DNA of 41,332 bases from Nitriliruptoraceae bacterium. Lineage in GTDB: Bacteria > Actinomycetota > Nitriliruptoria > Nitriliruptorales > Nitriliruptoraceae. The translations under genes were made by a program, and so were the position numbers. The stretch spans positions 1 through 41,332 of the forward strand of contig SKJX01000059.1 of assembly GCA_007121785.1 (NCBI GenBank), in the 5' to 3' direction. Positions 1-41,332 of this stretch are shown here, piece after piece (the stretch's first letter is position 1; every line of letters begins with the position of its first letter). The notes under the pieces are model-generated. The model searched no databases. It saw nothing but the letters and a program-made list of their open reading frames with translations, and had not been told where the DNA came from.

Positions 1-152
1 CCGCGTACGAAGGTGGCCCCGTAGGAGATAGCGGCGGGGGCCAGCAGCAGTGCCGCCAGGGGCACGAGCCCGTCGCCCCCGCCGAGGATGACGTCGTCGA
101 TGATCACTTTCTGGATCAGCGGCACCATCGCCAGCGCCGCCATGCCGACCAC
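1..152 (-). CDS. ABC exporter transmembrane domain, N-terminal fragment (partial)
   Basis: The minus-strand frame reads as the first membrane helices of a type-1 ABC exporter: a hydrophobic helix followed by VPLIQKVIIDDVILGGG, the usual helix-1 end and first periplasmic loop, then a second hydrophobic stretch ending in FVR at the window edge. The rest of the gene lies outside the window. The start is unclear. The family-like sequence already begins upstream (WRHRRSVLLALFG, 197-159) and the frame is open from base 251, just after a TGA at 254-252, but the first ATG/GTG codons are at 152 (GTG) and 143 (ATG), inside helix 1. It overlaps the end of the YihY gene in another frame. Possible explanations are an unusual start codon, a sequencing indel or a frameshift. 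The exported substrate cannot be told from this fragment. Confidence 0.6.
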   Translation of the reverse strand, partial: MVGMAALAMVPLIQKVIIDDVILGGGDGLVPLAALLLAPAAISYGATFVR

Positions 153-1117
153 CGCGCCGAACAGAGCCAGCAGGACGCTGCGTCGGTGGCGCCAGCCCGG
201 CCCGTCGCGGACCGTTCGGCGCCGTCGGCAGCGTCCCCGCCGGCCGCAGCCTCAGACGGCACCGGCAACGGCCCGTCGCGCCGTTCCTTCAGGACGGCAG
301 ACAGCTCCGCGCCGTACAGGTACAGCCGGCCGGCGAGGTAGAGCAGCAACAGCAGCCCGATGACCCCGCCGAGCGCGCCGTACAGCGCGTTGGCATCATC
401 GACCTGGTTCCCGATGTAGCTCGCACCGACCACCTTCAGGACCATCCAACCGACCGCACCGAGGACCGCGCCCGGCAGCAGCTCACGGGCGGTGAACGGA
501 GCGGTCGGCGAGAGCAGCACGTAGGCCCCCAGGAACAGTGCCAGGTCCAACGCGAAGGTCAGCGCGATCGAGACCACCAGCGCCAGGGACCCGGGCAACT
601 GCCCGATGCCGGTGCCAGCGAGCGAGGACGCGCCCGCGGCCAGCAGCGCCAGCGTCCCCAGGCCGACCAGGGCGAGAAGCTGCCGCACCTTGCCGCCGAC
701 GCCCTTGACGACCTCGCCGCGCAGGACCACCCGGGTGGCGGCCATCGCACCGTTGACGACCTTCATGCCGGGCAGCAGCAGCGTGATGAGGCCGATGAGG
801 CCGATCGTGCCGCGCTGGTCGACCACGGCCTGCACCAGGTCGTCGACGGCGGTGGCGTCGCCGTCGTCCTCCAGCGTCGCTTCGAACCCGGGCAGCGCCT
901 CGGTGATCGCGGTGGCGACCGCCACCTGATCGGCCGGGTCGTCCAGGGCGAACCCCGCGACGGAGACGGCCAAGGCCAGCAGCGGGAACAGCGACAGGAA
1001 CCCGAAGAACCCGATCGAGGCCGCCAGGGGATCCGCAGCGTCGCGGGTGTAACGCTGCTGGATCGCGAGCGCCGTGCCGAGCACCGGCATCACCGCGATC
1101 CGGTCCTTGAGCCCCAC
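116..1117 (-). CDS. YihY/BrkB family inner membrane protein
   Basis: A 333-residue polytopic membrane protein of the YihY/virulence-factor BrkB family (DUF/UPF0761). About six hydrophobic segments are visible, including FFGFLSLFPLLALAVSVAGF, which carries the Phe/Pro-rich segment typical of the family near the N-terminus, and an ALYGALGGVIGLLLLLYLAG helix near the C-terminus followed by LYGAELSAVL. Function in the family is poorly defined; the BrkB name came from a serum-resistance report, and an exporter-like role is only suggested. I chose the GTG at 1117 because GGAGG lies five bases before it; a longer frame exists but would overlap hemD. The gene follows hemD by 68 bases and its last ~35 codons are low-complexity and overlap the ABC transporter frame. 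The tail from about residue 290 may therefore be affected by a frameshift. Confidence 0.85.
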   Translation of the reverse strand: MGLKDRIAVMPVLGTALAIQQRYTRDAADPLAASIGFFGFLSLFPLLALAVSVAGFALDDPADQVAVATAITEALPGFEATLEDDGDATAVDDLVQAVVDQRGTIGLIGLITLLLPGMKVVNGAMAATRVVLRGEVVKGVGGKVRQLLALVGLGTLALLAAGASSLAGTGIGQLPGSLALVVSIALTFALDLALFLGAYVLLSPTAPFTARELLPGAVLGAVGWMVLKVVGASYIGNQVDDANALYGALGGVIGLLLLLYLAGRLYLYGAELSAVLKERRDGPLPVPSEAAAGGDAADGAERSATGRAGATDAASCWLCSARWSAWRRWRWCR

Positions 1118-1185
1118 GCTGCCTCCGACGTCGTCGTCCTCGGCGCGGCGCGCGTGCGGGCCCGGCGACCGGCCGTCGTCCGAGC

Positions 1186-1953
1186 CTACTGGTGGGCGGC
1201 GGCCACCAGCGCGGCCACCAGGCCGTCGAGGTCGTGGGGCGAGGCTTCCGCGGCGACCGTCAGCCCGAGCCGCTCGCACGCGGCGGTGGTCACCGGCCCG
1301 ATCGACACGATGCGCCCGGACCAGGGACGGTCCCCCAGCAGCGCGACGAGGTTGCGCGCCGTCGACGGCGACGCGATGGCCAGCAGGTCCACCTCGCCGG
1401 CTTCCAGCCGCTTCAGCACCGCCGGGTCCAAGGTGTCGGGTCGCCCCGTGCGGTAGGCGACGACCTCGACCGGTTCGTACCCCTTGTCGGCGAGCAGCCG
1501 GGACAGCACCGGGTTGGCCAGGTCGGCCCGGGGCAGCAACGCACGGCCCGTCCCGGGTTCGATCGCCTCGCCGAGGGCCTCGGTGGTGGCCGTCGGTGGG
1601 ATCAGGTCGGGGCGGACCCCCAGCCGACGGACCAGCCGGGCCGCGGTCCCGGCGCCCACCACCGCGATCGTCCCGGCGCGCCGGAGCACCGACCCGCCGT
1701 GGCCGGCTGCCGCGACCGCGTCGGCGACCGCGTCGACCCCGTTGGGGGAGGTCAGGGCGACGACGGCCACCTCCCCGGTCGCCAGCTCCTCGACGGCCGC
1801 CGCCAGCCCCGCCGGGTCACCCGGCTCGATCGTCAGCACCGGAGCGATGACCGGCTCACCGTCGAGGTCGCTGATGCGGTCCGCGAGCTCCTGGGCCTGG
1901 GCCGGCGCCCGCGGCACGAGGACCCGCACCCCCGCCAACGGCCCCCGGCTCAC
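1186..1953 (-). CDS. hemD: Uroporphyrinogen-III synthase HemD
   Basis: A 255-residue HemD. The enzyme inverts ring D of hydroxymethylbilane and closes it to uroporphyrinogen III, the branch point to haem, sirohaem and cobalamin, in the cytoplasm. The sequence shows the two-lobed HemD pattern: GVRVLVPRAPAQA at the start, LTSPNGVDAV in lobe 1, AVVGAGTAARL at the hinge, and TEALGEAI and IASPSTARNLVALL in lobe 2, ending in a HDLDGLVAAL helix. HemD proteins are poorly conserved, so these landmarks plus position are the main evidence. The GTG start overlaps the hemC stop as GTGA (1953-1950), which implies translational coupling and settles the start; an upstream extension in the same frame is only the antisense of hemC reading. 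Confidence 0.93.
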   Translation of the reverse strand: MSRGPLAGVRVLVPRAPAQAQELADRISDLDGEPVIAPVLTIEPGDPAGLAAAVEELATGEVAVVALTSPNGVDAVADAVAAAGHGGSVLRRAGTIAVVGAGTAARLVRRLGVRPDLIPPTATTEALGEAIEPGTGRALLPRADLANPVLSRLLADKGYEPVEVVAYRTGRPDTLDPAVLKRLEAGEVDLLAIASPSTARNLVALLGDRPWSGRIVSIGPVTTAACERLGLTVAAEASPHDLDGLVAALVAAAHQ

Positions 1954-2930
1954 GAGCGGGCCTGGTCCTGTCGGAGCCGCTCCAGCACCGCGTCGCCACC
2001 GTCGTCCAGCAACGTGCGGGCCATCGCTTTTCCGAGCGTGACCGCGTCGTCGGCCCCGATCTCGTGGGAGGCACGGTACAGGCGGGTGCCGCTGGGGTCG
2101 GCCAGCAGGCCGAGCAGCACGAGCTGCTTCTCCCCCTTCACGTCGGTCCGCACCTCCGCGTGCGCGCCGATCGGAGCGGTGCAGCCGCCCTCGAGCTCGG
2201 CCAGCATCTCGCGCTCGGCCGAGACCTCCAGCCGGGTGACGGGGTCGTCGACCGCCGCCCGCAGCAGCTGGCGGGTCGCCGCGTCGTCGCGGCGGCACTC
2301 CACCGCCAGCGCCCCCTGCGCCGGGGCATGGAGCATCTCCCCGTGCTCCAGCGGGACCACGACGAGCCCGTCCACCTCCGGGCGCAGGCGCATGATCCCG
2401 GCCAACGCCAGGACGACCGCGTCGAGCTCGCCGTCGGCCACCTTGCGTAGCCGGGTGGTGATGTTGCCGCGTAGCGGCTGGACCACCAGGTCGCGGCGGT
2501 GGTGCGCGAGCTGCGCCTGGCGGCGCGGCGCGGAGGTCCCCACCGTCCGCGGGCGATCCCGAGGGATCTCCGCCAGCCGCCAGCCTTCGTGGCTGACCAA
2601 CGCGTCGCGCGGGTCGACCCGCGGCGGCACCGCACCGATGATCAGGTCGTCGTGCGGTTCGGTGGGCAGGTCCTTGTAGGAGTGGACGACCAGGTGGCAA
2701 TCGCCGTCGATGACCGCCTGCCGGGTCCCGTCGACGAACAGGCCCTTGGTGTCGAAGGCTTCGATCGCCCGGTCGGGGTGGTCGTCACCCGAGGTCGCGA
2801 GCGGGACGAGCTCGGCCGGGCGACCTGTGTGCTCGGTGAGCGCGTCCGCGACCGACCGCGCCTGGACCTGCGCGAGATGGGACCGTCGGGTGGCGATCCT
2901 CCAGGGACCGCCGGCGTCCGCCGCGCTCAT
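1950..2930 (-). CDS. hemC: Porphobilinogen deaminase (hydroxymethylbilane synthase) HemC
   Basis: A 326-residue HemC, which condenses four porphobilinogen molecules into hydroxymethylbilane. Visible landmarks are the N-terminal RIATRRSHLAQVQA segment, the VHSYKDLPT loop that holds the catalytic Asp region (residues 82-90), the substrate-binding GTSAPRRQAQL (131-141), LRGNITTRL (153-161) and ELEGGCTAPIGAHA, whose Cys250 carries the dipyrromethane cofactor. Length fits the family (about 300-320). The ATG overlaps the hemA stop as ATGA and the stop overlaps the hemD start, so hemA-hemC-hemD are one coupled unit. Nothing is missing in the active site. Confidence 0.98.
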   Translation of the reverse strand: MSAADAGGPWRIATRRSHLAQVQARSVADALTEHTGRPAELVPLATSGDDHPDRAIEAFDTKGLFVDGTRQAVIDGDCHLVVHSYKDLPTEPHDDLIIGAVPPRVDPRDALVSHEGWRLAEIPRDRPRTVGTSAPRRQAQLAHHRRDLVVQPLRGNITTRLRKVADGELDAVVLALAGIMRLRPEVDGLVVVPLEHGEMLHAPAQGALAVECRRDDAATRQLLRAAVDDPVTRLEVSAEREMLAELEGGCTAPIGAHAEVRTDVKGEKQLVLLGLLADPSGTRLYRASHEIGADDAVTLGKAMARTLLDDGGDAVLERLRQDQARS

Positions 2931-4315
2931 GCCTGCCCGCGAGGCGTCACCGGGCCACCGTCGTCGGCGTCGTCACCCTCGTCAGCGACGTCGTCGGTGG
3001 GATCGTCGGCCGCCCGCGGTTCCTCCGCCCGCTGCTCAGGCAGGTCGAACAGCTCCCGCAGCGTCTGCGCATGGAGCTCGACCCCGTCGGCGTCGGCGAG
3101 CTGCTTGAGGCGCACCGTGGGCTCGTGCAGCAGCGTGTTGACGATGCCGCGGCTCAGCGCCTCCACGGCGTCGCGCTCACGGTCGTCGAGACCGTCGAGC
3201 TTCTTGCGCAGCCGGTCGAGCTCCGCGGCACGGACCTGCTCCGCCCGATCACGCATGGCGCGGATCGTCGGCTCGACCTGCGCGGTGCGGGTCCAGGTGG
3301 CGAACCGGTCCGCCTCCTCGTCCACGATCTCCCGTGCAGCGGCGATCGCCTCGCCCGTGACCCCGCGGTCGGCGAGCTCGCGGACGTCGGCGACGTCGAT
3401 CACGTGCACACCCGACAGCTCCGCAGCGGCCGGATCGACGTTGCGGGGGACCGCCAGGTCGAGCAGCACGAGCGGGCGCTCGGCGACGTGCTCGCGGTGC
3501 GCGACCGCGCGGGCCACCAGGTCGACGTCCAGCACGGGCTGGGCGGCGCCGGTGGTGCAGACCGTGACGTCCGCCGCGGCGACCGCGTCCACCAAGCCGG
3601 CCGCGTCGATGACCCGGCCGTGGGTCCGGCCGTCGACCCGTGAGACCAACCGCTCGGCCTTGTCCCGGCTGCGGTTGAAGACGTCGAGGTGGTCGACCGC
3701 GGCGGTCGCCACCCGTTCGGCGGTCAGCGCCCCCATCTTGCCGGCCCCGACGATCGCGACCCGACCACCGGCGAGCGACCGACCGAGGTGCTGTTCGACG
3801 GCGTCGAGCCCGACGTCGACCATCGAGGACGCGCCCGAGGAGATCGCGGTCTCGCGCCGGACGCGGCGCCCAGCCCGGACCGCCTGGCGGAACAGCCGCT
3901 GCAGCACGCGGCGGGCGGCGTCCTCCTCGCGGGCGGTCTCCATCGCCTGCTTGACCTGGAGCCCGATCTGGCGCTCACCGACCACCATGGAGTCGAGCCC
4001 CGAGGCGACCGAGAACAGGTGCGCCGCCGCACGTTCGTCGTGGTAGGTGTACTGCAACTCGTCGAGGTCCTGCGGGTGGACGTCGCCTCGTGCCGCCAGC
4101 CACCCCCGCAGCTCCTGGAGCCCCGGGTGGAAGCGCGTCACCTGCGCGTAGAGCTCCACGCGGTTGCAGGTCGACAGGACCACGGCCTCCAGGACGTGCT
4201 CCAGCCCGGTCAAGGCGCGCAGCGCCTTCGGCAGCTCGTCCGCCGGCACCGCGAGCCGCTCCAGCAGGGAGAGGTCCGCGCTGCGGTGGTTGCAGCCGAC
4301 GACCAGGAGGGACAT
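2927..4315 (-). CDS. hemA: Glutamyl-tRNA reductase HemA
   Basis: A 462-residue NADPH-dependent glutamyl-tRNA reductase, the first committed step of the C5 haem pathway (glutamyl-tRNA to glutamate-1-semialdehyde). The N-terminal catalytic domain begins LLVVGCNHRSADLSLLERL and carries the nucleophile in STCNRVE (Cys50). GLDSMVVGERQI follows at about 105-117. A Rossmann NADPH domain with IVGAGKMG sits near residue 190, and a C-terminal helical dimerisation domain ends in an acidic, charged tail of about 35 residues (EEPRAADDPTDD...) beyond the usual fold. No Cys/Lys feature of the known N-terminal degradation signal is obvious. It overlaps hemC by ATGA and lies 242 bases downstream of rex. Confidence 0.97.
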   Translation of the reverse strand: MSLLVVGCNHRSADLSLLERLAVPADELPKALRALTGLEHVLEAVVLSTCNRVELYAQVTRFHPGLQELRGWLAARGDVHPQDLDELQYTYHDERAAAHLFSVASGLDSMVVGERQIGLQVKQAMETAREEDAARRVLQRLFRQAVRAGRRVRRETAISSGASSMVDVGLDAVEQHLGRSLAGGRVAIVGAGKMGALTAERVATAAVDHLDVFNRSRDKAERLVSRVDGRTHGRVIDAAGLVDAVAAADVTVCTTGAAQPVLDVDLVARAVAHREHVAERPLVLLDLAVPRNVDPAAAELSGVHVIDVADVRELADRGVTGEAIAAAREIVDEEADRFATWTRTAQVEPTIRAMRDRAEQVRAAELDRLRKKLDGLDDRERDAVEALSRGIVNTLLHEPTVRLKQLADADGVELHAQTLRELFDLPEQRAEEPRAADDPTDDVADEGDDADDGGPVTPRGQA

Positions 4316-4557
4316 CCAACAGGTGCTTCCGCCGGTGACCGCAGGGACAGTGCTCCGTCGTCGGCCGAGCGACCGGTCGACCTACCGAGCCGGATGGGGC
4401 GTCGCGATCCGGGAGAGGGGACCCGGCTCGCGTCCCGACGGGACATCCAGCGACGGAGCGGTGGCCGGGCCGAACGCCGGCCGGGCGTGAGCGTACCGTC
4501 CGCGGTCCGTCACCCCAACGCTGCGCAGCGGGCCGCGGCGGAACGGACGCGGGCCGG

Positions 4558-5208
4558 TCAGCCGGCCGCGGCGGGCACCTCGGCGTCCAGGTGCTCGTAG
4601 AACGACAGGATCTGTAGCTCGGTGGACAGGTCGACGGTCCGCACGGTCACCGTGTCGGGGACGTCGAGGTGGACCGGGGCGAAGTTGAGGATCGCCGTGA
4701 CACCGGCGGTCACCACCGCGTCCGCGACCGACTGGGCGACGGACGCGGGCGTCGCCACGACCGCGATCCCGATGCCGCGGGCGTCGACGAGCTCGGGCAG
4801 GGCCGTGTCCGGTTCGACGAGGTGCCCGGCGATGCGTTCGCCGACCAAGGTGGGATCGCGGTCGACCAGGGCAGCGACGTGGAACCCGCGCCGGGTGAAC
4901 CCGTCGTAGCTGGCCAGCGCGCGACCGAGGTTGCCGACGCCGACGATCACCACGGGGCGGTCGTCGCCCAGACCGAGGACCTTGGAGATCTCCTCGGCCA
5001 ACCCGCGGACCTGGTAACCGACGCCCCGGGTGCCGTACGTCCCCAGGAAGGACAGGTCCTTGCGCACCTTGGCGGAGTTGAAGCCGGCCGCCCGCGCGAG
5101 TTCGTCGCTGGAGATCGTCGGCGTCCCGTCTTCCGCGGCATCGACGAGCGCCTGGAGGTAGGCCGGCAGCCGGGCCACGGTCGCCTCAGGGATCCGACGT
5201 TCGCTCAC
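4558..5208 (-). CDS. rex: Redox-sensing transcriptional repressor Rex
   Basis: A 216-residue Rex. Rex dimers sense the NADH/NAD+ ratio and repress respiratory and fermentation genes; NADH binding releases DNA. The N-terminal winged helix contains ISSDELARAAGFNSAKVRKDL (residues 32-52) and the FLGTYGTRGVGY wing; the Rossmann domain starts VVIVGVGNLGRAL (86-98), the diagnostic Rex motif, and ends in the swapped C-terminal helix (STELQILSFYEHL). The gene sits between a glutaredoxin-like gene and hemA, as in other Actinobacteria where rex precedes hemA and controls it together with respiratory genes. I looked for a TGTGAA-N6-TTCACA type Rex site in 4316-4557 and 5209-5263 and saw no clear match. 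Confidence 0.97.
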   Translation of the reverse strand: MSERRIPEATVARLPAYLQALVDAAEDGTPTISSDELARAAGFNSAKVRKDLSFLGTYGTRGVGYQVRGLAEEISKVLGLGDDRPVVIVGVGNLGRALASYDGFTRRGFHVAALVDRDPTLVGERIAGHLVEPDTALPELVDARGIGIAVVATPASVAQSVADAVVTAGVTAILNFAPVHLDVPDTVTVRTVDLSTELQILSFYEHLDAEVPAAAG

Positions 5209-5263
5209 GTGCGCCTCCCCGGTCGCCTGCGGTCGTCGCGCCCGCGACCCGCCGATGGTGAGG

Positions 5264-5554
5264 CTACGTCGCGCGGCGGCGTGAGCGAAACGGACCCGTC
5301 CGCTCGCGGGACCGGGCCGCCCGGACCGCTCGGCGGACCGTACCCGGCGCGAGCTGGAGCTCGGCCACCTCGACGTCGTCGACGGTGACCACCGGGACGC
5401 GCAAGCCGAACCGCTCGACGAGCCGGTCGTCGGTGTCCACGTCCACGTGCTCGACCGTGGCGCGGCGCGCCTCCCGCGCGACGAGCTGTTCCGCCTGCAC
5501 GCACAACCCGCAGCCCTGCCGGGTGTAGACGACGACCCTTGGACGTCGATTCAT
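5264..5554 (-). CDS. Glutaredoxin-like thiol-disulphide protein
   Basis: A 96-residue thioredoxin-fold protein of the glutaredoxin-like (DUF836/NrdH-like) group. It starts RVVVYTRQGCGLCVQAEQLV, so the redox motif is C15-G-L-C18, followed by the RVPVVTVDD cis-proline strand (residues 52-60). It lacks the TGG glutathione-binding motif of classical glutaredoxins, consistent with use of mycothiol or thioredoxin reductase in an organism that has mshA, but that is inference. The ATG overlaps the stop of the upstream ligase as ATGA (5554-5551), which fixes the start; longer upstream reading in this frame is a shadow of the ligase. A basic Arg-rich tail closes the protein. Placement directly before rex fits a redox operon. 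Confidence 0.88.
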   Translation of the reverse strand: MNRRPRVVVYTRQGCGLCVQAEQLVAREARRATVEHVDVDTDDRLVERFGLRVPVVTVDDVEVAELQLAPGTVRRAVRAARSRERTGPFRSRRRAT

Positions 5555-7110
5555 GGGCCGGACGACGGATCGCGTAACGCGGTCCGTCGCAGCTTGCCGG
5601 TAGCGGTGGTCGGCAGTTCGGAGACCAGGTCGATCCGCTTCGGACACTTGTAGCGGGCGAGGTGGGCCCCGCAGCTGGCATGCAACCGCTCGACGTCGAC
5701 CTCGTGATCGACCCACGGCACCACGTAGGCGACCACCGTCTCGCCGGTCAGTGGGTGGGGGGCGCCGACGACACCGGCCTCCGCGACCGCGGGATCGGCG
5801 CGCAGCACCCGCTCGACCTCGCCCGGGTAGACGTTGAAACCGTGGACGATGATCAGGTCGTCCTTGCGGCCGACCAGGCGCAGCAGCCCGCCGCGATCAC
5901 GCACGCCGATGTCGCCGGTGCGCAGGAACCCGTCGTCGGTGAACGCGGCCTGCGTCGCCTGGGGATCGTTCCAGTACCCCGCGAAGACGTTGGGGCCGCG
6001 GACCTGCACCTCGCCGAGGTCGCCGGCGACGACGATCTGGCCGTCGTCGTCCACGAGGCGCAACTCCACGTCCGGCAGCGGCAGCCCGACCGACCCGGGC
6101 ACGGGGGCCGGGACCATCGCGGTGCTGGTCAGGCTCGGGGACGCCTCCGTGAGCCCGTACCCCTCCTCGATCGTCACGCCGGTCACCTCACGGAACCGCT
6201 CGATCGTGGAGACGGGCAGCGGCGCCGCTCCGGACACGGCCAGCCGCACGCTGGTGAACTGCGCGGCGTCGAGCGCCCCGGAATCCACCCACGCCTGGTA
6301 CATCGTCGGGGCACCGAGGATGACCGTGACCCCGTTCGAGGCGATGGTGCCGACGGTGTCCGACGCATCGAACCGCCCGACCAGCACGGCGGTCGCTCCG
6401 ACGCTGAGCGTCGCACCGAGCCCGACGTTGAGCGCGTAGATGTGCGCGAGCGGCAGCGTCAGCAGCACGACGTCGTCACCGTCGATCTCGAACCGTCCCG
6501 CCAGGGACTGATCCTGGTTGGCGGTGAGGTTCGCCCGGGTGAGCTTCGCACCGCGCGGCCGACCGGTCGTGCCGGAGGTGTACACCAGTGCCGCGAGCCC
6601 GTCGTCCGGGCGGTCGACCGGCGTCGGGGACCCCGCCGACGCGACGAGGTCGTCCCAGCGGTCCCGGTCGGGAAGGAGGTGGTTCGCGCCAGCGGCCACG
6701 ACCACGTCGGTGAGGTCCGGCAGGCTCGCCGTCAGGTCGTCCACCGCGACCGCACGGTCGAGCCCGACGATGGCGCAGCGGCTCCCGCTGTGCTCCAGGA
6801 CGTGCGCGATCTCATCGGGTGCGAGCATCGGCAGCAGCGGCACCGCGACCGCACCGGCACGCTGGATCGCCAACACCGCCTCGACGAACGAAGGCGTGGT
6901 CCCATCGATCACGGCGACCCGGTCACCCGGCGCGATCCCGCGCTCCTGCAGGGCCGCGGCGCCAGCATCGACCCGCGCATCCAGTTCGCCGTAGGTCACG
7001 GTCCGACCGTCGGCGACGAGGGCAGGATGATCCGGCCGGGCGCTGCCCTGCCCCCGCAGGCGATCGGTGACGTCGCTGCCGCCGTTGACCGTCCTGGTCA
7101 CCGCTGCCAT
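5551..7110 (-). CDS. AMP-binding acyl-CoA synthetase (long-chain fatty-acid CoA ligase-like)
   Basis: A 519-residue ANL-superfamily adenylating enzyme that activates a carboxylic acid with ATP and joins it to CoA. Motifs in order: YTSGTTGRPRGAKLT (residues 177-191, phosphate loop), LPLAHIYALNVGL, SGAAPLP, EEGYGLTEASP, RTGDIGVRD, GRKDDLIIVHGFNVYPGEVE (hinge), and TATGKLRRTAL near the end, with catalytic Lys506. The hinge reads like fatty-acyl or benzoate-type ligases; the exact acid is unknown. Start chosen at ATG 7110, which has AGGAGG seven bases upstream; a 33-codon upstream extension is Pro/Gly-rich and not family-like. It is first in the ligase-grx-rex-hem series and overlaps the glutaredoxin gene. 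Confidence 0.93.
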   Translation of the reverse strand: MAAVTRTVNGGSDVTDRLRGQGSARPDHPALVADGRTVTYGELDARVDAGAAALQERGIAPGDRVAVIDGTTPSFVEAVLAIQRAGAVAVPLLPMLAPDEIAHVLEHSGSRCAIVGLDRAVAVDDLTASLPDLTDVVVAAGANHLLPDRDRWDDLVASAGSPTPVDRPDDGLAALVYTSGTTGRPRGAKLTRANLTANQDQSLAGRFEIDGDDVVLLTLPLAHIYALNVGLGATLSVGATAVLVGRFDASDTVGTIASNGVTVILGAPTMYQAWVDSGALDAAQFTSVRLAVSGAAPLPVSTIERFREVTGVTIEEGYGLTEASPSLTSTAMVPAPVPGSVGLPLPDVELRLVDDDGQIVVAGDLGEVQVRGPNVFAGYWNDPQATQAAFTDDGFLRTGDIGVRDRGGLLRLVGRKDDLIIVHGFNVYPGEVERVLRADPAVAEAGVVGAPHPLTGETVVAYVVPWVDHEVDVERLHASCGAHLARYKCPKRIDLVSELPTTATGKLRRTALRDPSSGP

Positions 7111-7197
7111 CACCCCTCCTGGACAGGGGCCCGACGGTAGCGCGACCGCCGAGCCGGGTCCCTCCGCTGCCGGGATCTGTGGACACCCCCACGGACG

Positions 7198-7243
7198 GGT
7201 GTGTGACACCGCCTCCGGCGAATCGCTATACTTCCGCCATAGC
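7198..7243 (-). promoter_or_regulatory. Candidate promoter/operator island upstream of the ligase-rex-hem genes
   Basis: This is the most AT-rich patch in its neighbourhood. It holds a 19-bp inverted repeat, GCTAT-N9-ATAGC (7225-7243), whose minus-strand right half contains a TATAGC -10-like hexamer, and a second inverted repeat, GGTGT-GTG-ACACC (7198-7210), just downstream in the minus direction. The layout suggests a promoter with an operator near the transcription start, about 90 bases before the ligase ATG. No good -35 is visible and the regulator is not identified; a plus-strand TATACT reading is also possible. Confidence 0.4.
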
Positions 7244-7278
7244 TTTCCCCGCGACCGTCACTGACCGTGGGGGAGCCA

Positions 7279-7312
7279 GCGGCCGTCACCGACCCCCCGC
7301 GGTGGCGGCCGC
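7279..7312 (-). terminator. Terminator-like hairpin after the hybrid kinase gene
   Basis: Arms at 7279-7291 and 7300-7312 pair over 13 positions (one G-U wobble, depending on strand) around an 8-base loop of mainly C/G. It begins two bases after the stop of the hybrid histidine kinase and separates that gene from the ligase operon. There is no U tract, as is common for GC-rich actinobacterial terminators. Confidence 0.6.
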
Positions 7313-7313
7313 G

Positions 7314-10300
7314 TCATGTCGACACGCCCCGCCCGTCGACGTCGACCGGTGACCCGAGGTAGCGCTCGTGCTCAGCGATCGTGCGCATCACCGTGCGCCG
7401 CAACCGGGCGACCATCGCTGGGCCGACCGGCTCCTCGCCGGTCCCCTCGGCGATCCGACGTCCGAGCCGTTCGACCTCGACGGCGCCCACCGACGCGCTC
7501 GAGGACATGAGCGCATGGGCAGCGGCACGGACCGCGGTGGGGTCCTGCGCGTGGGCGGCGTCCGCGAGTTGCTCCACGAGCCCGGGGGCGCGAGCGGCGT
7601 ACGTCCGGATCACGCGGCCGATCAAGGCAGGATCGGCCACGTCTCGGCGCAACGCCTCCAGCGGCTGCGGGTCGAAGACGCCGCCGGCGTCCGGCACCAG
7701 CCGACGGCCAGCGGAGGGAGCCGGGTCCCCGTGCGGCGGGCGAGGGCGCCCCACGGGCCGAGACCGTTGCCCCGCCACCTCGTGGGCCGGATCCGGCACG
7801 GTGGTCAGGCCGAGGGCGGTCGGGGCACCCAGGCGGTGCAGCACCGCCTGGAGGTCGGCCTGCCCGTAGGGCTTGGTCAAGACGTCGTCCATCCCCGCAT
7901 CCCGGCACACCGCCGCGTGCTCCGGCGTCGCGTTCGCGGTCAACGCCACGACCGGGATGCGTCGACCGTCGGGCTCGCTCTCGCGGATGCGCCGGGTCCC
8001 CTCGAACCCGTCGACCCCCGGCATGAGGCAGTCCATGAGGACCAGGTCGAACCGTTGGGTCAGGACCAGGTCCGCGCCGGCCGCGCCATCGGTGGCGACC
8101 GTGACGTCGCAGCCCAGGTCCTCGAGGTGGGCTCGGGCGAGGGCCTGGTTGATGTCGTTGTCCTCGACCACGAGCACGCGGCGGCCGATGCCCGCGACGG
8201 CTTCCTCGCGGGCCGGCTCGTCTGCGCCCGTGGGTGGCGTCGCCGCGGCGATGTCCAGGTCGAGGTCCAGCCGGAAGGTCGTGCCCGCGCCCGGAGTGCT
8301 CTCCACCTCGATGTGGCCGCCCATCAGTTCGGTCAACTGTCGGACGATCGCCAGGCCCAGCCCGGTCCCCCCGAACGGGCGGGTCGTGGTCTGATCGGCC
8401 TGGGTGAACGGGTCGAACAGGCGAGGCAGGTCCTCCGAAGCGATCCCGATCCCCGTGTCAGCCACCGTCAGGACCAGGGACGCTCGATCATCGGACCGGC
8501 GCTCGCGGGCAGCCACGCCCAACGAGACGGTGCCGTCGTCGGTGAACTTCACGGCGTTGCCGAGCAGGTTGACCAGCAGCTGCCGGAGCCGGACGGCGTC
8601 CGCGAGCACCAGGTCCGGGACGTCGGTGGCCACGTCGACCGTCAGGGTCAGCTCCTGCTCCGCCGCGGCCGCGGCGACCACCTCGCGGACGTCGTGGACC
8701 AGCTCACGCAGGTCGACCGGGGAGCGATCGAGCTCGAGCCGACCCGCCTCGATCTTGGCGATGTCGAGCAGATCGTCCACCAGCGTCAGCAGGGACGCCG
8801 CGGACCGTCGCGCCGCACGGGCGTAGCCCTGCGCGGTCTCGTCGACCGGCTGCGCCAGCAGCAGTTCGAGCATGCCGATCACCCCGTTCATCGGGGTGCG
8901 CAGCTCGTGGGACACGGTCGAGATGAACCGGGTCTTGGCCTCGTTCGCCGCCTCCGCCGCCTGCTTGGCCTCGACCAGGGCGAGCTCGTTCGCCCGCCGC
9001 TCCGTGACGTCGTTGAAGGAGCCGACCACACCGATGACCGTGCCGTCGTCGTCCCGCTCGGGCTGGCGGACCACCTCGACCCAGCGCAGATCGCCGTCAC
9101 GGGTCAGCAGGCGCAGCTCGTCGCGGACCACGTCATCGCCGGTCCCGTCGGCGGCCACCAGCAGCCGGTCCCGGTCAGCGGGGTGGAAGCAGCTGGCCGC
9201 CGGGACTCCCAGCACGTCACGCACCGGCCAGCCCGTCAGCTCCTCCCACACCGGGTTGAGGTAGGTCCAGCGACCGTCGGCATCGGTGCGGAACACCACC
9301 TCCAGCAGGTGCTCCACCGTCCGGCGGTGGTGGCGTTCCTTCTCCCGCAGCTCACCCTCAACCCGCGCCCTGGCCAGGGCGCCCGCGACCACCTCGGCGA
9401 CCGATCGCACCGCGGTGATGTCGCCGTCCGACCAGACCTGGGCGGCGTCGAGGTGTTCGAGCCCGATGACGCCGACGAGTTCCCCGCCGACCAGCAGGGG
9501 GACGAGCAACAGCGCGGACGCTCCGCGGGCGGCGATGCGATCGTCCGCACCGACGGCGTCCAGGTCCGGGAGGTGGACCACCTCGCCGACCCGCAGGCGT
9601 CGCTCCACCCACGGCATCTCGGGCAGCACCGGCGCGTCCGCGGGTACCGCTGGTGCGTCCGCATCGCGCCACTGACGGTCAGCCGCACCCAAGCGCCCCT
9701 CCGCGTCGGCGGTCACCACCATCGCGCGACCAGCACCGCACAGCCGGGCGATATCCGCGAGCGCGGCGTCGAGCGCGGCGTCGAACGCGTCCAGTCCGAC
9801 GAACCGCGCGGAGACGTTGGCCAGGGTCGACTCGAGCTCGAGCTGGCGGCGGGCGGCGGCCTCACGTCGGCGGCGTTCGGTGACGTCGAGGTTGATGCCG
9901 ACGGCCCGGGTCGCGGCGCCGTCCGCATCGCGGATGATGCGGATGCGGGAGACGACGGGCACGTCGTAGCCGTCGCGGTGCTGGAGCCGGAACTCCAGCT
10001 GCGTGGTGGCGTCGGTGCCGGCCAGCGCCGCCGCGTACTGCTCCCACAGGGCCGCACGGTCCTCCGGGTGGACCTGGTCGCCGATCTCGCTCGCCGTGAT
10101 CTCGGACGGGCCCTCGTCCATGCCGAGCAGCTGCCACCACCGCGAGGAGACGTGCACGAGGTCGCTAGCGATGTCATGGTCGAAGATCGCGTCATGGGTG
10201 GCCGACAGCGCCAGCGCGAGGCGTTCCTCGGCCACCTCCGCCTCCCGCCGCGCGGCCACCGTGGCGTCCTCGCGCTCGCGTCGGACCTGCGCGTTGGTGA

Positions 10301-11678
10301 ACAGCTCGGCCAGGACGCTCAGCAGGGCGAGCTCGTCGTCGGTCCACTCGCGTCGGCGACCGACGGCGTCGAAGCCGACGAACCCGAGGCACCGCTCGCC
10401 GTCGAACAGCGGCACGGTGAGGACCGTCTCCACCCCTTGCGGATCGAGGATCGCCCGGATCGGGTCACCGACCGGTCGTTCCCGCACGCTGGGGATGTGC
10501 AACACCTCCCCGCGCAGGTGGAGGTCCAGCCACTCCGGGATGGCGTCGAGGGGGACGTCCTGGAGCTCGTCGATCATCGGGGCGACCCCGGGCGCGCACC
10601 ACTCGTGGGTGTTGGAGGTCGTCCCCTGCTCGAGGTCGTAGCGGAAGAGGTAGGCACGGTCGACCGCGGTGAACGCACCGGTCGTGGCCAGCGCCCCCTC
10701 GATCGCTTCGTCCAACCGGGCGAGGGGGACGTTGACGAAGCCGACGGCGAGGTCCATCAGCAGCCGCTGGAAGACCCCCTGCTCCTCGAGCCGGCGTTCG
10801 GCGACCACGCGCGCCGTCACGTCGCGCAGGTAGCCGGTCACCCCCAGCACCCGCCCCGAGCGGGATCGGATCGGACCGGCGTGATGCTCGATCGTGAGGA
10901 CCTCGACCTGCCCCACCTGCCGATCGTCGGCGGCGACGTCGACCACCCGGTCGGCGGGATGGTCGTGCTCACGGGTGACCGCGGTGGCGCGTTCCAACGC
11001 GGTACTGGTGACCTCGGCCGCCGCGGCACCCAGGTGATGGGGCAGCACGGCGTCGACGGTCCGGCCCAACGCCGACGCGGCCGACGTACCCGCCGCGGCG
11101 GCGAACGGACCGTTGAACAGGGTCAGGCGCCCGTTGGCGTCGGTCATCCACGCCGCGAACGGCAGGTTGTCCAGGAGGGCTCGCTGCCGGTCCTGCACCT
11201 CGATCAGTTCGGTCTCGACCTCACGCCGCCGCTCGTGCTCGATGCCCGCGACGCACGCGCGGGTGAGCACGTCCACGAACCGACCGAACTCCACTACGAA
11301 CCGGGGATCGAACGGCTCCGCCCGCCCGACGACGAGCACACCCACCCCGGGCAGGTCGAACAGGTGGACGTGCTCGCTGCCCGTGTTGGTCACCGACCCG
11401 AAGCTGGTGGCGCCGGTCTCGACGGGGCGCCGCTCGACCGCCTCCGCGACGACGAGGTCCCACTCCTCGCGCTCGGCCAGCACCCGCGGCACGACCAGCT
11501 CGGTCCGCGGACCCCGGGTGTCGATGCGGACGAGCCCGACGTACACGCTGTCGGTCCGACGCAGCACCAGCGGCAACGTCCGGGACAGCAGGTCCGACAA
11601 CCGGGGGTCACCGCCGAGCGAGAACGCGAGCTCGAGCAGCACCTCACGGTGGATGTCATCGCTCATGGGACGCACCAC
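7314..11678 (-). CDS. Hybrid sensor histidine kinase (PAS/GAF array, HisKA-HATPase-REC-HPt)
   Basis: A 1454-residue soluble phosphorelay kinase with no membrane segment. Regions in order: N-terminal sensor of unknown type (about 1-150), PAS (163-290, LLDNLPFAAWMTDANGRL), GAF (300-465), PAS (485-602, with a PAC-like EFRLQHRDGYDVPV), GAF (612-770), PAS (785-895), HisKA with phospho-accepting His924 in TVSHELRTPMNG, HATPase with N box LLVNLLGNAVKF (N1041), DTGIGI and GGTGLGLAIV, a receiver with LVVEDND and phospho-Asp1216 in LMDCLMPG, and a C-terminal HPt with His1388 in AAAHALMSSSASVGA. The HPt motif has Met-Ser where Lys-Gly is usual. No dedicated output regulator follows; signal and target are unknown. 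The first codon is GTG 11678; ATG 11666, four codons in, is an equally good start as neither has a clear ribosome binding site. Confidence 0.95.
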   Translation of the reverse strand: MVRPMSDDIHREVLLELAFSLGGDPRLSDLLSRTLPLVLRRTDSVYVGLVRIDTRGPRTELVVPRVLAEREEWDLVVAEAVERRPVETGATSFGSVTNTGSEHVHLFDLPGVGVLVVGRAEPFDPRFVVEFGRFVDVLTRACVAGIEHERRREVETELIEVQDRQRALLDNLPFAAWMTDANGRLTLFNGPFAAAAGTSAASALGRTVDAVLPHHLGAAAAEVTSTALERATAVTREHDHPADRVVDVAADDRQVGQVEVLTIEHHAGPIRSRSGRVLGVTGYLRDVTARVVAERRLEEQGVFQRLLMDLAVGFVNVPLARLDEAIEGALATTGAFTAVDRAYLFRYDLEQGTTSNTHEWCAPGVAPMIDELQDVPLDAIPEWLDLHLRGEVLHIPSVRERPVGDPIRAILDPQGVETVLTVPLFDGERCLGFVGFDAVGRRREWTDDELALLSVLAELFTNAQVRREREDATVAARREAEVAEERLALALSATHDAIFDHDIASDLVHVSSRWWQLLGMDEGPSEITASEIGDQVHPEDRAALWEQYAAALAGTDATTQLEFRLQHRDGYDVPVVSRIRIIRDADGAATRAVGINLDVTERRRREAAARRQLELESTLANVSARFVGLDAFDAALDAALADIARLCGAGRAMVVTADAEGRLGAADRQWRDADAPAVPADAPVLPEMPWVERRLRVGEVVHLPDLDAVGADDRIAARGASALLLVPLLVGGELVGVIGLEHLDAAQVWSDGDITAVRSVAEVVAGALARARVEGELREKERHHRRTVEHLLEVVFRTDADGRWTYLNPVWEELTGWPVRDVLGVPAASCFHPADRDRLLVAADGTGDDVVRDELRLLTRDGDLRWVEVVRQPERDDDGTVIGVVGSFNDVTERRANELALVEAKQAAEAANEAKTRFISTVSHELRTPMNGVIGMLELLLAQPVDETAQGYARAARRSAASLLTLVDDLLDIAKIEAGRLELDRSPVDLRELVHDVREVVAAAAAEQELTLTVDVATDVPDLVLADAVRLRQLLVNLLGNAVKFTDDGTVSLGVAARERRSDDRASLVLTVADTGIGIASEDLPRLFDPFTQADQTTTRPFGGTGLGLAIVRQLTELMGGHIEVESTPGAGTTFRLDLDLDIAAATPPTGADEPAREEAVAGIGRRVLVVEDNDINQALARAHLEDLGCDVTVATDGAAGADLVLTQRFDLVLMDCLMPGVDGFEGTRRIRESEPDGRRIPVVALTANATPEHAAVCRDAGMDDVLTKPYGQADLQAVLHRLGAPTALGLTTVPDPAHEVAGQRSRPVGRPRPPHGDPAPSAGRRLVPDAGGVFDPQPLEALRRDVADPALIGRVIRTYAARAPGLVEQLADAAHAQDPTAVRAAAHALMSSSASVGAVEVERLGRRIAEGTGEEPVGPAMVARLRRTVMRTIAEHERYLGSPVDVDGRGVST

Positions 11679-11870
11679 CCGCCACCGCCGGATCGACGAC
11701 CCACGCCAACCCCATCGTCACGGACCCAACTCCTGTGGTGCGGTGCGGACCGCCAGGGTAGGTCCTGACGGTCGACCCGGTGGCCGTGCGACCGGCACCG
11801 GCCCACGGGCCGGGCGACCGGCAGCGGCCCACGGGCCGCGTGCTGACCGTCACGGGCCGGGCGCGGGTCG

Positions 11871-12959
11871 TCATACCTGCCAACGACCCAGCGACACGAC
11901 CTCCGCCCCCGCGTCCAGGGGCTGCTGCCACCCCGCGACCGCGACCGGCAACCGCACCACCCATGGTCGGGGGCACGAGGCGAATTCCCACACGGGCGCG
12001 TCCGCTGGGGCAGCGAGGTGCACGCTGACGCCCCCGTCGACCAGTGCCGCCGCGTCGGCCAGGGCCTCCACGACGTCGCTGCCGTCGCCCCCGACCCAGC
12101 GCCGCCCCAAGGCGAGCGGCAGGTCCGGATCCGGGTCGTGATCCCGCCACCGGGCCGCATCGACCGCCGGGGGGCGGCGGTCCTGGTCCGGGACCGAGCG
12201 CACCTCGGCGCGCCCGGGGGTGACCATCCGCAGCCGCCGCACCCCCCAGGTCTCCGTCAGGTGCGCCAGCAGGCGGTGAAGCGATGGCAGGGGCACCGGG
12301 TGGGGTGACGGCAGCGCGACCGTCGCCAGCAGCGGGGGCCCGGACGACCCGACGTCGGGGGCATCGGCCAGCCCCAGCCCGGCGTCCGGTTCGCTCGCCG
12401 GGCCGAACCTCCGATCGAGCGCGGCGCGCACGTGGTCCGCCAGGTCCCCGTCCCCGGCGGACGGACGCGCCCCGGCGGGCCGGCGGTCCACCAGGCGGTG
12501 CACCGCGTGCGCGTGCGCGTCCGCTCGCTCGAGCGCGACCCGGGTGACCTCGGCGAGCCGCGCGAGCTCGTCGTCGACCGTGGCCGTGTCACCTCGGCGG
12601 CTCGCCCGGCGAACCAGCGTCACCGACCCGTCGATCCGGACCAGCGGTGACCGCAACGCGTGAGAGACGAGCCCGGCGGCGCCACGCAGGACCATGGCGG
12701 GCAGGGGATCGCGACGTACGCCCGTGCTGGCCCGGAGCCGGCCCCCGCCTGGCCCGACAGGTTCGAGGTCGAGCCGGCGAGGACGACCGGCCGCGTCGAG
12801 GTACGCGGCGATCGCGCCCTCCCGCCCGGCGTGCGCGGCCACGACGGCGACGGCCCGTAGGTGGTCCGCGGCGCCGGCGTGCAGGTGATCGAGCCCGGGG
12901 ATCGAGGCCGCGTCCTCGGGCGTGTGGAACCGGACGAGCTCGTCGCTGCCGGACGTCAT
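11871..12959 (-). CDS. Histidine-kinase-like protein with H box but degenerate ATPase region
   Basis: A 362-residue protein. The N-terminal ~90 residues look like a small sensor domain (Ala/Val-rich). Residues 96-120 (GLVSHALRSPLVRIDGSVTL) closely resemble a HisKA H box of the SHELRTPL type, placing a candidate His at position 100, followed by a second helix rich in charged residues (about 125-160). Where HATPase_c should be, LHRLLAHLTETWGVRRLRMV (228-247) recalls the N-box helix but has no Asn, and no DxGxG or GxGLGL box follows. The protein thus looks like a pseudokinase or an HPt-like phosphotransfer or dimerisation module. It starts 9 bases after the HTH-REC regulator gene, so the two are surely co-transcribed. 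Function assignment stops at this two-component-like role. Confidence 0.6.
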   Translation of the reverse strand: MTSGSDELVRFHTPEDAASIPGLDHLHAGAADHLRAVAVVAAHAGREGAIAAYLDAAGRPRRLDLEPVGPGGGRLRASTGVRRDPLPAMVLRGAAGLVSHALRSPLVRIDGSVTLVRRASRRGDTATVDDELARLAEVTRVALERADAHAHAVHRLVDRRPAGARPSAGDGDLADHVRAALDRRFGPASEPDAGLGLADAPDVGSSGPPLLATVALPSPHPVPLPSLHRLLAHLTETWGVRRLRMVTPGRAEVRSVPDQDRRPPAVDAARWRDHDPDPDLPLALGRRWVGGDGSDVVEALADAAALVDGGVSVHLAAPADAPVWEFASCPRPWVVRLPVAVAGWQQPLDAGAEVVSLGRWQV

Positions 12960-12968
12960 GAACCGCGC

Positions 12969-13562
12969 TCAGTCACGCTGACGGCGGCTGGTCGCCCGTC
13001 GCAACACCGCACCGACCCCACCGATCGTCAAGGGTTTGTCCAACAGCGTCAGGGACCGTCGCGATGCCGCGTCCGAGATGCCCAGATCCCGCCCGGCCGT
13101 GACGAGCACGAGCTGCTCCGGCGAGAAGCCGTCCAGATCCGCGACGCGGTCGGCGAGCTCCACCCCGTCCAGACCGGGCATGATCACGTCCACGAACGCG
13201 ACGTCCGGTTGCAGGCGGCCGAGCGTGATCAGCGCACGCATGCCGTCGGACTCCGCCGTGACCGTGAGCGGCACCCCGAGCGCCTCGCCGGCGTCACGGA
13301 CCAGCTCGGTGAGGAGCGCGAGCTCGGTGTCGTCGTCGTCGACGACCAGGATCCGCAGCCCGGTGGGGTTCCCGTCGAGCTCGGCGACGAGTTCCTCGAG
13401 CCGGCGGCGGTGCCGCGGCTGCGGGTTGCTGCGACCCGTCTCCCAGGCGTTGACCGTGCTGAACGAGACCCCCAGCCGGCGTGCGAGCTCCTCCTGGGTC
13501 AGCCGAGCCCGGGCACGGATCGCCGCGACCAGCTCCGGCGTCGGCGCGTCGGCTCCGGGCAT
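12969..13562 (-). CDS. HTH (XRE-type)-REC fusion response regulator
   Basis: A 197-residue regulator. An XRE-like helix-turn-helix comes first (residues 10-57; LTQEELARRLGVSFSTVNAW is the HTH core), then a receiver: LRILVVDDDD (69-78), phospho-Asp125 in FVDVIMPGLDG, Thr155 in LVTAG and Lys176 in LDKPL. All receiver residues needed for phosphorylation are present. Having DNA binding N-terminal to REC is the reverse of the common order. The start at ATG 13562 has GGAG eight bases upstream; an extension by 107 codons upstream is low-complexity and would run through the structured divergent leader, so I reject it. The kinase-like gene follows after 9 bases; the hybrid kinase downstream could also supply phosphate. 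Confidence 0.87.
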   Translation of the reverse strand: MPGADAPTPELVAAIRARARLTQEELARRLGVSFSTVNAWETGRSNPQPRHRRRLEELVAELDGNPTGLRILVVDDDDTELALLTELVRDAGEALGVPLTVTAESDGMRALITLGRLQPDVAFVDVIMPGLDGVELADRVADLDGFSPEQLVLVTAGRDLGISDAASRRSLTLLDKPLTIGGVGAVLRRATSRRQRD

Positions 13563-13734
13563 ACGGGCTGCTCCAAGGTCGGGACCGGGGCGCACCGGCG
13601 TGGCGGCTGCGTCGACCGGCGACCCCACGCTAGTCGCGGTCGCGTCCGCTGCCACGATGTCCCGTCCCCGTGGGATGGACGGTCTCCGTGGGGTGGACGG
13701 TCCGGGCTCGATCGGTGCACGCCGCCGACCGCCG

Positions 13735-13966
13735 CGGAACCGGAGCCGATGGCTCAAGCCCCGGTGGAAGGCGGCCGATACCGGGGAGGACAACCTCGTA
13801 CCGACGGGGCTCCCCGAGAACGGCACCTCGCTCGAAAGGGCGATCCGCAAAGCCCCGGGCCTACCGCCGTCCACGACGGCCACGGCAGCCGAGCTACCGA
13901 AGGGACTCCCTCCGCACCGCCTCGCTCGACGCGGAGCTCCGTCGTCCCGACGAAGGGACGGACGCG
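13735..13966 (+). promoter_or_regulatory. Structured leader with GEMM (c-di-GMP-I)-like riboswitch and ribosome-site hairpin
   Basis: The 404-base gap between the divergent regulator and the CAP gene has no gene but a structured plus-strand leader. At 13811-13905: UCGCUC-GAAA-GGGCGA stem with GNRA loop (13828-13843), then GCAAAGCC (13847-13854), a GCCGUC-CAC-GACGGC hairpin (13866-13880) and GGCAGCCGAGCUACCGA (13884-13900). These match in order the GEMM landmarks (GAAA-capped P1b, CGCAAAGCC, and GGUAGC...GUUACCGA). The usual GGGACGC before CAAAGCC is UCCGC here, and GGCAAACC is shortened, so it may be a variant aptamer. Further hairpins precede it (13750-13810; CCCCGGU/ACCGGGG). At 13940-13964 a 9-bp hairpin buries the GGGAC of the ribosome site of the CAP gene, and an identical GGGAC at 13902-13906 could compete for it. 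Confidence 0.6.
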
Positions 13967-14689
13967 ATGCCCCCGAGGCGACCCGAGGTCCCGCTCGACG
14001 GACCCGCGACGGCGGTCGCGCTGCCCGTGCGGCGGATCACCCGGTGGTTGCTCCTCGTGCTGGCGATGGTCGCCGCGCTGGTCTCGCCCCTGGTTCCCCA
14101 CGCCGCGGCCGACCCGGGCCTCGAGCAGGCGTTCGTCGACGCCATCAACGCCGAGCGCGCTGCGGCCGGGCTCGACGCACTCGCCCCAGCCGGCGATCTC
14201 ACCGCACTCGGCCGTCACCACAGCACCACGATGGCCGACGCCGACCAGCTGCACCACAACCCGTCCCTCGCCGCCGATGTCAGCGGCTGGCGCAAGGTCG
14301 GTGAGAACGTCGGTCGCGGGCCCGAGGTCGACCGGATCCACGACGCGTTCATGGCCTCCACCAGCCACCGACGCAACGTGCTCGACACGGAGTGGACCGA
14401 GGTCGGCGTCGGCGTCGTCGTCCGCGACGGCCAGATCTGGGTCACCGAGGTGTTCCGTGACCCGGCGAGCACCGCGACGACCGAGGCCGAACCGACCGCG
14501 GAGCCGACGCCGGAAGCGGACGCCGAGCCGGCCGTCGAACCGGTGGACGAGCCCACCGGGGAGCCCGCAGCCGGACCGGTCGACGAGCCGGTCGCCGTCG
14601 ACCGGTTCACCCTGACGCTGGCCAAGGAGGCGGCCGCGGACCTGGCGATCCCCCTCGACGAGGTCCTGGGCACCCTGTTCGACGGCTAG
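13967..14689 (+). CDS. Secreted CAP/SCP-domain protein
   Basis: A 240-residue exported protein. After a basic N-region comes a signal helix (WLLLVLAMVAALVSPLV, about residues 25-41), with likely cleavage after HAAA before DPG. The CAP domain follows: AFVDAINAERAAAGLDAL, HHSTTMADADQLHHNP (the first CAP His and metal-site region), VGENVGRG, HRRNVLDTEWTEVGVGV and IWVTEVF. A Glu/Pro-rich repeat linker (about 165-210) leads to a short C-terminal helix (FTLTLAKEAAADLAI) that could dock elsewhere. The biochemical role of bacterial CAP proteins is largely unknown; a cell-wall or extracellular role is inferred. Start ATG 13967 has AAGGGA upstream, within a hairpin. Its leader carries a GEMM-like riboswitch candidate, so expression may answer to c-di-GMP. 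Confidence 0.92.
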   Translation: MPPRRPEVPLDGPATAVALPVRRITRWLLLVLAMVAALVSPLVPHAAADPGLEQAFVDAINAERAAAGLDALAPAGDLTALGRHHSTTMADADQLHHNPSLAADVSGWRKVGENVGRGPEVDRIHDAFMASTSHRRNVLDTEWTEVGVGVVVRDGQIWVTEVFRDPASTATTEAEPTAEPTPEADAEPAVEPVDEPTGEPAAGPVDEPVAVDRFTLTLAKEAAADLAIPLDEVLGTLFDG

Positions 14690-14715
14690 GCCGCCACCAC
14701 CGCCCGGCGGCGGCC
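14689..14715 (+). terminator. Terminator-like hairpin after the CAP gene
   Basis: GGCCGCC at 14689-14695 pairs with GGCGGCC at 14709-14715, with two further pairs beyond one mismatch. It starts at the last base of the stop codon of the CAP gene. No U tract. Confidence 0.45.
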
Positions 14716-14775
14716 AGCCCTCGGACGGGCGGTGCGCGGGGAGGGCGGCCACACGGACCGAGGTAGTGTGCATGC

Positions 14776-15699
14776 ATGCGTGTTCTCGCCTCCTCAGGGC
14801 CCCTGTTCGCCCGACCGCTCGACTGGATCTTCGGCGTGCTCGCCGAGGCCGGGTACGACGGTGCCGAACTGATGGTCACCCAGGATCCAGCGACCCAGGA
14901 CGCCGACCGTGTCGCGGCGACCGCAGAGCGGGAAGGCCTCCCGGTCCCGGTCATCCACGGACCGTTCCTGCTGTTGACCCGGCGGGTGTTCGGCACCGAT
15001 CCGGTGGACAAGGCCCGGCGCTCGCTGGAGCTCGCCGGGGGGGTCGGCGCCGACCTGATGATCGTCCACCCGCCGTACCGCTGGCAGCGCGCCTTCCACC
15101 GCTGGCTGGTCGAGGCCGCCGATGAGGAAGCTGCGGCCCTCGGTACCCGGACCGGGGTGGAGAACCTCTACCCGGTGACCGTCGGTGGTCGGCCGATGCG
15201 CTTCCACCGCTACACCGACCCGGACCACCTCGCGCCGTTCCGCAACGTCGTCCTCGACACCAGCCACTTCGGCGTCGCCGGTGTGGACATCGTCGATGCG
15301 TACGAGCGGCTCCGGGCGCAGGCCACCCACCTGCACGTCTCCGACTACCGCGGGGGCGGACGCGACAGCCACGCCCCCCTCGGCCACGGCCTGCTGCCCC
15401 TCGCCGCCTTCCTGCGGGCGGTCGCGGCCTCGGAGGCCGCCGACCTGCTGCCGGGGGGGCCGTCCTCCCTGGCGACCGACCCGGCGTCGATCACCCTCGA
15501 ACTCGACTGCCGCCGCTACCTCGATGACCGGGCGGCGCTGGTCGGCTACCTCCGGCAGGAACGACGCAAGTGCCTCGACCTGCTCGCGGGCCTCCCCGCT
15601 GAGGAGGTGCTCGGTCGTCCCGACGTGGTGGAGGTGGCACCCGGGATCCACGAGGACGACGCCGACCAACCGACCGTGCCCCCCGACGGTGGGCGCTGA
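14776..15699 (+). CDS. Sugar phosphate isomerase/epimerase-like TIM-barrel protein
   Basis: A 307-residue protein of the xylose-isomerase-like (AP_endonuc_2) TIM-barrel family. Landmarks: GYDGAELM (strand 2 with a metal-binding-type Glu), VIHGPFLLLTR, LMIVHPPYRW (His), GVENLYPV (Glu), LDTSHFGVAGVDI (Asp-x-x-His), THLHVSDYRGG (His-x-Ser-Asp) and ITLELDCR (Glu). These give the usual set of metal ligands for isomerases/epimerases of this family; the substrate is unknown. No ribosome binding site is evident before ATG 14776, but TAGTGT ends seven bases upstream, as expected for a -10 box of a leaderless transcript. It stands alone between the CAP gene and a tiny membrane ORF. Confidence 0.85.
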   Translation: MRVLASSGPLFARPLDWIFGVLAEAGYDGAELMVTQDPATQDADRVAATAEREGLPVPVIHGPFLLLTRRVFGTDPVDKARRSLELAGGVGADLMIVHPPYRWQRAFHRWLVEAADEEAAALGTRTGVENLYPVTVGGRPMRFHRYTDPDHLAPFRNVVLDTSHFGVAGVDIVDAYERLRAQATHLHVSDYRGGGRDSHAPLGHGLLPLAAFLRAVAASEAADLLPGGPSSLATDPASITLELDCRRYLDDRAALVGYLRQERRKCLDLLAGLPAEEVLGRPDVVEVAPGIHEDDADQPTVPPDGGR

Positions 15700-15770
15700 C
15701 GCCTTCCCCGGGGATCTACCCTGCGATCGCTCGCCCCTGCCGCTCCCCGTCCACGACGAGTCGAGGTGCC

Positions 15771-15863
15771 GTGCGCAACTGGACGTCCATCCTGCTGCTC
15801 GTGCTCCTGGCGGCGATCGTCATCGCGGCCGCGGTCCAGCTCACCCGCGCGGCGGCCCTGTGA
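15771..15863 (+). CDS. Possible 30-residue single-pass membrane microprotein
   Basis: A GTG-started ORF of 30 codons: short polar start (VRNWTS), a 17-residue hydrophobic helix of Ile, Leu, Val and Ala, then QLTRAAAL and TGA. This is a complete transmembrane segment with nothing else. GAGG lies a few bases before the GTG, so spacing is short but usable. It follows the isomerase gene by 71 bases on the same strand and meets the acyltransferase gene head-on 45 bases later. Such tiny membrane proteins are common in bacteria but no family is recognised; chance in GC-rich DNA remains possible. Confidence 0.4.
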   Translation: MRNWTSILLLVLLAAIVIAAAVQLTRAAAL

Positions 15864-15908
15864 GGGTTGCTGCCACCGACCGGCGAGAGCACGGCGATCG
15901 ACGTCGTA

Positions 15909-17237
15909 TCAGAGGAACACCGAGCGGCGGCCCATCAGGTTGCGGTGCACCATCGACTGGATCCGGTCTCGGACCCGATCGGTGAGGTCGAACACCGCCA
16001 TCGGATCGTCGGCGGTGGAGACCGGGTACTCGGCCGTGTGGATCGGCTCGCCGTACTCGATGATCCACCTAGACGGCAGCGGCAGCAGCGCGAACGGCCC
16101 CAGCACGGGCAACGCCAGCGCCTGCGCGACGACGGGGAAGTACGGCAGGCCGAACAGCCTCGCCACCGCCCGTAGGTCGAACAGCAGCGGGTAGATCTCC
16201 TCGCTGCCGACGATCGCGGTGGGGACGATCGGTGCTTGTGCCCGCAACGCCGTGGCGACGAACCCGCCCCGCCCGAACCGTTGCAGCTTGTACCGGTCGC
16301 GCCACGGCTTGCCGAGGCCCTTGTAGCCCTCGGGCCAGACCGCCACCAGCTCGCCGGCCTCCAGGAGCCGATCCGCATCGTCCCCCGAAGCGAGGGTGGC
16401 GCCGGTCTTGCGTGCGAGCGGACCGACCACCGGGGTGCGGAACACTAGGTCCGCCCCGAGCTCGCGGGCGTGCCGACCGGTGGCGTCGAACAGGTCGAGC
16501 CGGGTGATCAACGCATCCACCGGCAGCGTGCCCGCGTGGTTGGCGACCACCAGCCCGGCACCCGACGCCGGGACGTGCTCCGCTCCGTGTGACGCGACCC
16601 GCCAGTAGGAGCGGTGCAGGGGACGCAGCAGTGGCATCATGATCGAGGTGGTCAGGTCCTCGTCGAACCCGAACTCGTCGATCGTGTAGTCGCCGGCGAG
16701 GCGCCGGCGCGCCACCTCCGTCGCCGTCCGCAGGCGATCGACGAGGTGGTCGTCCGCGAACCGGCGTAGCAGCGCGAGGCCGTCGATCGCCCGACCGAAG
16801 CCCCGGTCGGCGAGCTCCTGCTCGGCCCAGGCGAACTCGCGGTCCTCCGACGCCGCCCCCGAACGGTCCCCCGACGACGCTCCCGAACGGTCGCCCGAGG
16901 CGGCCCCCGGACGGTCCCCACCGCCAGCGGGCGCGTGACGCTCGTCGTCGGAGCGCACGGGACGGCCGTCGTCGGAGGGCGCCACCACGCCCTCTGCCCC
17001 CGGCGCCGGCCCGACCGGGTCGTCCCCCGGTCCAGACTCGCCCGGGTCGCTCGGCGGGGCGTGCACCCGGCACCGGTCGCCGACGACCGCGTAGTTGCGG
17101 CAGCGGCGGTCCTGGGTGGTGGCGGCGTCGCACCGGGGACGCGCGGCGTCGCCGACCTCGGTCCGACGCGCATCGCGCGCCGCGCGCTGCTCGGCGATGG
17201 AGATGACCTCGGCGTGTTGATCGGACACGGCGTTCAT
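15909..17237 (-). CDS. Lysophospholipid acyltransferase family protein with N-terminal Cys/His motif
   Basis: A 442-residue PlsC-like acyltransferase. The catalytic core is C-terminal: VVANHAGTLPVDAL gives His234 and Asp241 (the NHx6D form found in this actinobacterial group), and WPEGYKG (301-307) the PEG substrate-binding motif, followed by GGFVATALRAQAPIVPTAIVG and PSRWIIEYGEPI. It would transfer an acyl chain to a glycerolipid acceptor at the membrane, exact substrate unknown. Unusual is the N-terminus: Cys36, Cys46, Cys56 and His59 (C-x9-C-x9-C-x2-H) resemble a small zinc-binding module. A disordered Gly/Asp/Pro linker with three 8-residue GDRSGAxS repeats (107-130) separates it from the core. 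The ATG overlaps the epimerase stop as ATGA (17237-17234), fixing the start and implying coupling. Confidence 0.92.
   Translation of the reverse strand: MNAVSDQHAEVISIAEQRAARDARRTEVGDAARPRCDAATTQDRRCRNYAVVGDRCRVHAPPSDPGESGPGDDPVGPAPGAEGVVAPSDDGRPVRSDDERHAPAGGGDRPGAASGDRSGASSGDRSGAASEDREFAWAEQELADRGFGRAIDGLALLRRFADDHLVDRLRTATEVARRRLAGDYTIDEFGFDEDLTTSIMMPLLRPLHRSYWRVASHGAEHVPASGAGLVVANHAGTLPVDALITRLDLFDATGRHARELGADLVFRTPVVGPLARKTGATLASGDDADRLLEAGELVAVWPEGYKGLGKPWRDRYKLQRFGRGGFVATALRAQAPIVPTAIVGSEEIYPLLFDLRAVARLFGLPYFPVVAQALALPVLGPFALLPLPSRWIIEYGEPIHTAEYPVSTADDPMAVFDLTDRVRDRIQSMVHRNLMGRRSVFL
16848..16919 (-). repeat. Three 24-bp tandem repeats inside the acyltransferase linker
   Basis: The repeats encode GDRPGAAS, GDRSGASS and GDRSGAAS in frame (residues 107-130). 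They make a disordered spacer that could vary in length between strains by unequal recombination. Confidence 0.7.
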
Positions 17238-18244
17238 CTCCCCGTCGCGTCGGCGACGACCCGCTGCACCGTCGGGCCGACACGGCCGCGGAGCCGACGA
17301 CGTGTCACGAAGTCCTCGAACGCGGCCCGAGTGCTGTAGGTCGGGTGGAACCCGAGCTGCTGGTGCATCCGCTCGAGGTCGACGACGCGGCCGTACCGCA
17401 GGAACCGCAGCTGATCGGCCGGGATGTCGACGCGCCGGGTCCGCCGAGCCGACCTCGCGGCGGCCGAGACCAACGGCGCCGGGATGGGTGCCGGCACCCG
17501 CCCCGCGAGGCGGATGCACTGCGAGAGGTACAGCACACCGTCGCCGGCCACGTTGAACACGCCCGGATGTGACGCGGTGGCGGTCCGCGCGAGGATCTCG
17601 GCCGCGTCGTGTTCGTGGCAGAACTGCAACCGCGGGTCGAACCCGAGCACCATCGGGACCGCCGGGAGGCTGAACAACGACAGGAACGTGCTGTCGACCT
17701 GTGCGCCGAGCAGGTTCGCGAACCGCAGGATCGTGACCTCGAGGTCGTCGCGCTGCCGGTCCACGGCACGCAGGTAGGTCTCGACCTCGATGGCGTCCTT
17801 GCCGAAGCCCTGGCCGGGCGGGGTCCGTGGCGCGGTGTCCTCCCGGAAGCTGACCGGGTCGGTGTGCTCCGAGCCGTAGACCGCCGTCGTGGACTTGAGC
17901 ACGATGCGTCGCAGCGTCGGCGCGCGCTGGCAGGCGGCGAACAACTGCATCGCACCGATGACGTTGTGCTCCTTCATCCGTGCGCGGCCACCCGAGGCCC
18001 CGGGAGCGGTCGTCGTCGACAGGTGCAGCACCGTGTCGATGCGCTCCTCGTCGAGGACGTGCCCGATGACGGGGTTGCGCAGGTCGGCCCGCACGAAGCG
18101 GGTCGACGCCAGCGGCTGGGGCGGCTCCCGCACGTCGACGCCGACCAGGCGCTCGACGTCGCCGCGCTGTTCGAGCGCCCGTACGACGAGGGCTTGAAGC
18201 TGCCCGGCGATCCCGGTGATCAGGATGCGACGGCCGTCGGCCAC
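17234..18244 (-). CDS. NAD-dependent epimerase/dehydratase (extended SDR)
   Basis: A 336-residue extended short-chain dehydrogenase/reductase. It starts with a Rossmann motif, ILITGIAGQLQALVVRAL (TGxxGxxG form), then VDVREP, VRADLRNP, LHLSTTTAPG, LKSTTAVYGSEHTD with the active-site Thr/Ser, and a region in place of YxxxK: FGKDAIEVETYLRAV, which keeps Lys but lacks the usual Tyr, a recurrent feature of atypical SDRs of this kind. Substrate is not known. It is coupled by ATGA to a lysophospholipid acyltransferase. In many Actinobacteria this pair follows an excisionase-type HTH gene and the bS22 (AURKAIP1/COX24) gene; here only a broken HTH remnant sits upstream and I see no bS22 ORF. Confidence 0.87.
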   Translation of the reverse strand: MADGRRILITGIAGQLQALVVRALEQRGDVERLVGVDVREPPQPLASTRFVRADLRNPVIGHVLDEERIDTVLHLSTTTAPGASGGRARMKEHNVIGAMQLFAACQRAPTLRRIVLKSTTAVYGSEHTDPVSFREDTAPRTPPGQGFGKDAIEVETYLRAVDRQRDDLEVTILRFANLLGAQVDSTFLSLFSLPAVPMVLGFDPRLQFCHEHDAAEILARTATASHPGVFNVAGDGVLYLSQCIRLAGRVPAPIPAPLVSAAARSARRTRRVDIPADQLRFLRYGRVVDLERMHQQLGFHPTYSTRAAFEDFVTRRRLRGRVGPTVQRVVADATGR

Positions 18245-18312
18245 GACCTCGCCCTCTCGTCAGCATCGGCGTCAGCGGACCGGCGACGCCGGTCTCCCGC
18301 AGTGAAGCGGTC

Positions 18313-18441
18313 CTAGCGCCGACACGCGAACGCGGCCCGGACGACCGGCACGTCACTTTGACGCACCAGGCGGTAGACGGTCAGCTTGGACACGCGGAAC
18401 TGCCCGGCCACCTCAGCGGCGGCCAGAAGGTCCTCGCCCAC
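18313..18441 (-). pseudogene. Truncated excisionase/BldC-type HTH gene
   Basis: A 42-codon reading frame contains LLAAAEVAGQFRVSKLTVYRLVRQSDVPVVR, a good match to the MerR-like HTH of actinobacterial excisionase-family regulators (normally ...EVA-RVSKMTVYRLVHSGELPAVRVGRSFRV...). After VVR the usual GRSFRV wing is lost: the frame goes AAFACRR and stops, whereas the neighbouring frame reads GPRSRV, as if a one-base change had shifted the frame. The GTG at 18441 is only a guess for the start. It lies just upstream of the epimerase gene, the position where the intact HTH gene is found in related genomes. Probably non-functional; alternatively a mini-protein with a half HTH. Confidence 0.55.
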
Positions 18442-18604
18442 CGTTGCGCTCCACCGACGCGTCCAGCGTGCCCGCCCCTGGGCACGGGTCAGCGGTCGCC
18501 GGCGCCGATCAGGGTGCGCTCCTGCGGCGCGGTCGCCGCCTGCGGCGGCCGGCATGGTGTGGGGTCGTCCGCTCCCACGACGGACGCCGTCGACGCCGAC
18601 GCGC

Positions 18605-18850
18605 GCCATCGATCACGGCCCGCAGCTCCGCGGCGATCTCGGTCAGCGACGTCGCGGTCCCCTGGGTGCTCGCGGCCGCTTCCGAGAGGATGCGGGCGGC
18701 GTCGGCCACGCTGGTGACGTTCTCCGCGATCTGCGACGAGCCCTACGCCGCCTCGTTGATGCTCCGGGCGATCTCGTCGGTGGTGGAGCGCTGCTCCTCG
18801 GCGGTCGCCGTCATCTGGGTCGACACCGCGGCGGCTGTGGGGGTCCACAC
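18605..18850 (-). pseudogene. Remnant of a methyl-accepting chemotaxis protein signalling tip
   Basis: In one minus-strand frame the sequence reads STQMTATAEEQRSTTDEI then ARSINEAA, an in-frame TAG (18745-18743), then GSSQIAENVTSVADAA and TSLTEIAAELRAVIDG. This is the second half of an MCP cytoplasmic hairpin (compare ...ATAEEQSAATEEIARNVxxxA...SxxxAxxL..L...). No start, membrane segment or first helix is present upstream and the helix runs into Arg-rich non-family sequence. It is thus a fragment with at least one nonsense change. The remainder of 18442-18920 shows no gene. Confidence 0.6.
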
Positions 18851-18920
18851 CGAGCCGGACGCTGGGCGCACCCGCCCGATCGGCCGCTGACCGGACCGGC
18901 GGGCGGCACCGCGTGGTCGA

Positions 18921-20105
18921 TCAGCTGCGGATGCCGTGGATCGGGAACAGCGACCGGCGGAGCTCGAGCACCGCCTCGCGGGCGGTCCGGTCCGCCTGCT
19001 GCTGCATCGCCTCCGAGACCCGAACCGGGTCGTCGGTGAACCCCGGCGGTGGGGTGATGCCGGTGCGCTCGAACGCCACCTCACGCCAGTCGATCGGGGT
19101 GTCGACCGGCAACGAGCGTCCGGTCATCTCCGCGAACGCCAGCGTCCAGGCACGCGGCACGACCTGCACGAGCTGGTAGCCGCCTCCGCCGGTCGCGATC
19201 CAGCGTCCGTCGCTGACCTCGTGGGCCAGGCGGTGGAGCCGAGCGTAGGCAGCCGCCATGTCGTCGACGGTGAGCGCGAGGTGGGCCAGGGGATCCGTCG
19301 CGTGCGTGTCGCAGCCGAGCTGGGTGACCAGCACGTCCGGGGCGAACGCCCGGACCAGCGGCTCCACCACCGCGTCGAAGGTCTCGAGCCAGACCCCACC
19401 GGTCGTCCCGGGAGCCATCGGCACGTTCGCCGCGCTCCCCCGGGCACGGTCACCACCGATGTCGTCGACGTCGCCCGTCCCGGGGAACAGGTAGCGGCCC
19501 GATTCGTGCAGCGAGATGGTCAGCACCCGCGGATCGTCGGCGAACATCACCTCGACCCCATCCCCGTGGTGGACGTCGACGTCCACGTAGGCGACACGCT
19601 CGACCCCGTGTTCGAGGAGCCAGTCGATCGCGACGGCCGGGTCGTTGTACACGCAGAAGCCTGCGGCCCGTCCGGGCATCGCGTGGTGGAGGCCACCGGC
19701 CGGGTTGAACGCGTGATCGGCCCGGCCCTCGAGGACCTGCCGGGCCGCTTCGATGCTGCCGGAGCAGACCAGCATCGACGCTGCGTGCATCCCGGGGAAC
19801 GCCGGCGTGTCGCCGGGCCCGAGGCCGTACATCGCCTCCGCGGTGGCGGTCGGGTCCTCCGAGAGCCGCTTGACCGTGTCGACGAAGTCGTCGCGGTGCA
19901 AGCGGAGCAGCTCGGCCTCGGACATCGCGGCGGGCCGGACCTCGTCCACGCCGTAGCCGAGCTGGCCGACCCGCCGGATCAGATCGATCGTGAGCTCCAC
20001 GCGGACGGGTGCGAGGGGATGCCCTTCACCGAGGTCGTAGCTGGCGACGCCCTCGTCCCACACGAGCGCGACACGACCGACGGCGGACGGACCCTCTCCT
20101 GCCAC
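18921..20105 (-). CDS. acuC: AcuC-like class I/II deacetylase
   Basis: A 394-residue member of the arginase/histone-deacetylase fold, closest in pattern to AcuC, which deacetylates acetyl-CoA synthetase in Bacillus. Active-site elements: GLHHAMPGRAAGFCVYND (His140-His141), VAYVDVDVHHGDG with zinc ligands Asp177 and His179, LHESGRYLFPGTG, the third zinc ligand Asp266 in QLGCDTHATDPL, and the GGGGYQ tyrosine near 313. Start is GTG 20105, supported by GAGGAG about seven bases upstream. It has no acuA or acs gene beside it here, so the in vivo substrate is open; acetyl-lysine metabolism is the best guess. It lies downstream (in its own direction) of the MacAB-like operon on the same strand. Confidence 0.93.
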   Translation of the reverse strand: MAGEGPSAVGRVALVWDEGVASYDLGEGHPLAPVRVELTIDLIRRVGQLGYGVDEVRPAAMSEAELLRLHRDDFVDTVKRLSEDPTATAEAMYGLGPGDTPAFPGMHAASMLVCSGSIEAARQVLEGRADHAFNPAGGLHHAMPGRAAGFCVYNDPAVAIDWLLEHGVERVAYVDVDVHHGDGVEVMFADDPRVLTISLHESGRYLFPGTGDVDDIGGDRARGSAANVPMAPGTTGGVWLETFDAVVEPLVRAFAPDVLVTQLGCDTHATDPLAHLALTVDDMAAAYARLHRLAHEVSDGRWIATGGGGYQLVQVVPRAWTLAFAEMTGRSLPVDTPIDWREVAFERTGITPPPGFTDDPVRVSEAMQQQADRTAREAVLELRRSLFPIHGIRS

Positions 20106-20170
20106 CCACGCTCCTCAACGATGGCTGCGGGCAGCGTAGCGACGCATCCGTGCCCGCCCCGATCCGATGG

Positions 20171-21363
20171 TCAGTCACGCCGCAGCGCCTCCACCGGGTC
20201 GAGCTGCCCGGCCCGGCGCGCCGGCAGCACCCCGAAGATGATGCCGACCGCGACCGACGTGCCCAGCGCCAGCGCGATCGACCACCAGGTGACCTCCGCC
20301 GGCACCGGCGCGAACTCGGCGACCAGCGCCGCTCCGCCGATACCCAGCCCCAACCCGATGACCCCCCCGAGCACCGTGAGGGCGACCGCCTCGAGGAGGA
20401 ACTGGACGGTGATGTCGCGGGTGCGTGCCCCGAGGGCCTTGCGGAGCCCGATCTCGCGGGTGCGTTCGCTCACCGACACCAGCATGATGTTGGACACCCC
20501 GACGCCACCGACGAGCAGCGAGATCCCGGCGATCGCACCGAGCACCGTGGTGAGGATTGACAGGATGTCGCCCACCACACCGATGATCTCGTCCTGGCTG
20601 ACGACGCTGAACTCGTCCTCGTCGAGCCGCTCGCCGAGCACCCGCTCGGTCGTGCTGCGGTCGACCTCGATCGTCTCGGTGGAGCTCGCACGCACGAAGA
20701 TCGAGTCGATGCGGTCGGTGCCGAACAGCCGCTGCCCGGTCGTGACCGGGACCAGGACCGTCCGATCCTGGTCCGGACCGAACGGGCTGGCCTCACCACC
20801 GATGCGGGTGAGGACCCCCACGACCCGGAACTGGATCCCCCCGATGCTGAACTGGCGACCGATCGGGTCCTGCCCGGCGAAGAGCTCCTCGGCGGTGGTC
20901 GCTCCCAGTACCGCCGTCCGGCGGGAGGTCACCACGTCCGACTCGGTGAAGGGCTGGCCGCGGCCCAGCTCACGATCCAGCACGCTGGTGTAGCCGGCCG
21001 TGACGGCCTGCACGGTGGCGTTGAACCGCTGGCCATCGGCCTGCAACGACTCCGCTCCGACAGCCGAACCGGCGACCCGCGGCTGCTCACCCGGCAGCTG
21101 GCGGTCGATGCGCTCGATGTCGTCGGCGATGAAGCGGCTGCGGGACGGGCCGGATCCGAAGTCGCCGTCCCCCGGCAGGACGAACAGCAGGTTGGACCCG
21201 AGCCCCTCGATCGCCCCGGTGATCTCCGTTCGGGCACCTTGGCCGATCGAGACGAGCAGCACCACCGACATCACGCCGATGAGCACACCCAGGGTGGTCA
21301 GCGCCGAACGCAGGCGGTTGGACAACAACGCCTGGAGCGCGACCCGGATGGCTTCGCGTGCGC

Positions 21364-21367
<4 letters not shown>
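20171..21367 (-). CDS. MacB-like ABC transporter permease (FtsX/MacB fold)
   Basis: A 398-residue permease of the MacB/LolCE type. One N-terminal helix (SALTTLGVLIGVMSVVLLVS, about 22-41) is followed by a large extracytoplasmic MacB_PCD domain (about 45-250) and three C-terminal helices: ILTTVLGAIAGISLLVGGVG, LEAVALTVLGGVIGLGLGIG and WWSIALALGTSVAVGIIFG, with ERTREIGLRKALGARTRDI as the coupling loop between them. GTG start overlaps the ATPase stop as GTGA. With its ATPase and the lipoprotein adaptor it forms a mechanotransmission-type pump; family members export peptides, lipids or drugs. In a monoderm-like actinobacterium no TolC would be needed. Substrate unknown. Confidence 0.95.
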
Positions 21368-22055
<688 letters not shown>

Positions 22056-22059
<4 letters not shown>

Positions 22060-23699
22060 CAGCCGGCCCCGACGCGATCCCGCGGCCCCACGGTCGACCG
22101 TGCCGCCGCCTCGTCGTCCACGTCCGCCGTCTCGCGGAGATCCACCTCGTCCCCGTCGGAGACCAGCTCGACCCCGGTCGTGATGACGGTCTCCCCCCGC
22201 TCGACCGCCCCGTCGATCGCCGCGTCCTGGTCCCCGATCGCGAGCAGCTCGACCGGGACCTCCTCCGCGATGCCGTCACGCACGACGTAGACCACCTCGC
22301 GGTCGCCACGTCGCAGCAGCGCCGAGGTGGGCACGGCCAGGTCCGCGTCGATGCGGGCCACCTCGATCTCCACCGCCGCGGTCAGCCCGACCCGCAGCTC
22401 GACGTCGTCGGGGACGTCGGTGAGCGCCACCGTGACCGGGTACCGGGCACCCCCGGCCGGGTCCCGTACCGGCTCGATCGCGACGCGCTCGACCCGGCCA
22501 CCCAGCTCCTGCCCAGCGAAGGCGTCGACGAGTACCTCCACGGGTTGGCCGGTCGTCACCTCGACGATGTCGAGCTCGTCGACCTCGACCCGCGCCGTGA
22601 AGCTCGAGAGGTCGTACACGGTGGCCAGGACCTGACCGGCACCGAGCTGGGAGCCCACGGTCAGCGGCCGGTCGTCCCCACCCTCCGCGGCGCCGCCGGA
22701 CGACCCGAGCTCACCGAGCTCACCGAGGTCCGGCACGTCGCCGGCGAGGCCTCCCAGGTCGCCGAGACCGTCGAGGTCGCCGAGGCCGTCGAGGTCGCCC
22801 CCGCCTGCCGGCGGACCCGGGCCACCCCGGTCGCGCTCGAGTTGCACGACCCCATCGATCGGCGCCACCACGGTCAGCTCATCCAACCGCGCCTCGGTCG
22901 CTTCCAGGGCGGCCTGTGCCTGGCCGACCTGCGCTTCCACCGCGGCGGCCTGCGCCGCCTCGGTCGCCTCGGTCTGGGCAGCGAGCTGCGACTCCACCTC
23001 CTCGAGCTCCCCGGACGCCTCCCGGAACGAGCTCCGCGTCGCCGCGAGCTGGCCACGGGCGTCGTGCACGGCGCGCTGGGCGTCCTCGAGCTGTTCGATC
23101 GCGGCGGAGCCGTCCGGGCCCTCCGGCAGCTCGTCGGGATCGAGCCCATCGACGACCTCGAGGACGTCGCCGTCCTCCAGCGCGTCGAGTACCTCGTCGC
23201 GCAGGTCGTCCGCGGCGTCGGTCACCTCCGTGAGGCCGATCACGGCCGAGCCCAGGGCGGACTCGGCCGCGGCGACCTGCGCGTCGAGCGCACCGATCAG
23301 CCCCGGCAGGACCGTGTCGACCTGTCCGCGCAGGGAGCCGACGACCGGCGCGAGATCGAGCCCGGCACCCGCCGCGCCCTCACCCGCAGCGCGAGCGGCC
23401 GCGACGGCCTCCTCGGCCTGCTCGATCTGCTCATCGAGCTCGTCCGATGACAGCCGCACGAGCAGGTCGCCCTCCTCGACGCGGTCACCGTCTGCGACGG
23501 CGAGCTCCACCACCTCACCGCTGACCGTGGTCGTGACCGCAGCCCGTGCCGCCGGCGCGAGCTCGGCGGGCGCCGCCACCGTCTGGACGACCTCCGCCTC
23601 GCGGACCTCGGCCGTGCCGAGCTGCGGCTCATCCTCGCCGGTGCAGGCCGTGAGCACCACGCCGAACACGAGCGGCAACAGGATCCGGTTGACGGGCAC
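22056..23699 (-). CDS. MacA/HlyD-like efflux adaptor lipoprotein
   Basis: A 547-residue adaptor. A lipoprotein signal ends in VVLTACTG (lipobox LTAC, Cys19), so it is anchored outside the membrane. Two half lipoyl/barrel-sandwich motifs (VSGEVVELAVADGDRVEEGDLLVRL and LTVVAPIDGVVQLERD) flank an extended helical hairpin of about 230 residues rich in Ala, Glu and Leu. Then come a beta-barrel domain and a membrane-proximal domain ending near AVERGETVITTGVELV. An insertion after the second lipoyl strand (about 330-375) is a Gly/Asp/Leu repeat (GDLDGLGDLDGLGDLGGL). Start GTG 23699 has GAGG five bases before it; an in-frame TTG five codons upstream is possible. It heads a coupled operon with the ATPase and permease. 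Function: docking substrate to a MacB-like pump, inferred. Confidence 0.92.
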
Positions 23700-23787
23700 G
23701 ACGACCTCGACCAACGAGCGACGGGGACACGAGGGTACGGCGCCACCCGCACGTGCAGATCGGCACCACGCCGCCGACGTCCCGGCG

Positions 23788-24603
23788 TCAGCGACCGCCG
23801 GCCGCCAGCTCCTCGCCACGCAGCTTGGCGGCCTCGATCGCGTCGAGGAACGCCGCCCGGACACGGGCGCTCTCGAGCTCGCGGATCGCGGAGATCGTGG
23901 TCCCACCAGGGGAGGTCACCATCTCGCGCAGCTGGACGGGGTGAGTGCCGCTCTCACGGAGCATCTTGGCGCTACCGACCATCGTCTGCACGATCAGCTC
24001 GGTGGACACGTCCCGCGGCAGGCCGAGCAGGATCCCGGCGTCGATCATCGCCTCAGCGAGCAGGAAGAAGTAGGCCGGCCCCGACCCCGACAGGGCCGTG
24101 ACGGCGTTGAGGTGCTCCTCGCCCATGCGGATCACGCTGCCGACGTGGCTGAGGATCGCCTCGGCCAGCTCGAGGTCGGCATCCTTCGCGTGGGTCCCGG
24201 CCGACACCACCGACATGGCGGCATCCACCTGCACCGGCGTGTTGGTCATCACCCGCACGACGGGGACCTCGCCGGGGATCGCGTCCTGGATCGCGGCGGT
24301 CGTGGTGCCCGCCGCGACGGAGATCACGGTCTGGTCGGGGTTGAAGGCATCGCCGAGTTCGCCGACCACGTGGAGCAGCACCTGCGGCTTCAAGGCGATC
24401 AGGACCACGTCCGCCGCTTCGATCGCCGCACGGTTGTCCAGGGTCGCCTTGACCCCGTGCTCGCGCTCGAGCTCCTCGCGCCGGTGCTCGAGCCGCGTCG
24501 TGCAGATGACCTGGTGCGGCTCCACCCACCCGGAGCGCAGCAGGCCCCGCAGCAGCGCCTCACCGATGCGCCCGGTGCCGATGATGGCCAGCGTGCCGTT
24601 CAG
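23788..24603 (-). CDS. proC: Pyrroline-5-carboxylate reductase ProC (CTG start)
   Basis: A 271-residue ProC, which reduces pyrroline-5-carboxylate to proline with NAD(P)H. The Rossmann motif AIIGTGRIGEALLRG is at residues 6-20; further landmarks are DVVLIALKPQVL, VISVAAGTTTAAI, RVMTNTPVQV, ALSGSGPAYFFLLAEAM (the catalytic/dimer signature) and REMVTSPGGTTISAI. The start is notable: no ATG, GTG or TTG lies before the Rossmann motif, while CTG at 24603 has GAGGAGG five bases upstream. The next conventional start, GTG at 24525, would delete the nucleotide-binding motif. I therefore take CTG as the start. Biosynthesis gene; it lies 30 bases after the YbjN-like gene. Confidence 0.93.
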   Translation of the reverse strand: MNGTLAIIGTGRIGEALLRGLLRSGWVEPHQVICTTRLEHRREELEREHGVKATLDNRAAIEAADVVLIALKPQVLLHVVGELGDAFNPDQTVISVAAGTTTAAIQDAIPGEVPVVRVMTNTPVQVDAAMSVVSAGTHAKDADLELAEAILSHVGSVIRMGEEHLNAVTALSGSGPAYFFLLAEAMIDAGILLGLPRDVSTELIVQTMVGSAKMLRESGTHPVQLREMVTSPGGTTISAIRELESARVRAAFLDAIEAAKLRGEELAAGGR

Positions 24604-24633
24604 GGGGTCCTCCTCGTGCGTGTGCCGCCGATG

Positions 24634-25152
24634 CTACGGCCGCGCACGGTCGGCCGCCTTCGCGGCGTCGATCCCGTCGGACGGCGTGGTGTCCCCGACC
24701 GGGTTCGGGGGGAGACCCGCACGCTCGCGCCAGCGCTGCTCGGCCGCCAGGTACCCGGCGAACCCGGTGCGCAGCACCTGGTTGAAGGTCTCGTCGGCGA
24801 GGCCCAGCACGGCACCGAGCAGCTCGTCGATGCCGCGCTCGTCCAGGGCGGCGTAGGCAACGGCACCCGTGATGATGACGTCGCCCTCGTCATCGAGCGC
24901 GAAGTGGACCGGTCCCGGGCGCTGGTTGCGTTGCAGGAGGATGCGGTAGACGGCCTCGTGCCCCTCGTCGAGCGCGCCGGTGAACAGGGAGGTCACCTTG
25001 AGGGTCCGGTCTCCCAGTTCGAACAGGACCGGGATCGTGCGCTTCCACTCGCCGCTGAGCGTCGTCATGAGGCGTCGCTCGTTCACCGGCGTCACCTCGA
25101 GCTCGGCTCCGGCCAACGCCGCCCGTAGCCGGTCGGCGACCTGCTCACGCAT
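24634..25152 (-). CDS. YbjN domain-containing protein
   Basis: A 172-residue protein of the YbjN family (PF10722), a type-III-secretion-chaperone-like fold in Actinobacteria. Landmarks: LSGEWKRTIPVLFELGDRTL, VTSLFTGALDEGHEAVYRILLQRN, PVHFALDDEGDVIITGAV, and GIDELLGAVLGLADETFNQVLR. Such proteins often sit near mshA in Actinobacteria; here mshA is about 8 kb away. Start ATG 25152 has GGAGG six bases before it. Function unknown; suggested partner of other proteins. proC follows 30 bases later and may share the transcript. Confidence 0.9.
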   Translation of the reverse strand: MREQVADRLRAALAGAELEVTPVNERRLMTTLSGEWKRTIPVLFELGDRTLKVTSLFTGALDEGHEAVYRILLQRNQRPGPVHFALDDEGDVIITGAVAYAALDERGIDELLGAVLGLADETFNQVLRTGFAGYLAAEQRWRERAGLPPNPVGDTTPSDGIDAAKAADRARP

Positions 25153-25181
25153 GCTCGACCTCCGTCGCGTCGGCACCCACG

Positions 25182-28100
25182 CTACGAGGTCCGCGAGGCA
25201 CCCGCCGTCGGTGACGGCTCCGCCGACGCGGCCAGCTCCTTCACGACGGAACCCGCCAACGCCAACGCCCCGTCGGCGGTCAGGGCCTCGCCGGTGGCCT
25301 GGGCCTGCGCCGCGACGCTCACCCCGAGCCGCTGCTCCGCGCGGGCGATGACCGCGTCCACCTCTGCGCGCTCGTCCGGCGTCAGCGCCACCTCGCCGGT
25401 GGTCCGCAACATCTCCGACGCGGCGCACAGCTGCAGGGCGAGCTCGTCGCGACCGATCCCGGAGGCGATCGCGCCGACCCCCCGCAGATCGCGGGCGAGC
25501 CCGACGAAGTCGAACGCGCTTCGGGTCAGCTCCCGGACGGTGGCGAGGTTCTGTCCGTGCAGCGCGAGCGCCTGGTCCACGCCCCCCTGGCGACGAGCCA
25601 CCCAGGCCCAGCCGAGCCGGGAGAGGCAGGCGCTCCACCGGTCCTCCGCGTCGAGGTACCAGCGTTCGCTGGCTTCGAACGCCGCCGCCGCGCCCGCCAG
25701 GTCCCCGGTGGCGGTCGCCAGGTGACCCGCGACGTCGGACAACCCGGCGAGCACCCACGGGTCGTCGCTGCCCTCGGCCTGCGCGTCGACGAGGGTGCGC
25801 GCCGCAGCGTCGGTCTGGCCGGCGATCTGCCGTTGCTGCGCGAGCCGCGCCCGGGCCAGGACCACCAGGTCGCGGTCGTCGACCTCCTCGGCCAGCCGCT
25901 CCGCGTGCTCGAGCCGCTCGAGCGCATCGACGGTCCGCCCTTCCACGCCGTCCAGCCGGCCCGCACCGTAGGTCGCCCGGGCCAGCGTCCGACGGTCGAC
26001 GCTGGACTCGTCGATCCGCTCGAGCACGCGCGTGAGCCAGCCCGCTCCCTCGTGCGCGTGCCCGAACTGGAGCCAGAACCACCAGATGCCGGCGACGATC
26101 CGCAACGCGAGATCCTCGCATCCCTGGTCCAGCGACCAGGTCAACGCGGCCCGCAGGTCGGCGTGGTCGGTGTGGAGCAGGTTGAGCCAACGCACCTGGT
26201 CGGCGCCGGTCAGCTCCGCGGCTGCGGCGTCAGCCAGGTCCGCGTGCCAACAGGCGTGCGCCGCCGCGAGGGCGACCTCGGCGGGCGCATCCAGCCGCGA
26301 CCGCGCGAAGGATCGGATCGTCTGGAGCAACGCGTGGCGAGCCGGCCCGATCGGCTCGGGGACCGTCAACACCAACGAGCGGTCCACCAGATCATCGAGG
26401 AGCTCGAGCACGAGCTCGGCGGGGAGCTGCTGCGCGTCGGCGCAGATGCCCTCGGCCGCCGCAACCGTGAACGGGCCCTCGAACACCGTCAGGCGGGTCA
26501 GCAGCTGCTGCGCCGGCGGTCGCAGCAGCTCGTAGCTCCACGCGATCGCGGCCTCGAGCGTCTGATGACGAGCGGGGACACCCCGTCGTGACGACCGCAG
26601 CATCCCGAACCGGTCGTCCAGTCGGTCGGCGATCTCCTCGACCGACAGGACGCGGAGGCGGGCGGCCGCCAGCTCCAGAGCGAGCGGGATGCCGTCCAGC
26701 TCACGGCAGATGGCCGCGATCGCCGCGGCGTCGTCCTCGGTCGGGGTGAACCCCGGCCGGACGCCGACGGCTCGGGCCACGAACAGCGCCGCCGCGTCGC
26801 TCTCACCCAGCTGGTCCAGCGACGCGTCGGCCGGGGGCAGCGAGAGCGACGGCACCCGCCACACCAGCTCCCCGTCGAGGTCGAGCGTCTGCCGGCTGGT
26901 CGCCACCACCTGCAAGGTCGGGCAGCGGCGCAGGAGATCCCCGATGACGGCCGCGCACTCGTCGACCAGGTGCTCAGCGTTGTCGATGAGCAGCAGGATC
27001 GGTCGTCCACCGATCCGGGAGACCAGGTCCTCGACGAGCTCCGGCAGGGGGGCGTCGTCGACCCCGAGCACCTGCGTGATGCTGCGGAGCACGCCGTCGG
27101 GCTCGCGCACCGACTGCAACTCGACCACCCAGGCCCCACCGGGGAACCGGGGCGAGGCGTCGCGGGCCAGCTGGAGCCCCAGCTGCGTCTTGCCGCAGCC
27201 GCCTGCGCCGGTCAACGTGATCAGCCGCGACCGCTCGAGTTCGTCGACCAGTCGTCGCCGCTGCTCATCACGGCCGACGAGGTCGACCATCGCCGCCGGC
27301 AGGTTGCCGGGGACCTCGACCGGTGCCACGACCACCGCTGCGGGTGGGTCGTCGGCCCGACGCCGGGGCGACCCGGTCTCCGGCGTCGCGCTCACGCGGG
27401 CACCGCCCGGCCCACGTGGCGTCGCCGAGTCGGCGAGCAGGTCGTCGACCGGTGGCGACAGCGACGGGTCCTGGGCGAGCATGCGCTCGTGTAGGTCGTG
27501 GAGCTGACGGCTGGGTTCCATACCGAGCGCATCGACCAGCAGGGCCCGCGCCCGCCGGAAGGCGGCCAGCGCCTCCGCCTGGCGCCCGGATCGGTACAGC
27601 GCCAGCATCGTCAAGCCGTGGAGACGTTCCCGCGTCGGGTTCGCCGCGACCAGTGGCTCGAGTTCGCCCGCCAACTCACGGTGACGGCCGAGGCTCAGGT
27701 CGGTGGCGATGCGCTCCTCGGTGACGGAGAGACGCAGCTCGTCCAGGCGCGTCGCCTCAGCGCGTCCCCGCTCCCCCAGGTCGGCACCCTCGGCGACCGT
27801 GCCTCGCCACCGTCCCAGCGCGCAGCGGAACCGATGCGTGGCCGACTCACCATCGCCGGTCGCCGCGATCTCACGGGCCTCGAGGATCTCCTGCTCGAAC
27901 CGGACCACGTCGATCGAGACGGCCCGAGGGTGGAGCCGGTAGCCGGCCGAGGTACGCACCAGCGTCGCCGGCGCGTCGCGGGCTCCCCGGTCGGGTTCCA
28001 ACGCCCGCCGCAGCCGGGACAGGTAGCTCTGGAGCGTGTCGACCGCTCCCGGCTGGGCGTCCTCGCCCCACACCTCCGCCACCAGTGCCTCGCTGGAGAC

Positions 28101-28223
28101 CGGAGCACCCCCGGCCAACGCCAGCGCCGCGACGACGCTCGCCGGCCGGCGGCCACCGATCGCCACCGGCTCCCCCGCCGGGGTCAGCACCTCGACGGGA
28201 CCGAGCACGCCGACGTGGATCAC
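25182..28223 (-). CDS. AfsR/SARP-type BTAD regulator with ATPase and TPR region
   Basis: A 1013-residue large SARP regulator. Region 1-100 is an OmpR-like winged helix (LGPVEVLTPAGEPVAIGGRRPASVVAAL then TLQSYLSRLRRAL), 105-250 the bacterial transcriptional activation domain (FEQEILEARE... LHGLTMLALYRSGRQAEALA), 315-600 an NB-ARC/STAND ATPase with Walker A GAGGCGKTQ (339-347), Walker-B-like ILLLIDNAEHL and the LPLALELAAARLRVL motif, and beyond about 690 TPR-like repeats. Start GTG 28223 has GGAGGGAG upstream; a nine-codon longer frame places the site inside it. Family members are activators binding 11-bp-spaced direct repeats. It lies divergent from putP-proline dehydrogenase-pruA, and such a repeat (CTGCAGGG twice, 11-bp period) lies between, so control of proline use is a plausible role. 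Confidence 0.94.
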   Translation of the reverse strand: MIHVGVLGPVEVLTPAGEPVAIGGRRPASVVAALALAGGAPVSSEALVAEVWGEDAQPGAVDTLQSYLSRLRRALEPDRGARDAPATLVRTSAGYRLHPRAVSIDVVRFEQEILEAREIAATGDGESATHRFRCALGRWRGTVAEGADLGERGRAEATRLDELRLSVTEERIATDLSLGRHRELAGELEPLVAANPTRERLHGLTMLALYRSGRQAEALAAFRRARALLVDALGMEPSRQLHDLHERMLAQDPSLSPPVDDLLADSATPRGPGGARVSATPETGSPRRRADDPPAAVVVAPVEVPGNLPAAMVDLVGRDEQRRRLVDELERSRLITLTGAGGCGKTQLGLQLARDASPRFPGGAWVVELQSVREPDGVLRSITQVLGVDDAPLPELVEDLVSRIGGRPILLLIDNAEHLVDECAAVIGDLLRRCPTLQVVATSRQTLDLDGELVWRVPSLSLPPADASLDQLGESDAAALFVARAVGVRPGFTPTEDDAAAIAAICRELDGIPLALELAAARLRVLSVEEIADRLDDRFGMLRSSRRGVPARHQTLEAAIAWSYELLRPPAQQLLTRLTVFEGPFTVAAAEGICADAQQLPAELVLELLDDLVDRSLVLTVPEPIGPARHALLQTIRSFARSRLDAPAEVALAAAHACWHADLADAAAAELTGADQVRWLNLLHTDHADLRAALTWSLDQGCEDLALRIVAGIWWFWLQFGHAHEGAGWLTRVLERIDESSVDRRTLARATYGAGRLDGVEGRTVDALERLEHAERLAEEVDDRDLVVLARARLAQQRQIAGQTDAAARTLVDAQAEGSDDPWVLAGLSDVAGHLATATGDLAGAAAAFEASERWYLDAEDRWSACLSRLGWAWVARRQGGVDQALALHGQNLATVRELTRSAFDFVGLARDLRGVGAIASGIGRDELALQLCAASEMLRTTGEVALTPDERAEVDAVIARAEQRLGVSVAAQAQATGEALTADGALALAGSVVKELAASAEPSPTAGASRTS

Positions 28224-28298
28224 GCGCTCTCTCCCTCCAACTCGAGGCACCGGCCCTCGGGCTCCTCCCCGTCCACAGGTCCGGCGGGTGCCGCGAGC

Positions 28299-28317
28299 CT
28301 GCAGGGAAGCTGCAGGG
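28299..28317 (+). promoter_or_regulatory. Candidate BTAD/SARP operator, 11-bp-period direct repeat
   Basis: CTGCAGGG occurs at 28299-28306 and again at 28310-28317, centre to centre 11 bp. That spacing is typical of SARP-family sites, with heptamers repeated every 11 bp. It lies in the 200-base divergent gap between the BTAD regulator (start 28223) and putP (start 28423). I see no unambiguous -10 next to it. Confidence 0.5.
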
Positions 28318-28422
28318 TTCCCGCAACCGCCATCGGAGAGTCTGCCGCCTCAGCACACTCAGCGCACGAGCCGTGGTGGGGAGAGCCCCGCGGCGACGCC
28401 ACCGGCCAGAGGGAGCGAGCGC

Positions 28423-29916
28423 ATGTTCGACGTGGATGGGGCGGTCATCACCACGATGGCCATCTACCTGTTGATGATGGTGGGTATCGGGGTGTGGATG
28501 TACCTCCGCACCTCGAACCTCGATGATTTCGTGCTGGGGGGCCGGTCGCTGGGCAGCTTGCCGGCCGCGCTCAGCGCGCAGGCGTCCGACATGAGCGGGT
28601 GGCTCCTGCTCGGCCTGCCGGGAGCGATCTACGTCAGCGGCATCGGGGCGTCGTGGATCGGCATCGGCCTGCTCATCGGGACCTGGGCCAACTGGAAGTT
28701 CGTCGCGTCCCGGCTGCGCACCTACACCGAACGGGCGGGCAACTCGGTCACCTTGTCGGCGTACTTCGAGAACCGGTTCGAGGACAAGAGCCGGACGCTG
28801 CGAGCGGTCTCCGCTCTCGTCACGGTCATCTTCTTCTCGTTCTACGTCGCCTCAGGGCTCGTCGCCGGGGGCCTGCTCTTCGAGATGGTGTTCGGCATCG
28901 ACCAGACCACCGCCATCACCGCCAGCGTCATCGTCATCGTGCTCTACACACTCCTCGGCGGGTTCCTGGCCGTGAGCTACACCGACGCCGTCCAGGGCGT
29001 GTTGATGGTCGGCGCGCTGATCCTCGTCCCGATCGTCGCGGTCGCGGCCGACGGCGGGTTCGCGACGATGGCCGACACCGTCCGCGCGGAGTCCCCGACG
29101 CTGTTGCAGATGTTCGGTGAAGCCGGGTTCGAGGACGGCGCGTGGACCGTCGGCGGCTCCCTCGGGGTCATGGCGATCATCTCGAGCCTCGCCTGGGGTC
29201 TCGGCTACTTCGGTCAGCCCCACATCCTGGCACGCTTCATGGGGATCCGCGACGCGTCGATGGTTCCGATGGCGCGCCGGATCGGTGTGAGCTGGGTCGC
29301 GATCTGTCTGGTCGGCGCGGTGCTGGTCGGCGTCGCCGGCATCGCCTTCTTCGACACCCCGCTGGACAACCCGGAGACGGTGTTCCTCAGCCTGATCGGT
29401 GAGACCGTCAACCCGTGGATCGGTGGGATCCTGCTCACGGCCGTGCTCGCCGCGGTGATGAGTACCGCCGACTCGCAGCTGCTGGTGTCCTCCTCGGCGT
29501 TGACCGAGGACGGCTACCGCGCCTTCGTCAAGCCCGACGCCACCGACACCGTCCTGCTGTGGGTCGGGCGGCTGACGACCGTCTTGGTCGCCGCGATCGG
29601 CTACAGCCTCGCCCTCGGCGGCGGCACCGTCCTCGACCTGGTGGCCTACGCCTGGGCCGGCTTCGGCGCCGCGTTCGGCCCACCCATCGTGCTGTCGCTG
29701 TACTGGAACAAGATGACCGGTGCGGGCGCCCTGGCCGGCATGATCAGCGGCGCCGCCACGGTCGTGCTGTGGGACCTGTTCGCGCCCGGCAACCTCTACG
29801 AGATCGTGCCTGGCGTGATCGTCTCCGCCATCGCCGTGATCGTGGTCAGCCGGATGACGACGCCACCGGAGCGCGACTGGTCCGAGGCCGCCGTCGCGAC
29901 GTACGAAGCCGCTTGA
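28423..29916 (+). CDS. putP: Sodium/proline symporter PutP
   Basis: A 497-residue sodium:solute symporter (SSF family) importing proline with Na+. Thirteen hydrophobic helices are visible. Family features: the first helix region with DDFVLGGRSLG (residues 30-40), ALSAQASDMSGWLLLGLPG (about 48-66, SSF signature and Na+ binding in PutP), a GGFLAVSYTDAVQGVLM loop and helix, LGYFGQPHILARFM, the FAAVMSTADSQLLVSSSALTED-type segment (VLAAVMSTADSQLLVSSS), and FGPPIVLSLYWNKMT. These are specific to proline-type members. ATG 28423 has a GGGAG eight bases upstream. It leads a run of proline-catabolism genes and is divergent from a BTAD regulator; a strong hairpin after it suggests partial termination before the dehydrogenase genes. 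Confidence 0.96.
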   Translation: MFDVDGAVITTMAIYLLMMVGIGVWMYLRTSNLDDFVLGGRSLGSLPAALSAQASDMSGWLLLGLPGAIYVSGIGASWIGIGLLIGTWANWKFVASRLRTYTERAGNSVTLSAYFENRFEDKSRTLRAVSALVTVIFFSFYVASGLVAGGLLFEMVFGIDQTTAITASVIVIVLYTLLGGFLAVSYTDAVQGVLMVGALILVPIVAVAADGGFATMADTVRAESPTLLQMFGEAGFEDGAWTVGGSLGVMAIISSLAWGLGYFGQPHILARFMGIRDASMVPMARRIGVSWVAICLVGAVLVGVAGIAFFDTPLDNPETVFLSLIGETVNPWIGGILLTAVLAAVMSTADSQLLVSSSALTEDGYRAFVKPDATDTVLLWVGRLTTVLVAAIGYSLALGGGTVLDLVAYAWAGFGAAFGPPIVLSLYWNKMTGAGALAGMISGAATVVLWDLFAPGNLYEIVPGVIVSAIAVIVVSRMTTPPERDWSEAAVATYEAA

Positions 29917-29921
29917 TGTCA

Positions 29922-29953
29922 CGGGTGGGCGGGACGTCCGCTCCGCCCACCCG
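29922..29953 (+). terminator. Terminator-like hairpin after putP
   Basis: CGGGTGGGCGG at 29922-29932 pairs perfectly with CCGCCCACCCG at 29943-29953 (11 bp, 10-base loop), six bases after the putP stop, followed by a C-rich run rather than U. The remaining 150 bases before the dehydrogenase gene hold nothing I recognise. Confidence 0.6.
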
Positions 29954-30105
29954 ACCCCCTGTCCCCCTGCCCCCCTGTCCGAGCGCTGGTGGCGCGCCGC
30001 GCTCCGTGCAACGAGCATCGGTGACGATCCGGACCGGCGGACCCGAACCATCCGGCCGACATCGGCCAGCCCCCTCGACGACGGTCCGGCACAGGAGGCC
30101 CACGG

Positions 30106-31074
30106 ATGCTCCGGTGGATGCTGCTACAGGCGGCCGACAACCCGACGTTGGCCGCGTTCGCCCGGTCGAGCTCCCTCGTCCGCGGCGTCGTGGACCGGTA
30201 CGTGGCCGGGGAGTCGATCGAGGACGGCATCGCCGCGGCCTCCGCGCTGGCTGCCGGCGGGATCGACCTCACGATCGACCACGTCGGCGAGTTCGTCGAC
30301 TCGATGGAGCAGGCCGAACAGGCCGCCGAGGTCTACCGCCGCCTGCTCGAGCACATCGGTGACCGCGAGCTGCCCGCGGGCGTGTCGGTCAAGCCCAGCC
30401 AGTTCGGCCTGTTGATCGACCGCGACGCCTGCGTCGCGCTGATCCATGACGTGGCCAAGCGCGCCGCTGCCGCGGGGGTCCACGTGACCCTCGACATGGA
30501 GGATCACACGGTCACCGAGACCACGGTCCGGCTGGTCGAGGAGGCCCACGCCGCCGGAGCGACCAACGTCGGCTGTGCCGTCCAGTCCTACCTGCACCGC
30601 ACGCCCGAGGACGTCCGGCGCCTGACCCGCCTTGGCGCCAGCATCCGGCTGTGCAAGGGCGCGTACGCCGAACCGGCGCACCTCGCGCATCAGCGGCCGG
30701 TCGAGGTGACCCGCGCCTACCTCCGGGACGCGCGCTACCTGCTCCGCGAGGCGACCGAACCCCGGTTCGCGACCCACGACCACAAGCTGGTGGGCGCCAT
30801 CAAGCGGGAGGCCGCCGAGCTCGGACGCGACCGCGGCAGCTACGAGTTCCAGATGCTCTACGGCGTGCGCCCGGACATGCAGCGCGCCCTCGTCGCCGAC
30901 GGCTACCGGCTGCGGCTGTACCTGCCGTTCGGGAGCCAGTGGTACCCGTACTTCACCCGACGGTTGGCGGAACGCCCCGCCAACCTGGTCTTCTTCGCAC
31001 GGTCGTTGACCGCCGCACCCCGCCCCGACCGTGTGGAAGAGCCCGAAACGGCCAGTTCGGACCAGGCCTGGTGA
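30106..31074 (+). CDS. Proline dehydrogenase (monofunctional)
   Basis: A 322-residue flavin-dependent proline dehydrogenase of the monofunctional bacterial type, oxidising proline to pyrroline-5-carboxylate. Core sequences: SLVRGVVDRYVAGESIEDGI, GIDLTIDHVGEFVDS, VSVKPSQFGLLIDRD, VHVTLDMEDHTVTE, VGCAVQSYLHRTPEDVRRL, IRLCKGAYAEP, ATHDHKLV, YEFQMLYGVRPDMQ, and RLYLPFGSQWYPYFTRRLAERPANLVFF, which includes the active-site Arg pair RRLAER. ATG 30106 has AGGAGG six bases ahead. It lies between putP and the P5C dehydrogenase gene in the order expected of a put operon without the long fused PutA. Confidence 0.97.
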   Translation: MLRWMLLQAADNPTLAAFARSSSLVRGVVDRYVAGESIEDGIAAASALAAGGIDLTIDHVGEFVDSMEQAEQAAEVYRRLLEHIGDRELPAGVSVKPSQFGLLIDRDACVALIHDVAKRAAAAGVHVTLDMEDHTVTETTVRLVEEAHAAGATNVGCAVQSYLHRTPEDVRRLTRLGASIRLCKGAYAEPAHLAHQRPVEVTRAYLRDARYLLREATEPRFATHDHKLVGAIKREAAELGRDRGSYEFQMLYGVRPDMQRALVADGYRLRLYLPFGSQWYPYFTRRLAERPANLVFFARSLTAAPRPDRVEEPETASSDQAW

Positions 31075-31141
31075 GACCAGCGCCCGTCCACGACCCGACC
31101 CGGTCCCCCGACCCCGGCCACCCGAGCACAGGAGACCACCC

Positions 31142-32767
31142 GTGAGCGACGGCATCGTCCGCGTCCCCGACCCCTTCAACGAGCCGGCACTCGGCTACGC
31201 GCCCGGCAGCCCCGAGCGCCGTTCGCTCGCCGAGACGATCGCCACGATGTCGGCACAGACCGCCGACCTGCCCTGCGTCATCGGCGGCGAGGAGGTCCGC
31301 ACCGGCAACACCTTCACGCAGCGAGCCCCCCACCGCCACGACCTCGCGCTCGCGGAGGTCCACGCCGCAGGTGCGGACGAGGTGAAGCGTGCCGTCGAGG
31401 CCGCCAGCGAGGCCAAGGCCGACTGGGCCCGCCTGCCGTTCGAGCAGCGGGCCGCGATCTTCCTACGCGCGGCCGACCTGCTGGCCGGGCCGTTCCGTGA
31501 TCGGATCAACGCCGCGACGATCCTCGGCCAGTCGAAGTCCGTGCAGCAGGCCGAGATCGACGCGGCGTGCGAGCTGATCGACTTCCTGCGCTTCAACGTC
31601 GCCTTCGCCGCGCAGCTGTACGAGGAGCAGCCGATCTCGGTCGACGGGGAGTGGAACCGCGTCGATCACCGACCGCTCGACGGGTTCGTGCTCGCGATCA
31701 CCCCGTTCAACTTCACCGCCATCGCCGGGAACCTGCCGACCGCGCCCGCGATCGTCGGCAACACCGTGGTCTGGAAGCCCTCCGAGAAGCAGGCGCTCGC
31801 CGCGCAGGTCACGTTGGACGCGTTGCACGCCGCCGGGCTGCCCGACGGGGTCATCAACCTCGTCCACGGTGACGGTGCGCTGGCCGCGGAGGTCGCGACG
31901 GCCGACCCCCGGTTCGCTGCGCTGCACTTCACCGGCTCGGAGACGGTGCTGTCGTCGCTGTTCCAGCAGGTCGGCAACAACGTCGGCCGGTACCGCAACT
32001 TCCCGCGCATCGTCGGCGAGTCCGGCGGCAAGGACTTCGTCGTCGCCCACCCGACCGCGGACGTCGACCGGCTGGTGATCGCCCTCGCCCGGGGGGCGTT
32101 CGAGTACCAGGGCCAGAAGTGCTCGGCCGCGTCCCGCGCCTACCTGCCGCGCAGCGTCTGGTCACCGGTGCGCGACCGGATCGCCGACGTCGCGAACGAG
32201 CTGACGATCGGTGACGTCGGCGAGGACCTGTCGACCTTCATGGGTGCGGTCATCGACGGCAAGGCGTTCGCCAAGCACCGCGACGCGATCGCCAAGGCGA
32301 CCGACGAGGGCGCCGAGCTGCTGGTCGGCGGCGACCTCGACGACTCGCACGGCTGGTTCGTGCCCCCGACGGTCCTGGTCAGCGACGACCCGCGATCGTC
32401 GACGATGACCACGGAGCTGTTCGGCCCGATCCTGACGATCCACGTCTACGACGACCACGGGTTCGAGGACGTCCTCGCCGAGGTCGACCAGGCCAGCGAC
32501 TACGCGTTGACCGGCGCGATCTTCGCCGACGACCGTCGTGCCGCCGCGCACGCGACCGAGGCCCTGCGCCAGTCGGCCGGCAACCTCTACATCAACGACA
32601 AGCCGACCGGCTCGATCGTCGGCCGACAGTGGTTCGGTGGCGCCCGCCGCTCGGGCACCAACGACAAGGCCGGCTCGGTGCTGAACATGATGCGCTGGAT
32701 CTCCCCACGCGCGATCAAGGAGACGTCCGTCGCGCCGACCGACTGGCGCTACCCGCACCAAGGCTGA
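31142..32767 (+). CDS. pruA: L-glutamate gamma-semialdehyde dehydrogenase (P5C dehydrogenase)
   Basis: A 541-residue NAD+-dependent aldehyde dehydrogenase oxidising glutamate semialdehyde to glutamate. Typical PruA blocks: FNEPALGYAPGSPER near the N-terminus, FLRFNVAFAAQLYEEQP, FVLAITPFNFTAIAGNLP, VVWKPSEKQ, the catalytic general base in RIVGESGGKDFVVAHP and nucleophile Cys in FEYQGQKCSAASRAY, FMGAVIDGKAF, and TELFGPILTIHVY. The GTG start at 31142 has AGGAG eight bases upstream. It follows the dehydrogenase gene by 67 bases and completes proline to glutamate conversion. A bidirectional hairpin follows the gene. Confidence 0.97.
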   Translation: MSDGIVRVPDPFNEPALGYAPGSPERRSLAETIATMSAQTADLPCVIGGEEVRTGNTFTQRAPHRHDLALAEVHAAGADEVKRAVEAASEAKADWARLPFEQRAAIFLRAADLLAGPFRDRINAATILGQSKSVQQAEIDAACELIDFLRFNVAFAAQLYEEQPISVDGEWNRVDHRPLDGFVLAITPFNFTAIAGNLPTAPAIVGNTVVWKPSEKQALAAQVTLDALHAAGLPDGVINLVHGDGALAAEVATADPRFAALHFTGSETVLSSLFQQVGNNVGRYRNFPRIVGESGGKDFVVAHPTADVDRLVIALARGAFEYQGQKCSAASRAYLPRSVWSPVRDRIADVANELTIGDVGEDLSTFMGAVIDGKAFAKHRDAIAKATDEGAELLVGGDLDDSHGWFVPPTVLVSDDPRSSTMTTELFGPILTIHVYDDHGFEDVLAEVDQASDYALTGAIFADDRRAAAHATEALRQSAGNLYINDKPTGSIVGRQWFGGARRSGTNDKAGSVLNMMRWISPRAIKETSVAPTDWRYPHQG

Positions 32768-32779
32768 GGCGAAGGCCTC

Positions 32780-32817
32780 CGCGGCGGGCGACGGCGGGTC
32801 AGCCGTCGGCCGCCGCG
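32780..32817. terminator. Bidirectional terminator hairpin between convergent genes
   Basis: Arms at 32780-32794 and 32803-32817 pair over 8 plus 6 base pairs around one G-G mismatch with an 8-base loop. It lies between the stop of pruA (+) and mshA (-), the usual place for a shared terminator. Confidence 0.6.
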
Positions 32818-32854
32818 GCGCACGCGCGTCCGCACCCCGACCCCGGCACCGGGT

Positions 32855-34102
32855 TCAGCCCACCAGCGCGGCGACGTCGTCGGCACGGTGCTCGTCGACC
32901 ACCTCGGCGTACGACTCGGCCAAGCGGTCGACGGTCCGGTCCCAGGATGCGGCACGGGCGTCGGCGATCCCGGCGCGCGACGCGGCCTGCCAGGCGTCCC
33001 GGTCGTCGAGGTAGTGCAGCACGGCCGCCGCGTGCGCCGCAGGGTCGTGGCCGGGGACCAACGTGCCACCGGCGCCGACGACCGCTTCGAGTCCGGGCAC
33101 GTCGGCCGCGACCACGGGGGTGCCGCAGGCCTGCGCTTCGAGCGCGACGAGCCCGAAGGTCTCGCTACGCGACGGGGCGAGCAGCACGTCCGCTGCGTGG
33201 TAGTGCGCGGCCAGTTCCGCCTGGTCGACCGCGTCCACGAGCGTGACCCCGTCGGCGACCCCCAGCTCGTGCGCGAGCGCGCGGAGCTCGTCGGGGCCGG
33301 TGGTGCCGAGCCCCGCACCGGACGCACCACCGACGATGCGCAGGCGGGCGTCGGGCCGTCGCTCGCGCACCGCCGCCAACGTGCGGACCGCGACGTCCGG
33401 CCCCTTCAACGGCTGCAGGCGGCCCACGAACAGCAGGTCGGGAGCGCGATCGGGGCCCGGCCGCGGCGCCGGCTGGAACCGGTCCAGGTCGACCCCGGCC
33501 GGGACGACGGTCAGCTGGGCCCCGGACAGCCCGTAGGCGCGGTGCAGCAGCCGGGCTTCGCCGCAGGTGAGCACCAGGACACGGTCGGCGTCGCGGGCGA
33601 CCCGCTCCTCCGCGATCAGCCGCAGCGGTGGCTCCGGCAGATCGCCGGGAGCGAGGGTGGCGTTCTTGAGCACGCCGAGGGTGTGGAAGGTCTGCACCAG
33701 GGGCACGTCCCACCGCGGGGCGAGCCGCCGTCCCACCCAGCCCGACAGCCAGTAGTGAGCGTGGAGCACATCGTGGGTCCCCGCCGTCGGGTGCCGCTGC
33801 AGGGCGAGCACGAAGCTGCAGAGGTGGTTGGCCAGCTCCTGCTTGTCGACCGGCCGGGGCGGGCCCACATCGAGGTGGTGGACGACGGCCCCGTCGGCGA
33901 AGGGGACGGAGGCCGGGCGTAACGGGTCGGTGCGGCGGGTGAACACATCGACCTCGACGCCACGCGCCGCGAGGCGGCGGGCCACCTCACGGACGTAGAC
34001 GTTGAGGCCGCCACCGTCGCCGGTGCCGGGCTGGTCGAGGGGCGAGGTGTGGACGCTGAGCAGTCCGACCCGTCGCACGCCGGGGTCGATCGTGTCGGTC
34101 AC
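32855..34102 (-). CDS. mshA: Glycosyltransferase MshA (D-inositol-3-phosphate glycosyltransferase)
   Basis: A 415-residue GT-B retaining glycosyltransferase of family 4 with MshA features; MshA starts mycothiol synthesis by joining GlcNAc to inositol-3-phosphate. Landmarks: VGLLSVHTSPLDQPGTGD then GGGLNVYVREVARRLA at the N-terminus, LHAHYWLSGWVG, FHTLGVLKN, LTCGEARLL, VVPAGVDLDRFQP, FVGRLQPLKGPDV, and the donor-site RSETFGLVALEAQACGTPVV (last conserved Glu-x7-Glu pair). The opening LLSVHTSPL block is diagnostic, though the protein is slightly shorter than many MshA. GTG 34102 overlaps the stop of the GNAT-like gene as GTGA. Supports mycothiol as the cell thiol. Confidence 0.88.
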   Translation of the reverse strand: MTDTIDPGVRRVGLLSVHTSPLDQPGTGDGGGLNVYVREVARRLAARGVEVDVFTRRTDPLRPASVPFADGAVVHHLDVGPPRPVDKQELANHLCSFVLALQRHPTAGTHDVLHAHYWLSGWVGRRLAPRWDVPLVQTFHTLGVLKNATLAPGDLPEPPLRLIAEERVARDADRVLVLTCGEARLLHRAYGLSGAQLTVVPAGVDLDRFQPAPRPGPDRAPDLLFVGRLQPLKGPDVAVRTLAAVRERRPDARLRIVGGASGAGLGTTGPDELRALAHELGVADGVTLVDAVDQAELAAHYHAADVLLAPSRSETFGLVALEAQACGTPVVAADVPGLEAVVGAGGTLVPGHDPAAHAAAVLHYLDDRDAWQAASRAGIADARAASWDRTVDRLAESYAEVVDEHRADDVAALVG

Positions 34103-35148
34103 CGCTGGCCCCGAACCAGCGTCAGACGCCGTAGCGGGCGGTCCTGGGCCCCGAACCGGTACTTGTAGTCCTCGTCGCCCCGCAGGAGGTCCAACACCGC
34201 GTAGCCCTCGTCGGCGGCACGCTCGATCAGCAGCGTGATGATCACCATCCCGGGTGCCAGCGACCCGAGGGCCGGGTCGAAGGCGGAGTTGTAGAGGCCC
34301 CACTCACGGCCGCGGACCAGCGAGATCGTGGACGCGGCCGGCAGCCCCCCGACGTACAGCTCGTGCAGTTGGAAGATGCCGTCGTCGACGAACTCGGTGG
34401 CCAACGCCTTGAACCAGGCATGGTGCTCCTCGCGCCGGAAGAACCCGGCCTTCTCCGGGAAGCTCTCCGCCGCCTGGTCCAGGAAGCCGTCGAGGCGTCC
34501 GACGACCTCCTCCGGCGGCACGGTCACCAGGTCGAGGTCGCCGGCGTCACGGGCGAGCTTCCGAGCCTTACGCGTCAGCTCCTGTCGCGCCCGACCCGGC
34601 AGGGACGCCAGGTAGGCGTCGTAGCTGCCGTGGAGCGGCACGCGGGGGCAGACGTCCTCACGATCGTCACCGAAGATGGTCAGGTCGTGGTGGTCGACCG
34701 CGCGGCGGAAGGCGTCCGGCCAACCGCTGTCCTCCGCGAGCCCGCCGGCGATGAACTCGTCCCAATCGACGTCGGCGGCGAGGTTGGCGAGGTAGGCGTC
34801 CGCGACGTCGTAGCGGTCCTCGGGTCGGCTGACGGGGCCGAGGTAGTCGGTGACCTCCGTGCCGCCCTGGAAACGGCGGATCTCCTCCGGTCCCGTCGCC
34901 GCTCCCGAGAGGTCGTTGGCGTCGGGGATGACGCCGATCAGCCGGCCATCGCGATGCACCGCATGCACGCGGACGGGCGTGCCGCTACCCAGCGTCGTCG
35001 CCCACACGCCGAGGAACCGTGGCCCGTGGAACACCGTGGCGTGCGGGTCCTCATCGAGCAGCAACTCCCACTCGGAGCGCAGGTCCGCGGGCAGCGGGCC
35101 CTGGTGCGTGCGCAGCTCGATCACGTCGTGCCTCACCTGGTCGGTCAC
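34099..35148 (-). CDS. GNAT/FemAB-like acyltransferase (CelD/BcsL-type)
   Basis: A 349-residue protein of the CelD/BcsL or FemAB-like double-GNAT group. Landmarks: WELLLDEDPHATVFHGPRFL, the RLIGVIPDAND strand, SLPGRARQELTRKARKL (a conserved loop with KAR/RKxR pattern in this family), FFRREEHHAWFKALATEF, FQLHELYVGGLPAASTISLV, and YNSAFDPALGSLAPGMVIIT then LDLLRGDEDYKYRFGA (LxRGxxxYK pattern). The reaction is an acyl transfer, substrate not known; the pairing with mshA by GTGA overlap hints at cell-surface or thiol metabolism. Start: GTG 35148 lacks a ribosome binding site; a TTG 14 codons upstream is the alternative. The 183 bases between it and the XRE gene show nothing clear. Confidence 0.75.
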   Translation of the reverse strand: MTDQVRHDVIELRTHQGPLPADLRSEWELLLDEDPHATVFHGPRFLGVWATTLGSGTPVRVHAVHRDGRLIGVIPDANDLSGAATGPEEIRRFQGGTEVTDYLGPVSRPEDRYDVADAYLANLAADVDWDEFIAGGLAEDSGWPDAFRRAVDHHDLTIFGDDREDVCPRVPLHGSYDAYLASLPGRARQELTRKARKLARDAGDLDLVTVPPEEVVGRLDGFLDQAAESFPEKAGFFRREEHHAWFKALATEFVDDGIFQLHELYVGGLPAASTISLVRGREWGLYNSAFDPALGSLAPGMVIITLLIERAADEGYAVLDLLRGDEDYKYRFGAQDRPLRRLTLVRGQR

Positions 35149-35331
35149 GGGCGGTGAACGGACACCCGCACGGACGGCAGCTTGCGTCAACTCGCCCGGA
35201 TGGTAGTGGACCCAACGACCCGGTCCCGGGCCAGTGAGCCCGCCGGGTGCGGTTGCCGTGTGGTTCGCGTCCGGGTCAGGCGCGGTCGCCGGGCGGACCC
35301 GCGCCGGCCAGGTCCCGACGGTGGAGCAACG

Positions 35332-35904
35332 CTAGACGGAGCGCTCGGATTCCTCACCCGGCGACGCCGCCTCCACGGCCGCGTCGTCCACGCCACCGGT
35401 GGTGACCGCGTCGAGCAGGGCACGCCGCCGGCTCACGCGGTTCGGTTGGAGCTCCGACAACCGCCGGAACGAGCGGTACATCTCGGTCAGGGCCTGCCGC
35501 TGGGCGTCGGTCAGGTGCGGGTCGAGGGCGATCGCCTCCTCGACGTCGTGCGGCGCGTCCCGCTCATCGAGGATGCCGGCCTTGACGTACAGCGTCTCCG
35601 AGGAGATCTCCAGGGCCTTGGCGATCGCCTGCAGGATCTCCGCGGACGGCTTGCGCAGCCCCCGCTCGATCTGTGACAGGTAGGGGTTGCTGACCCCCGC
35701 CAGCTTCGACAGCTTGCGCAGCGACAGCCGCGCCGACTCGCGCTGGTCGCGGATGTAGGCGCCCAGTTCATCGATCGCGGAGCGGTCGACGGCGGCGCCA
35801 CCGGCGACGTCGTCATCCGCCGACGGTAGCCCCCCGTCCGGTTCCGGCACCGGCCCTGCGGCAGGCTCATCAGCCGACGGGCCGTTGGCGGCGGATGGGG
35901 ACAC
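35332..35904 (-). CDS. XRE-family transcriptional regulator
   Basis: A 190-residue regulator. After a ~35-residue disordered acidic/Pro-rich N-terminus comes an XRE HTH (about 38-95): LGAYIRDQRESARLSLRKLS then KLAGVSNPYLSQIERGLRKPSAEILQAIAKAL, with the typical recognition helix SNPYLSQIERG, then SSETLYVKAGIL and an acidic C-terminal helix (LTDAQRQALTEMYRSF). This pattern is a well-conserved actinobacterial XRE family of unknown target. GTG 35904 is the start, with AAGGAG eight bases ahead; an upstream alternative at 35940 exists. Just upstream lie three 16-bp tandem repeats (35939-35986), which are likely binding sites for this protein (autoregulation). Confidence 0.92.
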   Translation of the reverse strand: MSPSAANGPSADEPAAGPVPEPDGGLPSADDDVAGGAAVDRSAIDELGAYIRDQRESARLSLRKLSKLAGVSNPYLSQIERGLRKPSAEILQAIAKALEISSETLYVKAGILDERDAPHDVEEAIALDPHLTDAQRQALTEMYRSFRRLSELQPNRVSRRRALLDAVTTGGVDDAAVEAASPGEESERSV

Positions 35905-35938
35905 GCGGCACGCTCCTTGCGGGAGGTGGCGGCAGGAC

Positions 35939-35986
35939 ACGGACCTACCCAGGTACGGACCTACCCGGGGACGGACCTTCCCGGGT
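35939..35986 (-). repeat. Three tandem 16-bp repeats upstream of the XRE gene
   Basis: Units at 35939-35954 (ACGGACCTACCCAGGT), 35955-35970 (ACGGACCTACCCGGGG) and 35971-35986 (ACGGACCTTCCCGGGT) match in 11 of 16 positions or better. They start 35 bases before the XRE start codon in the minus direction, between the XRE and asparaginase genes. The first unit also contains the dyad ACCT-N4-AGGT. Placement suggests operator iterons. Confidence 0.65.
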
Positions 35987-36015
35987 CATGAACGGTACCG
36001 GAGGGTCCCTCCCCT

Positions 36016-37002
36016 TCAGGCGACGGCCACGGCCCGCGCGAGGTCGTCGACCGCTGCCGTGGGACGGATCCGACCGGCTGGCCGGCCGCCACCGAGCGGT
36101 GGTGGTGGCTCCCAGCTGCCGACCGGCACGACCTCGAGCCGCTCGAGCAGCGCGTTCGTCGCGGCAGCGACCCCACGCCCGGCCCCGTCGGTGGCCTTGA
36201 TCGCCAGCCCCCGGCCTCGCCCGTCCGGGTCCCGCCAGCCGACGCCGTAGACACCCTCCGCGCCGACCTTGGCCACGACCCCCGCGTCGAGGAGCGCCGA
36301 CTCCAGGCGCCCCTCGCCGCCGACCAACCCCGGGTGGGCCAGGCCGGCGTCGCGAACGGCCGCGAACCGGTCCTCGGTCGCCAGCCGCGCGAACGCCGTG
36401 GCCAGGTTCGACAGGGGGGCGACCACCGCGGGCGCGCCGCACCCGTCGACCCCGACGGCCGGCAGGGGGCCGATCCGGTCGTCAAGACCGGCCAGCAACC
36501 GGGACTGGAGCGGTCCGTCCGGGTCGAGCAGGTCGGGTCCGGCGCACCCGAGGGCCCGGCCAGCCAGGGCGAACAACGCGTGTTTCCCGGAGCAGTTGTG
36601 CTGCAGGCGCGTCGGTGCCGCGCCCGGGTCGGCCTGCGCGGTCGCTGGCGGGCAGGTCAGGGCCTCCGGCGGGACCTCGGCCCGGGCGAGCAACCCCGCG
36701 ACCGCGTCGAGGTGGCGCGGCTCGCCCCGGTGCGAGGCCCAGGCGACGGCCACCTGCTCCGAAGACGGCGCCGCGATCCCGGCGGCTTCGATCAGGTCGA
36801 GGCAGAGCGCGGCCTGCAACGGCTTCACGGCGGAGCGGACGAAGGTGGCCGCTGCGGCGTCGCCGAGCGCGGCGAGCACGTGGCCGTCGGCGTCGGTGAC
36901 CGCCGCGTGCGCGCGGTGCCACGACTCGACCCGCTCGGACCCGGTGCACACGTCCTGACGGGTCACCTCGGCGACCCGGACGTCGGCGGAGACCTCGCTC
37001 AC
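36016..37002 (-). CDS. L-asparaginase (thermolabile AnsA/PF06089 type)
   Basis: A 328-residue asparaginase of the PF06089 (Rhizobium etli AnsA) family, which hydrolyses asparagine to aspartate and ammonia. Landmarks are FVRSAVKPLQALCL (residues ~54-68, the Ser-x2-Lys beta-lactamase-like pair seen in this fold), WASHRGEPRHLDAV, LQHNCSGKHALFA (Cys/Lys zinc-site region), VGVDGCGAPAVVAPLSNLA and GGEGRLESALL. The GTG start overlaps the stop of a 27-codon ORF as GTGA, implying coupling. It lies in a short minus-strand operon after the REC protein. Not the type I/II bacterial asparaginase. Confidence 0.9.
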   Translation of the reverse strand: MSEVSADVRVAEVTRQDVCTGSERVESWHRAHAAVTDADGHVLAALGDAAAATFVRSAVKPLQAALCLDLIEAAGIAAPSSEQVAVAWASHRGEPRHLDAVAGLLARAEVPPEALTCPPATAQADPGAAPTRLQHNCSGKHALFALAGRALGCAGPDLLDPDGPLQSRLLAGLDDRIGPLPAVGVDGCGAPAVVAPLSNLATAFARLATEDRFAAVRDAGLAHPGLVGGEGRLESALLDAGVVAKVGAEGVYGVGWRDPDGRGRGLAIKATDGAGRGVAAATNALLERLEVVPVGSWEPPPPLGGGRPAGRIRPTAAVDDLARAVAVA

Positions 37003-37082
37003 CGCTCGATCCGCACGTCCTCAGCGAAGCGCAGCCGTTGCTGCCGCATCCCCTCGAGCTCGTCAGCGGTCCCGGCGTCCAT
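36999..37082 (-). CDS. 27-codon ORF coupled to the asparaginase
   Basis: MDAGTADELEGMRQQRLRFA then EDVRIER and a TGA that overlaps the GTG of the asparaginase as GTGA. An AAGGGA lies just before its ATG (37082). It is highly charged, likely a helix. It may be a real microprotein, a leader that couples translation of the asparaginase, or a chance ORF. It follows the REC gene by 55 bases. Confidence 0.45.
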   Translation of the reverse strand: MDAGTADELEGMRQQRLRFAEDVRIER

Positions 37083-37137
37083 GCGTCCCTTCCCAACGGC
37101 GTTGTACGAGCGGTCCTGGCGTCGTCGACACCGGCCG

Positions 37138-37524
37138 TCAGCGGGTCCGGTCCGCCTCGAAGGCGGTGACCTCGCGGAGCCGTTGGATGAGCTCCAACGG
37201 GCTGAACGGCTTGGTCAGGTACGCATCGCAGCCGGCATCGAGCCCGGCCTGGCGCTCCTGCGGCCCGCCGTGGGCGGCCAGCAGGACGACGGGCAGCGGT
37301 GAGGTGGCCGGGTCGGCCTTGAGCCGGCGACAGACCTCGAACCCGTCGATCCCCGGCATCGCGACGTCGCACACCACGACCTGGGGTTGGTGCCGGGCGA
37401 CGGCGGCCAGCGCCTGCTCCCCGTCATCAGCTGTGACGACCGTGAACTCCTCGAGGTCGAGGACGGTGCTGAGGACCTCGAGCAGGACGGGGTCGTCGTC
37501 GACCAGCAGGACGTCACGGCTCAC
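37138..37524 (-). CDS. Stand-alone response regulator (REC only)
   Basis: A 128-residue single receiver domain: VLLVDDD (residues 5-11), phospho-acceptor Asp53 in VVVCDVAMPGIDG, and Lys105 in YLTKPFSPLEL. The usual Thr/Ser that follows strand 4 (normally ITA or LTA) is Ala here (VVLLAAHGG), so the phospho-switch may be altered or the protein may be phosphorylated weakly. No output domain, so it acts as a phosphate sink or by protein contact. GTG 37524 with AGGGG eight bases upstream; the upstream 32-codon extension is not family-like. It lies 37 bases after the RsiG-like gene in the same direction. A partner kinase is not in the immediate operon. Confidence 0.9.
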   Translation of the reverse strand: MSRDVLLVDDDPVLLEVLSTVLDLEEFTVVTADDGEQALAAVARHQPQVVVCDVAMPGIDGFEVCRRLKADPATSPLPVVLLAAHGGPQERQAGLDAGCDAYLTKPFSPLELIQRLREVTAFEADRTR

Positions 37525-37561
37525 GGTCCGGCCCCTGGACGTGACCGGGTGCCCTCCCGCG

Positions 37562-38197
37562 TCACCGCAGCAGCTCCGAGACGTCCGCACGACCGTCCTT
37601 GTACCGCGCGGCGAGCTCATCGCGTAGCGCGTCGATACGTCGGAACAGCTCGCGACGCACGTAAGACAGGGACTGCTCCAGCTCGCCGAGCCGGTCGACC
37701 AGCGGCGCGAGCTCCTCCAGGTCGTGCTGCTCGAGGTCCCGCTCGTCGAGGGCGATCACGGCAGCGACCGCATCCTCGTACACGTCCGCGTTCGGTGGCA
37801 CCCGCAGCCGGGTGGACCGGGCATGCAACGGGTCGCTTCGGGTGCCGTCAGCCGAGAGGATCGTGGGCAGCGCCGCCATCAGGTCGGCCGCCCCGGTCTC
37901 ATCACGTCGGCCGAGCTCCGCTCGCAGGATGTCCAGCCGTCCCTGGAGCAGCCGACGGGCGTAGGAGACGCCCTCCTCAGCTTCCTCGCACGCCCGGCGG
38001 CGGGCTCGAAGTTCCGCCGTGGGCCACTCGCTCAGCGATGCGAGCTCATCCGATGGCAGCAGGTGCTCAGGATCGGCAACGGGGATCACCCCACCGACCT
38101 GGTCCTGCGATGCGGTCTCGTCCACACCATCCCCTGGCACTCGCTCTGGTGACGGACCGTACCCCGTGGTCGCGACGCGCGGGGAGGTTCGTGCCAC
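37562..38197 (-). CDS. RsiG-type c-di-GMP-binding anti-sigma factor homologue
   Basis: A 211-residue mostly helical protein. It contains two copies of the RsiG signature E(x3)S(x2)R(x3)Q(x3)D, by which RsiG binds a c-di-GMP dimer to hold sigma WhiG inactive in Streptomyces. Copy 1 is exact: E74, S78, R81, Q85, D89 (EGVSYARRLLQGRLD). Copy 2 lies exactly 100 residues later: E174, S178, R181, Phe185 in place of Gln, D189 (LSYVRRELFRRID). Both lie in long charged helices, as in the coiled-coil of RsiG. The region between (about 105-145) has LMAALPTILSADGT. The start is uncertain: GTG 38197 (GAGG five bases ahead), GTG 38140 or GTG 38125 all lie before the helices. Divergent from a DUF4388 gene and upstream of a REC gene. 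A WhiG/FliA sigma is not in the window. Confidence 0.82.
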   Translation of the reverse strand: MARTSPRVATTGYGPSPERVPGDGVDETASQDQVGGVIPVADPEHLLPSDELASLSEWPTAELRARRRACEEAEEGVSYARRLLQGRLDILRAELGRRDETGAADLMAALPTILSADGTRSDPLHARSTRLRVPPNADVYEDAVAAVIALDERDLEQHDLEELAPLVDRLGELEQSLSYVRRELFRRIDALRDELAARYKDGRADVSELLR

Positions 38198-38291
38198 GCC
38201 ACCCTCGTTGGTCGGAGGAGGCCGCCCATCAGGGTCGGTCCCGGTGGAGCTACCCGCACGCCGATCCTGCCGTGCCACGTACGCTGGGGCC

Positions 38292-39476
38292 ATGCGAGGC
38301 GACCTCTCCCGGACCAGCGCGGCAGACATCTGCCGCGACCTCGCGTCGCGCTCGGTGACCGGGACCCTCGTGGTGGATGGTCCGGACGGTCCCGGCACGG
38401 CCACGTTCGTCGATGGCCGGCTGGTCGCGGTGCGGTCACCACGACCGACCGGCCGCCTGCTCGACCGGCTCGTGGCCACGGACGTGCTCGACCCCGCGGA
38501 GGTGCCGGCTCCCAACGAGAGCCCGGGCGAGGCGACCATCGTCTCGCTCGTCGAGCAGGGCCTGCTGGACGAGGCGACCGTGCGCGCCGAGCGTGAGGAG
38601 CAACTGCTCGATGAGCTCCTCGAGCTGGCCAGCTGGCGCTACGGCACCTTCCGCTTCACCGACGAGGTGCCACCGACCTCGCAACGCGCCAGCCTGGACG
38701 TCTCCGATGCGTTGGAGCGGCTCGAGCACCGCCAGCGCGGATGGGAGGCGGTCCGCAAGGTCCTGCCCGACCTCGATGCGGTCCCCGAGCGAGCGGGCAC
38801 GCATCCACCGGCAGCCGGTGGCCACACGCCGGCGCTGACGCGCCTGTTGGCCGCAGTCGACGGTCACCGGTCCGTCAGCGACCTCGCAGCCGGGTTCGGC
38901 TACGGGGAGGTCCAGACGGCCCGTATGGTCCACGAGCTGGTCGAAGCACAGGAGCTGACGGTCCGGTTGCCGAGCGACGAGGTCGGCTCGGCCCTCGAGG
39001 CGGCCCTGGCACCGCCCCCGGCCGATCCAGCGCCGGCCGCCACGGAGCCATCGCCGCCCACCCCAGAGATGTCCGACACCCCGAGCGTGACCGACGCCGC
39101 GGAGGTCGCCGACCCCCATCCGAGCGACCCGCCGGCCACCGAGCCCGAGCCGACGCCGTCCACCACCGAGCCCGAGCCGACGCCGTCCACCACCGAGCCC
39201 GTGCCGGCCGCCCTCACCACCGAACCCGGAGCGACCACCCCCGCCGCCGGGACGTCGGCGACCGACGACGAGACGGACGTCTCGGAGTTCCTGCGGGAAC
39301 TCAGCCGACTCGCCGGCCAGGAAGAGGACGACGCTGACCCGCCCCCGGCCAACAGCCGGACACGTCAGCGTCAACGGTCCCAGCAGGCCCAGCCACGCGC
39401 CGGCGGGAACCGTGCCAACCAGGACCCGGCACCCGACGACCGCCCCCGGCGACGCGGGCTCTTCGGGCGGGGCTGA
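38292..39476 (+). CDS. DUF4388 domain-containing protein
   Basis: A 394-residue protein. Residues 1-60 (MRGDLSRTSAADICRDLASR, then TGTLVV and ATFVDGRLVAVRSPR) match the N-terminal half of a DUF4388/PATAN-type domain, in which a short helical segment and beta-strands precede a FxDGxLxxA motif. The domain continues to about 210 with further helices (EQLLDELLELASWRYGTFRF and LTRLLAAVDGHRSVSDLAAG, the latter winged-helix-like). The rest (about 240-394) is a disordered Pro/Thr/Glu-rich tail. No enzyme motif. DUF4388 proteins often occur near response regulators and gliding or polar-growth genes; here divergent from the RsiG homologue and REC protein. ATG 38292 has no ribosome site, but TACGCT ends seven bases before it, a possible leaderless -10. 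Confidence 0.8.
   Translation: MRGDLSRTSAADICRDLASRSVTGTLVVDGPDGPGTATFVDGRLVAVRSPRPTGRLLDRLVATDVLDPAEVPAPNESPGEATIVSLVEQGLLDEATVRAEREEQLLDELLELASWRYGTFRFTDEVPPTSQRASLDVSDALERLEHRQRGWEAVRKVLPDLDAVPERAGTHPPAAGGHTPALTRLLAAVDGHRSVSDLAAGFGYGEVQTARMVHELVEAQELTVRLPSDEVGSALEAALAPPPADPAPAATEPSPPTPEMSDTPSVTDAAEVADPHPSDPPATEPEPTPSTTEPEPTPSTTEPVPAALTTEPGATTPAAGTSATDDETDVSEFLRELSRLAGQEEDDADPPPANSRTRQRQRSQQAQPRAGGNRANQDPAPDDRPRRRGLFGRG
39138..39191 (+). repeat. Two 27-bp tandem repeats in the DUF4388 gene tail
   Basis: Consecutive 27-bp units encode TEPEPTPST twice, followed by a partial third TEP unit. It is an in-frame length-variable disordered stretch. Confidence 0.7.
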
Positions 39477-39526
39477 ACCCATCGCACGCGTGCGCGACGG
39501 CACCGACGTCAGGAGGCGGTGGGTCG

Positions 39527-40039
39527 TCAGGTCGGGTAATCGACGGTCTCCTCGGGCCCTGGGTACCGCTCCAGCGCCTCGTCGATCACCTTGAGAGCGT
39601 CCTGCCGTGGCCGCCAACCCCGGACGTCGACGAGCTTCTGTTCGAGGTCCTTGTAGATGCCGAAGAAGTGCGCGATCTCGTTGAGCAGGTGCGGGGGGAC
39701 GTCGTTGAGGAACCGCAGGTTCGTCCACCGCGGATCGTGGTCGGCCACGGCGAGGATCTTCTCGTCCTGGCCCTTGTCGTCGCTCATGTCGAGCATGCCG
39801 AGCACCCGCGCGTTGATCGTGCAGCCGGGGAACGTCGGCTCACCCAGGATGCACATGGCGTCGAGGTGGTCGCCGTCCATCGCGAGGGTCTTGGGGATGA
39901 AGCCGTAGTCACCCGGGTAGCGGACCGCGGTGAACAACATCCGGTCCAAGCTGAAGGCCTGCCGTTCGAAGTCCCACTCGTACTTGTTGCGGGACCCCAT
40001 CGGGACCTCGACGAACACCTCGACGGTCTCCTCGCTCAT
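39527..40039 (-). CDS. ppa: Inorganic pyrophosphatase
   Basis: A 170-residue family I soluble pyrophosphatase. Landmarks: EVPMGSRNKYEWDF (Glu/Lys active-site start), FTAVRYPGDYGFIPKTLAMDGDHLDAM, VADHDPRWTNL and EIAHFFGIYKDLEQK. The metal-binding loop is DGDHLDAM, so the usual Pro or Glu after the third residue of the family I signature (D-x-D-P/E-x-D) is His; the three Asp are intact. It hydrolyses PPi to drive biosynthesis. ATG 40039 has GAGG five bases upstream. It is divergent from the peroxiredoxin gene across a 24-bp repeat region. Confidence 0.96.
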   Translation of the reverse strand: MSEETVEVFVEVPMGSRNKYEWDFERQAFSLDRMLFTAVRYPGDYGFIPKTLAMDGDHLDAMCILGEPTFPGCTINARVLGMLDMSDDKGQDEKILAVADHDPRWTNLRFLNDVPPHLLNEIAHFFGIYKDLEQKLVDVRGWRPRQDALKVIDEALERYPGPEETVDYPT

Positions 40040-40103
40040 AGCATCCTCTTCACGGCTTCGCTGACGGCCCGCAGGTCGCGGTGAACGGGCCGGGGGCTGG
40101 GTG

Positions 40104-40172
40104 GGATCGGTGGTGGGTGGCTGTGCCGGATCGGTGGTGGGTGGCTGTGCCGGATCGGTGGACGGTGGCTGG
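40104..40172. repeat. 24-bp tandem repeat between the pyrophosphatase and peroxiredoxin genes
   Basis: Unit GGATCGGTGGTGGGTGGCTG plus TGCC occurs at 40104-40127 and 40128-40151 and partly at 40152-40172. It lies in the 266-base divergent gap. On the minus strand it can be read as repeated Pro/Thr/Asp codons in frame with the pyrophosphatase, but the strong ribosome site before ATG 40039 argues against coding. No promoter hexamers are clear around it. Confidence 0.75.
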
Positions 40173-40305
40173 ACGCGGTCGACGCCCGCAACCGGCGGGG
40201 GCACGGTAGCGGCGTGGCGGTCCACGCCCCGGCCGCGAACTGGTACCCAGGGACGAGACCGATGCCGTCGCCACCCACGACGGCCCCCACCGGAGGAGTC
40301 CCACC

Positions 40306-40767
40306 GTGCTCGAGCCAGGCCAGCCCGCACCGACGTTCACGCTCCCGGATCAGGACGGGCAGCAGACCCAGCTCGAGGCCTTCCGGGGCCAGCCGGTGGT
40401 CGTCTACTTCTACCCCAAGGACGACACCCCCGGCTGCACGACCCAGGCCTGCGCGATCCGCGACCAGTGGAGCGAGTTCGAGGCTGCGGGCGCCGCGGTG
40501 TTCGGCATCTCGCCCGACGACGTCGACTCGCACGCCCGGTTCGCCGGCAAGCACGATCTGCCGCACCGGCTGCTGGCCGACCCGGATCGCGAGGTGATCG
40601 AGGCCTACGGCGCGTGGGGTACCAAGAAGATGTACGGCCGTGAGTTCGAAGCGGTGATCCGTTCGACCGTGTTGATCGGCCCCGACGGCGAGGTCGCGGC
40701 CGTGTGGCCCAAGGTCAAGCCGAAGGAGCACGCCGACCAGGTCCTGGAGGCGATCGCCACGCTCTGA
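40306..40767 (+). CDS. bcp: Thiol peroxidase, PrxQ/Bcp type
   Basis: A 153-residue Bcp/PrxQ peroxiredoxin that reduces peroxides. Landmarks: APTFTLPDQDGQ, VVVYFYPKDDTPGCTTQACAIRD with peroxidatic Cys44 and Cys49 five residues later as resolving Cys (the alpha-helix type), VFGISPDDVDSHARFAGKH, LPHRLLADPDREV, YGAWGTKKMYGREFEAVIRST and the C-terminal KPKEHADQVL helix. GTG 40306 has GGAGGAG seven bases upstream. Reductant is likely thioredoxin or mycoredoxin. It is downstream of no other gene and is convergent with the YgfZ gene. Confidence 0.97.
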   Translation: MLEPGQPAPTFTLPDQDGQQTQLEAFRGQPVVVYFYPKDDTPGCTTQACAIRDQWSEFEAAGAAVFGISPDDVDSHARFAGKHDLPHRLLADPDREVIEAYGAWGTKKMYGREFEAVIRSTVLIGPDGEVAAVWPKVKPKEHADQVLEAIATL

Positions 40768-40830
40768 CGCTGGCGGCGGCCCGTGCGGCGACGTCGGCCA
40801 CGCCCGCGCGGTGACGCCGGCGGCAGCCCG

Positions 40831-41332
40831 TCAGGTGCTGCGCTGGTCGCGGCGGCGCGTCATCGCCGGATCGTGGCCCGGAGGCGACGGGTGGTCACCG
40901 ACCAGCGCCACCACCTCGACGCGGCGGCCGTCCTCCGAAGCGAACACCTCGCCGACCGACGTGCCGCTCGGCACGTAGGCCAGCGCGTGGGTGCCGTCGT
41001 CGGTCACGGTCGTGGCCGTCACGGCCTTGCGGCCGCTGCCCGCCTGCCAGCCGGGCTCCAGCGAGCCGTCCAGCGCGTGCACGCTCGCCAGCCGCCGCCG
41101 CGGTCGGCCGAGCATCCACATCCGCGCGACCGCCTCCTGCCCGGGGTAGCACCCCTTGCCCAGGTGCACGTGCGTGGGCAGCAGCCCCGCTTCCTCCGGC
41201 AGGTGCGGCGCCACGACCTCCCGGCCCCAGGCCGGCACACCAGCGGCCACCCGCCACGCCGCGAGGTCCGCGGCGTCGCCTTCGCGGGCACCTGCGTCCA
41301 CCAGGACGTCGCGCATCGCCATGACGGCGTCG
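40831..41332 (-). CDS. YgfZ/GcvT-family folate-binding protein, C-terminal part (partial)
   Basis: The open frame runs past the right end of the window, so the N-terminus is missing. What is seen (about 167 residues) is the C-terminal part of a YgfZ/IBA57-like protein: LPTHVHLGKGCYPGQEAVARMW contains the K-G-C-Y-x-G-Q-E motif that is diagnostic of this group, followed by the terminal beta-barrel (RRRLASVHALDG, VGEVFASED). The family assists assembly of some Fe-S enzymes via tetrahydrofolate. There is a candidate internal ATG at 41322, but the reading frame is open upstream of it, so the true start is outside. Confidence 0.9.
   Translation of the reverse strand, partial: DAVMAMRDVLVDAGAREGDAADLAAWRVAAGVPAWGREVVAPHLPEEAGLLPTHVHLGKGCYPGQEAVARMWMLGRPRRRLASVHALDGSLEPGWQAGSGRKAVTATTVTDDGTHALAYVPSGTSVGEVFASEDGRRVEVVALVGDHPSPPGHDPAMTRRRDQRST

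Follow-up and report, generated by a model that had tools for sequence, protein, structure and literature searches.

In the stretch of Nitriliruptoraceae DNA analysed here (41,332 nucleotides; hereafter the window) a 1022-aa SARP is encoded divergently from putP, proline dehydrogenase (proDH) and pruA. We consider it very probable, on the grounds of sequence comparison, that this adjacent SARP activates proline uptake and catabolism via a three-unit operator located at the putP promoter. Regulator and operator are of a known kind, and it is the target, a set of proline genes, that is unusual. The locus is composed of the following features:

23788..24525, minus strand: proC, pyrroline-5-carboxylate reductase (TIGR00112 above cut-off)
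24634..25152, minus strand: YbjN-domain protein, retained next to the locus in G003, where the SARP is absent
25182..28250, minus strand: large SARP regulator (P0001), ORF of 1022 aa with uncertain start codon; Trans_reg_C, BTAD, NB-ARC and helical C-terminus
28299..28306, plus strand: putative operator unit 1, CTGCAGGG; repeat and conservation across loci
28310..28317, plus strand: putative operator unit 2, CTGCAGGG; repeat and conservation across loci
28321..28328, plus strand: putative operator unit 3, CCGCAACC; same register in 9 distinct loci
28338..28343, plus strand: -10-like hexamer GAGTCT, 9 bp past unit 3 toward putP; A at +2 and T at +6 conserved
28423..29916, plus strand: putP, sodium/proline symporter (SSF/PutP; TIGR02121, 614.7 bits, cut-off 515.5)
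30106..31074, plus strand: proline dehydrogenase (PF01619 above cut-off)
31031..32767, plus strand: pruA, L-glutamate gamma-semialdehyde (P5C) dehydrogenase (TIGR01236 above cut-off)

Profile matches agree with the genes named in the original prediction (BTAD, SSF/PutP, proline dehydrogenase and P5C dehydrogenase). The true start of pruA probably lies further in, because most relatives align from about residue 28–44. Left of proC (20171–23906, minus strand) the window contains a MacB-like permease and a long HlyD/RND-type adaptor, both unrelated to the operator.

The whole site is held in the 172 bp gap between the regulator ORF and putP. The original prediction had described a SARP-type two-copy repeat in this shared intergenic region, and CTGCAGGG is indeed found at 28299–28306 and 28310–28317 with a period of 11 bp. 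The SARP spacing stood, the number of units did not, since a third unit, CCGCAACC, and the hexamer GAGTCT had been overlooked. Altogether three 8-bp units follow each other at an exact 11-bp period between 28299 and 28328, an arrangement that fits the 11- or 22-bp spacing of direct repeats described for SARP sites (PMC10936776). The SARP literature places the 3’ repeat 8 bp from the -10 element, a figure that depends on the repeat boundaries; in the window 9 bp follow the 8-bp core. Taken alone the two-copy repeat is weak: when the gap underwent 5000 dinucleotide shuffles, 45 of them produced a period-11 repeat of at least 8 bases, and 99 did so if periods 10 and 22 were admitted as well. Two period-11 repeats of at least 8 bases exist in the window as a whole.

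The layout of three units, 9 bp and an A..T hexamer is also found in G002, G009, G031, G038, G041, G039, L045, L047 and L048. The last three are Nitriliruptoraceae MAG contigs and represent the same loci as G018:C266, G021:C144 and G008:C122 (identical site sequence). Across the nine distinct loci the fourth base is C in 27/27 units, including all nine third units, and the predicted operator consensus is approximately (C/T)TGCA(A/G)G(G/C), repeated every 11 bp. Because the sites had first been chosen by eye, we carried out tests free of such a choice. With a leave-one-out model the site ranks first in 10/10 loci. In a blind scan using a model made from the window’s three units, the best triple of the locus falls into the regulator/proline gap in all eight other loci; the same model gave no more than 7.7 for ten SARP-less regions upstream of putP.

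A census was then based on proline dehydrogenase in 66 genomes of the class (matches at E<=1e-40 in 41 genomes) and on PutP (matches at E<=1e-120 in 12 genomes, plus the split PutP of G025). We scored 350 bp upstream of 54 putP/proDH starts, 52 of which had enough sequence: the regions upstream of ProDH in G023 and PutP in G064 were too short, and the ProDH regions of G001 and G031, with 194 and 325 bp respectively, were kept despite their reduced length. With a model derived from the window only, the site was recovered upstream of all 12 starts that have a divergent SARP (scores 12.8–23.8; among the genomes, G002 is near-identical to the window). In all twelve the A +2/T +6 hexamer stands at a gap of 9 bp, a fixed short distance between 3’ repeat and putative -10 as expected for the SARP family. 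The site was absent from all 40 putP/proDH upstream regions without a divergent SARP (maximum score 10.7), some of which are operon-internal regions behind putP rather than promoters in their own right. At the level of sequence, site, spacing and -10-like element are conserved together, and the site is missing where the regulator gene is missing. The split PutP of G025 (G025:C1:2764068-2765523) matched as two overlapping pieces, which suggests a frameshift or an assembly error.

We also searched the 66 genomes for the pattern irrespective of gene context, allowing up to 2 mismatches. This gave 22 rows representing 21 distinct places in 17 of the genomes. The reversed pattern used as control gave 27 matches, so that a single match proves nothing and raw counts mean little. 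Proline loci account for 12 of the 21 places, and in the window’s genome, G009, G038 and G041 the matches are confined to the proline locus. Two of the places are new SARP|proDH-pruA loci outside the motif definition (L211 in G026 and L212 in G030), with the hexamers CACCCT and CATCCT, respectively, at a gap of 9 bp. A chance repeat in GC-rich DNA, to which the shuffled gaps lend some weight, is therefore rejected: its probability is practically negligible in view of the leave-one-out ranking, the blind scan, the hexamer conservation, the gene-blind search and the census.

Several matches of the gene-blind search deserve description in their own right. L204 (G063:C49, 4880–5980), one of the 12 proline places, appears to be a decayed SARP|putP-proDH locus with a still recognisable operator: by eye, fragments of putP and of the beginning of the SARP gene can be read on either side of it, and the proline dehydrogenase frame is shifted. 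In L210 (G021:C276, oriented 4480) and L214 (G010:C39, oriented 4859) similar triple sites with the hexamer at a gap of 10 bp lie upstream of genes for a universal stress protein and a sodium:alanine symporter (assigned by Pfam for the G010 genes only, PF01235). No SARP gene is present within these two stretches, and the symporter is a possible second target in genus g8. A further match, in G030 (L213), is close to such a gene but on the opposite strand. Matches in G062, G063:C78, G055, G042 (twice) and G037 adjoin neither a SARP nor a proline gene, except for a weak SARP-like ORF near the one in G037; given the 27 control matches, we treated them as unexplained or due to chance. Among them, L206 and L207 (G055 and G042, two species of one genus) carry a well-kept triple, TTGCAGGG GG(G/A) TTGCAGG(C/G) CGG CTGCACC, near genes for an amine-oxidase-like protein and a cell-wall-binding protein, with no SARP within the stretch.

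The site might mainly serve autoregulation of the regulator gene, the proline genes being mere neighbours. It lies 48 bp from the first GTG of the regulator ORF, and the PimR operator is likewise described as adjoining its regulator gene (PMC5930380). We consider this unlikely, however, because the -10-like hexamer is directed: at a gap of 9 bp A +2/T +6 occurs on the proline side in 9/9 loci and at other offsets from 0 to 39 on this side in at most 1/9, whereas the regulator side has two offsets at 2/9 and none above this value. Moreover, the divergent gene is putP or proDH wherever the site adjoins a SARP of the proline-linked group. The same site could in addition serve the regulator’s own promoter. 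The presence of the site in 12/12 against 0/40 regions and the restriction of the hexamer to the proline side strongly support the originally predicted SARP operator linking the BTAD regulator to the proline genes.

A regulator and the site are kept at these loci while the divergent partner varies between putP-proDH-pruA, putP and proDH-pruA. The complete unit putP-proDH-pruA is found in the window, G002 and G038, and probably in G031, where proDH behind the end of putP is on another contig. In G009, G041 and G039 putP is divergent without an adjoining proDH, and in G018, G008, G021, G026 and G030 the divergent unit is proDH-pruA. In G009, G041 and G039, proDH is located elsewhere and lacks a site upstream, and therefore only transport is touched there. 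The odd in-frame stops of proline dehydrogenase in G041 and G039 turned out to be ordinary gene ends with proC next to them. On the regulator side proC is frequently retained among relatives. In G003, which belongs to the same genus as the window, the order is proC-ybjN-(nothing)-proDH-pruA, and SARP, putP and site are all absent from this locus.

The regulator P0001 carries the OmpR-type winged helix followed by a BTAD domain that characterises SARPs (PF00486 and PF03704 above cut-off). As in AfsR-type proteins an NB-ARC/STAND region and a TPR-like C-terminus follow: PF00931 is barely above cut-off (23.9 vs 23.5 bits), and modelled helices extend over residues 655–1009. The AF2 model (six sequences, mean pLDDT 76, pTM 0.43) shows the SARP head followed by the NB-ARC region and, at the C-terminus, helices, and Foldseek matched it to AfsR (8k60; TM-score 0.89 by target), EmbR (2ff4) and the STAND-TPR structure 6mfv. 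Residues 10–277 align with AfsR, and R79, S75 and W61 are the equivalents of AfsR R92, T88 and W74; they are invariant in both large-SARP alignments. P0001 is not an AfsR ortholog, because it scores 197.6 bits with the equivalog model NF053617, for which the cut-off is 1430 bits.

The operator could be real and yet be read by another regulator, for example by one of the nine other BTAD proteins in the window’s genome, which encodes ten in total. Similar sites away from any SARP gene in two genomes would fit such an arrangement, but it is very unlikely when considering that in the census the site follows the adjacent SARP gene without exception and that the adjacent SARPs group in the tree: in a tree of 22 SARP domains, one branch has all ten proline-linked domains on the same side, with support values of 90/92, which is good but not decisive. 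Upstream of some other SARPs in the window’s genome looser 11-bp repeats occur, with a best score of 13.4 in L173 (G000:C9). There, three GTGCA repeats at 11 bp (oriented 4545–4574) are found where a further gene for a large SARP begins; a cytochrome P450 is its neighbour, and the repeats possibly form another SARP operator. The window’s genome further encodes four PucR-type proteins (PF13556) above the Pfam cut-off. In other actinobacteria, proteins of this type regulate proline genes, and the originally proposed “lineage without PutR/PruR” finds no support here.

Our preferred reading, activation of putP-proDH-pruA by the adjacent SARP, rests, besides the conservation of the site, on its match to the AfsR and PimR operators in geometry, on the AfsR-equivalent residues and on the AfsR-like modelled fold. 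AfsR of Streptomyces coelicolor is described as binding 11-bp repeats side by side with the first 8 bp contacted; its box lies between -40 and -19, whereby the polymerase uses a promoter with a poor -35 element (PMC10936776). The domain order SARP, NOD and TPR is shared by P0001 (PMC10936776). The -10 element of the afs box, CACTGT, resembles C-A-x-x-x-T, and GAGTCT of the window has A +2 and T +6 in common with it (PMC10936776). Setting the -10 at -12 to -7 would leave 9 bp between the 8-bp core and this element in the afs box, as in the window (PMC10936776). In contrast to AfsR, the window has three units instead of the two repeats of the afs box, and its target is proline metabolism instead of antibiotic control (PMC10936776). 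Unit number and spacing, and the location in a regulator/target promoter region, are those of the PimR operator at pimM of Streptomyces natalensis, for which three CGGCAAG heptamers with 4-bp spacers and an 11-bp period are given (PMC5930380). The core, (T/C)GCA(A/G)G in the window, is similar but not identical to this heptamer (PMC5930380). PimR is a SARP-LAL regulator with an antifungal cluster as target, whereas the window combines a SARP-STAND protein with proline genes, and the PimR operator is stated to avoid overlap with the -35 box (PMC5930380).

By analogy, the AfsR-like SARP-STAND protein would bind the three-unit operator as side-by-side monomers, one per unit. The operator would lie on a putP promoter holding only a -10-like element, and the bound SARP would help RNA polymerase to use this promoter, so that putP, proDH and pruA are switched on. 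By covering the promoter the SARP could also repress the proline genes, as units 2 and 3 would span -40 to -19 including the place of the -35 element. SARPs are known as activators, however, which makes repression very improbable. AfsR activates from exactly that position (PMC10936776).

Under the activation mechanism the STAND/TPR part may receive a cue for available proline, be it proline itself, P5C or a derived state. While we infer binding, activation by the SARP and proline sensing from the comparisons above, proline or P5C as the sensed ligand is a guess from context. In AfsR the STAND/TPR part is reported to inhibit the SARP domain, ATP relieves this inhibition, and whether an inducer binds the sensor domain is said to remain elusive (PMC10936776). 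MalT is a STAND activator with maltotriose as inducer (PMC10936776). The window system resembles MalT in its nucleotide-binding STAND switch ahead of catabolic genes and differs from it in DNA-binding domain and operator. MalT carries a LuxR-type DNA-binding domain. An operator of the kind seen in the window also occurs in G041 and G039 (L036, 9770–12100; L037, 1–2430), where the SARP beside it is a small one that has BTAD but lacks NB-ARC. Proline sensing by the STAND part is therefore not general. The small SARP adjoins a glutamate dehydrogenase gene (by Pfam in G041, by sequence likeness in G039); glutamate dehydrogenase is the enzyme after proline oxidation. A wider interpretation, which we put forward only tentatively and hold to be rather doubtful, is that this SARP lineage represents a dedicated ligand-gated regulator of proline use, with a MalT-like STAND/TPR switch on an AfsR-type head sensing proline or P5C. 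A small SARP without sensor would read the same operator in one sister genus, and the regulon would reach a sodium:alanine-type symporter in trans in g8.

Proline use is controlled by the Lrp-like PutR in Caulobacter (PMC6168545) and by DNA-binding PutA (PMC9132996), which would share this task with the window’s SARP but belong to unrelated regulator families. A search of the open-access literature, with subscription papers mostly outside its coverage, gave no report of a SARP-proline link among the matches listed. A paper on PteF was discarded as precedent, as it reports proline genes in the mutant of a PAS-LuxR regulator and not of a SARP. To our knowledge, large SARPs have been studied almost solely as antibiotic regulators. 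EmbR and MoaR1 are SARP-like regulators outside antibiotic control. A secondary-metabolite cluster is the typical, though not strictly defining, SARP target; the site described here adjoins putP, proDH and pruA, and our findings support a role of SARPs in primary metabolism. As the likely inducer is easily guessed and the operator is compact, the signal of a large SARP becomes directly testable, and the natural variants at one operon (large SARP, small SARP, SARP-less and decayed locus) offer a ready comparison. The conservation of the pairing across a little-studied class of Actinomycetota suggests that SARP-type regulators also run ordinary nutrient metabolism.

Follow-up and report, generated by a model that had tools for sequence, protein, structure and literature searches.

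The window, 41,332 nucleotides of contig SKJX01000059.1 (assembly GCA_007121785.1) from a Nitriliruptoraceae bacterium of the class Nitriliruptoria, carries a gene, rsiG (37562..38125, minus strand), that is predicted to encode a twin-motif RsiG-type anti-sigma factor of 187 amino acids. The initial annotation had drawn its reading frame over 37562-38197. That frame is real, but it belongs to the minus strand, the plus-strand frame there being interrupted by stops, and it is shorter than first drawn: the gene probably begins at the GTG at 38125 and not at 38197, which would give a frame of 211 residues, 24 codons longer. We favor the GTG because in L069, the closest orthologue (84% identity), a stop interrupts the frame shortly before the matching codon, and because both the GTG and the AGGGGAT preceding it are conserved in the ortholog comparison. 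A DUF4388-domain gene (38292..39476, plus strand; Pfam DUF4388, E 5.6e-18) runs divergently from 38292 and sets the upstream limit for rsiG; by synteny, it is kept beside rsiG in most of the family. Downstream lies a gene for a single-domain response regulator (REC; 37138..37524, minus strand; Pfam Response_reg, E 1.9e-30), which is possibly on the same transcript as rsiG and adjoins it in many, not all, family members, and also an L-asparaginase II-family gene (36016..37002, minus strand; Pfam Asparaginase_II, E 1.6e-67). The asparaginase gene is found 3' of rsiG in most of the class Nitriliruptoria and in several genomes of group f23, a group that its RsiG sequences suggest is Streptomyces-like and that we have provisionally named as such. 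This gene order, common to the class and f23, supports orthology with the Streptomyces-like RsiG.

The initial annotation had read the product as an RsiG with two motifs and had proposed a profile search and a fold prediction as checks, and both bear out the identity and the architecture. Pfam RsiG (PF22802) aligns in two stretches that cover both halves of the protein (100.6 bits against a cut-off of 27, E 3.9e-29); no NCBIfam model matches it. The best sequence match in the PDB is S. venezuelae RsiG (6pfj, E 2.5e-15 over 166 residues), the Rubrobacter RsiG structures match the first helix, and only RsiG proteins are convincing among the solved structures. AlphaFold, with 81 relatives aligned, predicts a single chain whose two long helices (residues 36-73 and 136-177; pLDDT 87.6) pair as an antiparallel coiled coil. 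In a Foldseek search with this model, 6pfj came top and 6pfv next (probability 1.00, TM 0.56-0.69), with the following match far behind. The Foldseek E-value is just 1.8e-3, and the weight of the comparison lies in the rank, the probability and the independent sequence match. Both helices are present, which sets the protein apart from the single-motif homodimeric RsiG with its one motif and no alpha5. Sequence and predicted fold together indicate that the window gene is an orthologue of the twin-motif RsiG, in its ordinary two-motif form.

Motif 1, on helix alpha1 (37931..37978, minus strand; EEGVSYARRLLQGRLD), is an exact E(x3)S(x2)R(x3)Q(x3)D, first noticed at residues 74-89 of the 211-residue frame, and fits the wider pattern E(x3)S(x2)R(x3)[Q/H](x3)D. 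Motif 2, on helix alpha5 (37631..37678, minus strand; EQSLSYVRRELFRRID), lies 100 residues further on and reads E(x3)S(x2)R(x3)F(x3)D. As initially described, a Phe replaces the Gln (Phe161 in the 187-residue numbering; codon TTC at 37643..37645, minus strand), so that alpha5 keeps E, S, R and D and departs from the pattern with Gln or His. The exact motif, in its Q/H form, occurs 3 times in 1.25 million residues of other six-frame ORFs, and this rarity, with the Pfam and 6pfj E-values given above, places the twin match far beyond chance.

Solved structures of the complexes show E and S touching the ribose, R and D reading the guanine, and Q stacking on the guanine; the alpha5 Gln is strongly conserved, and His, a tolerated stacking replacement in alpha1, was the only exception to motif conservation in a survey of 135 homologues (PMC8325347). 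Our comparison set of 90 twin RsiGs, 49 from the class and 41 from elsewhere, adds variation in alpha5 to that survey. At the alpha5 stacking position, a hydrophobic residue occurs in 48 of the 49 class proteins (23 Phe, 21 Leu, 2 Met, 2 Ile) and in 6 of the 41 others, the remaining 35 having Q or H. Because 54 of the 90 twin homologues are hydrophobic there, Gln or His at this position does not define the family, and the window RsiG is better regarded as a variant than as a non-member. The alpha1 position of the class proteins is Q or H in 48/49, the exception being that of genome G026, with Leu in both motifs. This protein (L094) has both the alpha1 change of Gln to Leu and an alpha5 change of Glu to Val, and two others (L113 in G072 and L114 in G183) have Arg for Glu and Glu for Asp in the alpha1 motif. 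Genome G010 has, besides an intact RsiG gene, another copy upstream of it that is split over three frames (L100:2520-2930, minus strand) and is either a pseudogene or an assembly error.

The Phe itself marks one Nitriliruptoraceae clade, in which all 23 scored RsiGs have it at a mean identity of ~52%, and it is one of the 30 columns, out of 169, that are invariant among these proteins. TTC encodes it in 24 of 24 counted family sequences; the sister lineages have Leu as CTG or CTC, and a single base separates CTC from TTC. S154, R157 and D165 do not vary among 81 aligned proteins, and E150 hardly does. With the Phe unchanged in diverged proteins and the rest of motif 2 retained, it is under purifying selection and not in decay. 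The second motif had been called degenerate at the outset, a description that does not suit a residue this strongly conserved through the clade, at a position that is hydrophobic in nearly the whole class.

The initial annotation had also taken the protein for an evolutionary intermediate. On that view it would stand between a homodimer with one motif and a symmetric twin, with a motif 2 that was never completed or is decaying. One perfect and one altered motif would suit such a history, as would alpha1 and alpha5 helices that are 37% identical, towards the high end for twin RsiGs, but the order of events points the other way. A tree built from 209 motif halves puts all 93 from alpha5 together, apart from the alpha1 and single-motif halves (SH-aLRT 98), and those of the class join their counterparts from groups f12 and f27 in a single set (support 90). 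Since symmetric and asymmetric alpha5 halves alike belong to this single clade, the duplication is older than the substitution. At the stacking position, alpha1 and the single-motif proteins nearly always carry Q or H, which is thus the likely ancestral state. Parsimony favors a polar alpha5 ancestor (4 versus 5 changes, the polar outgroup not yet counted), on a motif-half alignment that is short (54 columns) and has many weak forks, such that polar-to-hydrophobic wins by only a step or two. The twin-protein tree places the Phe set as one clade within a Phe+Leu clade (supports 98 and 95). From these trees, duplication came first, followed by a change from Q/H to a Leu-type residue and then to Phe, which makes the Phe a derived variant of the twin form. 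The intermediate hypothesis, tested by the motif-half tree and parsimony and confronted with a Phe invariant across 23 diverged proteins, was rejected, and we consider it highly improbable.

The initial annotation had made the identification of the RsiG depend in part on a WhiG/FliA-type sigma in the genome. One sigma factor exceeds the FliA_WhiG cut-off (contig C228:2330-3004; 271.5 bits against 189.6). It is a true WhiG, taken as the cognate partner: S. venezuelae WhiG is the PDB entry closest to it (E 2.6e-87), and it has K, G and R at the positions of K57, G61 and R62, through which WhiG contacts c-di-GMP in the solved structure (PMC8325347). The three residues are conserved in 56 of 57 aligned WhiG loci of the class, a count in which some loci overlap and come from the same genome. 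Another FliA-like sigma, which scores under the cut-off, shares contig C70 with FlgK- and flagellin-like genes, and WhiG is therefore unlikely to be the sigma for flagella. RsiG and WhiG go together in presence and in loss: across 66 class genomes, 46 have both, 11 neither, 5 RsiG only and 4 WhiG only (Fisher p 4e-6, a value that treats genomes as independent and ignores kinship between them). Of the 34 genomes taken as at least 90% complete, 27 have both and 6 neither, none has WhiG alone, and one has an RsiG remnant. This remnant (L097 in G029) falls below the family cut-off and is missing the alpha1 motif, and its genome, 97% complete, is without a WhiG over the cut-off, an apparent case of the two genes decaying together.

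We place at roughly 85% the probability that the window encodes a twin-motif RsiG that, with a c-di-GMP dimer, holds WhiG inactive through unequal half-sites, the substitution having followed the duplication and become fixed. Homology, fold prediction, the presence and co-loss of the partner, conservation and the order of events were all established here, and we carry over c-di-GMP binding, WhiG inhibition and the effect of the Phe from solved relatives. By analogy with these, a single polypeptide would pair alpha1 and alpha5 as an antiparallel coiled coil and bind a c-di-GMP dimer with one motif per helix; thus armed, RsiG would keep WhiG inactive, and a drop in c-di-GMP would release it. In Streptomyces, RmdB is a known WhiG release factor (PMC13232838). 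With motif 2 retaining E, S, R and D and the presumed guanine-stacking Gln alone swapped for Phe, the half-sites would be chemically unequal, and both probably bind c-di-GMP, as the stacking residue alone is changed and Phe can stack. Leu, Met and Ile, which relatives have instead, lack an aromatic ring's ability to stack.

Loss of the Gln could nonetheless weaken c-di-GMP binding, given how strongly the published alpha5 Gln is conserved. Half-site 2 might then lack tight binding, leaving the protein to work with a single c-di-GMP, an asymmetric dimer or more WhiG contacts, and at a different threshold. The consistent asymmetry of the class, with 48/49 proteins hydrophobic at the alpha5 stacking position and 48/49 Q/H in alpha1, is compatible with this, and in Rubrobacter the dimer is already held less tightly at one end (PMC8325347). 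However, an unused site would be expected to lose the alpha5 E, S, R and D, and these are kept in nearly all proteins, with S, R and D invariant in 81, which makes a weakened half-site unlikely in our view. A twin RsiG with two occupied but unequal half-sites remains our preferred reading. We suggest more tentatively that such asymmetry is class-wide, the polar position having turned hydrophobic after duplication (Leu, then Phe), with altered c-di-GMP affinity or stoichiometry and an altered WhiG threshold. If true, this would add a form that the published survey, with its 135 homologues, does not describe.

The wider genome offers a c-di-GMP context for such a switch. It encodes 18 GGDEF domains as well as PilB/PilT-type ATPases, and the window itself has a c-di-GMP-I riboswitch (13812-13901, plus strand; 58.4 bits against a gathering threshold of 35) 24 kb from rsiG. 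The riboswitch lies upstream of a CAP-domain protein (13967-14689) with a signal-like hydrophobic segment at its start, and a divergent gene with HTH and response-regulator domains is nearby (12969-13883, minus strand). In Rubrobacter, WhiG has been proposed to target type IV pili; in the window genome we found no promoter evidence tying pili to WhiG. A genome-wide search for flagellar/WhiG promoters returned no exact TAAA-N14-17-GCCGATAA. Matches with two mismatches numbered 8, versus 2 for the reversed control, and most fell within open frames, the genes downstream forming no coherent set; because the matches are few and not convincing, we propose no WhiG regulon.

RsiG-like modules also occur elsewhere, in proteins that all exceed the Pfam RsiG cut-off and that each come from single assemblies. 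In G168, an ORF with two exact motifs in the Q/H form (L182:1243-1674, plus strand; Pfam RsiG 40.6 bits against 27) lies between fliM and fliN and is a possible c-di-GMP-responsive part of a flagellar switch operon, and an AMP-binding, acyl-CoA synthetase-like enzyme (L176:1507-3084, minus strand; 39.6 bits) ends in a C-terminal pair of exact motifs, making it a possible c-di-GMP-controlled enzyme. Two proteins of G411 (L171:820-1674, plus strand, and L175:1426-2688, minus strand; 53.7 and 50.2 bits) have Clp_N domains followed by a single RsiG motif, with Arg at the Gln/His position in L175, and are possible c-di-GMP-gated Clp adaptors. G168, a genome of the group with single-motif relatives, further encodes a 155-aa protein (L116:1707-2174, minus strand) with two alpha1-like motifs. 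Because its halves are 50% identical (the twin RsiG maximum is 41%) and both group with a single-motif relative (support 97), it is apparently a second, independent internal duplication of RsiG. A predicted model of this tandem protein, made with no alignment (pLDDT 76, pTM 0.58), has PDB matches of low TM, and we build nothing on its fold. These single-assembly cases suggest that the RsiG motif may serve as a c-di-GMP-sensing module outside WhiG control. A fold reusable in this way, fused to Clp_N or AMP-binding enzymes or set between fliM and fliN, could mean that the window RsiG binds another partner or ligand and has ceased to regulate WhiG. The close co-occurrence with a WhiG whose c-di-GMP contacts are conserved, and the gene order held in common with the Streptomyces-like orthologues of f23, speak strongly against this, and we give it very little credence relative to an RsiG that still holds WhiG.

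A literature search on RsiG and Nitriliruptor found no paper discussing RsiG in the class Nitriliruptoria. Our results correct the picture of both RsiG motifs as near-invariant, as an entire class has swapped one stacking residue while keeping the rest, and WhiG as well. They suggest that symmetry gained by duplication can later be relaxed, and the natural variants Q, H, L, M, I and F at one position offer a way to ask how far the c-di-GMP threshold depends on base stacking.

Among characterized systems, the S. venezuelae RsiG (6pfj and 6pfv, deposited as AmfC protein) is the closest counterpart: it likewise has a twin motif and two long antiparallel helices, and it aligns over the full length. 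The window protein differs from it by the alpha5 Phe in place of Gln, and its gene by the flanking response regulator and DUF4388 genes, in a host that is not a streptomycete. With the single-motif RsiG of Rubrobacter radiotolerans (PDB 7lq2-7lq4) it has in common the alpha1 motif and the flanking helix sequence, but that protein, with its one motif, functions as a homodimer, and here a single chain carries both helices.
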